Source: Granulicella tundricola MP5ACTX9
Lineage (GTDB): Bacteria; Acidobacteriota; Terriglobia; Terriglobales; Acidobacteriaceae
Assembly (NCBI RefSeq): GCF_000178975.2
Contig: NC_015064.1
Coordinates: forward strand, 3,162,001-3,226,000
Direction of reading: 5' to 3'
DNA length: 64,000 bases
Shown here in pieces: positions 1 to 64,000 of this stretch (positions are counted from its first letter, which is position 1; each line of letters opens with the position of its first letter). Both the position numbers and the translations under genes were made by a program. The notes under the pieces were generated by a model that was not told where the DNA came from, ran no database searches, and was given only the letters and a program-made list of their open reading frames with translations.

Positions 1-152
1 AAGCCAAACTCCTTCACGACGAAGTAATACGGAGAGCCATACTGCGACTTCGCCACCACCGCGCTCGCAGAGAAGACCATCACCAACCCAAACAGAGTCA
101 GCAGCAGCACCACCCCGAACAGCCACTTATCGACCCCTACGCGCTTCGCCAT
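1..152 (-). CDS. ftsW: FtsW-type cell division protein, N-terminal fragment (cut by window edge)
   Basis: Only the first 50 or so codons are present; the rest lies left of the window. The minus-strand reading starts MAKRVGVDKWLFGVVLLLTL and continues into a hydrophobic helix followed by FSASAVVAKSQYGSPYYF, which resembles the start of SEDS proteins (FtsW/RodA). FtsW is a polytopic peptidoglycan polymerase that works with FtsI at the septum. The start lies 9 bases after the murD stop, as expected for the dcw order murD-ftsW. RodA cannot be excluded from this fragment alone, but the position favours FtsW. Confidence 0.8.
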   Translation of the reverse strand, partial: MAKRVGVDKWLFGVVLLLTLFGLVMVFSASAVVAKSQYGSPYYFVVKEFG

Positions 153-161
153 CCAAAACCT

Positions 162-1517
162 CTAATCCAGACCCAACACAACGTCCCGAAAGACCCGCCC
201 GCGCTCCTCGTAGTTCGTAAACTGATCAAAACTCGAGCAAGCCGGAGCCAATAAAACAATCTCGTCAGAAACAGCAGCCTCAGCCGCAAGCTTCACAGCC
301 TTGTCCAAAGTCCCCGCCTGCACTATCTTCACTACTCCATCCAGTTGCCGCTCAATCTTTTCGGCCGCTGAACCAATCGTATAAACAACCCGGACGCGTT
401 CCTTCAGGAGGGCTGACAGGGTCGCGTAGTCGGAATCCTTGTCCTTGCCCCCCAGGATCAGGTGAATGCCACCCGCAAACGACTCCACCGCCTTCACGGT
501 TGCATCCACGTTGGTGGCCTTGGAGTCGTTGTAGAACTCCACGCCGTTCCGCACCCGGACGAGCTCCAGCCGATGCTCGACCGCGCGGAATCCCTTCACC
601 GCCGCACGGATCGTCTCCGCATCGATCCCCGCCAGCCGCGCCGCGCAGACTGCCGCCAGCACGTTCTCCACGTTATGCGCGCCCTTCAACGCAATCTCGC
701 TCACCGGCAACACGGGCTCCGGCTTGCCGCCCTCTTTGCCAAGGAAGAACACGCTCTCCCCATGCACGAAGGCTCCCTGCTTGACCTGCCGCCGTCCGCT
801 GAACCAGTAGATCTGGGCGCGAGTCTTCGCGGCCATCTTCTGTGCGTTCACATCCTCCGCATTCAATATCAGGAAGTCCTCGGACTCCTGGCAGGCCGTG
901 ATGCGAGCCTTCGCCTCCCAGTACCGCTCAAACGTCTTATGCCGATCCAGGTGATCCGGCGTCACGTTCAGCACCATCGCGATGCGCGGCTTGAAGGTGG
1001 TCGCGGTCTCCAATTGAAAGCTAGAGACCTCCAGCACGCTCCAGGTCTCCGGCCGGCTCTCTGCGATGAGATCGATCACCGGCAGCCCGATGTTGCCGCC
1101 GACGAGGGTCGGCAACGCTGCATCCGCAAAGATCTTGCCGGTCAGTGTGGTCGTTGTCGTCTTGCCATTGGACCCCGTGATCGCGATGACGGAGCCGTCC
1201 AGAAAGCGGCTCGCCAGCTCCAGCTCTCCGATGACCGCCGTGCCAAACGCCGCCGCCTGCGCGATCTCCGGCGTCTCCAGCGGCACGCCCGGGCTGACGA
1301 CGATCAGATCCTGCCGCCGGAAGGTCAGCAGCCCATGGCCGCCGGATTCGACCATGATTCCGGCCTCCATCAGCGCGGGAATCTCCTTGGCCAGCGCCGT
1401 TGCGGAGCGCGTATCGCTCACCGTCACCCGGGCCCCGCGATCCCGCAGAAACATCGCCGCCGACAACCCGCTCCGGCCCAACCCAACCACCAACACCCGT
1501 TTGTTCTTCAGTTCCAT
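162..1517 (-). CDS. murD: UDP-N-acetylmuramoylalanine--D-glutamate ligase
   Basis: Cytoplasmic Mur ligase that adds D-glutamate to UDP-MurNAc-L-Ala using ATP. From the chosen ATG the protein is 451 residues, normal for the family. It has an N-terminal Rossmann-like nucleotide-sugar domain (GLGRSG at residues 12-17), the ATP P-loop GSNGKT at 115-120, and a C-terminal domain with LILGGKDKDSDY. A GTG four codons upstream (1529) is possible. The ATG at 1517 is preferred because MELKNKRVLVVG is the usual MurD start and a GGAG lies about 11 bases upstream. The gene is separated from mraY by plus-strand genes and probably needs its own promoter in 1518-1610. Confidence 0.96.
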   Translation of the reverse strand: MELKNKRVLVVGLGRSGLSAAMFLRDRGARVTVSDTRSATALAKEIPALMEAGIMVESGGHGLLTFRRQDLIVVSPGVPLETPEIAQAAAFGTAVIGELELASRFLDGSVIAITGSNGKTTTTTLTGKIFADAALPTLVGGNIGLPVIDLIAESRPETWSVLEVSSFQLETATTFKPRIAMVLNVTPDHLDRHKTFERYWEAKARITACQESEDFLILNAEDVNAQKMAAKTRAQIYWFSGRRQVKQGAFVHGESVFFLGKEGGKPEPVLPVSEIALKGAHNVENVLAAVCAARLAGIDAETIRAAVKGFRAVEHRLELVRVRNGVEFYNDSKATNVDATVKAVESFAGGIHLILGGKDKDSDYATLSALLKERVRVVYTIGSAAEKIERQLDGVVKIVQAGTLDKAVKLAAEAAVSDEIVLLAPACSSFDQFTNYEERGRVFRDVVLGLD

Positions 1518-1545
1518 TCTGAAATCCACTCCATGGGTCCAGCTT

Positions 1546-1565
1546 AGTGCATGAATGCGTGCACT
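1546..1565. promoter_or_regulatory. Inverted repeat in the murD/antitoxin divergent spacer
   Basis: AGTGCA and TGCACT form a perfect 6-bp inverted repeat around an 8-base spacer. It lies about 45 bases upstream of the antitoxin start and about 30 bases upstream of the murD start. Antitoxins commonly bind such palindromes to repress their own operon, so an operator is plausible. The arms are short and the assignment is only positional. Confidence 0.3.
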
Positions 1566-1610
1566 GACTTTGATATCTTAGACAGACTGCAGGTGAGGAG
1601 GAAACCGGCC

Positions 1611-1820
1611 ATGACGCATGCGATCGAAGTAGAAATCGATTCCCTCGGCAAGGTTCATCCCGTCGATCCACTCTCCACTCTTCCGGAAGGCCGCGCCATT
1701 CTCACCTGGCAGACAGCCCCAGAACACGAGACCATGCTGCTTTCTGAGACTGCCTTAGCCGAAAACTGGCTGGGACCGGAAGAGGACGCCGCATGGGCTC
1801 ACTTACAGCCGGCGAAGTAG
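1611..1820 (+). CDS. Small antitoxin-like protein (orphan partner of a MazF/PemK remnant)
   Basis: A 69-residue protein starting MTHAIEVEIDSLGKVHPVDP, chosen because a perfect AGGAGG (1596-1601) lies 9 bases upstream. An upstream in-frame ATG at 1551 lacks such a site. It contains LPEGRAILTW and LSETALAENWLGPEEDAAWAHLQ; this acidic C-terminal helix is typical of small antitoxins that precede MazF/PemK or PIN toxins. The family name is not certain. The next reading frame overlaps its 3' end and encodes the start of a MazF/PemK-type toxin that soon hits a stop. What remains is therefore probably an antitoxin without a functional toxin. Confidence 0.7.
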   Translation: MTHAIEVEIDSLGKVHPVDPLSTLPEGRAILTWQTAPEHETMLLSETALAENWLGPEEDAAWAHLQPAK

Positions 1821-1858
1821 TTCTCCTTCCCTTCCCATTCTCGGACCTGAATCTATAA
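1793..1858 (+). pseudogene. MazF/PemK-type toxin remnant (N-terminus only)
   Basis: An ATG inside the antitoxin 3' end opens a 21-codon frame reading MGSLTAGEVVLLPFPFSDLN, then L and TAA. GEVVLxPFPFSDL is the diagnostic first beta strand and loop of MazF/PemK endoribonuclease toxins, which are normally about 105-120 residues. The overlap with the antitoxin is the usual toxin-antitoxin geometry. Just after the stop, another frame reads IIAGALVPTLV, which weakly recalls the next family motif (RPALV). Frameshift plus deletion may explain the loss. No downstream toxin body exists before the next gene at 1909. Confidence 0.7.
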
Positions 1859-1908
1859 TCGCCGGGGCTCTCGTGCCAACCCTCGTGCCCTTCTGATACA
1901 AGTTATCC

Positions 1909-3264
1909 GTGCATCTGTCGCCCTCCACAGCGCCCCGAACCGTCAGGCCCGGCGAAGAACTGCCGCTCTTCGATCGGCGCTACGCCGTTCCCTTCTTCAT
2001 GGTGACCGCGCTCTTCTTCCTTTGGGCGATGCCGAACAACCTCAACGACGTGCTGATCCGGCAGTTTATGAAGTCCTTCCAGATCAGCCGCCTGCAGGCC
2101 GGGCTGGTGCAGTCCGCGTTCTACTTTGGCTACTTCTGCATCTCGCTGCCGGCGGCGCTGGTGCTGCGCCGCTTTGGATATCGCATTGGACTGGTCACCG
2201 GGCTGCTGCTGTATGCGATCGGCTGCCTGCTCTTCTGGCCGGCGGCCCAGGCCAACAGCTACAACTTCTTCCTCTTCGCACTCTTCGTCATCGCCGCCGG
2301 GCTCGCCTTTCTGGAGACGGGCGCGGGCTCGTTCATCACGCAGCTTGGCGACCCCGCCACCTCCGAGCGCCGCCTGAACCTTGCGCAGGCCTTCAATCCC
2401 CCCGGAACCATCGCAGGGGCGCTCATCGGCACGGTCTTCATCTTTTCCGGCGTGGAGCCCGGCCCCGCCGACGTGCAGACCATGAAGTCCGCAGGCACCT
2501 ACGCCAGCTTCCTGCACAGCGAGACCCTGCGCGTCATCACGCCGTACCTCGTGCTCGGTACGGTCGTCTTTCTGTTTGCGCTCGCGCTCTTCCGCGTCAA
2601 GTTCCCTTCACCCACGCTGAGCCAGGAGCAGTTTCCGCATGAGCCGCGCGGCCCCGTCACCAGCCTCTTCCGCATCCCGCACTTCGTCTCCGCGGTCGTC
2701 GCCCAGTTCTTCTATGTCGGCGCACAGGTGGGTACGTGGAGCTTCCTCATCCAGTACGTGCTGGACTATACTCACCAGCCGGAGAAGATTGCAGGCTACT
2801 TCCTCAGCGGGACGTTGCTGCTCTTCGCGCTGGGCCGCTTCGTCGCCACGGCGCTGATGAAGTATGTCCGCCCCAACCGTCTGATGGGCTTCCTCGCGCT
2901 GGTCAACGTCTTGCTCCTCACCGTCGCAATCGGCTTTCCGGGATGGATCGGTCTCTGGGCGCTGATGCTGACGAGCTTGTGCATGTCGCTGATGTACCCC
3001 ACCATCTTCGCGCTGGGCTTGAAGCAGCTTGGCCCCGATACGACCCTGGGTGCATCCGTGCTGGTGATGTCCATCGTTGGCGGCGCGGTGGTCACGCCTG
3101 CCGTGGGATTTGTGGCCGAGCGCATGCACAGCACGGCCTGGGGATTCGTCGTGCCGCTTGTGAGCTACCTCGTCGTAGCCTGGTTCGCCTTCATAGGCTC
3201 CCGCGTGCGGATCACCCCGGCTGAGATTCGGCGCGAAGAGGCGCTGCGCGTCAGCAGCATCTAG
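1909..3264 (+). CDS. FucP-family MFS sugar:proton symporter
   Basis: A 451-residue inner-membrane major facilitator with about 12 hydrophobic segments. The first segment carries FFLWAMPNNLNDVLIRQF, a signature of the L-fucose/glucose/galactose permease (FucP/GluP) branch. FLETGAGSFITQLG and LNLAQAFNPPGTIAGALIG are also typical. It probably imports a neutral hexose or deoxyhexose with protons; the sugar cannot be told from sequence. Translation appears to start at GTG with a weak ribosome site. It lies on the plus strand inside the minus-strand dcw cluster, converging on the small gene at 3287-3799, with no sugar catabolic gene beside it. Confidence 0.9.
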   Translation: MHLSPSTAPRTVRPGEELPLFDRRYAVPFFMVTALFFLWAMPNNLNDVLIRQFMKSFQISRLQAGLVQSAFYFGYFCISLPAALVLRRFGYRIGLVTGLLLYAIGCLLFWPAAQANSYNFFLFALFVIAAGLAFLETGAGSFITQLGDPATSERRLNLAQAFNPPGTIAGALIGTVFIFSGVEPGPADVQTMKSAGTYASFLHSETLRVITPYLVLGTVVFLFALALFRVKFPSPTLSQEQFPHEPRGPVTSLFRIPHFVSAVVAQFFYVGAQVGTWSFLIQYVLDYTHQPEKIAGYFLSGTLLLFALGRFVATALMKYVRPNRLMGFLALVNVLLLTVAIGFPGWIGLWALMLTSLCMSLMYPTIFALGLKQLGPDTTLGASVLVMSIVGGAVVTPAVGFVAERMHSTAWGFVVPLVSYLVVAWFAFIGSRVRITPAEIRREEALRVSSI

Positions 3265-3286
3265 CCGCCTCGGCTCTATACGATCC

Positions 3287-3799
3287 TTACAGTGACTCTT
3301 CAGAGTCCAGCTTCCGCAGAAGCCCGCCAATGCGGTTGTTGATCTCCTCAAGGATCAGGCCGAGAGGCCGTTCCGCGGCCGCCGGACTCTCACCAGGCCG
3401 CGTGACCCGAGTCGCCTCCTGCGCGCGATCGATTAGCCTCCTGACCTCTTCATCCTCCACCCGCGTCATCAGCTTGGTGATGCGGGCGTTCGCAAGCAAG
3501 ACCTTGGACGCGAGCTCGTTCGAAGGCTGCAGCCGCTGTGTCTCCAGCTTCACGGAGACGTACTCGAGGATCGCGTCCTGCAGATCGAGCAGCGTCTGCC
3601 GTTGGAAGTCGTTGCGCCTCTCCCGCAGCGCCTCACGCCGCGTCAGAAGCCGCGTCTCCACCTCGCGCCGATAGCTGCGTCTCTCCTTCAACCACTCCAG
3701 CGTCTGGGAGGAGACTACGGTCAAAAGCGCAGTCAGCAATGCGACACCCGCCGTGATCAGCGGGAACCAGTAGGACAGATTGGAGGTGGAAGCAAGCAT
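3287..3799 (-). CDS. Small membrane-anchored coiled-coil protein, unknown function
   Basis: A 170-residue protein with one N-terminal hydrophobic segment (about residues 10-31, SYWFPLITAGVALLTALLTVV). A highly charged, probably helical cytoplasmic region follows (WLKERRSYRREVETRLLTRREALRERRNDFQ) and then a further helical tail. No enzymatic motif is visible. It begins 72 bases after the end of mraY on the same strand, so it may be co-transcribed with the dcw operon, but it has no recognised role there. It resembles many uncharacterised one-TM soil-bacterial proteins. Confidence 0.7.
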   Translation of the reverse strand: MLASTSNLSYWFPLITAGVALLTALLTVVSSQTLEWLKERRSYRREVETRLLTRREALRERRNDFQRQTLLDLQDAILEYVSVKLETQRLQPSNELASKVLLANARITKLMTRVEDEEVRRLIDRAQEATRVTRPGESPAAAERPLGLILEEINNRIGGLLRKLDSEESL

Positions 3800-3871
3800 C
3801 CCGCTACGATACCTGCAACCTGGATCCTGCTCCAGGCAAAATAAACGGGATCGTCTTTTGTCGTGGGTACC

Positions 3872-5008
3872 TTACCGCAGCTTCAACGTCGTCAGAGCCA
3901 GCAATGCGAAGACCAGCGCCAGAATCCAGAAGCGTGCGATGACCTTGCTCTCGCTCCAGCCCAGCAGCTCAAAGTGATGGTGCAGCGGAGCCATCTTGAA
4001 GATGCGTTTGCCGTTCCTGAGCTTGTAACTGCCGACCTGCAAGACGACGCTCATCAGCTCCAGAATGAAGACGCCGCCGATGAACGGCAGCAGTAACTCC
4101 TGCTTGATGACCACGGCGACCGTGCCGATTGCGCCGCCCAGCGCGAGCGATCCGACGTCGCCCATGAAGATCTCAGCCGGGTGCGCGTTGTACCAGAGGA
4201 AGCCGATGGAGCCGCCCACCATGGCTCCGCAGAAGACCGTCAGCTCGCTCACCAGCGGCATGCGCTGGAGCTCGAGATAGTCAGAGAAGACGACGTGGCC
4301 GCTGATGTAAGTCAGCACCGTCAACGCGCCGGCGGCGATGATCGTGCAGCCGATGGCAAGGCCATCCAGCCCGTCCGTCAAATTGACAGCATTGGATGCG
4401 CCTGCAATCACGATCATCACGAAGAAGACGAAGGGCAGGAACGCAATCCAGTGCAGGTGCGGGATGTGGCCCATCCACTCCCAGACCAGGTCCGGCCGCA
4501 GCCGCTTGGCAAACGGAACCACCAGCCGCGTGGAGTAGCTCCCGACGCCCTGCAGCTTGATCAACGTCACCGCCACCGCGCCGCTGACCACGAACTGCGC
4601 CAGCAGCTTCTGCCTGCTCGTCAGGCCAAGATTGCGGCGGTTCACCACCTTGATATAGTCATCCGCAAAGCCGATGGCTCCGAAGGCCAGGGTGGACAGC
4701 ATGACCACCCAGACGAAGGGGTTCGAGAGATCCGACCACAGCAGCGTGGGGACCAGGATGGAGATGCAGATCAGCACGCCGCCCATGGTGGGCGTGCCGC
4801 CCTTCTTCTGATGGCTCTGCGGCCCCTCCTCACGGATGTACTGGCCGATCTGAAACTCGCGCAGCCGCTGAATCACAAACGGCCCGATCAGCAGCCCGAT
4901 CAGCAAGGCCGTGAGGCTCGCAAAGACGCACCGGAAGGTCAGGTAGCGGAAGATGCGAAAGAACCGAAAATAAGGAAACAGCTTCTGGTACAGCAGCCAA
5001 TAGAGCAA
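3872..5008 (-). CDS. mraY: Phospho-N-acetylmuramoyl-pentapeptide-transferase
   Basis: Polytopic inner-membrane enzyme that moves phospho-MurNAc-pentapeptide onto undecaprenyl phosphate to give lipid I. Its 378 residues are slightly longer than the roughly 360 of E. coli. Family motifs are present: GTPTMGG at 71-77, the aspartate pair in ADDYIK (115-120), NAVNLTDGLDGL (206-217), MGDVGSLALGG, and the C-terminal HHHFELLGWSE. It follows murF by 41 bases and belongs to the mraZ-to-mraY transcription unit. The next cell wall gene, murD, is displaced by about 2.3 kb of plus-strand DNA. Confidence 0.97.
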   Translation of the reverse strand: MLYWLLYQKLFPYFRFFRIFRYLTFRCVFASLTALLIGLLIGPFVIQRLREFQIGQYIREEGPQSHQKKGGTPTMGGVLICISILVPTLLWSDLSNPFVWVVMLSTLAFGAIGFADDYIKVVNRRNLGLTSRQKLLAQFVVSGAVAVTLIKLQGVGSYSTRLVVPFAKRLRPDLVWEWMGHIPHLHWIAFLPFVFFVMIVIAGASNAVNLTDGLDGLAIGCTIIAAGALTVLTYISGHVVFSDYLELQRMPLVSELTVFCGAMVGGSIGFLWYNAHPAEIFMGDVGSLALGGAIGTVAVVIKQELLLPFIGGVFILELMSVVLQVGSYKLRNGKRIFKMAPLHHHFELLGWSESKVIARFWILALVFALLALTTLKLR

Positions 5009-5049
5009 AGGAGTTCTCCGCGTGAATCTCTCAATCTTAACAGCAGTGT

Positions 5050-6420
5050 CTAACCCAACTTCTCCAAAGCCCGCTCCAGGCGGACGCCGCGTGAGGCCTT
5101 CAGCAAGACCACATCGCCTGCTTTGACGTTTGCTGTGAGCCAGTTGCCTGCGGCCTCAGGCGTCTCCACGAAGACGGCCTTTTCACCTGCGCCGCTCACG
5201 AGGTCAGCGGCGAGGCCTCTCACGCCGACGATGAGGTCCACGCCTTGCTCCGCCATTCGGCGACCGCAAGCTTTATGGAGCGCCGGCCCTTCCGGCCCAA
5301 GCTCCAACATTTCTCCTGCCACCACAATCCGTCGTGTGGCTGGGGTAGAGATCAAGGCATCCACCATTGCGTCCAGTGCCTTCGGATTCGAGTTGTACGA
5401 GTCATTGAGCAGCTTTGCACCGCGCCACTCGATCACGGCACCGCGCTTGTCCGTAGCTCGCATCTCCGCAAGCGCAGCCGCACATGCGGTCAATGTCATC
5501 CCGCTCTTCCACCCCACGGCAATGGCAGCGAGAGCGTTGGAGACGTTGTGCTTGCCCAGGAGCGCGAGGTGGACCTCAGCCGTGTCTCCGCCAGCGTGGA
5601 CGGTGAAGCTGACGCCGTCGAGTCCAGCCTCAACTACATTCGTGGCGCGCACCTGGGCTTCATCGCCCAAACCGTACAAGACGGAGTCGACGCCAACTCC
5701 AAAGCCGCGTACCCACTCATCATCGCCATTCAAAATTGCAAGTCCATCCGAAGGCAAAGCCTCAATCAGCTCCCGCTTCGCCGCCGCAATCCCCGCGATA
5801 CCGGCTGGAAAGAACTCCAGATGGACGGCTGCTACGTTCGAGACGACGCCCCACTGCGGCTCTGCGATCTCTGCCAAGCGTTTGATCTCGCCGGAGTGGT
5901 TCATGCCCATCTCGATGACGGCAACCTCATGCTCCGCCTCCAACCTCAGCAGTTGCAGCGGCACACCAAAGTGATTGTTCAAATTACCGGCCGACTTGAG
6001 AACTGAGAACTGAGAACTGAGAACCGTGGCCACCATCTCCTTGGTCGTCGTCTTCCCTGCCGAGCCTGTGACTCCAATGACGCGTCCGCCCCAGCTCTGC
6101 CTGACGCGCAGGGCCAGCAACTGCATCGCACGCAGCACACACTCTTCGCCCTCCGGGACCCAGAGCAGCTTGCACGGGTCCACCTCACGCGGCTCGTCAG
6201 AGGCCAGCCAGCGATTGCTGACCACCGCTGCCACCGCACCGTTGGCGAGCGCCGCCTCCACGTAGTCATGCCCGTCCACACGGTCGCCGGTCACGGCAAA
6301 GAACAACTCCCCCGCGCCGATCGTCCGCGAGTCGATCGAATAACCAACGGCTTCGCTGGAGGTGGTGAAGTCCCCCTCCGCGTGAATCCAATCCGCAACC
6401 TGTCCCAACGTCAACTTCAT
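5050..6420 (-). CDS. murF: UDP-N-acetylmuramoyl-tripeptide--D-alanyl-D-alanine ligase
   Basis: Cytoplasmic Mur ligase that adds D-Ala-D-Ala to the UDP-MurNAc tripeptide. It has 456 residues with P-loop GSAGKTT at 119-125, the substrate-binding EMGMNHSGEI, and DSYNSNPKALDAM in the C-terminal domain. The start overlaps the murE stop by 4 bases, indicating translational coupling. Immediately after the P-loop helix the coding sequence contains a 7-base tandem repeat (plus-strand 5996-6023) that encodes VLSSQFSVL, close to the usual sequence here, so the protein seems intact. Confidence 0.97.
   Translation of the reverse strand: MKLTLGQVADWIHAEGDFTTSSEAVGYSIDSRTIGAGELFFAVTGDRVDGHDYVEAALANGAVAAVVSNRWLASDEPREVDPCKLLWVPEGEECVLRAMQLLALRVRQSWGGRVIGVTGSAGKTTTKEMVATVLSSQFSVLKSAGNLNNHFGVPLQLLRLEAEHEVAVIEMGMNHSGEIKRLAEIAEPQWGVVSNVAAVHLEFFPAGIAGIAAAKRELIEALPSDGLAILNGDDEWVRGFGVGVDSVLYGLGDEAQVRATNVVEAGLDGVSFTVHAGGDTAEVHLALLGKHNVSNALAAIAVGWKSGMTLTACAAALAEMRATDKRGAVIEWRGAKLLNDSYNSNPKALDAMVDALISTPATRRIVVAGEMLELGPEGPALHKACGRRMAEQGVDLIVGVRGLAADLVSGAGEKAVFVETPEAAGNWLTANVKAGDVVLLKASRGVRLERALEKLG
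5996..6023. repeat. Four-unit heptanucleotide tandem repeat inside murF
   Basis: On the plus strand one TTGAGAA unit is followed by three CTGAGAA units with no spacer. It lies within the murF coding sequence at about residues 133-142. The unit length is not a multiple of three, so loss or gain of one unit by slippage would shift the reading frame. Confidence 0.85.
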
Positions 6421-7886
6421 CGAATCTCCCGCAGCACACGCGCCGCAACCTCTGCATCATCGAACGGCACCGTGCCGGTCTTCAGGATCTGCACCTTCTC
6501 ATGTCCCTTGCCTGCGAGCAGCACGATGTCTCCACCTTTCACAGCCTTGATCGCGAGGGCTATCGCTGTCGCCCTGTCCGGCTCGACTACACACTCGACG
6601 GATGTCTCGCGAACACCTGCCAGTGCCTCATCAAGGATCGCGCCCGGCTCCTCCGTACGAGGATTGTCATTGGTCAGGACGACCAGATCGCTGCCTTCAC
6701 CGGCTGCGCGGCCCATCTTTGGCCGCTTGGTTTTGTCGCGATCGCCGCCGCAACCGAAGAGCGTGATGACGCGGCCCTTGCCGACCAACTCACGCGCGAG
6801 GCCGATGAGATTTCGCAGTGCATCATCCGTGTGGGCGTAGTCCACGACGACTGTGATGCCGAGGTCATTCGGTACAGTCTGGAAGCGGCCTGGAACCTGG
6901 TGCAAGCCTTGAGCGGCTTTAGCGATCTCTTCGAGCGTCAGCCCACGGCCCATCGCCGCGCAGCTTGCGGCCAGGAGGTTGTAGACGTTGACCTTGCCCG
7001 TTAGTGGCGAGTCGATCTGAACGGCACCGTATGGTGTTTCCCAGAGAAACTGCGTCCGGCCCGCGCTCAAAGCCACCTTGCTCGCTCTGAACTCGCCGGC
7101 GTTGATGCCGTAGCTCATGACTTCGGGGCCGAGATCTCGCGTCAGCAGCCACACGCCCGCCGGGCTATCTTCATTGACCACCGCCACGCGTGGTGCCTCC
7201 GCGCCGACTCCCTCAAAGAGCCTCGCCTTCGCCTGAAAGTAACGCTCCATCGTGCCGTGATAGTCCAGGTGATCTTGCGTGAGGTTCGTAAACATCGCCA
7301 CATCGACCGGCACGCCCCACACACGCTCCTGCGCCAGTGCGTGGCTGCTCATCTCCATGACGGCTTCCGTGCAACCTGCCTTCACACCATCCGCAAAGAG
7401 AGCGAGCAGGTCGCGGGACTCCGGCGTGGTGTGCTCGCTGACTCGGACCTCATCGCCGATGTGGGTTTCGATCGTTCCGATCAGCAGGCACTTGCGGTTG
7501 ACGCTCTTGAGCATCTGCTCCAGGAGAAAGGCTGTGGTCGTCTTGCCATTGGTCCCCGTGACCGCGCTTATCTTCAGCACATGCTCGGGATGTCCAAAGA
7601 CGTTTGCTGCTACGCCTGCAAGGGCTCGGCGACCGTTGCCTACAAGATAGAACGGGACTGCACCGCCCGCTGCCCAGGCCTCGCGCGAGTCCGTCACGAT
7701 GGCTCGCGCACCATGCGCAATTGCGGTCTCGATGAAGCGATTGCCGTCAGAGCTTTCGCCCTTCATTGCGACGAAGACATCACCGGCCACCACACGGCGC
7801 GAATCGTACTGCACGCCCGTTACGTCAGCGGAGCCGGAGCCCCGCTCCAGTACGTCGATACCCGCAAGCGCTTCATCAATCAACAT
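6417..7886 (-). CDS. murE: UDP-MurNAc-L-Ala-D-Glu:meso-diaminopimelate ligase
   Basis: Cytoplasmic ligase that adds the third residue of the stem peptide. It has 489 residues with P-loop GTNGKT at 111-116, EMSSHAL, and the DNPR motif at 407-410 within TNDNPRTEEP. DNPR is the motif that marks meso-diaminopimelate rather than lysine specificity, so a Gram-negative type peptidoglycan is predicted. The stop overlaps the murF start by 4 bases, and the start lies 14 bases after the ftsI stop. Confidence 0.97.
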   Translation of the reverse strand: MLIDEALAGIDVLERGSGSADVTGVQYDSRRVVAGDVFVAMKGESSDGNRFIETAIAHGARAIVTDSREAWAAGGAVPFYLVGNGRRALAGVAANVFGHPEHVLKISAVTGTNGKTTTAFLLEQMLKSVNRKCLLIGTIETHIGDEVRVSEHTTPESRDLLALFADGVKAGCTEAVMEMSSHALAQERVWGVPVDVAMFTNLTQDHLDYHGTMERYFQAKARLFEGVGAEAPRVAVVNEDSPAGVWLLTRDLGPEVMSYGINAGEFRASKVALSAGRTQFLWETPYGAVQIDSPLTGKVNVYNLLAASCAAMGRGLTLEEIAKAAQGLHQVPGRFQTVPNDLGITVVVDYAHTDDALRNLIGLARELVGKGRVITLFGCGGDRDKTKRPKMGRAAGEGSDLVVLTNDNPRTEEPGAILDEALAGVRETSVECVVEPDRATAIALAIKAVKGGDIVLLAGKGHEKVQILKTGTVPFDDAEVAARVLREIR

Positions 7887-7900
7887 AGAAACACCACGAC

Positions 7901-10246
7901 CTATCGGACGAAACGGACGACGATCTCTGTCCCCACGGGCACCATCGTCCCCGGCAGGGGAACTTGCTCCGTTGCGAGACCGCTGCCTACAGGCTGCACG
8001 CGCAGGCCAGCAGCACCAGCCCTTTCAACGACCGCGCGAAGCGGAATGCCGCTGAACTCCGGCACGGCCACACGCTGCCCTGCATCGACTCGCACACCAC
8101 CATTGGTCAGTGCCTGCACCACAGGAACGACCTTGGGCGCGGCCAACGGACGATCCGCATTGGCGCTCTCATCGGCGATTACAGAGGTCGTGCTGCCGTT
8201 GGCATGGAACGCTTCCAGCACACTCTTTGGAAGCAGGCTCTTCAGACCGCTGGAGCGCTTCTCTTCTTCAGTCTCAACGGGCGCAGCCACAGCCAGCACC
8301 GGCTTCTCCGTCCCGCCACGCAGCGGATCGTCGGCGGGCAGGCTGTTCACATCCGCGAACATCGCGTTCAGGTCAGCGCCGTTATCGGCTGCGTCGCCGT
8401 CGAAGTCATCCTTCGCCTGCGCTGCGGCGACCTGCATCTCCTTCTGCGTCTTGAGCGGCTGATCGTGCGGCACACCCAGATACTCAAGCACCTGCTGCGC
8501 GACGCTTGCAAACACAGGAGCGCTCACAGCCGCGCCGTACAGGCTGCCCACGGTCGGCGTATCGATGATCACCGCGACCGTGATTGCAGGATTCGAGATG
8601 GGAGCCATTCCCGCGAAGCTGGCGACCAGCTTGGTGTGGCTGTACGTGTGGGTCGCCGGATCAATCTTGTTGGCCGTCCCGGTCTTGCCGCCGGAGCTGT
8701 AGCCGTTCAGCGCGGCAGCCTTACCCGTGCCCTCAACGACGATGCCGCGCATCATCTCGCGCATCTTGGCGGAGGTGATCTCCTTGATGACGCGGTGTGC
8801 GCCATCGGGCAGTACGGTTGGAAGCTGATTGGCTGGATGGAAGGCCGCGGGCTTGAGCCGCGGATCGCCCTTCATCTCGTCGGTGGACTGCAGCAGAACG
8901 TGTGGCGGCATGTACATGCCACCGTTCGCGATGGTGGAAACCATGGTCGCAAGCTGAATCGGCGTCACGCCGATCTCCTGCCCAATGGCAAGCGACATGA
9001 AGCTGGTGGCGTCCCATTTCTTGGGGGCACGCAGCAGGCCGCGCGTCTCGCTGGGCAGCTCAATACCGGTGCGGTCGCCGAAGCCGTACGACTTCATATA
9101 GTCGTAGAACTTCTGGTTGCCGAGCTTCATGGCCATCTTGGCCGCGCCCACGTCGCTTGAGCGCTCCAGCGCGTACTGCACCGTCACGCGGCCCATGCGG
9201 CCGTCCGATTTATCGTCATGCAGCGTGCGGCCCATCATGGTCATCGCGCCGCCCATGCAGTCAACGATATCGGTGGGCTCCACACCCGCGCCGTCCATCG
9301 CGGCCGAGTAGGTCACCAGCTTGAAGGTCGAACCCGGCTCATAGATATCGCTCACTGCAAGGTTCTGCAGCACACTGGCGTCCATGTGCTTGGCGTCGTT
9401 CGGATTGAAGCGCGGCGAGACCGCAAGTGCCAGAATCTGGCCCGTATGCGGGTCCTGCACGACGACCGTACCGTGCGCGGCCTTGACCTTCGCCATCTGC
9501 TCATCCAGTGCCTTCTCCGCCATGTACTGGATGTTGGCGTCGATTGAGAGCACCAGATTCTCACCCGGCTGCGGCTCGTTCTCCGTGCTGCCCAGCGCGT
9601 GGCGCTTGGCGTCGAGCGCGGTCAGCATGTGCCCGGAGACGCCGTGCATATCATCGTCGAACTGAAGCTCCAGCCCGCCGAGCCCGGCGTCGTCCGTCCC
9701 CACATAACCAAGGACGTGCGCGGCCAGCTCGTTGTTGGGATAGAAGCGCTTGAACTCCTTCTGGAAGTAGACGCCCTTCAGGTTCAGCTCACGCACGCGC
9801 TGCGCCGTCTCCGCACTGACGCGGCGTGCGACCCACGCAAAGCCATGCGAGGCATTGAAGCGCGCGTTCATCTGGTGCTGCGAGGTGAAGTTATCGGTGG
9901 GGTCCGTGTGGACCAGGCGTGCGAGCATCTGCGACGCCTCCTCGCGATTCTCGCCAAGCTCACTGGGCACCGCGTAGATGCTGTCCACCTGCACGGTCAG
10001 CGCAAGCTCTTTGAGGTTGCGGTCATACAGCACACCGCGGCGCGGAGCCACCTCAAACGATCCCTGCTGCTGCCGTGCCGCCAGGCTCACCCACTTGTGA
10101 TTCTGGTAGACCTGCAGCCAGACCAGCCGCAGCGCAATCGCCAACATCCAGACGATAAAGGCCAGGGCAACATAGGCAAACCGCTTCCGTTGAATGGGAG
10201 CGGTGAGTGTCTGCCTCGGCTGCCTTGGCGCGTTATTCGGTTGCAT
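7901..10246 (-). CDS. ftsI: Septal peptidoglycan transpeptidase (PBP2/FtsI) with C-terminal PASTA domain
   Basis: Class B penicillin-binding protein of about 780 residues that cross-links septal peptidoglycan with FtsW. It has a cytoplasmic tail, one TM helix (about 25-47, FAYVALAFIVWMLAIALRLVW), a pedestal domain, then the transpeptidase. Catalytic motifs are SxxK (S308-K311 in EPGSTFK), SSD at 365-367, and KTGT at 523-526, counted from an upstream GTG at 10252. The last 65 residues (VAVPEFSGIPLRAVVERAG to TEIVVRFV) form one PASTA domain, which proteobacterial FtsI lacks. The ATG at 10246 is chosen because AGGGTGGGG lies just upstream. Confidence 0.95.
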   Translation of the reverse strand: MQPNNAPRQPRQTLTAPIQRKRFAYVALAFIVWMLAIALRLVWLQVYQNHKWVSLAARQQQGSFEVAPRRGVLYDRNLKELALTVQVDSIYAVPSELGENREEASQMLARLVHTDPTDNFTSQHQMNARFNASHGFAWVARRVSAETAQRVRELNLKGVYFQKEFKRFYPNNELAAHVLGYVGTDDAGLGGLELQFDDDMHGVSGHMLTALDAKRHALGSTENEPQPGENLVLSIDANIQYMAEKALDEQMAKVKAAHGTVVVQDPHTGQILALAVSPRFNPNDAKHMDASVLQNLAVSDIYEPGSTFKLVTYSAAMDGAGVEPTDIVDCMGGAMTMMGRTLHDDKSDGRMGRVTVQYALERSSDVGAAKMAMKLGNQKFYDYMKSYGFGDRTGIELPSETRGLLRAPKKWDATSFMSLAIGQEIGVTPIQLATMVSTIANGGMYMPPHVLLQSTDEMKGDPRLKPAAFHPANQLPTVLPDGAHRVIKEITSAKMREMMRGIVVEGTGKAAALNGYSSGGKTGTANKIDPATHTYSHTKLVASFAGMAPISNPAITVAVIIDTPTVGSLYGAAVSAPVFASVAQQVLEYLGVPHDQPLKTQKEMQVAAAQAKDDFDGDAADNGADLNAMFADVNSLPADDPLRGGTEKPVLAVAAPVETEEEKRSSGLKSLLPKSVLEAFHANGSTTSVIADESANADRPLAAPKVVPVVQALTNGGVRVDAGQRVAVPEFSGIPLRAVVERAGAAGLRVQPVGSGLATEQVPLPGTMVPVGTEIVVRFVR

Positions 10247-10278
10247 CCCCACCCTGCCTGCTTCTGATTTCTAAAACA

Positions 10279-10806
10279 CTAACGAGAGAGAACGCCCGAT
10301 GCCGGAACCGCAACCTCAGCGTAGGCCGGGGCGTTAACTTCCTGCCCGGTGAAGCCGTCGTTGCGGATGATCTGTCCGGGCGCGGGTGCGTCCAGACCAA
10401 GCTGCTTGGCGATCGTAACGATCCGGCCCGGCTGCGTGAGCTGCGCCTCGTTCAGACGGAGATCGCGATTCTTCTCCTGCAGCACGGCCACCTGCGTCTT
10501 CTGCGCCTCAATCTTGTAGCCAACCTCGATCGACGAGAAGTGCTGGTACACATAAACCATGCAGAGCGAAAAGAGTACGGTCATGGCCACGGTGAACAGG
10601 CGCATCTCACGCCGGCGCTCCGGGTCGTCCGCCTTCACGATGCGGCTGTTATCGATGTGCTTGGTGAAGAAGACCTCAGGCGTCGGTCCACGGCGAGCGC
10701 GGCGCTGCGCCTCAAAGCGCTCTGCATTGCGCTCCGCCACGGACTGGGCACGCCCCCGTGCCGCCCTGGTTCCCATCGCCTCGATCCCCACCGTCATCGT
10801 CGCCAT
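10279..10806 (-). CDS. ftsL: FtsL-like cell division protein
   Basis: A 175-residue bitopic protein. It has a basic cytoplasmic N-terminus of about 68 residues, one TM segment at about 69-88 (RLFTVAMTVLFSLCMVYVYQ), and a periplasmic coiled coil at about 93-122 (VGYKIEAQKTQVAVLQEKNRDLRL). This topology and its position just upstream of ftsI identify it as FtsL, which bridges FtsB/FtsQ to FtsWI. The cytoplasmic part is longer than in E. coli FtsL (about 121 residues in total). Sequence conservation in this family is low, so the assignment rests mainly on topology and synteny. Confidence 0.8.
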   Translation of the reverse strand: MATMTVGIEAMGTRAARGRAQSVAERNAERFEAQRRARRGPTPEVFFTKHIDNSRIVKADDPERRREMRLFTVAMTVLFSLCMVYVYQHFSSIEVGYKIEAQKTQVAVLQEKNRDLRLNEAQLTQPGRIVTIAKQLGLDAPAPGQIIRNDGFTGQEVNAPAYAEVAVPASGVLSR

Positions 10807-11022
10807 TGTCCTACCCTCGTGTACGTCTTCTTTCTGAACTCTTGCCCCTTCTCAGTACGATCCGGGCCGGGATCGTTAGTGGAGGAGGGGACTGTTTGGA
10901 GCAAGTTGTCTTTCGCCTGAAAGCACGGTGGGACAACCCCGGCCCGATCTCATGTCATCCTTGAATTGTGTGTTAATCATTGCACTAATAACTGTGCAAT
11001 GAAACCGCATTTCAAGGCCGTT
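10807..11022. other. Non-coding gap within the dcw cluster, with two perfect hairpins
   Basis: These 216 bases separate rsmH from ftsL, whereas neighbouring genes are only a few to 41 bases apart. No convincing small gene is seen. Two perfect inverted repeats lie here: ACGATCC/GGATCGT around 6 bases (10857-10876) and CATTGCAC/GTGCAATG around 8 bases (10978-11001). Neither is followed by a clear T tract on the minus strand. They may be processing, attenuation or promoter-associated structures. Confidence 0.5.
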
Positions 11023-11916
11023 CTAAACTTTTTCCAGAGCCCTCAGCTTCGCGCTGCGCGACCTTGGATTCCGAAGCGATTCCTGCTCCGCGGCGATGAC
11101 CGGCTTTTTGGTCAGCACCGTAAACTTCTTGTCCCGGCCCAGCTCACGGAACGCATCCTTGACCAATCGGTCCTCCAGGCTGTGGAAGCTGATCATCACC
11201 AGCCTGCCGCCCGGCTTCAGCAGAGATCCCGCGCTCTTCAGCAGCGATTGAATCTCTCCCAGTTCGTCATTAACCCTCATTCGGATTGCCTGAAAGGTGC
11301 GCGTTGCGGGATGAATCTTGTCGCCTTTCATTGGAGGGGCCGCGGCCGATATGATTCGAGCCAGTTCCGCTGTCGTCGATATCGGCCGGGCCCTGACAAT
11401 GGCTCTGGCGATTCTCCGCGACCTCCTTTCCTCTCCGAATTCGTAAATAAGGTCGGCGAGCTCGTTTTCGTCTTCCTCATTTACCACTTGACCGGCCGTC
11501 TCCCCGCTCCGCGTGTCCATCCGCATGTCGAGCGGTCCATCCGACCGAAAACTAAACCCTCTGTGCGCCTCATCCAACTGCATGCTGCTGACGCCAAAGT
11601 CCGCCAGCAAACCGTCCAGGCTGCCCTTGGCGATCGCGTCGCCGGCCTCCGAGAACGCTCTCGGCTCAAACTGCACCGTCGGCATCTCCGCCCCAAGCTC
11701 TTCCTTCAGGGCTTCCAACCGGGCCTGCGCCTTGCTCATCGCATCCGGGTCACGGTCGAAGGCAATCAGCTTGCCCTGCCCGCCCAACTTCTTCGCAATC
11801 GCGGAAGAGTGGCCGCCCAGTCCCAGCGTGGCGTCTACATACACGCCGCCAGGCCGCACATTCAGGTACTCCAAAGCTTCTTCTAAAAGAACCGGCACAT
11901 GCTGCTGTGGCGTCAT
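11023..11916 (-). CDS. rsmH: 16S rRNA (cytosine1402-N4)-methyltransferase
   Basis: Cytoplasmic SAM-dependent methyltransferase (MraW family), about 297 residues. It shows HVPVLLEEALEYL at the N-terminus, the SAM loop DATLGLGGHS at 28-37, LLADFGVSSMQLD, and the C-terminal GGRLVMISFHSLEDRLVK. The ATG at 11916 is chosen because AGGGGAG lies just upstream and family members start close to this point. A TTG at 11949, 4 bases after the mraZ stop, would add 11 residues. It is the second gene of the mraZ operon. Confidence 0.95.
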   Translation of the reverse strand: MTPQQHVPVLLEEALEYLNVRPGGVYVDATLGLGGHSSAIAKKLGGQGKLIAFDRDPDAMSKAQARLEALKEELGAEMPTVQFEPRAFSEAGDAIAKGSLDGLLADFGVSSMQLDEAHRGFSFRSDGPLDMRMDTRSGETAGQVVNEEDENELADLIYEFGEERRSRRIARAIVRARPISTTAELARIISAAAPPMKGDKIHPATRTFQAIRMRVNDELGEIQSLLKSAGSLLKPGGRLVMISFHSLEDRLVKDAFRELGRDKKFTVLTKKPVIAAEQESLRNPRSRSAKLRALEKV

Positions 11917-11952
11917 GCGCTCCCCTGAGGGTGTTTCGTGCTCGTTCAACTG

Positions 11953-12387
11953 CTAAAGTCCAAACTCTGCGAGTGCTGCCATGTCTTGCATCGAAAGCGG
12001 CGCCTTCACCATCTCGGCCTTGAAGTCGTCATGGTTCACGACCTCCAGGATTCCCTGCTTACCCAGCACAACCACTTCGCCATCCACCCGGGCCGACTCC
12101 CGCAGAATCTGCGGCAACAGCACCCGGCCCTGCGTGTCCATCTCCACCATCTGGCCGTAGTAGCTCGTCACGTCCAGAAACTTGATCTTTGCCACGGAGG
12201 TCGAAGGCATCTTCGCCAGAACCTCCTCCTTCTTCTCCCATTCGGCGATCGGGTAAAGCTGCGCCCGCTTGCCGTCCAGGCTGGTCACGTAAAACTCCTG
12301 CTTTTCGGGAAACTCGCGCTTGAAGTCAGCCGGAATCTTCAACCGGCCCTTCTCGTCCACGCGCGCTGGGTGGTTTCCCCGAAACAT
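11953..12387 (-). CDS. mraZ: Transcriptional regulator MraZ
   Basis: A 144-residue MraZ with two AbrB-like SpoVT domains, beginning MFRGNHPARVDEKGRLKIP. The second domain contains the paired signature DTQGRVLLPQILRE. MraZ oligomerises as a ring and represses the dcw operon by binding short direct repeats upstream of its own gene. Such repeats are visible here at 12481-12520. This is the first gene of the cluster. Confidence 0.96.
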   Translation of the reverse strand: MFRGNHPARVDEKGRLKIPADFKREFPEKQEFYVTSLDGKRAQLYPIAEWEKKEEVLAKMPSTSVAKIKFLDVTSYYGQMVEMDTQGRVLLPQILRESARVDGEVVVLGKQGILEVVNHDDFKAEMVKAPLSMQDMAALAEFGL

Positions 12388-12826
12388 CGTTTTCTAACCC
12401 CGTTTGGCGGTGAACCTTGGTGGGTTCTTCCCAGAGTTGCCTGGGAGGGGTAGACTTTGCTCAGTTCAGCTTGAAGTCGCTCCCTTTTGCTCCACTTTGT
12501 TCCACTGCCATCCACATAGTTACTTGTGGCTTGCGCGGTGTAAAGGACTAAGTTGGGGAATCCGGAAGAATAACGTGGGCGAATTGTGGAAAAAACAGCC
12601 GGCAGGGTGGATGCCTGTGCAAAGCACTACAGGTAGTGTTAGCTCGGTTGGTTCAGGGCGAATTGGTTACTTGTTTGGCTGAAACCGATCTGATAAGCGA
12701 AGTAAAAGCGAAAGTCGCCGACGCAATCCCACATTGGTGTTAGTCGATTTCAGTCTGTCATTGCTGGAATCGGGTGAGCCAATCGCCATTGGGAAAGAGC
12801 AAAGCGGGCGTCAACTCCGGTATTGC
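12388..12826. other. Upstream region of mraZ, no gene seen
   Basis: About 440 bases lie between the mraZ start and the end of the DUF2127 gene. The part nearest mraZ holds the MraZ operator and must hold the dcw promoter. A TTTACA with a poor -10 follows on the minus strand near 12520-12545, but it is not convincing. The remaining 280 bases contain no recognisable gene or RNA; RNase P RNA, which sits near mraZ in some bacteria, was looked for and not seen. Confidence 0.5.
12481..12520 (-). promoter_or_regulatory. MraZ box: four direct repeats with 10-bp period
   Basis: On the plus strand four consecutive decamers begin TCCC, TCCA, TCCA, TCCA at 12481, 12491, 12501 and 12511. On the minus strand this reads as GTGGA, GTGGA, GTGGA and GGGA separated by 5 bases, about 95-135 bases upstream of mraZ. 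E. coli MraZ binds TGGGN repeats with 5-base spacers, so spacing and core match the known operator type. Autorepression of the dcw operon is expected. Confidence 0.8.
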
Positions 12827-13378
12827 CTATTCCCTGTCCGCAGCCTCAACCCGGCTTTGCTTCTTGCGTTGCAGAAGCCAGATGAGGTATCCGAGAACGG
12901 CCAGGTTGGTCGCCAGCAGGCCGAAGCGGAACAGGCTGGCACGGCGCACCAGCTCAAACAGCTCCCACGGCAGGAACGAGATGGTCAGGAGCAGCGTCAG
13001 GTACTCCGCCCAGACCTTCTTCAGCAGCAGCCCGATGCCTTCCGTCAAAGCCAGGCCCGAGTAGCCGAAGGTGAAGAACTCAATCCGCCGCATGGTGTGT
13101 GCGTCGACCAGGTCCACCTTCTCCAGCAGGAGTTGCACAATACGGCCTTCCGGGTCGCGTTTCAGCGCCATAGCCAGCCGGATGACCTCATCGCTGAGGT
13201 TCTTGTTCATGAAGTGGATGACGCCCAGGCCGGCGCAGAAGAAGAACAGCGCCTTGCTGAGTTTGAACAGGCCAATCAGCAGCAGACCGTTGTCATGCAG
13301 GCTGGGACGATCTTCCGTCGCGGCTGCCTCGGTCTCCCGCTCGTTTTGTAGGACCTCTTCACTCATTCTGTTCGACAT
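12827..13378 (-). CDS. DUF2127 membrane protein
   Basis: About 183 residues with three or four hydrophobic segments (GLLLIGLFKLSKALFFFCAGLGVIHFM; FFTFGYSGLALTEGIGLLL; YLTLLLTISFLPWELFELV; LFRFGLLATNLAVLGYLIWLL). This pattern matches the DUF2127 family of small inner-membrane proteins, whose function is unknown. The ATG at 13378 is chosen because AGGTGG lies 5 bases upstream; a GTG at 13384 is the alternative. It runs in the same direction as mraZ but is separated by 439 bases. Confidence 0.75.
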   Translation of the reverse strand: MSNRMSEEVLQNERETEAAATEDRPSLHDNGLLLIGLFKLSKALFFFCAGLGVIHFMNKNLSDEVIRLAMALKRDPEGRIVQLLLEKVDLVDAHTMRRIEFFTFGYSGLALTEGIGLLLKKVWAEYLTLLLTISFLPWELFELVRRASLFRFGLLATNLAVLGYLIWLLQRKKQSRVEAADRE

Positions 13379-13634
13379 ATCCACCTAGTCCAGTTGACGG
13401 TCTCACCCGCCAATTGTCAACGCAACCACAGAAGGGTGGGATCAAGTTTCATATCGGCATCAATTCATAAATAGTGTAGGCAACCCGTCCGCCGCGCAAT
13501 TTTTTTCTACATCACACTTCCTGTATCGCAATCCATCTTCTTACAGACCTCGTAGAGATGATTGAACGCCTTGATGGAACGACGGAGATCGAGGCGAAGT
13601 TTAGAACACACGCACTCAAAGGACGAACACGACT

Positions 13635-14201
13635 ATGAATCTCAAGAAGACCTTCCTCGCCTCTATGGCAGCAGCCGTTCTCGCCGCAACCTCCTTCAGC
13701 GCAGTTGCCCAGAAGGCTGACCCCACCGTTGGCGGCGCGGCCATGTACGCCAACAAGACCATCGTTCAGAATGCGATCGCCTCCCCCATTCACACCACCC
13801 TCGTCGCAGCCGTCAAGGCCGCAGGCCTGGTCGATACCCTCAGCGGCCCCGGTCCCTTCACCGTCTTCGCACCCACCGATGATGCCTTCGCCAAGCTGCC
13901 TGCCGGCACCGTCGATACGCTCGTCAAGCCTGAGAACAAGGACACGCTGGTCAAGATCCTGACCTACCACGTCGTCCCCGGCAAGATCGACTCCAAGAAG
14001 CTCGCCAAGGACATCAAAAAGGGCGGCGGCAAGACCATGCTGAAGACCGTTCAGGGTGAAGAGCTCACGTTCATGATGCCTTCGCCTGGCATGATCACCA
14101 TCACCGATGCCAAGGGCGGCGTCTCCAACATCACCACCGCAGACGTGTACCAGTCGAACGGCGTCATTCACGTCATCGACACCGTTCTGATGCCCAACTA
14201 A
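13635..14201 (+). CDS. Secreted fasciclin (FAS1) domain protein
   Basis: A 188-residue exported protein with signal peptide MNLKKTFLASMAAAVLAATS ending near AVAQ, followed by a single FAS1 domain. The H1 box VFAPTDDAFAKLPAGTVD, ILTYHVVPGK, and the H2 region GVIHVIDTVLMPN are clear. FAS1 domains mediate adhesion or protein-protein contact; bacterial single-domain forms are periplasmic or secreted. It is monocistronic and followed by a strong terminator. Confidence 0.93.
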   Translation: MNLKKTFLASMAAAVLAATSFSAVAQKADPTVGGAAMYANKTIVQNAIASPIHTTLVAAVKAAGLVDTLSGPGPFTVFAPTDDAFAKLPAGTVDTLVKPENKDTLVKILTYHVVPGKIDSKKLAKDIKKGGGKTMLKTVQGEELTFMMPSPGMITITDAKGGVSNITTADVYQSNGVIHVIDTVLMPN

Positions 14202-14226
14202 GCACGCTTCACTCCCCGCATCATCA

Positions 14227-14262
14227 AACGCCTCCCGATCCGAGCGGGAGGCGTTCTTTTTT
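14227..14262 (+). terminator. Rho-independent terminator of the fasciclin gene
   Basis: A perfect 11-bp stem (AACGCCTCCCG / CGGGAGGCGTT) with a 7-base loop is followed by CTTTTTT, 26 bases after the fasciclin stop. Confidence 0.92.
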
Positions 14263-14287
14263 GCCCGAAACCCATACACTGACGTTG

Positions 14288-15064
14288 ATGCTTCGTACCG
14301 TCCAAGCCACGCGCTACGTGCTCCCACTCCGGGAGGGCGGCTCCCTGCCCGCCATCGTGGAAGCGGACGACCAGGGCCTGTACGTCGTCAAGTTTCGCGG
14401 TGCAGGCCAGGGAGCATTGGCGCTCGTTGCTGAACTTGTGGCGGGAGAGATTGCACGCGCTCTCGGACTTACGGTGCCGGAGCTCGTCTTCATCGAGGTC
14501 GATCCCATCCTCGGGCGCAACGATCCCGATGCGGAGATACGTTATCTCCTCAAGGCCAGCGCAGGCCTGAACCTCGCGCTCGACTACCTGCCCGGCTCCA
14601 TGATGTTCGATCCCGCCGCAGGCAACACCGCCTCCGCGGAGATCGCGTCCATGGCCGTATGGTTCGACGCCTTCGTGCAGAATGTCGATCGCACGGCGCG
14701 CAACGCCAACCTGTTGCTCTGGCACCGCAAGCTCCACTTCATCGACCACGGCGCGGCCCTCTTCTTCCATCACAACTGGCCCACCGCTCCAGCCAAGGCT
14801 GAGTCGCTATTCGCTGAGTCGCAACACCACGTCCTCCTGCCCTGGGCCACGGAGATAGGAGCCGCAGGCACCAAAGCCCGCGGCATCATCACGTCTGAGC
14901 TACTGCAAAACATCCTCAGCTTCGTGCCGGATGCATGGCTCGAGTCTGAAGAAGCCACCGCCAGTGAGCGCCGCACAGCATACGTCGAATACCTCACCCG
15001 CCGCCTGCAGGCCGCAAGCATCTTTGAAGAGGAGGCGATCCATGCACACCAACGCCTCCTTTGA
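14288..15064 (+). CDS. HipA-like kinase domain protein
   Basis: About 258 residues from MLRTVQATRYVLPLREGGS. It contains SLPAIVEADDQGLYVVKF (nucleotide-binding strand with Lys), LVAELVAGEIARALGL, and a catalytic/metal section FDAFVQNVDRTARNANLL...LHFIDHGAALFF. The D..R..N and IDHG signatures match the HipA-like kinase family that occurs next to DUF3037, not full-length HipA toxins (about 440 residues). It may phosphorylate a protein; the target is unknown. An upstream in-frame ATG at 14261 sits inside the terminator T tract and is unlikely. The DUF3037 gene overlaps its 3' end. Confidence 0.8.
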   Translation: MLRTVQATRYVLPLREGGSLPAIVEADDQGLYVVKFRGAGQGALALVAELVAGEIARALGLTVPELVFIEVDPILGRNDPDAEIRYLLKASAGLNLALDYLPGSMMFDPAAGNTASAEIASMAVWFDAFVQNVDRTARNANLLLWHRKLHFIDHGAALFFHHNWPTAPAKAESLFAESQHHVLLPWATEIGAAGTKARGIITSELLQNILSFVPDAWLESEEATASERRTAYVEYLTRRLQAASIFEEEAIHAHQRLL

Positions 15065-15425
15065 TTACGCCGTCCTGCGTGTGGTCCCGCGCGTGGAACG
15101 TGGCGAGTTCATCAACGTAGGAGTCATCCTCCTCTGCCGTGAGAAACGCTTCCTCGGCGCAAAGGTTCACGTCGATGAGCAGCGTCTCCGCGCCCTCTGG
15201 CCACAGCTCGATCTCGACGCCATCCGCGAGCATATCGAAGCCGTCAACCGCATCTGCACGGGCGACGAGTCAGCCGGCCCCATCGCAAAGCTCTCGCAGA
15301 GCGAGCGCTTCCACTGGCTCACCTCCCCGCGCAGCACCGTCATGCAGACCTCACCCGTCCATACCGGCCTCTGCACAGAAACAGAAGCCCTCCTCGACCG
15401 CCTCTACCATCAGCTAGTCGGCTGA
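15042..15425 (+). CDS. DUF3037 protein, partner of the HipA-like kinase
   Basis: A 127-residue protein starting MHTNASFDYAVLRVVPRVER, containing GEFINVGVILLCREKRFLGAKV and LYHQLVG, as in DUF3037. The start is fixed by GAGGAGG 9 bases upstream. The gene overlaps the kinase gene by 23 bases, so expression is coupled. From memory DUF3037 proteins are regularly encoded beside HipA-like kinases, which suggests they form a functional pair. Molecular function is unknown. Confidence 0.82.
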   Translation: MHTNASFDYAVLRVVPRVERGEFINVGVILLCREKRFLGAKVHVDEQRLRALWPQLDLDAIREHIEAVNRICTGDESAGPIAKLSQSERFHWLTSPRSTVMQTSPVHTGLCTETEALLDRLYHQLVG

Positions 15426-15430
15426 CTGCA

Positions 15431-16117
15431 TTACATCTCCGACCACTGCCTCAGCAGGTTGTGATAAACCCCCGTCAACTGCACCGCAGAAGCCTTGACT
15501 TCATCACCTTCAACCCCCGCAAGCCTCTGGATTGAGCTATCCAGATCGAACAGCAGAGTCCTCTGCGCGTCATGGCGCACCATGCTCTGAATCCAGAAGA
15601 AGCTGCTCACCCGGTTGCCGCGCGTGACAGGCTCAACGCGATGCAGACTCGTCGCCGGATACAACACCATGTGACCTGCAGGCAGCTTCACCTTGTGCTC
15701 GCCATAAGAGTCTTCAACAACAAGCTCCCCACCGTCATACTCATCCGGCTCCGTCAGAAACAGCGTCGCGGAGAGATCCGTCCTGATCCTCTGGCCCGTA
15801 GTCGAAACCTGCCGGATCGCCGTATCCACATGCGTCCCGAACGTTTGGCCGCCCGCGTAGCTATTGAACATCGGAGGAAACACCCGCAACGGCAGTGCGG
15901 CAGACATGAAGCGCGGACTCCTTGCCAGTCCTGTCAGCACCATCTCGCCGACGGCGTTCGCCTCAGCCGTCCCTTCCTTCACCTGAGCATTGCGCTTCAC
16001 TTCACTGGCCTGGTAGCCGGCGGTCACGCGCCCATCCACCCACTCGGCCCCGGCAAGCACACGGCGCGCCTCGTTCACTAACTCCTTGGTCAACACATCT
16101 TCAATCGCAAGCAGCAT
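15431..16117 (-). CDS. PKHD-type Fe(II)/2-oxoglutarate hydroxylase (PiuC/YbiX family)
   Basis: A 228-residue enzyme with the double-stranded beta-helix ligands H96 and D98 (FGTHVDTA), H159 (SLHRVEPV) and the 2-oxoglutarate arginine R169 ([10 protein letters not shown]). Length and motifs match PiuC/YbiX, which is commonly encoded beside TonB-dependent catecholate/siderophore receptors, as here. The substrate is unknown. Its start follows a hairpin and T tract by only a few bases, with GGAGAG as ribosome site, so expression probably depends on read-through from the receptor gene or a nearby promoter. Confidence 0.93.
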
Positions 16118-16130
16118 TTCTCTCTCCGAA

Positions 16131-16166
16131 TAAAAAACCGAGCCTCAGCCTACGCTGAAAGCTCGG
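16131..16166 (-). terminator. Intrinsic terminator/attenuator between receptor and hydroxylase
   Basis: On the minus strand a stem pairing CCGAGC and part of TCAGC with GCTGA and GCTCGG (a small internal bulge) is followed by six T residues. It lies 15 bases after the receptor stop and immediately before the hydroxylase ribosome site. Confidence 0.8.
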
Positions 16167-16181
16167 GCACAAAATTCGTTC

Positions 16182-18797
16182 TTAGAACTTATAGTTCAAG
16201 CCCATCAAAGCATTCGCGCCTTCACCGGGAATCAAGTGGCTCGGATGCGGCAGGTCGATGAAGAACCGGTTCAGCACATTGTTCACGTTCGCCTGCACCT
16301 CAAGATGCTCGCTGATGGAACGCTTCAGCATCAGGTTGAAGACCCAGTAACCCGGAACCTGCTTCATTCCGGTCGATAGCACCTGGTAGCAGGTCGTCGT
16401 CGTAGCGGTTCCGCAAGGGGCTGATCCAGCCGCGAAGGTCGTAGCGGCACCGAACGTCAACGGCACAAACGGAGTCGTCGAGCTAGCCGTCCTGCTCGCC
16501 ACATAGTTGCCGCCGACACCCGCGTTGAAGTGGCCCGGCAGGCGATGCGTGATGAACGCATTGAACGTCTGCTTCGGCACGTTCGCCAACTGGTATCCAA
16601 CCGACGTCGGATAGAACGGTGAGTACAGCACCTTGCTGCTCAGATACGCATAGCCCGCGACGATATCCATCCCCTGCGGCAGGCGGCCGACAGCGCTGAC
16701 CTGCACACCCTTCACTGCCTGGTTACCCGCCACCACGATGTTGTTGGAGTTGTTCGGGTCCGTCTCACGAGCGTTGTCCTTCTCCGTCCGAAACCATGCG
16801 CCTTCCATCATCAGGTGCTCGTTCAGGAAGCTGTACTTCGCTCCGGCCTCATACGTCTCGTTCTGCTCCGGAGCGACGTTCTGCGTAATCGAGGTCAGCG
16901 CCAGCGATTCAGCCGATGGATTGAAGCTCGTTCCATAGTCGAAGTACACGCTGCCATGCGAGGTCGGCTTATACACAAACGCCGCACGATACGAAGGCTG
17001 CGCATCGACTCGCGAGAACGTTCCAGCCGAGCTCGCCGCCAGCGCCGTTCCGCCCGTAGGCGCCGTAGGCTGGTAGCCGTTGTAACCCGTGTCGAACCGA
17101 TCCCAGCGCACGCCGCCGCTCAACTCAAACAGCCGTCCCAGGTGAACCGTGTCGACGAAGTAAAGCCCAACGCTCTCCGCCTTCGTATGCACGATCGACG
17201 AGATATATCCCGTGCCGCCAAACACCTGCGACGTATTCGGATTGACCAGCGTCGTGGAAGGAACGGTGTTCAAGCCGCTGATCGTGTAGCCGTAGCGGAT
17301 CGGGTTTGAGATCTCCTGGCCACCCTCAACGCCGCCCACGAACTCATGTTTCAGCCCCAGCACCTTGAAGCGTGCGTTGACCTCCGTCTGATCCCACAGA
17401 TCGCCTTCAACACTTTTGATCTGGATTTGATTGCGGTTCACCAGGATCGTGCTCGGGTTCACGGCGCCTGGAATGTACGGGCAGTTCGCGCCCGTCACAG
17501 AGGACGTGGGCCGTGACGGAACCCAACCACCCACCGGAGCGGGAATGCTCGCATTGGTACAGATCTGCGGCTCGGTAATCTGCGCGTTCCTTGGATAGTT
17601 CGCAGCACGCGCAATCGAGTGGACCGTCACATGCGAGTTGAAGTCGTGATCCACCTTCGCCGTGATGATGTCGTCGTTCGTCTTCAGGAAGTTCTGGTCC
17701 GCAAAGCCGAAGTAAGCGTAACGGCTGACGCCCGGCGCAAGCTTGTTATAGAACCAAGGCAGACCATAGTCCGGCGTATCGTTCTCATTCAGGTGGATGT
17801 AGCTCAGCGTGAATCGGGTCGCCGTGTTCAAGCCGAACGAGATCGAAGGCGCCACACCCAGCCGGTGGATCGCATCGAATGGCCGTCCCGCCACGCCGCT
17901 GTCGTTCACCATCAGGTTCAGCCGGAAGGCTGCGCCGTTGGCCACGTCCGGAATCGGCTCATTGATGTCAGCCGTCACACGCCGGGTGAGGTTCGTGCCG
18001 AACTGCGCCTGCACGTTGATCAGCGGAGTGACCCCTGGAACCTTGTTCTCCTGGTTGATGACGCCGCCGGTCGCACCGCGTCCAAATGCGATGCCCGCCG
18101 GCCCTTCCAGCGCCTCCACCTGCTCATAGTTGAAGGAGTCACGGAAGTAGCTGCCGAAGTCGCGGATACCGTCCATGAAGATATCGTTCCGAGCCGTAAA
18201 GCCACGGATCGTCAGATTGTCGCCCTGCGCGCCGGACTCACCGGCCGCCAGGCTGATGCCCGGAACGTTGCGCAGCGCATCCCTCAGCGTAGACACGCCC
18301 TCATCCTTCAGCACGAACTGCGGGATCACCGTCACGGACGCAGCCGTATCCAGCAGCGGAGACGTAAACTTCGTCATCGCGACTTCATTTGGCAGCGGCG
18401 CGGAGACATCCACCGACTCCGCGTTCTCAATCGAAACCACCGCCGTCCCACCAGCCGTGAAACGCGAGCTCAACCCGGTCCCATTCAGCATCGCCCGCAG
18501 CGCAGCCTCATTGGTATAAACACCCGTAACGGCGGAGGTCTGGAAGTCTTCCCCAGCCGTATTTCCCACCTTCACCGCAACCGTTACGCCGGTCGCCTTT
18601 TTGTACGCCTCAAGCGCCTCCGGCAACCGTCCCGCCGGAATATCGAAGCTCTTCTGTTGGCTCGCCGCAGTCGTTGCCGAACCATTGTTCGGCACCTGCG
18701 CGAAGCTCACCGCGGGCGCACTCACCGCTGTCCATGCCGCAACCATCGCTACTACGGCCATATTGCCAACGCTATTCAATCCAGTCTTTTCAGCCAT
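16182..18797 (-). CDS. TonB-dependent siderophore receptor with STN domain
   Basis: An outer-membrane receptor of about 871 residues. Order: signal peptide, an STN (secretin/TonB N-terminal) domain (FDIPAGRLPEALEAYKKATG to GTAVVSIE), a plug (VPGISLAAGESGAQGDNLTIRGF; EGPAGIAFGRGATGGVINQ), then a 22-strand barrel ending LPHPSHLIPGEGANALMGLNYKF. Together with the PiuC-like hydroxylase this resembles the Fiu/PiuA receptor group for ferric catecholates. STN domains usually signal to a FecR/sigma pair, but none is adjacent. The ATG at 18797 is preferred because AAGGAAA lies just upstream; another ATG lies at 18818. Confidence 0.93.
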   Translation of the reverse strand: MAEKTGLNSVGNMAVVAMVAAWTAVSAPAVSFAQVPNNGSATTAASQQKSFDIPAGRLPEALEAYKKATGVTVAVKVGNTAGEDFQTSAVTGVYTNEAALRAMLNGTGLSSRFTAGGTAVVSIENAESVDVSAPLPNEVAMTKFTSPLLDTAASVTVIPQFVLKDEGVSTLRDALRNVPGISLAAGESGAQGDNLTIRGFTARNDIFMDGIRDFGSYFRDSFNYEQVEALEGPAGIAFGRGATGGVINQENKVPGVTPLINVQAQFGTNLTRRVTADINEPIPDVANGAAFRLNLMVNDSGVAGRPFDAIHRLGVAPSISFGLNTATRFTLSYIHLNENDTPDYGLPWFYNKLAPGVSRYAYFGFADQNFLKTNDDIITAKVDHDFNSHVTVHSIARAANYPRNAQITEPQICTNASIPAPVGGWVPSRPTSSVTGANCPYIPGAVNPSTILVNRNQIQIKSVEGDLWDQTEVNARFKVLGLKHEFVGGVEGGQEISNPIRYGYTISGLNTVPSTTLVNPNTSQVFGGTGYISSIVHTKAESVGLYFVDTVHLGRLFELSGGVRWDRFDTGYNGYQPTAPTGGTALAASSAGTFSRVDAQPSYRAAFVYKPTSHGSVYFDYGTSFNPSAESLALTSITQNVAPEQNETYEAGAKYSFLNEHLMMEGAWFRTEKDNARETDPNNSNNIVVAGNQAVKGVQVSAVGRLPQGMDIVAGYAYLSSKVLYSPFYPTSVGYQLANVPKQTFNAFITHRLPGHFNAGVGGNYVASRTASSTTPFVPLTFGAATTFAAGSAPCGTATTTTCYQVLSTGMKQVPGYWVFNLMLKRSISEHLEVQANVNNVLNRFFIDLPHPSHLIPGEGANALMGLNYKF

Positions 18798-19013
18798 TTC
18801 AGTTTCCTTCAGGCGCACGTTCTCGCTGACCTGGTGCGCGTCTTCTCCAGGCAGCCTCCGAACTCCGACAGATCCGGTCCGATATGTCTAATTTACACGA
18901 TCTAGGACTGATCCAGTCCACGTTCATTGAATTTTTATGCAGTCTTTTTCATCTTCACTGCTTCCCACCAACAAACTGCCGCGTCCACGCATGGAATCGA
19001 CATCTCACCCTGT

Positions 19014-19574
19014 ATGCGTCATCACTTTCAGGCCGAGCAATGGCTCCCCTATCCCATCGAGCACGTCTTCGCCTTCTTCTCCAACCCGGAGAATCTTCCG
19101 CGCCTCATGCCCGCATGGCAGAAGGCCCGCATCGAGGAGGCCGCCTTCGCACCGCCGCCTCCGCGCCCTGCAGGCCTGCCTATCTTTCCCGGCATCGTAG
19201 CCGGAGCGGGCACCCGCATGACCATCAGCTTCCGGCCGATTCCCTTCTCACCCATCCGCGTACCCTGGGATGCGGAGATTACGGAGTTCACCTGGAACGA
19301 GCACTTCTGCGACGTGCAGCACCGCGGCCCGTTCAAGTTCTGGCGGCACTGCCATCGCCTCACGCCGGAGCCCCGCGCCAACACCGGACGTGAGGTCCAG
19401 GGCACGCTGATACGGGACGAGGTCGAATACGAACTCCCCCTCGGCCCACTCGGCGAGCTAGCCGCAAAGCTCTTCGCCCCCGCGCAGTTCAAGTCCATCT
19501 TCGACTTCCGCCACAAGCGCACCGCGGAGCTCATGCCCCTGCTACGGGTGAGAGAAACGCCGCGCGCCCGCTAA
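19014..19574 (+). CDS. SRPBCC-superfamily ligand-binding protein
   Basis: About 186 residues starting MRHHFQAEQWLPYPIEHVFAFF, the standard opening strand and helix of SRPBCC/polyketide-cyclase folds. It also has NPENLPRLMP, ITEFTWNEHFCDVQHRGPFKFW and a C-terminal helix LFDFRHKRTAEL-like segment. These proteins bind hydrophobic ligands; no specific ligand can be inferred. The frame extends upstream to 18927, but the conserved fold begins at 19014. It ends 9 bases before ruvX, suggesting co-transcription. Confidence 0.8.
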   Translation: MRHHFQAEQWLPYPIEHVFAFFSNPENLPRLMPAWQKARIEEAAFAPPPPRPAGLPIFPGIVAGAGTRMTISFRPIPFSPIRVPWDAEITEFTWNEHFCDVQHRGPFKFWRHCHRLTPEPRANTGREVQGTLIRDEVEYELPLGPLGELAAKLFAPAQFKSIFDFRHKRTAELMPLLRVRETPRAR

Positions 19575-19583
19575 ACTAGCCGT

Positions 19584-20015
19584 ATGGCAATCGGCCGCAT
19601 CATGGCACTGGACGTAGGCAAGGCACGCATCGGCATAGCCCTCACAGACCCGCTGGGCTATACCGCCCAGCCGCTCCTGACGCTATGGCGCAAGACTCGC
19701 AACGAAGACGCCCGCAGCCTCCTGCGCCTCATCCGCAAGCACGAGGTCACCCACCTCGTCGTCGGCAATCCACTCCATCTCTCCGGCGACCTCAGCCCCT
19801 TCGCCGCCAAGGTCCACGAGTTCGCCGAATACCTCCGCGAACGCACCGAGATCCCCATCCAGCTCTGGGACGAGCGTCTCAGCTCCGTCGCCGCCAACGA
19901 GATCCTCGACGAAGCCGGCCACGCGCGCGGCAAGGATCGTAAGTTCATCATCGACCAGGTAGCCGCCGTCCTCATCCTGGAAGGCTGGATGCAGGCACAA
20001 TATAGGCTCCAATAA
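19584..20015 (+). CDS. ruvX: Putative pre-16S rRNA nuclease / Holliday junction resolvase-like YqgF
   Basis: A 143-residue RNase H-fold protein. It has the first acidic strand IMALDVGKARIGIAL (D10), LVVGNPLHLSGDLS, WDERLSSVAA and the C-terminal RKFIIDQVAAVLILEGWM with its catalytic Asp. The family (YqgF/RuvX) is implicated in 16S rRNA 5' maturation and was earlier proposed as a Holliday junction resolvase. Length is typical. Confidence 0.93.
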   Translation: MAIGRIMALDVGKARIGIALTDPLGYTAQPLLTLWRKTRNEDARSLLRLIRKHEVTHLVVGNPLHLSGDLSPFAAKVHEFAEYLRERTEIPIQLWDERLSSVAANEILDEAGHARGKDRKFIIDQVAAVLILEGWMQAQYRLQ

Positions 20016-20043
20016 AAAAGGACCGAGCCGAAGCCCGGTCCTT
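20014..20043 (-). terminator. Intrinsic terminator of the PNGase A-like gene
   Basis: Stem AAGGACCG(A)GC / GC(C)CGGTCCTT with a short loop, with an A6 tract on the plus strand that becomes a T tract for minus-strand transcription. It begins at the ruvX stop codon and may also help terminate ruvX. Confidence 0.85.
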
Positions 20044-20060
20044 CCCTGTCATCGCTTGAC

Positions 20061-21782
20061 CTACCAGCGTTTCGCCGGGCATCCCTTGCCGTCCTGCACG
20101 GCAGTCAGCACGCGTGCCGCCGAGGTCAGCTCACGGCTGAAGCAGTTCCCCGTGGAGTCCTTCGACACATAGCTCGCCGAGCTGGCCGTCGGGCCGACCG
20201 AGTCCACCGCGGACAGGGATGAGTTATAGACCAGCGCATCGCTTGTCTTTACCTCTTCCACCGTGCTGGAGCTCGCCAGCGAGAAGCCATTGATGCCCTT
20301 GCTCTCACTCACCTCATGCTGCTGGTCGGAGCTGACCACCTGCGTGTACGTCCCATCCGTGTTCTGCACGAACGAGTAGTCCAGCTTCAGCGGGAACGCC
20401 CAGTGCGTGGCCGTCTGCTCCGCCAGGAAGCCCAGCCGCGTCGTGGTCTTCGAATCCACCGTACTCGTCTGGTTGATGTTCTGAATCTCCGGCACACCAG
20501 AGGTCGCTACGTTGAACTTCTGGTTGCTGTCGAAGTTCACCGTAGACTCGACCGTCGTCTCCACGCGTCCCAGGCCCGTATTGACGTATCCCTTCACCAC
20601 AAACGTGCGCTTGGAGGCCACGTCGACGGTTCCCGTCACCGCACCGTTCGCCGTGGTCAGGTTCTCCACTACAGAAGGCACAGGTGCGGAGAACAGCGTG
20701 TTCTCAATCACGTCGCCCCCCGTCTCCGCGCGAAGCTTGTCGCGGTAGAGCAGCAGGTTTGCCGTCGCCAGGAAGTAGCTGTTGGCGTTGTAGACGCTGA
20801 TGCCCACAACGTGCGGCTTGCCGTCGCTCAGCATCCCCGCAAACGGTGTCAAATCCACGCGATAAGGCTTGAAGTTCAACGTCTCCACGCCCGTGATCGG
20901 CTCCCATAGATAAGGATCGATGCCGCCCGTAAAGATCCATGGAGACACCGGCGCCACGCCCGCGGCCTTGCCGTCGATCGTCACCTCCGTCTCACGGAAC
21001 GCAGTCCCGCCGCCAGTCTCCAGCTCACTGGAGACATCGTTCGGCACACCCAGATACCAGAACTCGTCATTGCTCTGGCTCTGCGCCATCACATCCAGGT
21101 AAGCCTTGGTCAGGTTGCGCGGCAGAGTCACCGTCGTCTTGAGCTCGCTGCTCGTCGAATCCAGCTCATATGGGCTGTTCGTTCCGCTCACCGGCACCAC
21201 CATATCCGGCACCTCCGGCGGGAGGTTGCGCAGGTCGGCCGGATAGAACTGCAGCGTCGCATTGCCGTAGATGCCGCCGTTATACGTGCTGTTGAAGATG
21301 TTGTAGACGATGGCGTTGCCGGTCTGTGCGGTCTTGAACAATGCCGACAGATCCGTCACATCACGCTCCACATGCCAGGACGGGCTCAGCGCCGTGCGAG
21401 GCTCCGCCGTCGTGCCGTAGAAGATATTTGCATTGCCCAGGTACAGGCTCGCCGTACGGTCGAACTGACGCCCCGCCGTCACGGTAAAGTCCAGGCTCAG
21501 CACCACCTTCGCCCAAGGTCCTTTGCAGCCTGCTGGAGGCGTATACGACACCGGATGCGCGGAGTAGTCGTTGAACGCCTCATTGCTGTAAAGCGAGACG
21601 GTGCAAGGCTTGGTCGTAGGCCGAGTCACCGGCGGCTCAGCCGTTGCCGGGTTGGAGGAGCCCACCACAGGCGTTGTTGGAACCGTAACCACCTGCGCCC
21701 CTGCGATGCCCTGAGCGCAAAACGCGCCTGCAATCACTGTTTGAAAGATAGCTGCACGAAAACGAACAGAAGTGCTCATCAA
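20061..21782 (-). CDS. Secreted peptide-N-glycosidase A-like protein
   Basis: A 573-residue exported protein with signal peptide (MMSTSVRFRAAIFQTVIAGA to GAQV). The mature part begins PCTVSLYSNEAFNDYSAHPVSYTPP and contains WAKVVLSLDFTVTAGRQFDRTASLYLG and a long beta-rich section. This matches the plant/fungal peptide N4-(N-acetyl-beta-glucosaminyl)asparagine amidase A family, which removes N-glycans from glycoproteins. The likely role is scavenging eukaryotic glycoproteins in soil. It is divergent from the SulP gene and has its own terminator. Catalytic residues cannot be assigned by eye. Confidence 0.8.
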   Translation of the reverse strand: MMSTSVRFRAAIFQTVIAGAFCAQGIAGAQVVTVPTTPVVGSSNPATAEPPVTRPTTKPCTVSLYSNEAFNDYSAHPVSYTPPAGCKGPWAKVVLSLDFTVTAGRQFDRTASLYLGNANIFYGTTAEPRTALSPSWHVERDVTDLSALFKTAQTGNAIVYNIFNSTYNGGIYGNATLQFYPADLRNLPPEVPDMVVPVSGTNSPYELDSTSSELKTTVTLPRNLTKAYLDVMAQSQSNDEFWYLGVPNDVSSELETGGGTAFRETEVTIDGKAAGVAPVSPWIFTGGIDPYLWEPITGVETLNFKPYRVDLTPFAGMLSDGKPHVVGISVYNANSYFLATANLLLYRDKLRAETGGDVIENTLFSAPVPSVVENLTTANGAVTGTVDVASKRTFVVKGYVNTGLGRVETTVESTVNFDSNQKFNVATSGVPEIQNINQTSTVDSKTTTRLGFLAEQTATHWAFPLKLDYSFVQNTDGTYTQVVSSDQQHEVSESKGINGFSLASSSTVEEVKTSDALVYNSSLSAVDSVGPTASSASYVSKDSTGNCFSRELTSAARVLTAVQDGKGCPAKRW

Positions 21783-21854
21783 AGGGCCTCACAAAAATAG
21801 AAAGATGTACGAACGTGAATGCGCTCAAGGTAACACATTTGGGTCAGCCATAGC

Positions 21855-21892
21855 CTCTGAACACCCATTAGGCGGCTGCCCGCTTTTCAGAG
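21855..21892 (+). promoter_or_regulatory. Hairpin in the SulP leader
   Basis: CTCTGAA (21855-21861) pairs perfectly with TTCAGAG (21886-21892), enclosing a smaller GCGG/CCGC pairing. It lies 43 bases before the SulP start. It does not match a riboswitch class known to me; it could be a leader structure or an operator. Confidence 0.4.
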
Positions 21893-21934
21893 AAGATAGG
21901 GGGATGCACAAAACCCGCTCCATCAAGGCCGTGA

Positions 21935-23413
21935 ATGCGTCTCGCTGACGTTCGGATTGAACTCCTCGCCGGCCTCACCTCCGCCCTTTCCCTCGTTCCG
22001 GAGGTCGTCGGCTTCGCTCTCGTAGCGCATGTCAACCCACTGACAGGCCTCTACGCCGCCTTCATCATCTGCCTCATCGCGGCAATCTTCGGCGGCCGTC
22101 CCGGCATGATCTCCGGTGCCGCCGGCTCCATGGCCGTCGTCTCCGCCGGACTGGTCCTCCAGCATGGCGTCGAGTACCTCTTCGCCACCATCATCCTCAC
22201 CGGCATCCTCCAACTGCTCTTCGCCTGGTTCCGCCTCGGCAAGCTCATCCGGATGGTGCCTCACCCGGTCATGATCGGCTTCGTCAACGGTCTCGCCATC
22301 GTCATCGCATCTGCCCAGCTGCAGCACTTCCACACCCGCACCCAGACCGGCTCCGAAGGCTGGATGGCCACCCCCGCCCTCCTCATCATGCTCGGCCTGG
22401 TAGCCGTGACGATCCTGGTCACCGTCCTCCTGCCCCGCCTCACCAAGGCGTTCCCATCCGCTCTCGCCGGCATCCTCGCCGCCACTGCCTGCGCCTTCGC
22501 CTTCGGCATCCACACCCGCACGGTGGGCGATCTCGCCTCCATCAAAGGCACCCTCCCCACCTTCCATCTCCCCGCCGTCCCATACGATCTCCACACCCTG
22601 CGCATCATCCTGCCCTACGCCCTCATCCTCGCCACCATCGGCCTCGTCGAGACCCTTCTCACCCTCAACCTCATCGACGAACTCACCGGCACCAACAGCC
22701 AGCCCAATCGCGAGTCCATGGCCCAGGGCCTCGGCAACCTCATCGGCGCCCTCTTCGGCGGCATGGGCGGCTGCGCCATGATCGGCCAGAGCATGATCAA
22801 CCTCAACGCAGGCGGCCGACGCCGGCTCTCCGGCATCTGCGCCGGCACCTTCCTGCTCGCCTTTATCCTCTTCGGTTCGCGCCTCATCGAGCGCATTCCC
22901 CTCGCCGCGCTCGTCGGCGTCATGTTCGTCGTCTCAGCCGAAACCTTCAGTTGGAAGAGCCTCAAAGGCTTCGCCCGCATCCCCCGCCACGACACCATGG
23001 TCATGCTCGTCGTAACGGCTGTGACCGTGCTCGCCAACCTCGCAGTCGCCGTTGTCGCAGGCATCGTCATCGCAGCCCTGGTCTTCGCCTGGGACCACGC
23101 ACAGGAGCTTGAAGTCACCATCACGGAAGAGCCCGGCAGCAAGACCTACCGTCTGAAGGGCAGCCTCTTCTTCGCCTCCGCAGCCCAGTTCACAAGCTTC
23201 TTCCAACCCAAGTTCGACCCCGCAGAGGTCTTCCTCGAATTCCACGAAGCCCGCATCATGGACTCCTCCGCACTGGAAGCAGTCGAGGCCCTCGCCACGC
23301 GTTACCGCGAACAGGGCAAACGCCTCCACCTCCACGGCCTCAGCGAAAGCTGCGACAAGCTCCTACGCCGCAAGGACGGAGCCGGCCTGCTCCTGTCACT
23401 AGCTGACTCCTAG
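21935..23413 (+). CDS. SulP-family anion permease with STAS domain
   Basis: A 492-residue inner-membrane SLC26/SulP transporter. The N-terminal transmembrane core carries the family signature (ELLAGLTSALSLVPEVVGFALVA, then NPLTGLYAAFI, GAAGSMAVV, NGLAIVIASAQLQHF). A C-terminal cytoplasmic STAS domain follows (about 400-490, VFLEFHEARIMDSSALEAVE). It probably takes up sulfate, bicarbonate or another anion; the substrate is not determined by sequence. An in-frame TGA directly precedes the ATG at 21935, fixing the earliest start. A 14-residue frame (21904-21948) overlaps this start and could couple translation. Confidence 0.93.
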   Translation: MRLADVRIELLAGLTSALSLVPEVVGFALVAHVNPLTGLYAAFIICLIAAIFGGRPGMISGAAGSMAVVSAGLVLQHGVEYLFATIILTGILQLLFAWFRLGKLIRMVPHPVMIGFVNGLAIVIASAQLQHFHTRTQTGSEGWMATPALLIMLGLVAVTILVTVLLPRLTKAFPSALAGILAATACAFAFGIHTRTVGDLASIKGTLPTFHLPAVPYDLHTLRIILPYALILATIGLVETLLTLNLIDELTGTNSQPNRESMAQGLGNLIGALFGGMGGCAMIGQSMINLNAGGRRRLSGICAGTFLLAFILFGSRLIERIPLAALVGVMFVVSAETFSWKSLKGFARIPRHDTMVMLVVTAVTVLANLAVAVVAGIVIAALVFAWDHAQELEVTITEEPGSKTYRLKGSLFFASAAQFTSFFQPKFDPAEVFLEFHEARIMDSSALEAVEALATRYREQGKRLHLHGLSESCDKLLRRKDGAGLLLSLADS

Positions 23414-23415
23414 TT

Positions 23416-23718
23416 CTAGTTTTCTGTCATCTCCGCCGCCGCGTCCTTGATAGCCTGCTCCGGCACCCCATGAGCCAGCAACCTCTGACTGAACTCCTCC
23501 ACGGCACTCTCCTTCACCCGCAGTGCCTCCCTCTCGGCCAGATGCTTCCGCAGCCCATTCGAGATATAAGCCCGAATCAGCGCCTGGTATCCGCCAAATC
23601 CAAGCGTAGGCGCAACCTCCTTGAGATCTTCGATCACATGATCCGGCAAACGCAGTGAGATCAGGGTCATCGGTTTATCAGCCTGCATATTGCGCTTGAT
23701 GCGTTCAGTCATTTTCAT
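23416..23718 (-). CDS. brnA: BrnA-like CopG/RHH antitoxin
   Basis: About 100 residues from MKMTERIKRNMQADKP. The ribbon-helix-helix style core TLISLRLPDHVIEDLKEVAPTLGFGGYQALIRAYISNGLRKHLAE is typical of BrnA antitoxins encoded downstream of BrnT. The start at 23718 lies inside the end of brnT (14-base overlap). An upstream in-frame ATG at 23775 would run deep into brnT and is unlikely. It should neutralise BrnT and repress the pair through the upstream palindrome. Confidence 0.85.
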   Translation of the reverse strand: MKMTERIKRNMQADKPMTLISLRLPDHVIEDLKEVAPTLGFGGYQALIRAYISNGLRKHLAEREALRVKESAVEEFSQRLLAHGVPEQAIKDAAAEMTEN

Positions 23719-24001
23719 AGCGTCTCCTTTCCGCCCGTTCCGCAAGACGCGCGGAGATAAGGCGGAGCACATCACCTTCCCGAACTACATGAACGACGTA
23801 CAGCAATCTGTACTCGCTTGTAAGACCGATACACGCCTGCCGCGCCTCTTCGTCAGGACTGGCATCCTCATACCGAGCCAGTTGATCCAGAAAGACCTCC
23901 CGAGCCTGCTCGAAGCGAACGCCATGCCATGCCAGATTGCGAGCAGCCTTATCGCTATCCCAGACAAAGCGCTGCCCATCGAGCATCGAATGCATAGCCA
24001 T
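23705..24001 (-). CDS. brnT: BrnT-family ribonuclease toxin
   Basis: Up to 98 residues with the BrnT hallmarks: FVWDSDKAARNLAWHGVRFEQAREVFLD at the N-terminus, then RQACIGLTSEYRLLYVVHVVREGDVLRLISARLAERAERRRYE. BrnT is a type II toxin with a RelE-like fold that cleaves RNA. The ATG at 24001 lies at the edge of the operator; starts at 23995 or 23986 (MLDGQRFVWD) are equally plausible and nearer the usual family length. All core motifs look intact. Confidence 0.9.
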   Translation of the reverse strand: MAMHSMLDGQRFVWDSDKAARNLAWHGVRFEQAREVFLDQLARYEDASPDEEARQACIGLTSEYRLLYVVHVVREGDVLRLISARLAERAERRRYEND

Positions 24002-24028
24002 ATATCTATTGTATATACAACAGATATA
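24001..24028. promoter_or_regulatory. BrnTA operator palindrome
   Basis: Two 14-base halves, TATATCTATTGTAT and ATACAACAGATATA, form an inverted repeat with a single mismatched pair, abutting the most upstream brnT start. Its AT-richness stands out against the surroundings. BrnA-type antitoxins bind palindromes at their own promoter, so autoregulation is expected. Confidence 0.7.
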
Positions 24029-24115
24029 AGCTTACAGCGACTAAGAGAAGTTTTCCGTCGGCGGCCTGCTGGTCTCGGTCGTGTAGGATGAAGCGGCTAT
24101 GCAGGAGAGATTCAC

Positions 24116-25165
24116 TTGCCAATACGCAGTGCAATTTGGAAGGTCGGAGCAAAACCAGAACCGTTGACTGAATCGCTTCTTGCCAGAGAACAAATACTTG
24201 AAGATATGATTGTCGCCGCTCCGCAAATACTCTCAGATGAGTGGATGTTGATCGGAAGACAGGAGGACACGGGATTCGGCGGAAGGATAGACTTATTGGC
24301 TATCTCGCCAGATGGCTCCCTGGTACTCATTGAACTCAAACGTGACCGGACCCCTCGCGAGGTGGTTGCACAGGCTCTTGATTACGCAAGTTGGCTCAGC
24401 AACCTTCGTGCAGATGAAATTGCTGAAATCTATGATCGTTTTGCGCCAAACAGGAGTTTGGAAGCAGACTTCAAAGCACGTTTTGCCCTGAACTTAGACG
24501 AGGACATGCTGAATCAAAGCCACGAGATTGTCATCGTGGCCGCTTCATTAGATCAAAGCAGCGAACGGATAGTGAACTATCTAAACGAGCGAAATATATC
24601 GATTAACATTCTCTGCTTTCAGATCTTCTCTCATAGCGGCGAACAATTACTCAGTAGGTCGTGGTTACTTGATCCAGTTCGTTCACAGGTCAGCAGTGCT
24701 GCCACAACATATAGCGAATCGGAACCATGGAACGGCGAATTTTATTGCTCCTTTGGCGAAGGAGAATCGCGTTCATGGGAAGACGCGACTCAATATGGAT
24801 TTCTGTGCGCTGGCGGAGGCGTTTGGTATAGCAGAACGCTTGGTCTAGTAAAGCCGGGAGACAGAATTTGGGTAAAAGTTCCCAATATGGGATTCGTCGG
24901 CGTGGGAAGGGTTACGGGACAAGCTTCCCCAGCCGCCGCTTTTACTGTGAAGGATTCTAACGGCATTGTGGTACCTATCCTCGATGTCGCAAAGAAAGGT
25001 ATGTACCACCGTGAGTTTGCCGATGATCTGGAGAAGTGCGAATACTTTATCCCAGTGGATTGGCTGCAGACCTTACCAGTCCGAGAAGCCGTCTGGGAGA
25101 TTGGTCTATTCGGCAACCAAAATACGGTATGCAAACCCACTACACCAAGTGGCGGTTCACAGTAG
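24116..25165 (+). CDS. PD-(D/E)XK nuclease fused to a PUA/EVE-like domain (DUF91/NucS-like)
   Basis: A 349-residue protein. Residues 1-190 form a PD-(D/E)XK nuclease similar to the DUF91/NucS group: an early Glu (E29), D59 in GGRIDLLAI, E73 and K75 in LIELKRDRTP, and Q87 in VVAQALDYASWL. Residues about 207-340 form a second domain (SRSWEDATQYGFLCAGGG, then LGLVKPGDRIWVKVPNMGFVGVG) that resembles PUA/EVE-type folds, some of which read modified bases. The start is TTG with GGAGAG upstream. Base composition is clearly poorer in GC than neighbours, suggesting recent transfer. A modification-sensing nuclease is possible but unproven. Confidence 0.75.
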   Translation: MPIRSAIWKVGAKPEPLTESLLAREQILEDMIVAAPQILSDEWMLIGRQEDTGFGGRIDLLAISPDGSLVLIELKRDRTPREVVAQALDYASWLSNLRADEIAEIYDRFAPNRSLEADFKARFALNLDEDMLNQSHEIVIVAASLDQSSERIVNYLNERNISINILCFQIFSHSGEQLLSRSWLLDPVRSQVSSAATTYSESEPWNGEFYCSFGEGESRSWEDATQYGFLCAGGGVWYSRTLGLVKPGDRIWVKVPNMGFVGVGRVTGQASPAAAFTVKDSNGIVVPILDVAKKGMYHREFADDLEKCEYFIPVDWLQTLPVREAVWEIGLFGNQNTVCKPTTPSGGSQ

Positions 25166-25281
25166 ATCGCCTAAAACAGAAGTTTACAAAATTCAATGTA
25201 GGCGCAGCTTCTAATTAGGTGGCTGACATTCGTTGGGTGGATCACCCGAAACGTATCAGAGCTACGGTGGCTGTGGGCGCC

Positions 25282-27171
25282 CTACTGCACAGCCAGCCGC
25301 TCCCCCACAATCTTTCCCACAAAACCCGCCGCCTTGCTCATAGCACCCTCAGCGGTCAGCCCATACTTCTTCCGCAGATCATCCTGCTTGCCATGCTCGA
25401 TGAACTGATCCGGCCAGCCCACCCGCACCACCGGCACGGCGAGCTCCTGCTCGTTCACCCGCTCCAGCAGCGCAGACCCAAACCCACCGTCCAGCACATG
25501 ATCCTCCAGCGTGATCAGCAGCCCGCAACGCCGTCCGTAGAGCGCAACGCACTCCGCATCCACCGGCTTGGCAAAGCGCGGATTCACCAGCGCCACAGAC
25601 AATCCCTGAGCCTCAAGCAGACCCACCAAGCGGCGTCCTTCGCCCATCATCGCGCCCAGCGCAAACACCGCCACATCGGACCCGTCCTGCAGCACCTCAG
25701 CCTTGCCAATCTCAAGCGCCACAGGCTGATCCTTCACCACCGAAGCAGGTCCCGTTCCACGCGGATACCGAATCGCACTCGGCCCGTCATGCAGCATCGC
25801 CGTGTACATCATGTCGGCGAGCTCGTCCTCATCCATCGGGTCCATGTGGATCAGCCCCGGAACCCCGCGCAGGTAGCTGATGTCGAACAGCCCATGATGC
25901 GTCGGCCCGTCGTCCCCGCTCAACCCGCCGCGATCCATGCAGAACACGACCGGCAGATTCTGCAACGCAACATCATGCACAATCTGGTCGAACGACCGTT
26001 GCAGAAACGTCGAGTAGATCGCACAGAAAGGCCGATACCCCTTCGTCGCCATTCCAGCAGCAAACAACACGGCATGCTCCTCAGCGATCCCAACATCGAA
26101 GTACCGCTTCGGATGATGCGGCCGGAACAGATCGAGCGCGGTCCCATTTGGCATGGCGGCAGTAATTGCCACCACCTTGTCGTTCCCGTTCGCGAGCTTC
26201 GTCAGCGTCTCCGCAAAGATCTCCGAGTATGTCTTCTGCCCCGGCACCTTCGTCTCGCCCGTCTCTGGGTCGTACGGTCCCAGACCATGAAACTTCTTCT
26301 GCCCTTCGATCGCCGGCTGAAACCCACGGCCCTTCTGCGTAATGGCGTGCAGCACCACGGGCTTGTTCTGCTGCTTCAAAAACTGGAAGGTCTCAATCAA
26401 CAACTGCAGGTTATGCCCGTCGATCGGCCCAAAGTAGCTGATCCCGAACTCCTCGAAGATCATGCCGCGGCCCACCAGCCCCTTCGCCGCCTCCTCAGCA
26501 CGCTTCGCCACATGCAGCGCAGCCTTGCCGCCGAACCGCTCCACCAGCCCCGCCGCCTTGTCATGCAGGGTCACATAAGTGGAGTTCGTCGCAATCTTGT
26601 GGAAGTACTCCGCAATGGCCCCGACGTTCTTGTCGATCGACCACTCGTTATCGTTCAGGATGATGATCATCCGCTTCGTCTGCGCGGCAATGTTGTTCAA
26701 CGCCTCAAAGCTGATGCCGTTCGTGAACGCCGCATCCCCGGCCAGCGCGACGATATGCTCACTGCCACCGGACATATCCCGAGCCACCGCCATCCCCAGC
26801 GCAGCGCTCAACGCCGTACCCGCATGGCCTGCGCCGTAGCTGTCATGCTCGCTCTCCGTCCGGAGCATGAAGCCGTTCAACCCCTCCGGCTGCCGGATCG
26901 TATGGAAGGTCTTCTCGCGCCCCGTCAGCAGCTTATGGACATAAGCCTGGTGGCTCACGTCGAAGACAAAGCTGTCCGTCGGCGTGTCGAAGACGTAGTG
27001 CATTGCAATCGTCAGCTCCACCACACCCAGGTTGGGCCCAATGTGCCCGCCCGTCTTCGCCACACTCTGAATCAACCGCTCGCGAATCTCCGCCGCAAGC
27101 ATCGTCAGCTCCGCCACGGAGAGCTTCTTCACATCCGCCGGCGAGTTGATCGTCTCAAGAATTCTGCTCAT
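25282..27171 (-). CDS. dxs: 1-deoxy-D-xylulose-5-phosphate synthase
   Basis: A 629-residue thiamine diphosphate enzyme joining pyruvate and glyceraldehyde 3-phosphate in the first step of the MEP isoprenoid pathway. It has GGHIGPNLGVVELTIAMHYV, DVSHQAYVHK, the ThDP motif GDAAFTNG (145-152), YFGPIDGHN, and the C-terminal transketolase parts (GGLSGDDGPTHHG). Length is typical. It lies downstream of the symporter gene on the same strand with a 256-base gap that carries phased direct repeats. Confidence 0.97.
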   Translation of the reverse strand: MSRILETINSPADVKKLSVAELTMLAAEIRERLIQSVAKTGGHIGPNLGVVELTIAMHYVFDTPTDSFVFDVSHQAYVHKLLTGREKTFHTIRQPEGLNGFMLRTESEHDSYGAGHAGTALSAALGMAVARDMSGGSEHIVALAGDAAFTNGISFEALNNIAAQTKRMIIILNDNEWSIDKNVGAIAEYFHKIATNSTYVTLHDKAAGLVERFGGKAALHVAKRAEEAAKGLVGRGMIFEEFGISYFGPIDGHNLQLLIETFQFLKQQNKPVVLHAITQKGRGFQPAIEGQKKFHGLGPYDPETGETKVPGQKTYSEIFAETLTKLANGNDKVVAITAAMPNGTALDLFRPHHPKRYFDVGIAEEHAVLFAAGMATKGYRPFCAIYSTFLQRSFDQIVHDVALQNLPVVFCMDRGGLSGDDGPTHHGLFDISYLRGVPGLIHMDPMDEDELADMMYTAMLHDGPSAIRYPRGTGPASVVKDQPVALEIGKAEVLQDGSDVAVFALGAMMGEGRRLVGLLEAQGLSVALVNPRFAKPVDAECVALYGRRCGLLITLEDHVLDGGFGSALLERVNEQELAVPVVRVGWPDQFIEHGKQDDLRKKYGLTAEGAMSKAAGFVGKIVGERLAVQ

Positions 27172-27384
27172 CAGTCTTCGCTACCCATTCCCGGAAGCGT
27201 CTCATCCGCGGCCATCACCATCCGCCCACGGTTATCGACGCCCAAACGACAAGTATACGACTCTCCATAACTCGGACCCAGCGCTGCTGGAAAAGACGTG
27301 CAACTGGTCACGCACGACTACAAAACGATCCAAACCTGGAACATCTGCCGCCCTCGCCCAGCCCTCGCAATTTGCGACTTCAAT

Positions 27385-27413
27385 TTGTGGTGCGCTTGTG
27401 GTGATTTGTGGTC
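27385..27413. repeat. Three phased YTTGTGGT direct repeats upstream of dxs
   Basis: TTTGTGGT (27385), CTTGTGGT (27396) and TTTGTGGT (27406) are spaced 11 and 10 bases apart, one helical turn each, in the spacer between the symporter stop and dxs. Such phasing suggests a regulator-binding array, but chance or a decayed repeat is possible. Confidence 0.4.
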
Positions 27414-27427
27414 CCGTTCTTACGCCC

Positions 27428-28819
27428 TTATTCCAGCATTCCTTCATGCACAACGCTCGAAACCGGCTCCGTCCGGAACGCTCCCTCCCACCGCGCAATC
27501 ACCGCGCTGGCCAGACAATTCCCTACGACATTCAGCATCGTCCGCCCCATATCCATCAACGCATCGATGCCTAGAATTACAAAGATAGGCTCGGTCGGCA
27601 ACCTAAACGTAGCCGCCGTCGCCAGCAGCACCACCAGCACCGCACGCGGCACTCCAGCCACCCCCTTGCTCGTCAAAACCAGCGTTCCCATCATCACAAG
27701 CTGCTGACCCCACCCCATGTGGATACCCGCCGCCTGCGCCACAAAGATACTGGCCATCGCCAGGTACAACGTGGAGCCGTCCAAATTGAAGCTGTAGCCC
27801 GCAGGTATAACAAAAGAAACGATCCTACGGGGTACACCGAAGGCTTCCATCGATTCCATGGCCCGCGGCAGCGCCGCCTCGCTCGTAGCCGTAGCGAACG
27901 CAATCGTAGCCGCCTCCGTCACCGCCTTCACGAATCCGAGGATCGGCACCCGAGCCAGCAGAGCCACCGGCAACAGCACGAACAACACAAACGCGATCAA
28001 CGCTAAATAAAACGTCATCAACAACTTACCCAGGTTGACGAGAACCCCCAGCCCCATGTGCCCGACGGTGAATGCCATCGCCGCCCCCACCCCGATGGGC
28101 GCAAAGTACATGACGACGTTGGTGAATTTGAACATCACCTCACTCAAACTCTCGCAAAGCCGCATCACCGGCCCGCGCTTTTCTTCGCTCAAACCAGCCA
28201 GCGCAATGGCGAAAAACACGGCAAACACAGCCACTTGCAGGATCTGACCGTCTGCAACCGACTTCGCAATATTCTCTGGAAACACGTGCAGCAGAAAGTC
28301 ATCCCAGTGGGTCGGCGCAACCTTCGCCAACGTCTCCGTCGCGCCAGCGGCCACAGGGATTGAAAGTCCAACACCCGCCTTCGAGATATTGATCGCCAAC
28401 AGCCCGATCACCAGCGCGATCGTCGTAAGTACCTCAAAGTAAAAGAGCGACTTGATCCCCATCCGTCCCACGGACTTCAGATCCCCATGCCCCGCGATCC
28501 CCACAACCAACGTCGCAAAGATCAGCGGAGCCACAATCGTCTTGATCAGCCGCAGAAAGATGTCGGAGAAGACGCGCAGATTCACGGCAAACGCAGGCGC
28601 ATCGAACCCCAGCTCCGCACCGGCCACCATCGCCACAAAGATCCACGGCGTCAGGGTCCGCCGCCGCGCGGCAAACACCGCCAAAATCCCAATCGCCACC
28701 CACCGCAGCGCAATCGCCGCCACCGCATGACCTTGCTGCGCGTGCAGAATCACACAGCCAAGCAGAAAAAAGAGCGCGGCTGCGCCAAGAAGAATTCGTT
28801 CCGTCTGGGGTTTTGACAT
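27428..28819 (-). CDS. Dicarboxylate/amino acid:cation symporter (DAACS family)
   Basis: About 463 residues from MSKPQTERILLGAAALFFLL, a polytopic inner-membrane transporter of the GltP/DctA family. Diagnostic features are NLRVFSDIFLRLIKTIVAPLIFATLVVGI and VIPAGYSFNLDGSTLYLAMASIFVAQ. It moves glutamate, aspartate or C4-dicarboxylates with sodium or protons. An upstream TTG (28852) would overlap the glycosyltransferase stop, but the ATG at 28819 matches usual starts better. Neither has a good ribosome site. Confidence 0.93.
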   Translation of the reverse strand: MSKPQTERILLGAAALFFLLGCVILHAQQGHAVAAIALRWVAIGILAVFAARRRTLTPWIFVAMVAGAELGFDAPAFAVNLRVFSDIFLRLIKTIVAPLIFATLVVGIAGHGDLKSVGRMGIKSLFYFEVLTTIALVIGLLAINISKAGVGLSIPVAAGATETLAKVAPTHWDDFLLHVFPENIAKSVADGQILQVAVFAVFFAIALAGLSEEKRGPVMRLCESLSEVMFKFTNVVMYFAPIGVGAAMAFTVGHMGLGVLVNLGKLLMTFYLALIAFVLFVLLPVALLARVPILGFVKAVTEAATIAFATATSEAALPRAMESMEAFGVPRRIVSFVIPAGYSFNLDGSTLYLAMASIFVAQAAGIHMGWGQQLVMMGTLVLTSKGVAGVPRAVLVVLLATAATFRLPTEPIFVILGIDALMDMGRTMLNVVGNCLASAVIARWEGAFRTEPVSSVVHEGMLE

Positions 28820-28848
28820 TGGGAGGAAGAATAGCAGGTCACCCCCGC

Positions 28849-30201
28849 TCAAGCCGCCTGCATCGGCCTCTCAGCGGCTTCGTCCTTTGCCTCTTCATCG
28901 GCAACGCTTCTCACCTGCTCCCGCGCCCTTCTGCACCAGGCAAGTACACCGAGCAACGCAATACAAAGCCCACCGGCATAAAACTCGCTCCGAATCAGAG
29001 AGAAGCTGCCGACCATGCTGTTCTGGATGTCTGTCGCAAGGGGCTGAAAGTTCAGCGCCACGATCAGCAACGCAAATCCTGCGACACACCATCGCGACCA
29101 CGCCGCAGTCAGCCGTTGGTTCTCTTCCACGATGACCATGAGCGGCACCATCAGCAGAACGAAGTAGTGCGTCCAGGCAATCGGCGCAAAGATCGTGGCG
29201 GCCATCAGCGCGATCATCGCGCCCAAAGGAGCAGCACTCAGACCGCGCGCCGCATTCCGCCGGTCAATCACGCCGCCGAGGACGGTAAAGCCGACCATCA
29301 GAGCCGTCGAACCGATCCGCACGCTGTCAGGCAGCCCCAGAATCCTGAAGCCGTAGATCTCTCGAACGTTATAACCGCCTTCCATGAACCAGGCCACAAA
29401 GGACTGGTTATTCATGGAGAGCAACAGAACTCGTGACACCCGATGCAGGCAGGCAAGGTAGGTCGCAAAGACCTGCGGCCCTGTAGTGAGCAGCGTGATC
29501 ACGACCAGCACCGCCGACCAGGCCACCATGCTCGCCGCTGCCCTGAACCGTCTCGTCAGCAGCCAATAGATCAGCAGCATCCCCGGCGTTACCTTGACCG
29601 CAGTCGCGCACGCCAGCAGCAATCCAGCCGCCACGGGACGCTCGCGCTCAGCGAGGATGAGCGCCGCAATCGTCATCACCAGAAGCAGCATATGCGTCTG
29701 CATCAAGGCCATCGCATAGCCGAACGGTTCAGAGAACCAGAGACACGTCACCACCAGCGCCATCGCATAGGAATTGAACATGGAAGGAGCCCAGAACCGC
29801 GCCGTCAGCCAGAGGCACCCCACAAAACTCAACATCGTCAGAACCGTGAAGATCTCTTGAAAGGTCTGAAACTCCGTGCCGGTGCAAAGCGGCTGCAGCA
29901 CCCACGCCCATAGCGGCGTCTGCACATAAGGATGAAGAAACGCGGTGAACTCCCCGGAGTCTGCCGCATCCTGCCACGGTTTATCGGGCCCGATCGCCGC
30001 GAAGTCCTTGGGGTCATGCGCGTACAGGTGAGAGACCTGCCCCGCCGCAACCAGCCTGCAGCCCACATAGGAGGAGCCCAGGTCATCCCCGTCGTAGTCG
30101 CGATATTCCGCAAAGGAGAGCACGGCAAACAGCATCAGGATGACGGCGATCATCCATGGTCCAGCGGGCTGGTCCTTCAGGGAACGCAGAAAGATGCGCA
30201 A
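28849..30201 (-). CDS. GT87/DUF2029-type integral membrane glycosyltransferase
   Basis: A 450-residue polytopic protein. An N-terminal TM is followed by a periplasmic loop with YDGDDLGSSYVGCRLVAAGQVSHLYAHDP, then about ten hydrophobic segments, with TFQEIFTVLTMLSFVGCLWL and TAVKVTPGMLLIYWLLTRR. The D-rich loop after TM1 and the KxxPxLLxxYLLxxRR-like motif are characteristic of the DUF2029/GT87 polyprenyl-phosphate sugar transferases. Donor and acceptor are unknown. It is immediately upstream of the symporter gene on the same strand; translation probably starts at TTG. Confidence 0.78.
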   Translation of the reverse strand: MRIFLRSLKDQPAGPWMIAVILMLFAVLSFAEYRDYDGDDLGSSYVGCRLVAAGQVSHLYAHDPKDFAAIGPDKPWQDAADSGEFTAFLHPYVQTPLWAWVLQPLCTGTEFQTFQEIFTVLTMLSFVGCLWLTARFWAPSMFNSYAMALVVTCLWFSEPFGYAMALMQTHMLLLVMTIAALILAERERPVAAGLLLACATAVKVTPGMLLIYWLLTRRFRAAASMVAWSAVLVVITLLTTGPQVFATYLACLHRVSRVLLLSMNNQSFVAWFMEGGYNVREIYGFRILGLPDSVRIGSTALMVGFTVLGGVIDRRNAARGLSAAPLGAMIALMAATIFAPIAWTHYFVLLMVPLMVIVEENQRLTAAWSRWCVAGFALLIVALNFQPLATDIQNSMVGSFSLIRSEFYAGGLCIALLGVLAWCRRAREQVRSVADEEAKDEAAERPMQAA

Positions 30202-30359
30202 AGAGAGAAGACCTCGAATGTCGTTCTGGAGCTGTTCGTTAGAGTGACGCGAGCGCGAATGGGTCGCCCGGATGATGAAACAGGAACTATTCGCCGCTGA
30301 AAATCGTAAGATGAACGAACAGCGAATTTAGTTCCAGGCAGTTTTCAGGAGATGTCTCT

Positions 30360-33300
30360 TTGCGCAAAGTTCTGTCCGTGCTCGCCGCCTCGTTTGCCGT
30401 AGCGCCCTTCGCGATTGCCGCCCCGCCGCCCGCCAATCCACATCTCCTGCAGCGGCCCGCACTGACCCAGACCCAGATCGTCTTCAACTACGCCGGAGAC
30501 CTGTGGACGGTTGACCGCAAGGGCGGCAAAGCCACGCGCCTCACCGCTGGCGTCGGCATCGAGACCGCACCCGTCGTCTCGCCGGACGGCAGTACCATCG
30601 CCTTCTCAGGCGAGTACGACGGCAACACCGACGTCTTCACCATTCCCATCGCAGGCGGCATCCCTAAACGCGTCACCTATCACCCCTCCATCGACGTCCC
30701 CGTAGCCTGGACACCGGACGGCAAGCAGATCATCTTCCGCTCCGACCGTCAGGCCACCAGCCGCTTTGCCCAGCTCTTTGAGGTCGCGCCCACCGGCGGC
30801 GTAGCCAAGCTGCTGCCACTGCCCCTCGCCTACCAGGGCCAGATCTCAGCCGACGGCAAGATGATCGCCTACTCCCCGCTCGCGCCGGCCTTCGGCTTCA
30901 ACTACACCAGCTACGTCTCGTGGGGCAACTACCGCGGCGGCCGCGCGGGTACGGTCAACATCACCAGCCTGCCTGACCTGACCACCACCGCCATCCCGCA
31001 TGAGAAGGCGTCGGACTTCTCGCCCGTCTGGTTCGGCAACAAGGTCTACTTCCTCTCAGACCGCAAGGGCTCCGTCAGCCTCTTCTCTTACGACCCCGCC
31101 ACCAAGGCCGTCACGGAAGCCCTCCACAACACCGGATCAGACATGCACTCCCTCTCCGCCGGCCCCGGCGGCCTGGTCTACGACCAGCTCGGCGAGATCT
31201 ATCTCTTCGATCCCGCCTCCGGCAAGTCCCACATGATCGAGATCGACGTCACCGGCGACCTCCCCGAGGTTCGCGAGCGCATCGAGAACGTCAGCGCCGA
31301 GATCGAACACGCCGGCATCTCGCCCACCGGCATCCGAGCCGTCTTTGAAGCGCACGGCGAGATCCTTACCGTCCCCGTCAAGCACGGTCCTACCCGCGAC
31401 CTCACGAACACCCCCGGCGCGATGGAGCGCTGGCCCGCCTGGGCACCCGATGGCCAGTCCATCGCTTATTTCTCCGACGAAAGCGGCCTCTATGCCCTTC
31501 ACGTCGCCAGCCAGAACGACGACGGCCCCGTCAAGAAGTTCCCCCTGGCCGCTGAAGCCGCCTACTACTTCCAGCCCAAGTGGTCACCCGATTCCAAGAA
31601 GATCGCCTTCTACGACAATCGCCTCAACCTCTGGATGCTCGACATCGTCACCGGCAAGCTCTCGCACGTAGGAGAGAACAACTTCTTCTCCGGCATCGAC
31701 CGCGACTACGCCTGGTCGCCCGACTCCAGGTGGCTCGCCTACTCGCGCACCGAAGACAACCACCTGAGCTGCCTCTATCTCTACTCCACCGAGACCGGCA
31801 CGAGCACGGTCTTCACGGACAAGATGGCCGACTCCGGCAACCCCGCCTTCGACCGCAACGGCAAGTATCTCTACTTCACCGCCAGCACAAACCAGGGCGG
31901 CACAGCCTTCGGCCTGGACATGACCAGCGATCTTCTCCGCACCACGCGCAACCTCTACGCGCTGGTGCTCGCCGCGGATGCCCCCAGCCCCGTTGCACCT
32001 GAGAGCGATGACGAGAAGACCCTCGCCGAAGCCAAGGAACACAACAAGGACATGGGCGACGAGCCCACCACGACTCCTGCAAAACCAGCAGGTCAGAAGC
32101 CCGACGAAGCCGCCGAGGCCAAAGCTTCCATGCCCGCAGTCCCCACCACCAAGCCGACCAAGATCGATCTCGCAGGCATCGAGACCCGCGTCGTCGCCCT
32201 GCCGCTCCCGTCCCGCCGCTACACCGATCTCGACAGCGGCAAGGCCGGCGGCTTCTTCTTCGTCGAGCACAGCGAAGGCGGTGGCCCCGGCACCCTGAAG
32301 CGTTTTTCGCTTGAATCCCGCAAGGCCGAGACCATCTCCGACCGCGTCGAGTCCTACTCCCTCTCCGCCAACGGAGAGAAGGTTCTGCTGGAGCAGCCTC
32401 ACGGCGGCGACGGTGGCACCCCGAACTACTCCATCGTCCCCGCAACCCCCGCCCCCGCAGGCGGTAAGCCCGGTGGAGACAGCGGCGTCCTCAACCTGGC
32501 CGACATGCAGATCCGCACAGACCCCGCCGCCGAGTGGCGTCAGATGTACCACGAGGTCTGGCGCGTCGAGCGTGCCTACTTCTACGACCCCCACTTCCAC
32601 GGCGTGGACACCGTCGCCGATGAGAAGAAGTTTGAGCCCTACGTCCGCTCCATCGCCTCGCGCACAGACCTCAACTACATCTTCCAGGAGATGCTCGGAC
32701 CCTTCTCCGTCGGCCACCTGCGCGGTAACGGCGGCGCGATCCCGGAGGCCAAGCGCGTCCCCGGCGGTCTGCTCGGCGCGGACTACACCATCGTCAACAA
32801 CCAGTACTGCATCGCCAAACTCTACGACGGCGGCCACTGGAACCCCAATATGACCGGCCCGCTCACCCAGCCCGGCCTCAACGTCCATGTCGGCGACTGC
32901 ATCACCGCCATCGGCGGCAAACCGCTCACCGCAGCCGAGGACATCCAGCGCCCGCTCGAAGGCACCGCCGGCCACGCCGTCACGCTGCGCCTCGCCACCG
33001 GCAGCGCTCCCGCACGCGATATCACCATCATCCCCATCCGCAGCGAAGCTTCCCTCCGCAATGTCGACTGGATCGAGAGCAACCAGAAGAAGGTCGATCA
33101 ACTCTCCGGCGGCAAGCTCGCCTACGTCTACCTGCCCGATACCGGAGAAGGCGGCTTCACCAACTTCAACCGCTACTACTTCGCCCAGGACAACAAACAG
33201 GGCGCCATCATCGACGAGCGCTTCAACGCCGGCGGCCAGGTCGCCGACTACATCATCGAAGCCATGAAGCGCCCGCTGCTCAGCTTCTGGCAGCCGCGTT

Positions 33301-33719
33301 ACGGAGCGATCGACCGCACCCCCACCGCCGCCATCCTGGGGGCCAAGGTCATGATCACCAACGAGTTCTCCGGCTCCGGTGGCGACGCCATGCCGTACCT
33401 CTTCCGCCAGCAGAAGATCGGTCCGCTCGTCGGCAAGCGCACCTGGGGCGGCCTCGTCGGCATCGGCGGCATTCCGGTCCTGATGGATGGCGGCAACGTC
33501 ACCTCGCCCAGTTTCGGCCAGTTTTCCCCATCCGGCGTCTGGGATGTGGAAAACAAGGGCGTAGAGCCGGACTTCCCCGTCGACCAGGACCCCAAGGCCG
33601 TCAGCGAAGGCCATGACCCGCAACTGGAAAAAGCTGTAGCCCTGGCTCTTGAAGGGTTGGAGAAGAGTCCCGTTCCGGCACCCAAGCGTCCTCCGTTCCC
33701 GGACTACCATAATCGTTAA
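30360..33719 (+). CDS. Exported tricorn-like S41 peptidase with beta-propeller and PDZ domain
   Basis: A 1119-residue protein with signal peptide (MRKVLSVLAASFAVAPFAIA). A long TolB/WD40-like propeller region follows (repeated VSPDGSTIAFSGEYDGN, WTPDGKQIIFRSD, WSPDSKKIAFYD). Next are a Pro/Ala/Lys-rich linker near residues 545-600, a tricorn core helical region (EVWRVERAYFYDPHFHGVD), a PDZ domain (LNVHVGDCITAIGGKPLTAAEDIQ) and a C-terminal S41 domain. The probable nucleophile is S1006 in NEFSGSGGDAMPYLF. It probably degrades peptides in the periplasm. TTG is the likely start, with AGGAG upstream. Confidence 0.9.
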   Translation: MRKVLSVLAASFAVAPFAIAAPPPANPHLLQRPALTQTQIVFNYAGDLWTVDRKGGKATRLTAGVGIETAPVVSPDGSTIAFSGEYDGNTDVFTIPIAGGIPKRVTYHPSIDVPVAWTPDGKQIIFRSDRQATSRFAQLFEVAPTGGVAKLLPLPLAYQGQISADGKMIAYSPLAPAFGFNYTSYVSWGNYRGGRAGTVNITSLPDLTTTAIPHEKASDFSPVWFGNKVYFLSDRKGSVSLFSYDPATKAVTEALHNTGSDMHSLSAGPGGLVYDQLGEIYLFDPASGKSHMIEIDVTGDLPEVRERIENVSAEIEHAGISPTGIRAVFEAHGEILTVPVKHGPTRDLTNTPGAMERWPAWAPDGQSIAYFSDESGLYALHVASQNDDGPVKKFPLAAEAAYYFQPKWSPDSKKIAFYDNRLNLWMLDIVTGKLSHVGENNFFSGIDRDYAWSPDSRWLAYSRTEDNHLSCLYLYSTETGTSTVFTDKMADSGNPAFDRNGKYLYFTASTNQGGTAFGLDMTSDLLRTTRNLYALVLAADAPSPVAPESDDEKTLAEAKEHNKDMGDEPTTTPAKPAGQKPDEAAEAKASMPAVPTTKPTKIDLAGIETRVVALPLPSRRYTDLDSGKAGGFFFVEHSEGGGPGTLKRFSLESRKAETISDRVESYSLSANGEKVLLEQPHGGDGGTPNYSIVPATPAPAGGKPGGDSGVLNLADMQIRTDPAAEWRQMYHEVWRVERAYFYDPHFHGVDTVADEKKFEPYVRSIASRTDLNYIFQEMLGPFSVGHLRGNGGAIPEAKRVPGGLLGADYTIVNNQYCIAKLYDGGHWNPNMTGPLTQPGLNVHVGDCITAIGGKPLTAAEDIQRPLEGTAGHAVTLRLATGSAPARDITIIPIRSEASLRNVDWIESNQKKVDQLSGGKLAYVYLPDTGEGGFTNFNRYYFAQDNKQGAIIDERFNAGGQVADYIIEAMKRPLLSFWQPRYGAIDRTPTAAILGAKVMITNEFSGSGGDAMPYLFRQQKIGPLVGKRTWGGLVGIGGIPVLMDGGNVTSPSFGQFSPSGVWDVENKGVEPDFPVDQDPKAVSEGHDPQLEKAVALALEGLEKSPVPAPKRPPFPDYHNR

Positions 33720-33736
33720 CCCCGGAATGGGCCGGA

Positions 33737-34318
33737 ATGCTACGATCTACCATGTTCCGGACCAGTCTTAGGGCCTTGTTTGTCATCGTTGCGGTCGGGG
33801 AGGGCATGGCCCAGCAGCTCCCCGGCACTATTCCAGGCCAGACTGTGCCATCCGGCAATTCAGGCTACCGCATCATCAGTCCGCTCACGCTGCCTGTCCT
33901 CACCCCCGGAGTGGTGGAGTTGATGGAGCTGGAAGGACGCTTCCAGGAAGCGGTCGCCGCAGGCGGGGGCAAGGTCTTTTCAGAGTGGTTTGCAGACGAT
34001 GCCGTCGTTCTCAATAACGGCAAACCCGCCATCCTGGGTCGCGGCGCCATCACGGCCCAGGCCCAGTGGGACCCCAAAAGCTACCAGCTCACCTGGAACC
34101 CCCAAGGCGCGCAGATGGGCCCGTCCAACGACATGGGCTTCACCTGGGGGCACTACGACGGCAAATCAATCAACCCGGACGGACATCCAACCGTGACTTC
34201 AGGACGTTATTTTACGGTGTGGAGAAAATCCAAGGATGGCGTCTGGAAGGTCATCCTGGACGCCAGTGCGAACGAGCCACCTGGAGCCGGAGATTGCTGC
34301 TCGCTCCCCAAACCCTGA
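33737..34318 (+). CDS. Exported SnoaL-like/DUF4440 protein
   Basis: A 193-residue protein with a signal peptide (MFRTSLRALFVIVAVGEGMAQ) and an NTF2-like domain: MELEGRFQEAVAAGGGKVFSEWFADDAVVLNNGKPAILGRGAI, then GRYFTVWRKSKDGVWKVILDAS. This is the pattern of DUF4440/SnoaL-like proteins, which include ketosteroid-isomerase-type folds; substrate unknown. Starts at 33737 or 33752 are both possible. It lies 17 bases after the tricorn-like gene and could be co-transcribed. Confidence 0.78.
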   Translation: MLRSTMFRTSLRALFVIVAVGEGMAQQLPGTIPGQTVPSGNSGYRIISPLTLPVLTPGVVELMELEGRFQEAVAAGGGKVFSEWFADDAVVLNNGKPAILGRGAITAQAQWDPKSYQLTWNPQGAQMGPSNDMGFTWGHYDGKSINPDGHPTVTSGRYFTVWRKSKDGVWKVILDASANEPPGAGDCCSLPKP

Positions 34319-34417
34319 GCGATCCGTGCGCCTGCAGGATCGAAGCTCTTGATTGCATCATCCCCCGTAAGTATTACAGCCAATCTCGCCCGCCCTCCTT
34401 ACCATGGCAACTAAGCG

Positions 34418-36811
34418 ATGAAAACTCTCTCCAGAGACGAAGCGCTACGGCTTGAAGCCCTCGAGGAATACGAGGTCATCGGAACCGCGCCTGATTCTGG
34501 AATCGACGACCTTACGCAGCTCGCCGCGCAGATCTGCGGCACCTCCATGGCGGGCATCTCGCTCGTGGGGGCAGATGCCGTTTACTTTCAATCCCGTTTC
34601 GGACCGGGTCCACCACGACTGCCGCGCGGAAGCGTCCCCTGCGAGACCGCGATCCTGGGCGATTCGGTCTATGAGATCCCGGACGCGCGTTACCATCGCG
34701 ACTACCGTCCGGACGGCATCATGGTCGCCGGCCGAGTCACCCGTTTCTACGCCGGTGCGCCCCTCGCCGGGGGTGCGGGCATCAACATCGGCTGTCTCTT
34801 CGTGCAGGACTCCGCACCGCGCACCCTATCGGAGACCCAGAAAAGCGCGCTCCAGGTGCTTGCCCGCCAGGTCACCACACGCTTTGAACTCAATGCCCGC
34901 GTCCGTCACATGGACCGCGCCGGTCGATCGCGGCTGCGCGTCGAAAGCGCCCTCAGCGTCGAACGCAACTTCGTCTCCGCCATGCTCGATACTGTAGGTG
35001 CGCTGGTCCTCGTGCGCGATACCGCCGGCCGCATCGTGCGCTTCAACCGCACCTGCGAAGCCGTTTCCGGTTACGATCTGCAATCCATGGTCGGCCGTTA
35101 CGTCTGGGAGAAACTCATCCCGGAAAACGAGGTCGCGGAATCCGTCTCGACCTTTGAGCGCATCGTCAACGGCTCGTCCCCTACCAGCTTTGAAAACCAC
35201 TGGCTCCGCCGGGATGGCAGCCTCCGCCGCATCGCCTGGTCCGCCACCGCGCTCGTCGATCCCCAGGGGCAGACCAACTTCATCATCTCCACCGGCATTG
35301 ACGTCACCGAGCAGCGCGAGGCGGAAGACACCCTACGCGAAAGCGAAGCACGCTACCGCCAGCTGATCGAAGGCTCGCTGGGCATGGTCTGCACGCACGA
35401 CCTGGAAGGCAAGCTGCTCTCCGTCAACCTGCACGGTGCTCAAAGCGTCGGGTATGAGGTCGAGGAGCTGATCGGCCGCAACCTCGCTCTGCTACTCGCA
35501 CCGTCACGCAGACCACATTTCCAGGACTATCTCCGCCAGGTCCAGCAGACCGGCGAAGCCCAGGGCCGCCTTTACCTCACGCATCGCAACGGAAGCGAAC
35601 GCATCATCGCCTACCGCAACAAGCTCATCGAGATCGCGGGGCGCGAGCCTTACGTCCTCGGCTTCGGCGTCGATATCTCCGAGCAGGTTCAGGCGGAAGG
35701 CAAGCTGCGCAACCTCATCGACCAGTCCAACTCCATCCTGGAATCGGTCGGCGACGGCATCTACGGACTCGATCTTGAAGGCCGGGTCACCGTCGTCAAT
35801 CCCGCAGCCGCGCAGATGCTCGGCTACAAGCCCCATGAGCTTCTGGGCCGCAACATGCATGAGGTCATCCACCACACCCGCGCCGACGGCTCCGCGCACG
35901 ACTTCCATGACTGCGCCGTCATGCGTGCCATCGATGCGCTTGACACCATGCGCGTCTCGGACGAGGTCTTCTGGCGCAAGGACGGCACCTGCTTCCCGGT
36001 CGAGTACGTCGCTCGTCCGCAGATCGAGGCCTCCGAAGACGGCATCCGCCCCGGCCGCGCCGTCGGTGTCGTCGTCGCCTTCGCCGATACCACGGAGCGC
36101 CGCCAGCTCGACCGCATGAAGGACGAGTTCATCTCAACCGTCTCTCATGAACTGCGCACGCCGCTCACCTCCCTGCGCGCAGCCCTGGGCCTCGTCACCG
36201 GTGGTGCTTTAGCCACGCGTCCGGACAAGATGAAGCAGATGCTTCAGATCGCCATCGCCAACACCGATCGACTCGTCCGCCTCGTCAACGACATCCTGGA
36301 TATCGAGCGCATCGGCAGCGGGAGTTCTGAACTGCGTCCCGTCATGTCCGCCGCAGAAGACCTGCTGGAACGCGCCACCAAGATCCACCAGGGCGCCACC
36401 TTCAAGCACAACGTGCGCTTCCGCGTGGAAAGCAACGATGTCCGCGTCTGGGCAGATCCCGACCGCATCCTGCAGGCGCTCTCTAACCTCATCTCCAACG
36501 CCATCAAGTTTTCGCCGCCCGAAGGCGAGATCACCCTCACCGCCCGCTACCTCGACGAACAGGAAGCCCAGTTCGACATCAGCGACCAGGGTCCGGGCAT
36601 CCCGCAGGATCGGCTTGAAAATATCTTCGAGCGCTTCCAGCAGGTCGACGCCTCAGACACCCGCGCCATGGGCGGCACCGGCCTCGGGCTCGCCATCTGC
36701 CGCAGCATCATCGCCCAGCACGGCGGCCGCATCTGGGCCTCCAGCCCCCCGGGCAAGGGCGCAACCTTCCACTTCACCTTGCCCACCAAGGCCGTCGCCC
36801 ATCTCCGCTAA
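34418..36811 (+). CDS. Sensor histidine kinase with GAF and multiple PAS domains
   Basis: A 797-residue soluble-looking kinase. Order: a GAF domain (about 1-165; LAAQICGTSMAGISLVGADAVYFQSRFG), then three PAS domains (about 185-300, 305-425, 430-560; NFIISTGIDVTEQREAEDTL, YVLGFGVDISEQVQAE and AFADTTERRQLDRMKDEF mark their ends). The HisKA domain has phospho-accepting H577 in STVSHELRTPLTSLR, and an HATPase follows (DQGPGIPQDRLENIFERF, GGTGLGLAI). No TM helix is evident, so it probably senses cytoplasmic or redox/light signals. No response regulator is adjacent. Confidence 0.93.
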   Translation: MKTLSRDEALRLEALEEYEVIGTAPDSGIDDLTQLAAQICGTSMAGISLVGADAVYFQSRFGPGPPRLPRGSVPCETAILGDSVYEIPDARYHRDYRPDGIMVAGRVTRFYAGAPLAGGAGINIGCLFVQDSAPRTLSETQKSALQVLARQVTTRFELNARVRHMDRAGRSRLRVESALSVERNFVSAMLDTVGALVLVRDTAGRIVRFNRTCEAVSGYDLQSMVGRYVWEKLIPENEVAESVSTFERIVNGSSPTSFENHWLRRDGSLRRIAWSATALVDPQGQTNFIISTGIDVTEQREAEDTLRESEARYRQLIEGSLGMVCTHDLEGKLLSVNLHGAQSVGYEVEELIGRNLALLLAPSRRPHFQDYLRQVQQTGEAQGRLYLTHRNGSERIIAYRNKLIEIAGREPYVLGFGVDISEQVQAEGKLRNLIDQSNSILESVGDGIYGLDLEGRVTVVNPAAAQMLGYKPHELLGRNMHEVIHHTRADGSAHDFHDCAVMRAIDALDTMRVSDEVFWRKDGTCFPVEYVARPQIEASEDGIRPGRAVGVVVAFADTTERRQLDRMKDEFISTVSHELRTPLTSLRAALGLVTGGALATRPDKMKQMLQIAIANTDRLVRLVNDILDIERIGSGSSELRPVMSAAEDLLERATKIHQGATFKHNVRFRVESNDVRVWADPDRILQALSNLISNAIKFSPPEGEITLTARYLDEQEAQFDISDQGPGIPQDRLENIFERFQQVDASDTRAMGGTGLGLAICRSIIAQHGGRIWASSPPGKGATFHFTLPTKAVAHLR

Positions 36812-36821
36812 AACTGGGTGC

Positions 36822-36847
36822 CCCACGTCTCGATTCTGAGACGTGGG
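36822..36847. repeat. Palindrome between convergent genes (terminator or REP-like)
   Basis: A perfect 10-bp stem, CCCACGTCTC / GAGACGTGGG with a 6-base loop, lies 10 bases after the kinase stop and 11 bases before the acs stop. It has no T tract. Placement suggests bidirectional termination. The GGGTGCCCCAC flank resembles an intergenic repeat I recall from related acidobacteria. Confidence 0.6.
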
Positions 36848-36858
36848 TTGGACCACCC

Positions 36859-38871
36859 TTACTCCTCGTTCCCCCGAAGACTAGCAATTACATTGAAGTC
36901 TTCCAGCGTCGTCGTATCCCCCGTCACCGTCCCGGTCGTCGCAAGCTCCCGCAGCAGACGCCGCATGATCTTGCCGGACCGCGTCTTCGGCAGCGACTGC
37001 GTGAACCGCAGGTCATCCGGCCGCGCCAGCGCACCGATCTCCTTCGCCACCCACTGCCGCAGTTCGTTCTTCAACTCATCCGATGGCTCATGGCCCTCCT
37101 CAAGCGACACGAACGCAGAGATCGCCTGCCCCTTCATCTCATCCGGCCGCCCGACGACCGCAGCCTCGGCCACCTTGGGATGTGCCACCAGCGCGGACTC
37201 GATCTCCATCGTCCCCAGCCGATGCCCGCTGACGTTGATCACGTCGTCCACGCGCCCCATCAGCCAGTAGTATCCATCCGCATCGCATCGCGCGCCGTCG
37301 CCGGTGAAGTACGCCCCCGGAATCTCAGAGAAGTAAGCCTGCTTGTACCGCTCCGCATCTCCATAGATCGTCCGTGCCATCGAGGGCCAAGGCTTGCGGA
37401 TCACCAGCAACCCGCCCTGCCCCGCAGGCACCGGCTCGCCTTCTTTTGTAACAATCTCAGGCACAATCCCAAAGAAAGGCCGCGTCGCCGATCCCGGCTT
37501 CGTCGCCACCGCGCCCGGCACCGGCGCGATCATGTGAGCACCCGTCTCCGTCTGCCACCATGTATCGACGATGGGGCATTTCTCATGCCCAATCTCCCGG
37601 TAATACCACATCCAAGACTCAGGATTGATCGGCTCACCCACCGTCCCCAGCAGCCGCAGCGAAGCCAGTGAGTACGGCTTCAACCACTCGCCGCCCCACT
37701 TGATGAACGACCGGATCGCCGTCGGAGCCGTGTAGAACACCGTCACCTTGTGATCGTCGATCAGCTTCCAGAACCGGTCCGGCTGCGGATGATTTGGCGC
37801 ACCCTCATACATCAGCACCGTAGCGCCATTCTGCAGCGGCCCATAGACCACGTAGCTATGCCCCGTCACCCATCCGATATCCGCCGTACACCAGTACACA
37901 TCCTCTTCCCGCAGGTCGAAGTTGTACTTGCTCGTCAGATACGTCCCCACGGAGTACCCACCCGTCGTATGCACCAGCCCCTTCGGCTTGCCCGTCGTCC
38001 CGGACGTGTAGAGGATGTAGAGCGGATCTTCCGACTCCATCGCCTCCGCCACGCAAGCCTGCCCCGCAAACTTCGCACTCTCCTCATCCAGCCAGAGGTC
38101 GCGCCCTTCCTTCATCGCCACCGCGGTCCCGCTGCGCCGATGCACCAGCACGCTCTCCACACCCGGGCACTTCTCCAGCGCCTCATCCACGATGGCCTTC
38201 AGCTTGACCTCGCCCCCGCGCCGGTACGACGTATCCTGCGTCAGCACCACCTTGCACTCCGAGTCGTTGATCCGGTCTACCAGCGCATGCGCCGCAAACC
38301 CACCGAAGATCACGTTATGCACCGCCCCCACACGCGCACAGGCCAGCAGCGCAATCGCAAGCTCCGGGCACATCCCCATGTAGATCGCCACGCGGTCGCC
38401 CTTCTTCACACCCAGCGACTTCAGCACATTCCCGAACACCTGTACCTGCTCCAGCAGGTCGCCATACGTCAGCCGTTTTACCTCACCCGGCTCACCCTCC
38501 CACACGATGGCGACCTTATCCCGCCGCACCCCCAACGCATGACGATCCACACAGTTGTGGCAAAGATTCAGCCGCCCACCCTCAAACCAACGCGCCGACC
38601 CCATCTCACCTTGAACCACGGAGGTAAACGGCGTAAACCACTCCAGTTCGTTCGCAGCGTCGCTCCAGAAGCCTTCAGGATCGTCGACGCTCCGCTTGTA
38701 CATCGCCTCATAGTCGTCCAGCGACGTTACATGGGCCTTCGCCGCAAACTCCGCAGGCGGTGCAAAGACGCGGTCTTCCCGCAGAAACGAGTGCATATTC
38801 GTGTGAACGGTGGTGCTTTCCGTGGCGCTGTTGCTGGAGCTGGACACGCTTGAATTCCCCCTTGAGACCAT
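36859..38871 (-). CDS. acs: Acetyl-coenzyme A synthetase
   Basis: A 670-residue AMP-forming ligase activating acetate to acetyl-CoA. It has the AMP-binding motif [11 protein letters not shown] at 288-298, [37 protein letters not shown], and the catalytic lysine K634 in [10 protein letters not shown], which is also the usual acetylation site. The first 25 residues (Ser/Thr-rich) precede the conserved region, so a start at 38796 is conceivable. It is divergent from an OFA transporter, which would fit uptake and activation of small carboxylates. Confidence 0.97.
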
Positions 38872-39080
38872 CCTCGAAAAGGTACGCTATGCGCCATACC
38901 AAGAGCAATTTGTCCCAATTCCATACACCAAACAAAGAAATGAGATCATAGACCGCTGTTCAAACGTCTATTAACTCATGTACATATGTACTCGTACACT
39001 GGTCCGGCGACCGCTTTGACGAGATCACTCGCTAGCCATCGGCGTCGCGCACCCACATTTTGCCTTCCAGGAGTTTTACG

Positions 39081-40292
39081 ATGAGCACGTTGAATCGGTG
39101 GTGGATCGCCCTTGCCGGCATTCTGTTGCAAATGGCTCTCGGAGCCGTCTATGCCTGGAGCGTCTTTCGCGCGCCTCTCGCCAAGCAGTTTCACTGGTCC
39201 ATCTCTGAGGTCACCCTCACCTTCACCATCGCCATCATGGTGCTCGGCTTCGCCTCCTTCTTCGGCGGCCTCTGGCTCAAGAAAGTCGGCCCCCGTGTCG
39301 TAGCGCTCACTGGCGGCGCACTCTACGGGATCGGCGTCTTCCTCGCCAGCTTCTCTTCCATCGGCCTGTGGTGGCTCTATTTGACCTACGGCGTCATCGG
39401 CGGTATCGGCCTGGGCTTCGCCTATATCGTTCCCGTAGCCGTCCTCCTCAAGTGGTTCCCGGATAAGCGCGGCCTCATGACCGGCATCGCCGTCGGCGGC
39501 TTCGGGGCCGGAGCCCTGGTCACCGCGCCCATCGCCACGCGCCTCATTCAGAGCATCGGCGTCCTGCATACCTTCGCCTATCTCGGCATCGCCTTCCTCA
39601 TCGTCACCGTGGCCGCAGCCACCTTCATGCAGAACCCGCCCGAAGGCTGGCAGCCGGAAGGCTGGACCCCCACCCAGAAGCAGCTCGTCCAGGAGCACGC
39701 ACGCAGCTTCACCCTCGGCGAGGCGCTCAAGACCTGGCAGTGGTGGGCGCTCTGGCTCCTGCTCTTCCTCAATACGTCTGCGGGTATCTCGATCATCTCC
39801 CAGGAAGCTCCCATGTTCCAGGAGTTTGCCCGTGCCACCGCCATCATCGCGGCAGGCATGGTCGGCATCGTCAGTATCGGCAACGCGCTTGGACGAGTCT
39901 TCTGGGCCTGGGTGTCGGACACGCTCGGTCGACGTATGACCTTCGTCTCCATGTTCGTCATTCAGATCCTGCTCTTCTGGCTCCTGCCGAGCCTGCATGC
40001 CGTTCCCATCGTCACCGCCATCAGCTTCATCATCCTCATGTGCTACGGCGGCGGCTTCGGCACCATGCCGGCGTTTGCAGCAGACTACTTCGGGCCGGCC
40101 AACGTGGGTTCGATCTATGGCCTGATGCTCACCGCATGGGGCTTCGCCAGCGCCTTCGGTCCTCTGCTCATCGCGCATCTGCGGCAGTCCAGCGGCACCT
40201 ACGCGAGCGGTCTGCACATCATCGCGATGATCATGGCCGTCTCTGCTCTGCTGCCTCTCGTCGTCAGACCGCCTGCCGTCGCAAAGGCTTGA
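39081..40292 (+). CDS. OFA-family MFS transporter (oxalate/formate antiporter-like)
   Basis: About 403 residues from MSTLNRWWIALAGILLQMALG, chosen because AGGAG lies about 9 bases upstream. It has 12 TM segments with the OFA signatures GAVYAWSVFRAPLAKQFHWS, GGIGLGFAYIVPVAVLLKWFPDKRGLMTGIAVGGFG, and GGGFGTMPAFAADYFG. The family exchanges or imports small carboxylates such as oxalate or formate; many members are uncharacterised. A role in acetate or pyruvate transport is suggested only by the divergent acs gene. Confidence 0.88.
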   Translation: MSTLNRWWIALAGILLQMALGAVYAWSVFRAPLAKQFHWSISEVTLTFTIAIMVLGFASFFGGLWLKKVGPRVVALTGGALYGIGVFLASFSSIGLWWLYLTYGVIGGIGLGFAYIVPVAVLLKWFPDKRGLMTGIAVGGFGAGALVTAPIATRLIQSIGVLHTFAYLGIAFLIVTVAAATFMQNPPEGWQPEGWTPTQKQLVQEHARSFTLGEALKTWQWWALWLLLFLNTSAGISIISQEAPMFQEFARATAIIAAGMVGIVSIGNALGRVFWAWVSDTLGRRMTFVSMFVIQILLFWLLPSLHAVPIVTAISFIILMCYGGGFGTMPAFAADYFGPANVGSIYGLMLTAWGFASAFGPLLIAHLRQSSGTYASGLHIIAMIMAVSALLPLVVRPPAVAKA

Positions 40293-40454
40293 AAACAAGG
40301 ACAAAACTACCCACGACCCACGAAGCTTATTCCCTTTATCGGGAGTAATTTTCGTGGGTCATTAGTTGTACAACCATAACCTTGTAGCGAGGCGCAAATT
40401 GACGATAGGGTAAACACAGACAGGTTGTTTCAACGTCCCCTGAGGTCACACACT
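40293..40454. other. Spacer with a long inverted repeat after the OFA gene
   Basis: GACCCACGAA (40315-40324) pairs perfectly with TTCGTGGGTC (40351-40360). Inside it, CCC and GGG flank a small TTTATC loop. It starts 23 bases after the OFA transporter stop and could terminate that gene, although no T tract follows. The remainder shows nothing recognisable. Confidence 0.4.
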
Positions 40455-40565
40455 ATGCCCGATATCGCCATCGCAGCCAGCTTCATCCTCATCATCCTTA
40501 TCCCTTGCCTCGTCGCGATGACCTCGGTCGAAAAGTCAGAGCCGGCACCCACCCGCAACCGCTAG
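40455..40565 (+). CDS. Very small one-TM protein, unknown
   Basis: A 36-residue frame reading MPDIAIAASFILIILIPCLV then AMTSVEKSEPAPTRNR. It has one clear hydrophobic helix and a charged tail, with GAGGT about 10 bases upstream of the ATG. The strong hydrophobic block and ribosome site favour a real gene, but nothing more can be said without homologues. Confidence 0.45.
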   Translation: MPDIAIAASFILIILIPCLVAMTSVEKSEPAPTRNR

Positions 40566-40603
40566 TCACCTCCGGCCTTAGACCCCGCTGCTAGACTGAG
40601 CCT

Positions 40604-40786
40604 GTGACCTTCCCGCTCTCAGTCTGCATCGGATTCTTCCTGGGCTTCGTCTTTGGAGTGGGCTGCGCGCTTGCGGTGATGTACTCCATCTACATGGGCG
40701 GCTACCGCGCCGCGGTTCGCGACTCCATCCTGCCCACGCAGCCCGAGCGCCTCACCAAGGCTCTTGCCAAGCTCAAGCCGGCTTAG
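40604..40786 (+). CDS. Small one- or two-TM protein, unknown
   Basis: A 60-residue frame starting at GTG: MTFPLSVCIGFFLGFVFGVG, then CALAVMYSIYMGGYRAAVRDSILPTQPERLTKALAKL. The N-terminal half is a glycine-rich membrane helix and the C-terminal half is basic and cytoplasmic-looking. It ends with a 4-base convergent overlap with the DUF421 gene. No family recognised. Confidence 0.5.
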   Translation: MTFPLSVCIGFFLGFVFGVGCALAVMYSIYMGGYRAAVRDSILPTQPERLTKALAKLKPA

Positions 40787-41364
40787 GCATCGGCTCGCCG
40801 GTTCAGTTCCGATCGCAGCTCCCTCACCTCGCGCGTCAGCGTCTCCACCGCCTTCATCAGATCGCTGGAGTGAACATCCTCCGCGCTCGGCGTCATGCCC
40901 TCGACATAGAACGTCCCATTCGGCTCGAGCACGCACTTCCTTACCTGACTCACGCTGTCGAAGCTCTGCTTGTGCAGCACGGACAGGAGTTCGACCTCGG
41001 TCAGCGTCTCCCGCTTCAACGCTTCATAGTCGACGATACCGTCCAGGATCAAGAGCGTCTCCGTTCCCTCCAACGCATCGTTCAGCTTCGGAACCTTGAA
41101 CAGGATCCGCATCAACACCCAGTTGATCGCCAGCAGCGCAAACGCACCCACCACGCCGCCCGTCACCGAGTTATCGTCCCCAATGATCGCGTTCTGCACC
41201 GTATTCGACAAGCTCAGCAGAACCACCAGGTCGAACGGGTTCAACTGCGCCAGCTCACGCTTGCCGAACAGACGCAGAAACACGATCAGCACCAGGTACA
41301 CGATCATCGGCCGCAGAATCTTCTCCAGCAGCGGCAGGTGCATGTGAAACATACTCTCGATCAA
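40783..41364 (-). CDS. DUF421 (YetF/YcaP-like) membrane protein
   Basis: A 193-residue protein with an N-terminal membrane part of about three helices (PMIVYLVLIVFLRLFGKREL; LNPFDLVVLLSLSNTVQNAI; VVGAFALLAINWVLMRILF). The conserved cytoplasmic domain follows (GTETLLILDGIVDYEALKRETLTEVELLSVLHKQSFDSVSQVRKCVLEPNGTFYV). This is the DUF421 family; YetF relatives are linked to spore or envelope functions in Bacillus, but the role here is unknown. It lies downstream of galE on the same strand. Confidence 0.88.
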   Translation of the reverse strand: MIESMFHMHLPLLEKILRPMIVYLVLIVFLRLFGKRELAQLNPFDLVVLLSLSNTVQNAIIGDDNSVTGGVVGAFALLAINWVLMRILFKVPKLNDALEGTETLLILDGIVDYEALKRETLTEVELLSVLHKQSFDSVSQVRKCVLEPNGTFYVEGMTPSAEDVHSSDLMKAVETLTREVRELRSELNRRADA

Positions 41365-41391
41365 GCGAACTCTCCCTCCTCGTGACTAAAA

Positions 41392-42360
41392 CTAGCGATG
41401 CAGCTGCTGATGCCAGATCCATGCGCTCTCGATGATGCTGTCCAGCTTCGCAAACTGAGGCTTCCAACCCAACTCCTGCTGGATCTTCTCAGAGCTTGCC
41501 ACCAGCACCGCAGGATCGCCCGGACGGCGAGGACATAGTTCCACCGGAATCTCCTTGCCCGTCACCCGCCGCACAGACTCGATCACCTCCAGCACCGTGA
41601 AACCCGTTCCGCTGCCCAGGTTATAGATCAGCGGAGCCTTGTCTTCGAGAGCCGCCAGCGCCAGCAGATGCGCATCCGCCAGGTCCTGCACATGCACATA
41701 GTCGCGCACGCATGTCCCATCGGGCGTGGGATAGTCCTGCCCAAAGATCTTGATACTCGCCCGCCGTCCCAGCGCCACATCCAGCACCAGCGGAATCAGG
41801 TGAGACTCAGGCTCATGATTCTCGCCATATCCGGGAATCGCGCCGGCTACGTTGAAGTACCGCAGCGCCGCATACCGCAGCCCGTGGGAGTGGTGCATCC
41901 AGCGCATCATATGCTCAGAGAGCAGCTTGCTCTCTCCGTACGCGTTCGTCGGCGCCAGCCTGGCCTCTTCGGTGATCGGCGTCTTCTCCGGCTCGCCGTA
42001 GCAGGCAGCGGTGGAGCTGAACACCAGCTTGTTGTGCCCGGTCGCCAGCATCGCCTCCAGCAGCGTCAGCGTTCCCGCCGTGTTGTTGCGGAAGTAAACC
42101 TCCGGCTGCTTCATGCTCTCGCCGGCCTCGATCAGCGCCGCAAAGTGCAGCACGCCATCGAACTTCCCGGCATTCAACGTCTTTTCGAGCAGAGCGCTAT
42201 CTGCCAGATCGCCCTCCACAAACGTCACACCCTCTGCAATCGCCGACCGGCGGCTATGGCAAAGACTGTCGAAAACCGTGACCTCATGGCCCCGCTCCAG
42301 GAGCAGTCGGCTCACCGTTCCGCCGATGTAGCCCGCGCCTCCAGTTACCAGAATCTTCAT
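41392..42360 (-). CDS. galE: UDP-glucose 4-epimerase
   Basis: A 322-residue short-chain dehydrogenase/reductase interconverting UDP-glucose and UDP-galactose. It has the NAD motif GGAGYIGG at the N-terminus, SSTAACYGEPEKTPITE, the catalytic tyrosine/lysine in NAYGESKLLSEHMM, and the C-terminal RPGDPAVLVASSEKIQQELGWKP. MKILVTGGAGYIGG is taken as the start; the frame extends 56 codons further upstream but that part shows no conservation. GGGGAG lies upstream. Substrate could also include UDP-GlcNAc. Confidence 0.94.
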   Translation of the reverse strand: MKILVTGGAGYIGGTVSRLLLERGHEVTVFDSLCHSRRSAIAEGVTFVEGDLADSALLEKTLNAGKFDGVLHFAALIEAGESMKQPEVYFRNNTAGTLTLLEAMLATGHNKLVFSSTAACYGEPEKTPITEEARLAPTNAYGESKLLSEHMMRWMHHSHGLRYAALRYFNVAGAIPGYGENHEPESHLIPLVLDVALGRRASIKIFGQDYPTPDGTCVRDYVHVQDLADAHLLALAALEDKAPLIYNLGSGTGFTVLEVIESVRRVTGKEIPVELCPRRPGDPAVLVASSEKIQQELGWKPQFAKLDSIIESAWIWHQQLHR

Positions 42361-42779
42361 CTGTCCCATCTCCCCTAAATTCTTCACAATGAAACCTTTT
42401 AGTATGCGCTGCAACAAAAGTATCAGTGCGTCGACTACGACTCTCTGGCACACTGTTAAAGAGTTACTTAAGTTTACCGATGACTGTAGTGGGCGTCTCA
42501 CTTCGAACTCGGAAGTCGAACGATCCAAACCATCTACCGGACTCTTTGATTGTCCTCAACCTTGCTCCGTGACTATCGCAGTTCAGCATCAGCAGACTTC
42601 AAAACCCATTATCGGCATCTCACCGATATCGGGTTGATCTTTCAAAGGGCAACAGTACGGGTTTGTCCTCGTTTTACGTTACTTAGGCCGCGCAGACGGT
42701 TGAACCAGGCTCCATCTACAGCATCTCAAATCAACCTCCTCGTCGCCTCCTCGCACCGAGGCCCTCAAAAGGACCTTTT
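42361..42779. other. Divergent spacer between galE and the tonB-like gene
   Basis: These 419 bases hold no convincing gene. The part near galE is AT-richer, with AGTTACTTAAGTTTACC. Near 42600-42625 CACCGATATCGGG contains a short palindrome (CCGATATCGG). Promoters for both divergent genes must lie here, but none can be placed with confidence. AAAGGA precedes the tonB-like start. Confidence 0.4.
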
Positions 42780-43883
42780 ATGTCGACTCCTCTGCGCAGC
42801 GAAACCGTCACCCAGCCACAGCCCCAGGAACAACAGTTCAAGCACTTCGGTGTCATGAACACCGGTGGCCAGAGCAAGTCGTCGCTCTTCACCTCGGTCA
42901 CGCTCAACATCGTTCTGGCCATCGTCGCCATCATCATCGGCGCGGCCGCCAAGAAGACCATTGCGCTCCGCGCCAAGGAAAACCTGACCTACGTTGCGCC
43001 CGTGCCTGTGCCGGAGCCCAAACCGATCGTCAAGATCATCCCGCCTCCTCCTCCGCCCAAGCTCCCGCCGGTCAAGACGATCGAGCCCAAGATCCTCAAG
43101 CCTGAGGTCAAGCTGCCTGACGTACCCAAGCCGCTGGAGATGAAGCCGGTCGAAAAGCCGCTCCCCGCAGTGGCCCCCGCGCCGCCCAAAGTCGTCGTGG
43201 CCGCCGCCGCGCCCAAGCCGGTCGCCGTGAACCTCGCGCGCTCCGCCTCGGTCGCCAACAACGATCCCCACCCCGCGGCCGTCTCGCTCGGCACGGCCAA
43301 CAATCCCCTGCACTCGGACCGTCCTGCGGTCGCAGCCGTCGATCTCGGCAGCCGCGGTCTCGCCGGCATGCCCGCCCGCACCACCGGCGGCGGTCCCCCG
43401 GCCAGCTCCGTCAACCTTGGCAGCGGACAGCCCGGCGGCGCCATGAACGGCACCGGCTCACGCGGCGTCCAGGGCGTGAAGTTCGGCGTCACCAACGGAA
43501 CCCCCGGTGGCACCGGTAACGGCGTCGGCAATCGTCCCGCGGTCGTCGCCCTCGGTCACGCTCCGGAGACCCCACAGACCCAGCAGGCACGCGCCGAGCA
43601 CCCGCCCGTCCGCACCGGCCCCCAGGTCCTCTTCAAGCCGCGCCCTGTCTACACCGCGGAGGCCACCTCCATGCATCTGGAAGGCACGGTTTCGGTTCGT
43701 ATCCGGGTCTCCTCCAACGCTGCCGTCTCGGTCATCGGCGTCACCAATGGTCTCGGTCACGGGCTGGATGAGTCTGCCGTTCACGCCATCCAGGCCACCC
43801 GGTTCAAGCCGGCGGTCGATGCCTCCGGAAACCCCGTTGACTGGGAGGGTGTCGTCAACATCTCCTTCCAGCTCGCAAGCTAG
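42780..43883 (+). CDS. TonB-like energy transducer
   Basis: A 367-residue protein. It has a short cytoplasmic N-terminus, one TM helix (about 38-60, LFTSVTLNIVLAIVAIIIGAA), and a Pro/Lys/Val-rich periplasmic spacer (about 72-140, PVPEPKPIVKIIPPPPPPKL). A Gly/Asn-rich stretch follows, then a C-terminal TonB domain (about 280-365, VLFKPRPVYTAEATSMHLEGTVSVRIRV to FKPAVDASGNPVDWEGVVNISF). It probably transmits the proton-motive force to TonB-dependent receptors such as the one at 16.2-18.8 kb. ExbB/ExbD are not in the window. Confidence 0.88.
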   Translation: MSTPLRSETVTQPQPQEQQFKHFGVMNTGGQSKSSLFTSVTLNIVLAIVAIIIGAAAKKTIALRAKENLTYVAPVPVPEPKPIVKIIPPPPPPKLPPVKTIEPKILKPEVKLPDVPKPLEMKPVEKPLPAVAPAPPKVVVAAAAPKPVAVNLARSASVANNDPHPAAVSLGTANNPLHSDRPAVAAVDLGSRGLAGMPARTTGGGPPASSVNLGSGQPGGAMNGTGSRGVQGVKFGVTNGTPGGTGNGVGNRPAVVALGHAPETPQTQQARAEHPPVRTGPQVLFKPRPVYTAEATSMHLEGTVSVRIRVSSNAAVSVIGVTNGLGHGLDESAVHAIQATRFKPAVDASGNPVDWEGVVNISFQLAS

Positions 43884-43985
43884 TTCAAACGTCTCATCTG
43901 GAACGAATTAGCCGTTCGCAGGCTGCATCGGCTAGCATCACATCAGGTACCCATTCCTCGCTGCACACCACAGGAGCCGTAAGAC

Positions 43986-45863
43986 ATGATTTCTCGGAAC
44001 CAGAAAATTGCCGGACTTTCTCTTGCACTGATCGTTGCTTCGGCCACCCAGGCCAAAGCATTTCCCGTCTTCGGAAGCAAGAAACCCAAGGACGCGAACG
44101 CCGGCAAGAAGCTTACCCCGGGCCAGAGCGCGCTGATCGATAAGGCCGTGCTTCGCGAAAAAGAGGTCATCAAAGTCGTCAAGGAGCGCACTCCCCTCGT
44201 CGAGACCTACATCCAGAACATGAAGCAGGACCCAGTCATGCGCCAGGTCCCCGACTCCGACCAACACTTTCTCGGTCGCGTCGACTTCGGCAAGGTCATC
44301 GGCGACGATGCCTTCAAGCAGGGTCCAAAGGCCGGCTCCGGCGAAAAGGGTAGCAAGCTCGGCTTCTTCAAGAACTCCGCAGGCTTCCTCGGCGGTCTCG
44401 GCGGCTCGCTTCACCTCCAGTTTCACGAGGCAGGTTTCGTCTCCATGCTCCTCATGGACTCCTATGAGTTCGATAAGCAGCACTACAACTTCGGCTTCGT
44501 CCGCAACGATTTTCTCGGCAACGTTCCCACCGCCGTCTTCGACGTAACTCCCGCCAAGAACAACGACCGCGGCCGTTTCTTCGGGCGCATCTGGGTCGAG
44601 ACCCGCAACGGCAACGTCGTCCGCTTCAACGGTGACTTCGCTGGCTCCGACAAGGAGTACCAGGACTACTACCACTTCGATTCCTGGCGTACCAACGTGC
44701 AGCCTGACCTCTGGCTCCCCACCTCCTTCTACGTTGAGGAGTCCGATCCCAAGAGCCGCACCAGCACCCTCAAGTTCAAGGCCATCAATCACGTCTGGGG
44801 CTACCAGTTGAAGGTTCCGCCGGTTCAGGCGGAGAACACCTCGCTTGAAGTCGTCGGCGCTCAGGACGTCTCCAATGATGCACAGGATGTCAGCCCGCTC
44901 GGCGCACAGCGCGCCTTCTCCAAGCAGGCTGAGGACAACGTGGTTGAGAAGCTCTTCGAAGCCGGCCTCATCGACGCGCCCAGCGACTTCGACAAGACCC
45001 TCGAAGCCCTCGCCAACAACATCCTCGCGTACAACAACATCCCGGTCGCGGGCACGATCCACGTCCGCACCCTGCTCACGGAGCCGCTTGAGTCCCTCTC
45101 GGTCGGAAACACCATCATCCTCTCCAAGAGCCTCATCGACACCACCGCCGTTCAGTCCACCGACGGCGCACAGCAGGAAGGCAATCTCTACGCCATCGTC
45201 GCCTTCCAGCTCGCCCACATCCTGGCCGGCCACAAGCTGGACACCAAGTACGCCTTCAACGATCGCCTCCTCTTCCCCTCGGATTCCTCGTTCAAGCGCA
45301 TCCCCATGCACCACACGGATGCCGACAACATCGAAGCCGCCAAGAAGACCATGGAACTCCTCAGCGTCAAGGAGCTTGAGGGCGGTCAGAAGTACTTCGG
45401 CCTCTACCTCCAGCAGCTCCAGCAGCGCGTCAAGGGCCTGAAGGCTCTCAACACGCCTGCCATCGGAGACGGCCTGGTCAAGAGCGAAACCGACCCCACC
45501 TTCTGGCTCGCAGCCATGATGCCCAAGGGCGACAAGCTCAACGTCAAGGATCTCAAGCAGCAGGCAGCCGAGCCTCTTTCGAGCTTCCTCCGCTTCGACC
45601 CCTGGACCGATCAGGTCATCACCATGCACACCGCCCTGGAGCCGATCCTCAGCGCCAGCGACAAGATGCCCTTCGAAGTCGCGCCGGTCTACCTGAAGCT
45701 CGGCTACTACAAGGCACCCGCGGAGCCCGTCCCATCCCCCGCAGGCCCGGCACCGGCAGATAACACCGCTCCAGCGCCGGCACCAGCCCCAACCGATAAC
45801 ACCGTCCCGGCTCAGCCCACCGCGCCGACCCCCACACCGACACCCACCGCAACTCCCCAGTAA
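43986..45863 (+). CDS. Exported M48-related protein with degraded active site
   Basis: A 625-residue protein with a signal peptide ending near AKAFP. An N-terminal beta-rich region (KQHYNFGFVRNDFLGNVPTAVFDVTPAK) resembles an outer-membrane lipoprotein-sorting-like fold. An M48-like region follows, then a Pro/Ala/Thr-rich tail from about residue 577. Where M48 peptidases have HExxH this protein reads F407-Q408-L-A-H411, followed by ILAGHKLDTKYAFND. The usual downstream EAD is TDAD at 444-447. Zinc binding and proteolysis are therefore unlikely; a structural or chaperone role is inferred. Confidence 0.75.
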   Translation: MISRNQKIAGLSLALIVASATQAKAFPVFGSKKPKDANAGKKLTPGQSALIDKAVLREKEVIKVVKERTPLVETYIQNMKQDPVMRQVPDSDQHFLGRVDFGKVIGDDAFKQGPKAGSGEKGSKLGFFKNSAGFLGGLGGSLHLQFHEAGFVSMLLMDSYEFDKQHYNFGFVRNDFLGNVPTAVFDVTPAKNNDRGRFFGRIWVETRNGNVVRFNGDFAGSDKEYQDYYHFDSWRTNVQPDLWLPTSFYVEESDPKSRTSTLKFKAINHVWGYQLKVPPVQAENTSLEVVGAQDVSNDAQDVSPLGAQRAFSKQAEDNVVEKLFEAGLIDAPSDFDKTLEALANNILAYNNIPVAGTIHVRTLLTEPLESLSVGNTIILSKSLIDTTAVQSTDGAQQEGNLYAIVAFQLAHILAGHKLDTKYAFNDRLLFPSDSSFKRIPMHHTDADNIEAAKKTMELLSVKELEGGQKYFGLYLQQLQQRVKGLKALNTPAIGDGLVKSETDPTFWLAAMMPKGDKLNVKDLKQQAAEPLSSFLRFDPWTDQVITMHTALEPILSASDKMPFEVAPVYLKLGYYKAPAEPVPSPAGPAPADNTAPAPAPAPTDNTVPAQPTAPTPTPTPTATPQ

Positions 45864-45960
45864 CCGGACCCGAGGCAGCGCCAACCAGCGCTGCCTCGCT
45901 CCATCTCCCACACGAATCGTGCCGGGCCTGCACACGTACACCAGTCGCTCAGGAGATTGA

Positions 45961-46496
45961 ATGAACCTCCGGTCCCGCTCTGTTCTGGTCTTCGCTGCAC
46001 TCCTTTCATTCGCTCCCACCCTCTTCGCTCAGGCCGCCTACACCGCTACCCGTTCCTCCCGCATCCAAGCCGGGGTCGCCGTAATGTACCTCAATAGCGA
46101 CTACACAGATGATGGAAATAAGGGCCTGCTCTTCTTCGGCGACTATGACTTCAACCGGTGGGTCGGCGTAGAAGCAGACGCCCGCCTCGGAGGTCTCATC
46201 TCCGCCAGCGACATCGGGGAAAACAGCTACTCCATCGGCCCCCGTGCCACCTACCGCCGCGGTCGCCTCAACGTCTCGGCAAGGTCACCCTCGGCCGCGG
46301 CATCATCACCAATCAGATCACCAAGAACTCTAGCGCCTTCAACGTCTTCGGGTACGGCGGTGGAGTAGAGTACCGCGCCACGCGCCGCTTCAACATCCGC
46401 GCCATCGACGTAGAACTCCAGAAATGGCCTAACTTCGAGCCACACACCCTCTCCCCCATCGCCATCAGCGCCGGTATCGCTTATATCATTCACTAA
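45961..46496 (+). pseudogene. Frameshifted small outer-membrane beta-barrel protein
   Basis: The first part, from ATG at 45961 with AGGAG upstream, has a signal peptide (MNLRSRSVLVFAALLSFAPT) and barrel-like strands (SRIQAGVAVMYLNSDYTDDG; WVGVEADARLGGL; SYSIGPRATYRRGRLNV). The frame then drifts into Ser/Pro-rich nonsense and stops at 46368. From about 46277 another frame continues the barrel: GKVTLGRGIITNQ, AFNVFGYGGGVEYRATRRFNIRA, and the C-terminal ISAGIAYIIH. Loss of one base near 46275 explains this. It is a genuine mutation or an assembly error. The paralogue at 46641 is intact. Confidence 0.8.
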
Positions 46497-46640
46497 TCGT
46501 CCCTTACGGCGTAACCTTATCGACGACGACCCACATAATAAGCGGCACTCAGCAGTAATCCCGCTTCACCAGGGGACGTCAAACTTCATGAACGAAAACG
46601 TCTCGACCCTCGTCGACGCGCCGGAATGGGAGATCTACCC

Positions 46641-47210
46641 TTGCTGACACGGTTCCTCGCCGCACTGACCCTCTTCGCATGCTCCGTACCGATGCTGCAC
46701 GCGCAAGCGAAGTACACCGCCGCCCGCACCGGAGACTTCCAGGTCGGGGTCGACTTCGCCGGCATTCACTCCGACTACGATCCCAAGCTCTACAAGGGCT
46801 ATGGCCTCTACACCACCTTCGACCTCACCAATCACCTCGGCGCTGAGTTTGACTTCAATCAGGGAAGCGCCTCATCGCCCAATAAGGACTACGAGCGAAC
46901 CTATGAGCTTGGTGCTCGCTACTTCCGCACCTACGGCCGCTACTCCCCATATGCCAAGATCATGTACGGCCGTGGGGTCTTCAACTTTGCCCCGCTGGGT
47001 CCCGTGAACGCCAACCTCGCCTATAACGAAGCCGTCATCGGAGCCGGTGTGGACGTGCGCGTCCTCCGCTACATCAATGTCCGCGCCAACTACGAGTACC
47101 AGGACTGGTTCGGCTTCCCTGCCAACGGCCTCAACCCCCAGGTCTTCAACGTCGGCGTCGCCTATCACTTCCCCGGCGGCCTCGGTCGTGGCCAGCACTA
47201 CGGTAAATAG
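46641..47210 (+). CDS. Small outer-membrane beta-barrel protein
   Basis: About 189 residues. A TTG at 46641 preceded by GGGAG gives a canonical signal peptide (MLTRFLAALTLFACSVPMLH, then AQ); an ATG at 46626 would add MGDLP. Alternating strands follow (DFQVGVDFAGIHSDY; KGYGLYTTFDLTNHLGAEFDF; YELGARYFRTYGRYSPYAKIMYG; INVRANYEYQDWFGFP; QVFNVGVAYHFPGG), consistent with an eight-stranded OmpA/OmpW-like barrel. It is a paralogue of the frameshifted gene just upstream. Function is unknown. Confidence 0.8.
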   Translation: MLTRFLAALTLFACSVPMLHAQAKYTAARTGDFQVGVDFAGIHSDYDPKLYKGYGLYTTFDLTNHLGAEFDFNQGSASSPNKDYERTYELGARYFRTYGRYSPYAKIMYGRGVFNFAPLGPVNANLAYNEAVIGAGVDVRVLRYINVRANYEYQDWFGFPANGLNPQVFNVGVAYHFPGGLGRGQHYGK

Positions 47211-47225
47211 CCCTCCCTGAAACAA

Positions 47226-47262
47226 ACAGAAGAGGCGCGGACACGATCCGCGCCTCTTCTGT
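47226..47262 (+). terminator. Strong hairpin after the barrel gene
   Basis: A perfect 16-bp stem, ACAGAAGAGGCGCGGA with its complement, surrounds a 5-base loop and starts 16 bases after the stop. The T tract is poor (TGTTGT), but the stem is exceptionally stable. Confidence 0.75.
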
Positions 47263-47376
47263 TGTCGCAAACAAAAACGGATCAAGCCAGAAGCAGAGCC
47301 ATAGCTCTATCCTGCCTTGATCCGTCCTTGCTCGTCTTATCCGTGGCAGGCCTCTTCTTGCCGCCCGCGGTCAATC

Positions 47377-47973
47377 TTAGAAGTGGAACGCCACGCCGAT
47401 CGTCGGCATGCTCAAAACTTCATAACGCCCGGTCTTGAAGTCGTCGATGAAGCTCGGTGCCTTCACGAAAAACCCGCGATACTCCGCGCGAATGTCGAAG
47501 CTGGGGCTGATCTCGTACGCCAGACCCGCGCCAAACAAGCCACCCACACCCGTCGCACGCTTCGCGTCCAGCCGGTCCGTACCGTTGTCCCGGATCGGCG
47601 AGAAGAACATCACGCCAGGACCCGCTTCTACAAACGGATTGAAGTTCTTAAAGTTCAGCCCGAACACATAAGCCGCAGAAAACTCCTGCTGCCGTGTGTG
47701 AATCGGGTTGTACGTCAGGTTGCCCGAGTACTGGTAGTAGTTCGTGTACTGGGCAAACGAGTAGTTCACCTCCAGTGCACTCTTCGGGGTCAACAGAAAC
47801 CGGTAGCTCGCCAGAACTCCGGTCGTGTGCGTCGGGGTCAATGTAACCGAGTTTCCGTGCACGGTCGGGTTGATCGTCTCAAACCCGCTGATGCTGACGT
47901 CCTGCCGGCTCTCCTGCGCGTATCCGGCGGCTGCTGACAACATCAGCGCGCCCAAAAAGATCGTCTTCTTCAT
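47377..47973 (-). CDS. Outer-membrane beta-barrel protein
   Basis: A 198-residue protein with signal peptide MKKTIFLGALMLSAAAGYAQ and amphipathic strands typical of small OmpA/OmpW-like barrels: ALEVNYSFAQYTNYYQYSG, QEFSAAYVFGLNFKNFNPFVEAGPG, GLFGAGLAYEISPSFDIRAEYRG, ending with the aromatic terminus GVAFHF. GAGGAAGA precedes the ATG. It converges on the barrel genes to its left. Function is unknown. Confidence 0.8.
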   Translation of the reverse strand: MKKTIFLGALMLSAAAGYAQESRQDVSISGFETINPTVHGNSVTLTPTHTTGVLASYRFLLTPKSALEVNYSFAQYTNYYQYSGNLTYNPIHTRQQEFSAAYVFGLNFKNFNPFVEAGPGVMFFSPIRDNGTDRLDAKRATGVGGLFGAGLAYEISPSFDIRAEYRGFFVKAPSFIDDFKTGRYEVLSMPTIGVAFHF

Positions 47974-48222
47974 TCTTCCTCAAACCCTCTCGATGTCGAG
48001 CGACGCTGCCTTGAAACACTAAGTCCGCATGATCGCCACGCAGCCCCAAACAGTCTCTTCGCTCTCACAATTGTACCCGTTGGACTCACCCCACACACCA
48101 CCGGTAGCAAAAAGGACACACACCTCGCAAAATCTCCAGCTTTCCTCACCTCATCCAGACGCACCAAAGGGCCGGCGCACCCATACCGCAGTGGCGCGCC
48201 GGCCCTGCCTTGAAACCGAAGC

Positions 48223-48723
48223 CTAAGGCTGCGGAGGCGTGCTCGGAGGAGGTACAGTCGGCGGTGACCCACCCGGCCCGTCACCCTCGGCCCTGCGCTC
48301 CCGCATCCGCGCAATCATCGCGTCGTACTTGGTCTTCTGCTCGTCCGTCAGCATGGCCTTGATCTTCGTCTCCTGCGCCTGACGAATCGCCATCATCTTC
48401 GGCCGCTTCTCCTCCTGCGGAGTCGCCGTATCGGCCCGCAGCGCCTGCATCTGCTGCATGCCGTCCGCGTCGATCGCCTTCAGCTTCGTCACCTGGTCGT
48501 CCGTCAGGCTGAGCTGCTTCGTCAGCATCTCCACCTGCCGCGGTCCACCCATCTGCCCGCCACGTCCGCCCTGACGAGCCTCCGTAGGCAAAGAGGGCTG
48601 ATTCTCCGCAGGCTGCTGCGCCACCGGTGCCGTCGAGGCCTGCGCCAGCATCGGCACACTCCCCACTCCCAGCATCAGCATCCCGACCATCGCACCGGTA
48701 CACGTTATCTTTGCAATCTTCAT
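48223..48723 (-). CDS. Periplasmic Spy/CpxP-like protein
   Basis: About 166 residues from MKIAKITCTGAMVGMLMLGV, a signal peptide ending near MLAQA; GGTGAGAG lies upstream of this ATG. A Gly/Gln/Arg-rich linker is followed by a helical section with the LTxxQ signature (LTKQLSLTDDQVTKLKAID) and a second copy-like helix (IKAMLTDEQKTKYDAMIARMRERR). It ends in a Pro-rich tail. LTxxQ proteins include Spy and CpxP, periplasmic chaperones or stress sensors; the match is structural rather than orthologous. Confidence 0.75.
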   Translation of the reverse strand: MKIAKITCTGAMVGMLMLGVGSVPMLAQASTAPVAQQPAENQPSLPTEARQGGRGGQMGGPRQVEMLTKQLSLTDDQVTKLKAIDADGMQQMQALRADTATPQEEKRPKMMAIRQAQETKIKAMLTDEQKTKYDAMIARMRERRAEGDGPGGSPPTVPPPSTPPQP

Positions 48724-48842
48724 GGCACTCTCACCTTCATCCTGCGTCGCGCCCAAACATCGGATGCGGGCGTCGTCTATCACCTTCAGACGCGAACCCA
48801 TCACCATTTGTTCCGGTCCCCGCCGGATTTATCTTCCCGTAA

Positions 48843-49757
48843 TCAACTGGACTGGTACGCATAGGGATCGCCATGCGCCGCCGCATAAGCCTCCACCACC
48901 CGCAGAAACGCCAGCGCCGCGTGCGAAAGGCTCGCCTGCTTCCGATAAACCAGCCGCAGCTTCCGCTCCAGTTGCAGCTCCTTCACCCTCACCCGAACCA
49001 GCGCACCGCTCGCCAGCTCCGTCTGCGCTACCAGCGCCGGCACCAGCGCCACCCCGTTCCCCAGCTCCACAAACCGCTTGATCGCCTCCAGCGACGGCAG
49101 CTCCACCCCCATATTCAGCGGTGTCTTATGCCGCCGAAACGTCTGGATTACCTTCTGCCTCTGCGGCGAAGGAATGTTGTGCGCCACAAAGTTCAGCGCC
49201 CCCAGTTGCCGGATCGAAACCTCACCCTCCTTCGCCAGCGGATGCTTCGGATTCACCACCAGCGCCAATTCATCCCGGTAAACCATCACAGAATGCACCT
49301 GCACATCATCCGGCTTGAACGACAGCACCCCAATCTCAACCGAGTGCATCAGCACCTCATCCGCAATCCTGCTCGCCAGCGTCCTCTGCACCGCCACCTT
49401 GATCTGCGGATTCTGCCGCCTGAACTCATCCAGCAGCGGCAGCAGATAAAGACAGGTGTACTCATTCGCCGCCAGGTTCAACCGCCCCCGATGCAGCTCC
49501 CGCAGCTCCGTCAGCGCCCCCGCAGCCTCATTGCGCAGGTTCAGCAGCTTCAGTGCATACTCCCGCAGCACCTCTCCGGCATCCGTCAGCGTCCCATCCC
49601 GAGAAGACCGCTCCAGCAGCACCTCCCCAAGCTCCCCTTCAAGCTTCGCAATCGCCTGACTCACCGCCGGCTGCGTCCGATGCAGCCGCGCCGCCGCCCG
49701 CGAAAAACTCCGCTCCTCAGCCACCGCCAAAAACGTCTCCAACTGAAACAAATCCAT
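48843..49757 (-). CDS. LysR-family transcriptional regulator
   Basis: A 304-residue LTTR. The N-terminal winged helix (MDLFQLETFLAVAEERSFSR, then AAARLHRTQPAVSQAIAKLEGELGEVLLER) is followed by a linker helix and a periplasmic-binding-like effector domain (GRLNLAANEYTCLYLLPLLDEFRRQNP; LPSLEAIKRFVELGNGVALVPALVAQ). It is divergent from leuA across 400 bases, and a perfect palindrome with T-N11-A spacing precedes leuA. It is a plausible regulator of the leucine/isoleucine/valine genes; the effector is unknown. Confidence 0.93.
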   Translation of the reverse strand: MDLFQLETFLAVAEERSFSRAAARLHRTQPAVSQAIAKLEGELGEVLLERSSRDGTLTDAGEVLREYALKLLNLRNEAAGALTELRELHRGRLNLAANEYTCLYLLPLLDEFRRQNPQIKVAVQRTLASRIADEVLMHSVEIGVLSFKPDDVQVHSVMVYRDELALVVNPKHPLAKEGEVSIRQLGALNFVAHNIPSPQRQKVIQTFRRHKTPLNMGVELPSLEAIKRFVELGNGVALVPALVAQTELASGALVRVRVKELQLERKLRLVYRKQASLSHAALAFLRVVEAYAAAHGDPYAYQSS

Positions 49758-49838
49758 CCAACCCTCCCAAATCTCTGCTCAACCAATCAAGCGGTCCCGC
49801 ATCCAGTTCTTTTTGTCACTCCGCAGCTTTTTTCTTGT

Positions 49839-49872
49839 CATTCCGTAGCGCAGCGGAGGAACCTGCAGTTGC
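49839..49872. repeat. REP-like intergenic element
   Basis: Reads GTCATTCCGTAGCGCAGCGG followed by AGGAACCTGCAGTT, with imperfect TTCC/GGAA dyad symmetry. The GTCATTC opening and AACCT ending match the palindromic element inside ilvB (59556-59585), suggesting one dispersed repeat family. Confidence 0.55.
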
Positions 49873-50097
49873 CCTTGCTCTTCAAGCCCTGGAGCCGTTG
49901 TCTTTGCCGTATCCCTCTTAATCCCGCCTTTATCCATCTTTTCCCCGTTACGCCGTGCTCTGCGAATTTCCCTCAGCCACGGAGCCAACCATTGCCCCCA
50001 CCCCCTCACAGGTCTAAACTCACCTCAACCCCGGGGGCGAAACCAACCATCGTCCAAAACAATAAAGCAATAAGAAATAATAATACTCCGAGCATCC

Positions 50098-50118
50098 AGC
50101 ATAACCATCCGTTATGCT
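50098..50118. promoter_or_regulatory. LysR-type operator upstream of leuA
   Basis: AGCATAAC and GTTATGCT are perfect 8-bp inverted arms around a 5-base spacer. Within this is ATAAC-N5-GTTAT, which satisfies the T-N11-A rule of LysR recognition sites. It lies 40 bases upstream of the leuA start, and TATGCT within the right arm could serve as a -10 box. The divergent lysR gene makes it the likely binding protein. Confidence 0.7.
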
Positions 50119-50157
50119 AACCAATGTCTGTAGTAAGCCGTTCCAGAGTGAGCCAAC

Positions 50158-51339
<1,182 letters not shown>

Positions 51340-51421
51340 TCGAAGCCTGAAGATCCGGCCTTGATCCGTCTTTTATCCGTGGTAAGCCTTCCTTCACCCG
51401 GCAACTATTTGGAGATCCACC

Positions 51422-52531
51422 TTGAAGCTCAACATTGCAGTCCTCGCCGGAGACGGCATCGGCCCTGAAGTCACCGCAGAAGCCACTAACATCCTCCGCG
51501 CCGTCGCCGACCTCGGCGGCCACGACTTCACCTTCACCCCCGCCCTGCTCGGCGGAGTCGCCATCACCGCCGCAGGCACCCCCCTGCCCGAAGAAACCCT
51601 CAAAATCTCCTTGGCGTCCGACGCAGTCCTCCTCGGCGCAGTCGGCGATAACAAGTTCAACCACCTCACTCCCGACAAGCGCCCGGAGGCAGGCCTGCTG
51701 CAGATTCGCCAGCACCTCGGCGGCTTCGCCAACCTCCGCCCTTCCGTCGCTTACGCTGCCCTATCCGAGAACTCCCCCCTCCGCCCCGAGGTCACCAAGG
51801 ACGCCGACATCCTCTTCGTCCGCGAGCTCCTCGGCGGCCTCTACTTCGGAGCCCCCCGCTGGTGGAACCACGACACCAACGAAGCCATCAACACCATGCG
51901 CTACACCCGCGACGAAGTAGTCCGCGTTGCCAAAGTCGCCTTTGAACTCGCCGGAAAGCGCAAGAAGAAGGTCACCAGCGTAGACAAGGCCAACGTCCTC
52001 GAAGTCTCCCAACTCTGGCGAGCCACCGTCACGGAGGTCGCCAAGGACTACCCCGAGATCACCCTCGAGCACCAGCTCGTCGACTCCATGGCCATGCACA
52101 TCATGAATACCCCCCGCAGCTTCGACGTCGTCCTCACCGAGAACCTCTTCGGCGACATCCTCTCCGACGAAGCCGGCGTCATCACCGGCTCGCTCGGCAT
52201 GCTGCCCTCCGCCACCATCGGCGGCAAGGTCAACCTTTACGAGCCCGTCCACGGCTCCGCCCCGGACATCGCAGGCACGGGCAAGGCCAACCCCCTCGGC
52301 GCCATCCTCACCGCCGCCATGGTCCTCCGCCACTCCGGCAAGCTGGAGGCTGAAGCCGCCGCCGTAGAAGCCGCAGTCCAGCACGTCCTCCTCGCCGGCC
52401 ACCGCACCGCGGACATAGCCCGCGGCACGGACCCCGCCCACGTCCGCGTCACCACCACCCAGATGGGCCGCCTCGTCCACGAAGCCCTAACCCAGTCGCT
52501 CGACCGCAGCCAGTCCATGCACGCCGTCTAA
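51422..52531 (+). CDS. leuB: 3-isopropylmalate dehydrogenase
   Basis: A 369-residue NAD-dependent oxidative decarboxylase, third leucine step. It starts at TTG after TTGGAG and shows LAGDGIGPEVTAEA, LLGAVGDNKFN, RPEAGLLQIRQHLG, FVRELLGGLYFG, DKANVLEVSQLWR, NLFGDILSDEAGVITGSLGMLPSA, and EPVHGSAPDIAGTGKANP. All hallmark segments are intact. Gap to leuA is 82 bases and contains a sequence shared with the spacer at 47.3 kb. Confidence 0.97.
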   Translation: MKLNIAVLAGDGIGPEVTAEATNILRAVADLGGHDFTFTPALLGGVAITAAGTPLPEETLKISLASDAVLLGAVGDNKFNHLTPDKRPEAGLLQIRQHLGGFANLRPSVAYAALSENSPLRPEVTKDADILFVRELLGGLYFGAPRWWNHDTNEAINTMRYTRDEVVRVAKVAFELAGKRKKKVTSVDKANVLEVSQLWRATVTEVAKDYPEITLEHQLVDSMAMHIMNTPRSFDVVLTENLFGDILSDEAGVITGSLGMLPSATIGGKVNLYEPVHGSAPDIAGTGKANPLGAILTAAMVLRHSGKLEAEAAAVEAAVQHVLLAGHRTADIARGTDPAHVRVTTTQMGRLVHEALTQSLDRSQSMHAV

Positions 52532-52553
52532 GGTTGAAGCACTTCGCCTTGAA

Positions 52554-52613
52554 AGGGCGGGGCTTCAGCCCCGCCCTCAGCGCCCGCAACAAAGCCGGCT
52601 TTAGCCGCTGAGG
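52554..52613. repeat. REP-like double hairpin between leuB and the next gene
   Basis: AGGGCGGGGCT and AGCCCCGCCCT form a perfect 11-bp stem with a 2-base loop (52554-52577). A second short stem follows (CGGCT/AGCCG near 52596-52607) and the sequence TAGCCGCTGAGG. It lies just after leuB, resembles dispersed extragenic palindromes of acidobacteria, and may stabilise or attenuate the operon mRNA. Confidence 0.65.
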
Positions 52614-52628
52614 GAATGTAACCCCGTC

Positions 52629-52856
52629 ATGACGATCTCCCACAAATCGCAGTACCTCCTGGTCACCGCCGCCATCCTTACCGCGAGCGTCATCCAGCTT
52701 GTCCGCGGTTACAAGCCATACATCGTCATCATTGGGGCCATCGCCTTCATCTTCATCGGCAACCTTACCGTCTACCTCGCCGGCTCAAAACAACGAGCTA
52801 TCCAGCAACAGCGTAAGCGCGACTACTACGCAGGCCTCCGGGACACCAAAGAATGA
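52629..52856 (+). CDS. Small two-TM protein, unknown
   Basis: A 75-residue protein with two hydrophobic helices (YLLVTAAILTASVIQLV; YIVIIGAIAFIFIGNLTVYLAG) and a basic, Gln-rich C-terminus. It overlaps the next gene by 4 bases (ATGA-type), so the two are translationally coupled. No family recognised. It sits within the leucine gene cluster. Confidence 0.65.
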   Translation: MTISHKSQYLLVTAAILTASVIQLVRGYKPYIVIIGAIAFIFIGNLTVYLAGSKQRAIQQQRKRDYYAGLRDTKE

Positions 52857-53611
52857 TCCGCCCCCTTTACATCTCGGCCCTTGCACTCGCCCTGACGCCC
52901 TGCGCGCAAGCCCAGCTCCTCGGCCAGCCGCCGCTCGTCCAGCACGACGCAGCTCAGGACATCAACCGCATCAAGCGAGACAAGAAAGCCAAGTCCAAAG
53001 AAAACGTCGAGTGGCTCTGGCAGTACAGCCCCCCGCCCGCGGACGGCCGCGAGCACGACCTCATCCAGGACCCCAACTTCCTCCCCTTCCTCGATCAGTA
53101 CTTCACCGCCCCCCAATCCTTCTGGGGCACTGATTCCTCCGGCCGCACAGGCCGCCGCAAGTCCCTCGCCGAAACCGCCTACGACTTCCTCACCGTCCCC
53201 GGCAAGGTCTGGGCAGACAACAACCGTTACATCACCGCCACCGGCAGCGTCTTCCATCTCCGCACCTCGCGCGGCCTCCTCTTCGTGGACCTCAACGGCG
53301 ATCACCCCCTCGCCGTCTTCGCCGCCATCGACTGGATTCGCGACAGCAAAACAACCGACCAGCCCGACGCCGAGTACACCCTCTGGCTCTTCCCCAACCA
53401 CAGCACCGCCACCTCGGCTAACCCCGCATACCTCCCCGGCCCACTCATCCACTCCCTCACCCGCTGGATGGCCGAGCCCGTCCCCGGAACCGGCATCGTC
53501 CAGAAGATCACCGCCGCCATCGTCGTAGACCCCGACGGCACCCCACACCAGATCGCAGTCCCCACCGAAGCAGTCCAGCCCGAAGGCCCGACGCTTCCGA
53601 AACGCAAGTAG
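52853..53611 (+). CDS. Exported protein, unknown function
   Basis: A 252-residue protein with signal peptide MIRPLYISALALALTPCAQA. The mature part contains KSKENVEWLWQYSPPP, AETAYDFLTVPGKVWADNNRYITATGSVFHLRTSRGLLFVDLNG and AEYTLWLFPNHSTAT. No catalytic motif or domain is recognised. It lies 39 bases before leuC and is coupled to the small membrane protein upstream, so it is expressed with leucine biosynthesis genes. Confidence 0.7.
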   Translation: MIRPLYISALALALTPCAQAQLLGQPPLVQHDAAQDINRIKRDKKAKSKENVEWLWQYSPPPADGREHDLIQDPNFLPFLDQYFTAPQSFWGTDSSGRTGRRKSLAETAYDFLTVPGKVWADNNRYITATGSVFHLRTSRGLLFVDLNGDHPLAVFAAIDWIRDSKTTDQPDAEYTLWLFPNHSTATSANPAYLPGPLIHSLTRWMAEPVPGTGIVQKITAAIVVDPDGTPHQIAVPTEAVQPEGPTLPKRK

Positions 53612-53650
53612 CAATCAGCCCGAACCCGAGCTTTTAGCCAGGAGCAAGTA

Positions 53651-55144
53651 ATGCAGACGAACATCACCACACCCCGCACCCTCTTCGAAAAAGTCTGGCA
53701 GCAGCACCTCGTCGTAGCCCCCGCCAACGAGCCCAGCATCCTCTACATCGATCTCCACCTCGTCCACGAGGTCACCAGCCCCCAGGCCTTCGACGGCCTG
53801 AGAATGGCGAACCGCAAGCTCCGCCGCCCAGACCGCACCCTCGCAACGGTCGACCACAACGTCCCCACCTCCAGCATCCAGGATCGCCTCCACATCCTCG
53901 ATCCCATCGCCAACCGCCAGATCGAAGCCCTCCGCCAAAACTGCGCCGACTTCGGCGTCCAGCTCTTCGACGTCCAGGCCCCCGAGCAAGGCATCGTCCA
54001 CATGATCGGACCCGAGCTCGGCGCAACCAAGCCCGGCATGACCATCGTCTGCGGCGACTCACACACCAGCACCCACGGAGCCTTCGGAGCCCTCGCCTTC
54101 GGCATCGGCACCAGTGAAGTCGAGCACGTCATGGCAACGCAAACATTGCCTCAGGACAAGCCCAAAACCTTCCGCATCACCGTCGATGGCGAACTCCCCT
54201 ACGGCGTCACCGCCAAGGACATCGTCCTTCACATCATCGGTGAAATAGGCACCGCCGGAGCCACAGGCCACGTCGTCGAATACGCCGGCTCCGCCATCCG
54301 CGCCCTCTCCATGGAAGGCCGCATGACCGTCTGCAACATGAGCATTGAGGCGGGCGCACGCGCAGGCATGATCGCCCCGGACCAGACCACCTTCGACTAC
54401 CTCCGTGGCCGCCGCTTCTCCCCCGCCCTCACCATCCCCAACATCCCCATGGACCCCGCCCAGTTCGGCAAAGCCATGAAGGGAGCCACCTCACCCTGGA
54501 ACGAAGCCGTAGCCCAATGGTCCACCTTCGTTACGGACGAAGGCGCAACCTTCGACCGCGAGCTCTTCATCGACGCGACCAGACTCACCCCCACAGTAAC
54601 CTGGGGGACGTCCCCAGGGATGGTCACCGGCATCGACTCCAACGTTCCCACCCTCCCAGCCGGAGCCTCAGAGGCCGATCAAAAAGGCTTCGAGCGCGCC
54701 CTGGAATACATGGACCTCAAGTCCGGCACACCCATGCAGGAGATCGCAGTCGATCGTGTCTTCATAGGCTCCTGCACCAACGCCCGCATTGAAGACCTTC
54801 GCGCCGCCGCCGCCCTCGTCCGCGGCTATCACGTCGCCACGACGGTCAAGGCGATGGTCGTCCCCGGCTCCCAGTCCGTCAAAGCGCAAGCAGAAGAAGA
54901 AGGCCTCGACCACATCTTCACCACCGCCGGCTTTGACTGGCGAGAGCCCGGCTGCAGCATGTGCCTCGGCATGAACCCGGACATCCTCGCCCCCGGCGAG
55001 CGCTGCGCCAGCACCAGCAACCGCAACTTCGAAGGCCGCCAGGGCCGCGGAGGCCGCACCCATCTCCTCAGCCCCGTCATGGCCGCAGCAGCAGCCATCA
55101 CAGGCCACCTCACAGACATCCGCACCTGGGAATTCAAAAGCTAA
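53651..55144 (+). CDS. leuC: 3-isopropylmalate dehydratase large subunit
   Basis: A 497-residue aconitase-type isomerase subunit converting 2- to 3-isopropylmalate with LeuD. It has [59 protein letters not shown], and the [4Fe-4S] cysteines C375 ([11 protein letters not shown]), C435 and C438 ([12 protein letters not shown]). The C-terminus has [28 protein letters not shown] precedes the ATG. Length is somewhat above the roughly 466 of E. coli. Confidence 0.97.
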
Positions 55145-55198
55145 GCACACTGATCCCTGACAACTGATCCCTGATCCCTAGCTCCGGAGGAGCACCCC

Positions 55199-55840
55199 AT
55201 GATCGCCATCAACGTCCTCACCAGCACCGCCGCCCCACTCGACATCTCCAACATCGACACCGACCAGATCATCCCCAAGCAGTTCCTCAAGCGCATCGAG
55301 CGCACCGGCTACGGCGAGTTTCTCTTCTTCGACTGGCGCCGCTTCCAGGAAGGCCCCAATACCGGAGCCGAAGACCCATCCTTCGCCCTCAACCGCCCCG
55401 AGTACGCCGGCGCAAAGATCCTCATCGCAGGCAAGAACTTCGGCTGCGGCAGCTCCCGCGAGCACGCCGCATGGGCCCTCACCGACTTCGGCTTCCTCGC
55501 CGTCATCGCCCCCAGCTTCGCCGACATCTTCTTCTCGAACGCCGGCAAGAACGGCATGATCCTCGTCCGCCTGTCAGAGGAAGACGTCAACCTCCTCACC
55601 CACCGCAGCACCGTAAACCCAAAGCACAGCATCACCATCAATCTCGAGGCCCAAACCATCACCGACGATGAAGGCTTCAGCGCCACATTCGAAATCGACC
55701 CCTTCCGCAAATACTGCCTCCTGAACGGCCTCGACGACATAGGCCTGACCCTCCGCCACGAAGCCCAACTCAACACCTACGAACGCACCCACGACCAGGC
55801 CTTCTGGCTAAAACCCCGCGCTAAATCCTTGTCCCTCTAA
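55199..55840 (+). CDS. leuD: 3-isopropylmalate dehydratase small subunit
   Basis: A 213-residue swivel-domain partner of LeuC. It shows NIDTDQIIPKQFLKRIERTGYGEFLFFDWR, ILIAGKNFGCGSSREHAAWALTDFGF, and the C-terminal GLDDIGLTLRHE. GGAGGAG precedes the ATG. The 54-base gap after leuC contains a short tandem-like stretch (CTGATCCCTGA repeated), perhaps duplication scars. Confidence 0.97.
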   Translation: MIAINVLTSTAAPLDISNIDTDQIIPKQFLKRIERTGYGEFLFFDWRRFQEGPNTGAEDPSFALNRPEYAGAKILIAGKNFGCGSSREHAAWALTDFGFLAVIAPSFADIFFSNAGKNGMILVRLSEEDVNLLTHRSTVNPKHSITINLEAQTITDDEGFSATFEIDPFRKYCLLNGLDDIGLTLRHEAQLNTYERTHDQAFWLKPRAKSLSL

Positions 55841-55872
55841 CAGCCGAGTAGTTCAACAGAGGTTGGCCCTTC

Positions 55873-56355
55873 GTGATGATCCATAAATCGACAAAAATCG
55901 CTTGCTCAGTGATGACTCTTCTACTCAGTTGCATTGCTGTGCCTAATCTCCACGCACAAGGTGCCTACAATCCATCGGCACCTAAGCCCTTGCAACTGAC
56001 GACTGCAAAGTCCGTGTTCATCTCAAACAACACTGCCGCCCCGTTGGCTAACAGCGATAAGGTCTTCGACGAAATCTATGCTGGCGTCAAGCAGCTCAAT
56101 CGCTTCACGGTTCTCGCAAGCCCTGAAGCCGCCGACCTCATTCTCGAATTCAGTCTCATCACAACGGGCGACAACGATCAGTTCGTCACCTTGAGAATTT
56201 TGGACGGCAAAACACGCATCGTCCTTTGGTCCGTCAGCGATTCAGGCCAGACCAAAGCAATCTATGGTTCGAACGGCAAGAAGAATCAGCACGACGTTCT
56301 CGATAACATCTTTGACTATCTTCAAATCATCACCACGCCCAAACAAACAAACTAA
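55873..56355 (+). CDS. Exported protein, unknown function
   Basis: A 160-residue protein with signal peptide (KIACSVMTLLLSCIAVPNLHAQ). The small alpha/beta domain (KSVFISNNTAAPLANSDKVFDEIYAGVKQLNRFTVLASPEAADLILEFSL) resembles the periplasmic DUF4136-like or peptidoglycan-associated accessory folds common in acidobacteria, but no family is assigned. Codon use is poorer in GC than the flanking leuD and ilvD. A GTG at 55873 or ATG at 55876 may be the start. Confidence 0.65.
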   Translation: MMIHKSTKIACSVMTLLLSCIAVPNLHAQGAYNPSAPKPLQLTTAKSVFISNNTAAPLANSDKVFDEIYAGVKQLNRFTVLASPEAADLILEFSLITTGDNDQFVTLRILDGKTRIVLWSVSDSGQTKAIYGSNGKKNQHDVLDNIFDYLQIITTPKQTN

Positions 56356-56380
56356 GTAACCGGCATACGAGGTAAGCACG

Positions 56381-58075
56381 TTGAGCAACGATCACAACCC
56401 GAAGAAATACTCCATCCCCCTCACCGAAGGCCCATCCCGTGCCGCAGCCCGCTCCTACCTCCGCGGCGTAGGCTTCAGCAAAGAAGACCTCCACAAGCCC
56501 ATCATCGGCGTAGCCAACACCTGGACCGAGATCGGCCCCTGCAACTTCCATCTGCGCGACGTAGCCGCAGCCGTAAAACAAGGCATCCGCGACGCCGGCG
56601 GAACCCCCATGGAGTTCAACACCGTCACCATCTCGGACGGCATCACCATGGGGACCGAGGGCATGAAAGCGTCTTTGATCTCCAGAGAGGTCATCGCAGA
56701 TAGCATCGAGCTAGTAGCCCGCGGCAACCTCTTCGACGGCATCGTCTGCATCGCCGGCTGCGACAAAAACATGCCCGGCACCATCATGGCCCTCGCCCGC
56801 CTCGACATCCCCGGCATCATGCTCTACGGCGGCTCCATCGCCCCCGGCCGCCTCGCGCAGCCCGACGGCACCCACAAAGACATCACCATCCTCAACGTCT
56901 TCGAAGCTATCGGCAGTCACGCCGCAGGCCGCATCACAGACGACCAGCTCGAAGCCGTAGAAGCCGCCGCATGCCCCGGCCCCGGAGCCTGCGGAGGCCA
57001 GTTCACCGCCAACACCATGGCCATGGCCGGCGAGTTCCTCGGCATCTCCCCCTTCAACCTCACCGGCGTTCCCGCCATGTCGCTGGAGAAGGCCGAAGCC
57101 AGCCGCGCAGCAGGCCGCATGATCATGGACCTCTGCCGCAACGACATCCGCCCCAGCCACATCCTCACCCGCAACTCGCTTGAGAACGCCATCGCCGCCG
57201 TCTGCGCCTCAGGCGGCAGCACCAACGCCGTCCTCCATCTCATCGCCATCGCACGCGAGATGAACATCCCCCTCGACATGGCCGACTTCGACCGCATCTC
57301 CGAACAGACCCCCTTCATCTGCGACCTCAGCCCCGGCGGCAAATACGTGGCGAAAGACTATCAAGACGCCGGCGGCAGCCGAGTCCTCGCCGCACGCCTC
57401 AAGCAGCGCGGCCAGCTTCACGACATCCCCACAGTCTCCGGCAAGACCATCTTCGAGGAAGCCGCCCTGGCCATCGAAACACCTGGCCAGCCCGTCATCC
57501 GCGAATGGTCCGATCCCCTCAAGCAGACCGGCGGCCTCGTCATCATGAAGGGCAACCTCTCGCCTGAAGGCTCGGTCATCAAGGTCGCCGGACACGAGCG
57601 CATCCACCACACCGGCACCGCCCGAGTCTTCGACTCCGAGGACCTCTGCTTCGCCGCCGTACAAGCCGGCCAGATCAACCCCGGCGACGTCTGCGTCATC
57701 CGCTACGAAGGCCCCAAGGGCGGCCCCGGAATGCGCGAGATGCTCGCCGTCACCGCCGCCATCAAGGGCATCCCCGAGCTCTCCGAAACCGTAGCCCTCA
57801 TCACCGACGGGCGTTTCTCTGGTGCTACGCGTGGGTTGATGTGCGGCCACGTAGCCCCCGAAGCCTTCCTCGGAGGCCCCATTGCCGCCGTCCACGAAGG
57901 CGACACCATCACCTTCGACATCCCCAACCGCCAACTAACCCTCAACGTCTCCGAAGAAGAGATCGCCACCCGCCTGGCCAAATGGAAGGCCCCGCAACCG
58001 CGCTACAAACGAGGAGTCTTCGCCAAATACGCCGCCTCAGTAAGCAGCGCCAGCGAAGGAGCCATCACCACTTAG
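56381..58075 (+). CDS. ilvD: Dihydroxy-acid dehydratase
   Basis: A 564-residue Fe-S enzyme dehydrating dihydroxy acids to the 2-keto acids of valine and isoleucine. It starts at TTG with GAGGTAAG upstream. It contains EGPSRAAARSYLRGVGF, NTWTEIGPCNFHLRDVA, the cluster cysteines in GCDKNMPGTIMA and CPGPGACGGQFTANTMAM, ASGGSTNAVLHLIAIA, and TDGRFSGATRGLMCGHVAPEA. All are intact. Confidence 0.97.
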   Translation: MSNDHNPKKYSIPLTEGPSRAAARSYLRGVGFSKEDLHKPIIGVANTWTEIGPCNFHLRDVAAAVKQGIRDAGGTPMEFNTVTISDGITMGTEGMKASLISREVIADSIELVARGNLFDGIVCIAGCDKNMPGTIMALARLDIPGIMLYGGSIAPGRLAQPDGTHKDITILNVFEAIGSHAAGRITDDQLEAVEAAACPGPGACGGQFTANTMAMAGEFLGISPFNLTGVPAMSLEKAEASRAAGRMIMDLCRNDIRPSHILTRNSLENAIAAVCASGGSTNAVLHLIAIAREMNIPLDMADFDRISEQTPFICDLSPGGKYVAKDYQDAGGSRVLAARLKQRGQLHDIPTVSGKTIFEEAALAIETPGQPVIREWSDPLKQTGGLVIMKGNLSPEGSVIKVAGHERIHHTGTARVFDSEDLCFAAVQAGQINPGDVCVIRYEGPKGGPGMREMLAVTAAIKGIPELSETVALITDGRFSGATRGLMCGHVAPEAFLGGPIAAVHEGDTITFDIPNRQLTLNVSEEEIATRLAKWKAPQPRYKRGVFAKYAASVSSASEGAITT

Positions 58076-58083
58076 TGAACGGT

Positions 58084-58536
58084 ATGGACACTCAAACCAT
58101 TTGCGACATGATCACGAGGAATGCGATTGAGCTAAAACTTCTCGATGTTGATCTGCACAAAAAACATAAACTTCGTGCGGATGGGCCTGAAGCAGTAGAC
58201 GCTTGGAAAGAGGCCGCCGGACTCTTTTGTGGTCGCTATAACGAGCTTGCATTTCCCGGCGGCTACAACGGCGCTTTGGAGCGGCTCTTGAACGGCGATG
58301 CACTGGCAATGGAAGCAAGTATCTGTTTTCTCGAACTAAGACCGTTCTTTTTTCGCTCTGGATTCATGTTCAAAGACATCCTGCGCAAGGCACGTAAAGC
58401 GCCACTCACAGAAGATCAACGTAAGAGATTAGCACTCGTTGAATTGGCCGTAGTGCAATGGCGCAGCCAAAAGAGAAACGCGCAACAGAACAACTCTGCA
58501 GCAACGCAAGAAGCATCAACTGAGGAACCGCAATGA
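58084..58536 (+). CDS. Hypothetical protein between ilvD and ilvB
   Basis: A 150-residue, mostly helical soluble protein: MDTQTICDMITRNAIELKLL, later FCGRYNELAFPGGYNGALERLLNGD, ASICFLELRPFFFRSGFMFKDILRKARKAPLTEDQRKRLALVE, and a Gln/Asn-rich tail. No family recognised. It is visibly lower in GC than ilvD and ilvB. Its stop overlaps the ilvB start by 4 bases, so it is coupled to ilvB despite looking foreign. The frame extends upstream into ilvD but that part is a shadow. Confidence 0.65.
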   Translation: MDTQTICDMITRNAIELKLLDVDLHKKHKLRADGPEAVDAWKEAAGLFCGRYNELAFPGGYNGALERLLNGDALAMEASICFLELRPFFFRSGFMFKDILRKARKAPLTEDQRKRLALVELAVVQWRSQKRNAQQNNSAATQEASTEEPQ

Positions 58537-60332
58537 CGAACAATCAACACCCCCAACTCACCGGCTCTGAAATCCTCTGGGCCACCCTCGCCGGCGAAGG
58601 CACCACCACCGTCTTCGGCTACCCCGGCGGAGCCATCCTCCCCATCTACGACGCCCTCCGCAAGTTCCCCACCATTCATCATGTCCTTGTTCGGCACGAA
58701 CAAGGGGCCTCGCACATGGCCGACGGCTACGCCCGTGCCAGCGGCCGCGTCGGCGTCTGCATGGCCACCTCCGGCCCCGGCGCAACCAACCTCGTCACCG
58801 GCATCGCCACCGCCATGCTCGACTCCATCCCCATGGTCGCCATCACCGGACAGGTCTCCTCAAAGGTCCTCGGCTCCGACGCCTTCCAGGAAGTCGACAT
58901 CACCGGCATCACCCTCCCCATCACCAAGCACAACTTCCTCGTCACCCGAGCCGAAGACATCGCACCCACCGTGCGCCTGGCCTTCCAGATCGCCCAGCAA
59001 GGCCGCCCCGGCCCCGTCCTCGTCGACATCACCAAGGACGCCCAGCAAGCCTCCGCCCCCTTCGACTTCGACTCCGCAGCCCCGCCCATCCATCGCCCGC
59101 ACCCCATGCTACGCGCAACGTCCAACGCCATCCGTGAAGCCATCGCGCTCATCACATCGGCCAAGCGCCCCGTCATCCTCGGCGGTCACGGCATTACCCA
59201 ATCCGGAGCCGAAGCAGAAGTCATCACCTTCGCCGAGCGCCTCCAGATCCCCATCGCCAGCACCCTGCTCGGCCTCGGCTCCATCCCCGCAGGCCACCCC
59301 TTGTCCCTCGGCATGATGGGCATGCACGGCGAGTCGTGGGTCAACCAAGCCATCCAGGAGTCCGACCTCCTCCTTGCCTTCGGCATGCGGTTCGACGACC
59401 GCGTCACCGGCAACCTCGCCAGCTACGCCCCCAACGCCAAAAAGATTCACATAGAGATCGACCCCAGCGAAATCAGCAAAAACGTTAAAGCCGACGTAGC
59501 CCTCATAGGCGACCTCAAGGAAGTCCTCAACACTCTCCTCCCATTGTTAGAAGGTCGTCATTCTGAGCGAAGCTCAGAACCTCCGTATCTGTCTTCATCT
59601 GAAGCGCCCAAGAACCCTTGGCTGCAACACATCAACACCAGCAAAGGCACCGCCGCCGTCCGCGACATCTTATCTCTCCCAGACAACGGCCACCTCTACG
59701 CCGCCCACGTCATCAACGACATCTGGCGAGAGGCCGTAGCCGCCGGCCGCGAAAAAGATACCATCATCGTTACAGATGTAGGCCAGCACCAAATGTGGGA
59801 GGCCCAGTACTTCAAGCACGAAGCCCCCCGCTCCCTCGTGACCAGCGGCGGCCTCGGCACCATGGGCTTCGCCCTCCCCGCAGCCATCGGAGCCAAGTCC
59901 GCCTGCCCGGATAAAGATGTATGGGTCATCGCCGGCGACGGAGGCTTCCAGATGACCGCATCCGAGCTCTCCACCATCATGCAGGAGGGTCTCGCCATCA
60001 ACATCGCCGTCATCAACAACGGCTTCCTCGGCATGGTCCGCCAGTGGCAGGAGACCTTCTACGACAAGAACTACTCCGCCTCCCCCATCCTCTCGCCAGA
60101 CTTCGTCATGCTGGCCGCCGCCCACGGAATCTCCGGCGCCCACGTGTTCCAGCGCAAGGATGTAACACCCACGGTTACAAAAGCCCGCACCTCCGGCAAG
60201 CCCTTCCTGATCAACTTCCAGGTAGAAAAAGAAGACGGCGTCTACCCCATGATCGCCCCCGGCGCAGCCCTCCACGAGATGGTCCGCCGCCCCCTCCACG
60301 ACCCTCTCCTCGAAACCGCGGAGGATGAGTAA
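58533..60332 (+). CDS. ilvB: Acetolactate synthase large (catalytic) subunit
   Basis: A 599-residue ThDP enzyme, first common step of valine and isoleucine synthesis. It has VFGYPGGAILPIYDAL, the catalytic glutamate E56 in RHEQGASHMADGYAR, GPGATNLVTGIATA, GMHGESWVNQAI, and the ThDP motif GDGGFQMTASEL. Between the central and C-terminal domains (about residues 341-363) lies an extra Ser/Glu/Pro-rich segment (GRHSERSSEPPYLSSSEAPK) encoded by a REP-like palindrome. The frame remains open, so the enzyme is probably functional. The small subunit gene follows two genes later. Confidence 0.96.
   Translation: MTNNQHPQLTGSEILWATLAGEGTTTVFGYPGGAILPIYDALRKFPTIHHVLVRHEQGASHMADGYARASGRVGVCMATSGPGATNLVTGIATAMLDSIPMVAITGQVSSKVLGSDAFQEVDITGITLPITKHNFLVTRAEDIAPTVRLAFQIAQQGRPGPVLVDITKDAQQASAPFDFDSAAPPIHRPHPMLRATSNAIREAIALITSAKRPVILGGHGITQSGAEAEVITFAERLQIPIASTLLGLGSIPAGHPLSLGMMGMHGESWVNQAIQESDLLLAFGMRFDDRVTGNLASYAPNAKKIHIEIDPSEISKNVKADVALIGDLKEVLNTLLPLLEGRHSERSSEPPYLSSSEAPKNPWLQHINTSKGTAAVRDILSLPDNGHLYAAHVINDIWREAVAAGREKDTIIVTDVGQHQMWEAQYFKHEAPRSLVTSGGLGTMGFALPAAIGAKSACPDKDVWVIAGDGGFQMTASELSTIMQEGLAINIAVINNGFLGMVRQWQETFYDKNYSASPILSPDFVMLAAAHGISGAHVFQRKDVTPTVTKARTSGKPFLINFQVEKEDGVYPMIAPGAALHEMVRRPLHDPLLETAEDE
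59553..59618. repeat. REP-like palindrome inserted in frame within ilvB
   Basis: TTCTGAGC-GAA-GCTCAGAA (59561-59579) is a perfect 8-bp hairpin preceded by GTCGTCA and followed by CCTCCGTATCTGTCTTCATC. GTCATTCTGAGCGAAG is a very common opening of extragenic repeats in acidobacteria and resembles 49839-49872. Here it lies within coding sequence at a domain linker. Confidence 0.7.
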
Positions 60333-60912
60333 CCCGTTGCCTCAGCCCTTCCAATTCGTAACCCCGCGCCTCATCCTCCGCCCCTTCGAGGACCGGGACC
60401 GCGCCCCCTTCATCGCCATGAACCTTGATCCCGAGGTCATGCAATTCTTCGCCGCCCCCTTCACCCCGGAGCGGTCAGAAGAGAGCATCGCCCGTTACCA
60501 TCGCCAGCTCCTCCGTGACGGCTTCACCTTCCTCACCGCCGAGCACGCCCAGACCGGCGCATACGTCGGCATCGTCGGCATGCAGGTCATGTCCACCATC
60601 GTCCCCAACCTCCCGCAGCCCGCAGTCGAGATCGGCTGGCGTCTCACCCGCGCCGCCCACGGTCACGGCTACGCCACAGAGGCCGCCCGCGCCTTCGTCG
60701 GCCACGCCTTCAATACCCTGCATCTCCCTGAGCTCGTAGCCATCACCGCCACCTCCAACCAGCCCTCACGCCACGTCATGGAAAAGCTCGGCATGACCCA
60801 CCGCCCGGAGCTCACCTTCAACCACCCCATGGTCCCGGCCGATCACCCCCACAACCAACACGTCCTCTACAGCCTTCAAAACCCAAACGCCGAGGAGGCC
60901 CCATGCGCCTGA
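60325..60912 (+). CDS. GNAT-family N-acetyltransferase (RimJ/RimL-like)
   Basis: A 195-residue acetyltransferase beginning FVTPRLILRPFEDRDRAPFIAMN. The acetyl-CoA region VEIGWRLTRAAHGHGYATEAARAFVGHAF and NQPSRHVMEKLGM are typical of the RimJ/RimL group. It could modify a ribosomal protein or a small molecule; unknown. It overlaps ilvB by 8 bases and the lipoprotein gene by 10 bases, so it is embedded in the operon. GCGGAGG is immediately upstream. Confidence 0.88.
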   Translation: MSNPLPQPFQFVTPRLILRPFEDRDRAPFIAMNLDPEVMQFFAAPFTPERSEESIARYHRQLLRDGFTFLTAEHAQTGAYVGIVGMQVMSTIVPNLPQPAVEIGWRLTRAAHGHGYATEAARAFVGHAFNTLHLPELVAITATSNQPSRHVMEKLGMTHRPELTFNHPMVPADHPHNQHVLYSLQNPNAEEAPCA

Positions 60913-61409
60913 CCTTCGCCCTGATCCCCTTAGCCTTCCTGGCCGGCTGCACTAAACCCGCACCCACCCCCGCACCCGCGCAGGAAGCCACCGAGACCTA
61001 CCACTACCCCCCACGCCCCACCGTCCCCGCGCCTCCCATCAAGCTCTTCCATCAGGATGAAGACACCCTGACCCTCACCACCATCCCCAACGCCACGGAC
61101 GACCAGGTCGCAGCCATCCTCTGGCAGCTTCACGACACCTTCCGCGCCCACACCTTCGCCGCCCTGCATCTTCCCCAGACCTTCATCGACGCCCGCCACC
61201 CCAAGATCTGGTTCCACATCTACCGAGGCCCAAAGTGCGCCAATGAAAAGTTCACGCACGGTAAATATCCCTGCGGAGCAAAGTACAACGGTGCAGGCGA
61301 CTACACCCTCGGCAGCCTCAACAATCCCAACTACGAAGAAGCCGCCCTACGCCACGCCGACGGCTCCGAAACCGCCCTCTGGAACCCCGAAGCACCACCC
61401 AAACCTTAG
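60903..61409 (+). CDS. Lipoprotein, unknown function
   Basis: A 168-residue protein with a lipoprotein signal (MRLTFALIPLAFLAGC, lipobox LAGC with Cys16). A Pro/Ala/Thr-rich tether is followed by a compact domain (LTLTTIPNATDDQVAAILWQLHDTFRAHTFAALHLPQTFIDARHPKIWFHIYRG). No family recognised. GAGGAGG precedes the ATG. It lies between ilvB and ilvN with no obvious biosynthetic role. Confidence 0.75.
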   Translation: MRLTFALIPLAFLAGCTKPAPTPAPAQEATETYHYPPRPTVPAPPIKLFHQDEDTLTLTTIPNATDDQVAAILWQLHDTFRAHTFAALHLPQTFIDARHPKIWFHIYRGPKCANEKFTHGKYPCGAKYNGAGDYTLGSLNNPNYEEAALRHADGSETALWNPEAPPKP

Positions 61410-61426
61410 CCGCCAGAAAGGCCCAA

Positions 61427-62068
61427 ATGCTCCATACCTTCGTAGCCCTAGTCCAGGACAAACCCGGTGTCCTCACCCGCGTAGCCTCCCTCTTCCGCCG
61501 CCTCAACATCAACATCGTCTCCTTGACGGTAGGCGAATCCGAGCGCCCCGACACCTCCCGCATGACCATCGTCTGCGAGGCCCCCGAGCACGCCGCCCAC
61601 CGCATCAAGGCCTCCCTCTATAAGCTTGAAATCACAGTAGACGTAGACGAGGTCGGCCGCTCGGAAGCCGTCATTCGAGAGCTCTGCCTCATCAAGGTAG
61701 CCGCCGGTCCCACCAGCCCGTTAGGCCAGGCCTCCCGCTCCCAGATCTTTGAATTGGCCACCGTCTTCCGCGCCCGCGTCGTAGACCTGGCCCCCGAGTC
61801 CATCATGCTCGAGATGACCGGCAGCTCGTCCAAAATAGAAGGCCTGGTCCAGGTCATCACGGAGTCCGGCTACACCATCCTGGAGGTCTCCCGCACCGGC
61901 CGCATGGCCATGCGCCGCGGCCACCACACCAGCCGAGTCCTCAAAGCCCTCGGCACCCCCAGCCAGGACAACTTCACCGGCCACCACGACGAAGACTTCG
62001 ACCAGAACCTCTCGGCCACAGAGATCATCCCCAACGAGTTCGAAGACGTCCACGAAGAAGAGCAGTAG
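61427..62068 (+). CDS. ilvN: Acetolactate synthase small (regulatory) subunit
   Basis: A 213-residue subunit with an N-terminal ACT domain (LHTFVALVQDKPGVLTRVASLFRRLNINIVSLTVGESE) and the C-terminal ALS small-subunit domain (RELCLIKVAA; FRARVVDLAPESIMLEMTGSSSKIEGLVQVI). It binds valine and tunes the catalytic subunit. The acidic tail (HHDEDFDQNLSATEIIPNEFEDVHEEEQ) is longer than in E. coli IlvH (about 163 residues). Unlike leuA, the feedback-sensing part is retained. Confidence 0.95.
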   Translation: MLHTFVALVQDKPGVLTRVASLFRRLNINIVSLTVGESERPDTSRMTIVCEAPEHAAHRIKASLYKLEITVDVDEVGRSEAVIRELCLIKVAAGPTSPLGQASRSQIFELATVFRARVVDLAPESIMLEMTGSSSKIEGLVQVITESGYTILEVSRTGRMAMRRGHHTSRVLKALGTPSQDNFTGHHDEDFDQNLSATEIIPNEFEDVHEEEQ

Positions 62069-62175
62069 TACATCCGCTCTTATTCGTCGCTATCACTTTT
62101 ATCCGCGTTACGCCGTTCTCCTCCAGGCGCCACGAAAACACCAAGTAAACTACTGAAAAGGATCGAACAAACACC

Positions 62176-63201
62176 ATGGCAAAGACCTACCACGACGCAG
62201 ACGCAGACCTCTCCCTCATCCAGGCCAAAAAGGTCGCGATCATCGGCTACGGCTCCCAGGGCCACGCCCACGCACTCAACCTCAAGGACTCCGGCGTCGA
62301 CGTCCGTGTAGGCCTCCGCCCCGGCTCCAAGAACGCCGAGCGCGCCAAGAATGCCGGCCTCGTCGTCGACACCGTAGCCGAAGTCTCCAAGTGGGCTGAC
62401 GTCATCATGAACCTCACGCCCGACCAGACCGCCGCCAAGGTCTACCACGCCGAAATCGCCCCCAACATGAAGCCCAACTGCACCCTCATGTTCGCGCACG
62501 GCTTCAACATCCGCTTCCGCACCATCACTCCGCCCGCCGGCGTGGACGTCTCCATGGCCGCACCCAAGGCCCCCGGCCACCGCGTCCGTGAGGTCTTCAC
62601 GGAAGGCGGCGGCGTGCCCGCCCTCGTCGCAGTCGAGCAGGATGCCAGCGGCACCGCCATGGCCCTGGCACTCTCCTACGCCAAGGGCATCGGCTGCACC
62701 CGCGCCGGAGTTCTCGAGACCACCTTCACCGAAGAGACCGAAACCGACCTCTTCGGCGAGCAGGCCGTTCTCTGCGGCGGAGCCGTCGCCCTCGTCAAAG
62801 CCGGCTTCCACACCCTCGTCGACGCAGGTTACCAGCCCGAACTCGCCTACTTCGAGTGCCTCCACGAGCTCAAACTCATCGTCGACCTCATGTACCGCGG
62901 CGGCATCGAGTACATGAACCACAGCATCTCAGACACCGCGGAGTGGGGCGGTTACCTCGCTCAGAACCGCATCGTCACGGAAGACATCAAGAAGAACATG
63001 AAGGCCATCCTGTCCGACATCACCGACGGCAGCTTCGCCAAGAAGTTCATCGAAGAGAACGAGACCGGCCGTCACGAGTTCGCCAAGTTCCGCAAGGCGG
63101 AAGCGGACGATCAGATCGAGATCGTCGGAAAGACCCTTCGCGCCGGCATGCCCTTCCTGGAACCGGTCATCGTCAAAGACGGAACTGTAGTCAAGCTGTA
63201 A
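62176..63201 (+). CDS. ilvC: Ketol-acid reductoisomerase (class I)
   Basis: A 341-residue NAD(P)H-dependent enzyme, second step of valine and isoleucine synthesis. It has the nucleotide loop [10 protein letters not shown] at 24-33 and the metal/catalytic section [52 protein letters not shown]. The C-terminus is [24 protein letters not shown]. Length identifies the short class I form. It is the last gene of the supercluster and is followed by a hairpin. Confidence 0.97.
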
Positions 63202-63226
63202 CCGTAGTAGCCGTAATAACTCGAAT

Positions 63227-63256
63227 GAGGGGTCCGCCCCCTATAGCGGACCTCTC
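63227..63256 (+). terminator. Hairpin after ilvC
   Basis: GAGGGGTCCGC pairs with GCGGACCTCTC (one mismatch) around 8 bases, 25 bases after the ilvC stop and before the next gene. No T tract follows, so it may terminate weakly or protect the mRNA 3' end. Confidence 0.45.
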
Positions 63257-63278
63257 CAGTCGGGTTTAGGATGGTGAT

Positions 63279-64000
63279 ATGGTGACCGAAATCGAAACTC
63301 CAGCCGCTTTATACACGGAAGCCTTCGCACCCGCGAAGCCAACCCCGCGCTGCGAGATCATCGCGGCCCTCAAAACCATCACACCCCTTGAAGGCCTCTC
63401 CGACGAGGAGTACGCCTGGCTCGCCGATAACGGAACCGAGCGCACCGGCGAAAGCGGCGCCATCGTCTTCCGCGAAGGCGAACCCGCCTGCAACATGAAC
63501 TTCATCCTCAAAGGTGAGATTCACGTCCGCCGCCGGCACTCCGGCCCCATGGCCTTCTTCGTCGGCCGCGCCGGCGCCATGACCGGCCTGCTTCCCTTCT
63601 CGCGCATGAAGACCTACGGCGGAGAGGGTTACACCAGCGGCCCCGTTTGGGTCCTGGACATCCATTCCCGCCAGTTCCCGGCGATGCTCGAGGCCATCCC
63701 TTCCATGGGCCAGCGCAGCGTTACCGTTCTGCTGGACCGAGTCCGTGAAGTCACGCGCATGGAGCAGCAGTCGGAAAAGCTCGCCGCCCTCGGCAAACTC
63801 GCCGCCAACCTCGCCCACGAGCTCAACAACCCGGCCTCCGCCGCCCAGCGCAGCGCAGCCTCCCTCTTCACAGAGCTACGCGAGTACGGCGACCGCAAGT
63901 ACCGCATGGGCACCCTCTGTCTCGACAGAGAACAGTCCCAAAAGATGCAGCAGTGGGTAGAACGCACCCGTGCTGAGATGTCCGCCTACCGCCGCCCCTC
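63279..64000 (+). CDS. Cyclic-nucleotide-binding-domain sensor histidine kinase (truncated by window end)
   Basis: The open frame runs from ATG (AGG upstream) to the window edge, 240 codons. Residues about 30-150 form a cNMP-binding beta-roll (LEGLSDEEYAWLADNGTERT; IVFREGEPACNMNFILKGEIHVRR). About residue 165 onwards is a helical linker and the HisKA H-box LAALGKLAANLAHELNNPAS, whose histidine is the phospho-acceptor; the kinase ATPase domain should lie beyond the window. The RE/R-A phosphate-binding motif of true cAMP sites is not evident, so the ligand is uncertain. Confidence 0.85.
   Translation, partial: MVTEIETPAALYTEAFAPAKPTPRCEIIAALKTITPLEGLSDEEYAWLADNGTERTGESGAIVFREGEPACNMNFILKGEIHVRRRHSGPMAFFVGRAGAMTGLLPFSRMKTYGGEGYTSGPVWVLDIHSRQFPAMLEAIPSMGQRSVTVLLDRVREVTRMEQQSEKLAALGKLAANLAHELNNPASAAQRSAASLFTELREYGDRKYRMGTLCLDREQSQKMQQWVERTRAEMSAYRRP

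Follow-up and report, generated by a model that had tools for sequence, protein, structure and literature searches.

A candidate modification-dependent restriction family (PDC-S11) that joins a NucS-type nuclease to a predicted EVE/YTH base reader, and a probably stray, perhaps broken copy in Granulicella tundricola

Introduction

VcaM4I and other EVE–HNH modification-dependent restriction endonucleases carry a base reader and a nuclease in one polypeptide, with the EVE domain first and an HNH nuclease behind it. VcaM4I reads 5mC and 5hmC by base flipping (PMC7897488). Fusions of EVE to PD(D/E)XK nucleases are already given as putative type IV enzymes in the main text of Bell et al. 2020 (PMC7641849), which also notes that EVE and DCD proteins occur close to type I systems; its EVE–PD(D/E)XK and DCD–PD(D/E)XK fusions and its type I-associated EVE proteins share their domain classes and their kind of neighborhood with the family described here. 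The type I-linked EVE proteins of that main text are standalone or PIN–GNAT–EVE, and NucS/DUF91 is not named in it; the present family may be in its supplement.

The NucS/EndoMS mismatch endonuclease provides a comparison for the other half of the protein, since it shares the catalytic domain but has an N-terminal DNA-binding domain that is absent here. The full-length protein, in turn, matches a single-gene candidate in PADLOC, PDC-S11, where PDC stands for phage defence candidate. Among 100 P. aeruginosa strains, 90% of the 10 that carry PDC-S11 were phage-resistant, which is a correlation only (PMC10855318), and in Streptococcus suis PDC-S11 co-occurs with other defence systems (PMC12813430). 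In the published literature we found no mechanism for PDC-S11 and no report of activity for any of its members. There is also a precedent for a defence gene that accompanies type I genes: in the RRDM island, DarTG2 lies within a type I restriction–modification (R-M) system as a toxin–antitoxin pair between hsdS and hsdR (PMC12255303), whereas in the family studied here it is a single nuclease gene, usually placed after hsdS, that ends hsdRMS.

We analyzed a stretch of 64,000 nucleotides from Granulicella tundricola MP5ACTX9 (hereafter, the window), in which an original prediction, made from the sequence, had proposed a low-GC nuclease fused to a PUA/EVE-like domain as a candidate modification-sensing defence protein.

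Results

The window gene is a member of PDC-S11

The gene had been placed at 24029–25215. The open reading frame exists, and its limits are slightly narrower than those first given (Table 1). It opens with a TTG codon downstream of a likely ribosome-binding site, and we take this start to be right because homologues begin at the same residue. The product matched the PADLOC PDC-S11 profile (PDLC04916) with an E value of 3.1e-149 over residues 1–343 of 349 and profile positions 1–343 of 358; this is a full-length match, and the sole difference found was the frameshifted tail of the window copy described below. PADLOC already lists as a defence candidate the combination of domains that the original prediction could not name, and the EVE–PD(D/E)XK fusions of PMC7641849 make its architecture a known class. 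A useful addition made here is the fold assignment, together with the tight, repeated position of the gene behind hsdS.

Table 1. Features at and beside the nuclease–EVE gene, in positions of the window
Feature	Position	Strand	Remarks
BrnA/CopG-like antitoxin	23416–23733		weak matches
BrnT	23705–24001		E 8e-22
Likely ribosome-binding site	24101–24106	+	CAGGAG, 5' of the TTG start; from sequence
Nuclease–EVE coding frame, PDC-S11 family	24116–25165	+	349 aa as the open frame gives it
NucS/EndoMS-type PD-(D/E)XK nuclease domain	24185–24652	+	residues ~24–179; D59, E73, K75 and Q86xxxY90 invariant
EVE/YTH-like predicted modified-base reader domain	24731–25138	+	residues ~206–341
Out-of-frame remnant of the conserved C-terminal tail	25147–25218	+	KWRFTVDRLKQKF...; one-base frameshift near 25147

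The N-terminal domain is a NucS-type nuclease

The N-terminal part of the protein had been assigned a NucS-type PD-(D/E)XK site formed by D59, E73, and K75. Alignment and profile search bear this out: the three residues are invariant across 79 aligned sequences, Q86 and Y90 of a QxxxY motif are likewise invariant, and residues 25–98 matched Pfam NucS_C (PF01939) with 26.5 bits against a cut-off of 24. No other NucS_C protein was found in the window's genome. In an AlphaFold2 model of the window protein, built from 79 sequences (mean pLDDT 79), the closest structures to the catalytic domain were those of NucS/EndoMS (Z 11.6 and 11.4), with 2vld_B matching residues 24–179 at Z 11.6 and an rmsd of 2.4 over 108 residues.

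The resemblance to NucS/EndoMS covers the catalytic domain and its D-E-K site, but the protein described here has an EVE/YTH domain, and its gene is not a core gene. Against the NCBIfam NucS equivalog the protein scored 32.5 bits, far below the cut-off of 216, and the match was confined to the C-terminal part of that equivalog. We therefore rejected membership in NucS-type mismatch repair, given that the catalytic domain alone matches.

The C-terminal domain has a predicted EVE/YTH fold

In the window model, the linker at residues 192–212 was floppy and poorly modeled (pLDDT <50), and residues 206–341 matched the EVE proteins 2p5d and 1wmm (Z 8.3), YTH domains (Z ~7), and VcaM4I (Z 7.2). The C-terminal domain of an intact homologue was also modeled alone (pLDDT 86.8, pTM 0.83). 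All 50 of the 50 matches listed for that model were EVE or YTH chains, the best solved ones being EVE proteins and VcaM4I (Z 10–10.6). Among them were the EVE protein PH1033 (Z 10.6), VcaM4I (Z 10.3, spanning the whole domain), MJECL36 (Z 9.6), and YTHDC1 (9.2), and Foldseek listed the same EVE/YTH group plus THYN1. The earlier suggestion of a PUA/EVE-like fold is thus upheld by structure prediction and fold search: in these models the fold is clearly EVE/YTH, of the PUA superfamily, and such a fold does not in itself imply binding. EVE and YTH domains also bind RNA, so that DNA is only the probable target of the nuclease–EVE protein.

At the level of sequence, the C-terminal domain had no credible Pfam match, a listing of 25 Pfam families across the 79 members did not include EVE (PF01878), and an hhalign comparison with 12 EVE sequences was weak (probability 25.5, E 7.5e-4). 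A mapping of the VcaM4I pocket (P24, W82, Y130, and Q128) onto the family by spacing and by eye was set aside, since hhalign gave no full-length register. By eye, F229 lies 19 residues before G248–D249, like the EVE tryptophan before its GD, and FGNQN at 332–336 may be the wedge, judged by eye from sequence position and not from superposition.

Homologues are repeatedly found behind type I restriction operons

A contig scan found 200 relatives, and we kept 80 with 57–70% identity over their full length, from Proteobacteria, Acidobacteria, Chloroflexi, Planctomycetes, Verrucomicrobia, and others. Hsd genes, counted from a tblastn pass, were present in 43 of these 80 loci (37 of 67 among those with at least 3 kb upstream), and the same Hsd queries gave zero matches in 397 kb of unrelated control loci. 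The gene stood directly behind hsdS on the same strand in 23 of the 80, at distances ranging from a 4 bp overlap to 157 bp (median 17 bp), with hsdR–hsdM–hsdS–gene as the usual order. On the tree, the association with type I systems changes 13–17 times, at least seven of them on well-supported branches, indicating that it has been repeatedly made or lost.

For loci without a detected type I system, we examined ten neighbors that were picked by hand and not at random. Seven strongly matched other defence families (Hhe, type IIG/ISP R-M, Tmt, a DISARM-like methylase, SspC, PDC-S65, and DarT), and two more matched type IV enzymes weakly. The homologues are not core, vertically inherited repair genes, which would have refuted the original prediction, since copies with 57–70% identity occur in unrelated phyla, many of them beside defence genes, and no close copy was found in 36 congeners.

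At two loci (L071:5770–9951 and L078:5799–9950), a DISARM/type IIG-like methyltransferase lies 47–48 bp upstream of the homologue, so that another kind of R-M gene takes the usual place of hsdS, and at two Pseudomonas loci (L017 and L031) a DarT/DarG-like pair lies ~0.4–3 kb upstream of it. A more distant, full-length relative (32% identity) sits on conjugative plasmids of Klebsiella, and on the Klebsiella variicola plasmid (L183:5968–7053) a PD-(D/E)XK nuclease gene is directly upstream. On a plasmid of Halalkalicoccus jeotgali (L182:5971–10357), a 44% identical relative is followed by PD-(D/E)XK and UvrD helicase genes; because this plasmid is haloarchaeal, the family crosses domains. The best viral structural match in BFVD was Gp54 of Bacillus phage G (G3MBC4), with 336 aligned columns, an E value of 2.2e-8, and a TM-score of only 0.33–0.38, and a phage may carry a protein of this architecture.

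The window copy is horizontally acquired and may be damaged

The foreign composition noted at the outset was confirmed. The nuclease–EVE gene has a G+C content of 48.9% and a GC3 of 47%, against 58.7–64.8% and 72–85% for its neighbors other than brnTA (dxs, sulP, ruvX, a PNGaseA-like gene, and the genes beyond dxs). Only one of the 36 congeners has a clear full-length relative, with 41% identity. Judged by its low GC3 and the lack of a close copy in congeners, the window copy is horizontally acquired; we name no donor because the branch that carries the window sequence in the tree has weak support. A phage origin was rejected, with a single partial, weak match in 50,697 phage records and nothing useful in PHROGs.

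Across 20 congeners, dxs is in most cases followed by a homologue of the SRPBCC-like gene at 18927–19574 of the window, so the block at 19575–25281 (~5.7 kb) is variable and absent from that place in those genomes. This block holds RuvX, the PNGaseA-like protein, a SulP permease, BrnTA, and the nuclease gene, and the comparison is partial empty-site evidence that covers the block from ~19.58 to 25.28 kb and not the junctions of the nuclease gene alone. Many relatives are encoded with hsdR, hsdM, and hsdS, as expected of a type I R-M accessory gene, but the window copy is not: no hsd genes lie beside it, there are no type I restriction genes in the window, and HSDR_N had no match in the window's genome.

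The toxin–antitoxin pair next door, which had been offered as support for a defence role, is real, but it does not provide that support. BrnTA occurs with 78–81% nucleotide identity in three congeners (G036, G007, and G020), elsewhere in the genome and without the nuclease gene; the match ends at 24019, short of that gene, and neither BrnT nor BrnA was detectable in any of the 80 homologue loci. We therefore rejected the pair as evidence, and its presence beside the nuclease gene is probably incidental.

When the locus was compared with five homologues, their residues 1–342/343 matched frame 2 up to 25144–25147, and from residue 344 on they matched frame 1 from 25147. This one-base frameshift, which the original prediction had not reported, costs the window protein its conserved last ~20 residues. 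The lost tail contains KWRxTVERLK, present in some form in all 80 close homologues, with K345, W346, R347, and T349 as nearly invariant columns, and according to the domain model the reader domain loses its last helix with it (helix 147–158 of that model). Either the mutation is genuine or the assembly is wrong at this base, and the window copy may be damaged or inactive unless the shift arose in sequencing or assembly.

At a little under even odds, we consider that the window copy is a decaying pseudogene without present function, an explanation that concerns this copy only and is compatible with our preferred reading of the family. Loss of a tail shared by all close homologues, including its nearly invariant residues, points toward decay, as does a composition that has not ameliorated; on the other side, the remaining frame is open with every catalytic residue kept, and a single-base assembly error could account for the shift. 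The window copy is probably a stray, perhaps broken, member of its family.

Discussion

We conclude that the family probably consists of single-protein, modification-dependent (type IV-like) restriction endonucleases, with a probability of roughly 0.6. Its nuclease domain has intact catalytic residues, and by predicted fold, both in the window model and in the intact homologue modeled alone, the second domain belongs to a known class of sensing domain. Sequence and models together support a NucS-type nuclease that lacks the N-terminal NucS DNA-binding domain and is joined to an EVE/YTH base reader. The original prediction of a modification-sensing defence protein with type IV-like architecture is supported by this pairing, by the PDC-S11 match, and by the defence neighborhoods, with the function itself putative; the gene most likely acts against viruses and belongs to a candidate family that was already listed. 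The reading also draws on the patchy distribution, the foreign composition, and, as a correlation only, the phage resistance of P. aeruginosa strains with PDC-S11. Of the worked examples, VcaM4I comes closest (PMC7897488); its nuclease is of another kind, and its domains run in the opposite order.

By analogy with VcaM4I, the EVE domain would flip out a modified base in the DNA of an invading phage and take it into its pocket, and the nuclease would then cut near the flipped base, so that family members would be expected to cut modified DNA. As a fourth gene behind hsdRMS, such an enzyme would act on phages that escape the type I enzyme through base modification. The window copy is an acquired solo gene whose reader domain loses its last helix through the frameshift. 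We ranked the alternative functions below this one on three grounds: solo copies are numerous, the catalytic domain is of NucS type, and the distribution is patchy.

It is unlikely that the protein acts only as a partner of type I complexes, sensing the state of the DNA or of the complex (e.g., N6-methyladenine made by HsdM) and cutting or regulating in response, with solo copies as stranded remnants. Its placement directly after hsdS, seen in at least 23 loci, and the overall frequency of hsd genes are consistent with such a role; YTH-type domains can read N6-methyladenine, and the predicted fold resembles m6A-reading YTH domains (Z ~9) no less closely than it does many EVE proteins. However, many conserved solo copies with intact active sites occur in diverse phyla, and these, together with the well-supported changes of association, argue that the gene is independent of the type I system; in addition, an enzyme that cut at m6A made by the host itself would destroy its own cell. 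We hold it distinctly unlikely that the EVE-nuclease is a genuine fourth subunit of some type I enzymes (HsdR-M-S plus reader-nuclease), in which one complex would restrict both unmodified and protectively modified phage DNA and solo copies would have become detached.

An abortive-infection or RNA-directed effector, in which the EVE domain would bind a small ligand or read modified RNA, be it tRNA or phage transcripts, and the nuclease would kill or arrest the cell, seems quite improbable. The catalytic domain is nearest to the DNA endonucleases NucS/EndoMS, and PD-(D/E)XK enzymes of this kind are generally known to cut DNA. What speaks for an RNA effector is that YTH and many EVE domains are RNA readers or have no assigned ligand, and that CoCoNuTs, which are type IV relatives, are predicted to target RNA (PMC11090510). 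Finally, a NucS-type DNA-repair nuclease whose EVE domain recognizes damaged or mismatched host bases would fit the catalytic domain but is very improbable, with the N-terminal NucS domain missing, scores far under the NucS equivalog cut-offs, no copy in most congeners, and homologues in defence neighborhoods.

For the window's genome this is a minor find of one acquired, possibly broken copy. For the family, if intact members of PDC-S11 do act as modification-dependent restriction endonucleases and cut modified DNA, a widespread defence candidate gains a mechanism, and enzymes that cut modified DNA are useful tools for mapping it. If this reading is true, type I operons would repeatedly gain, as their last gene, an enzyme against the phages that evade them by base modification.
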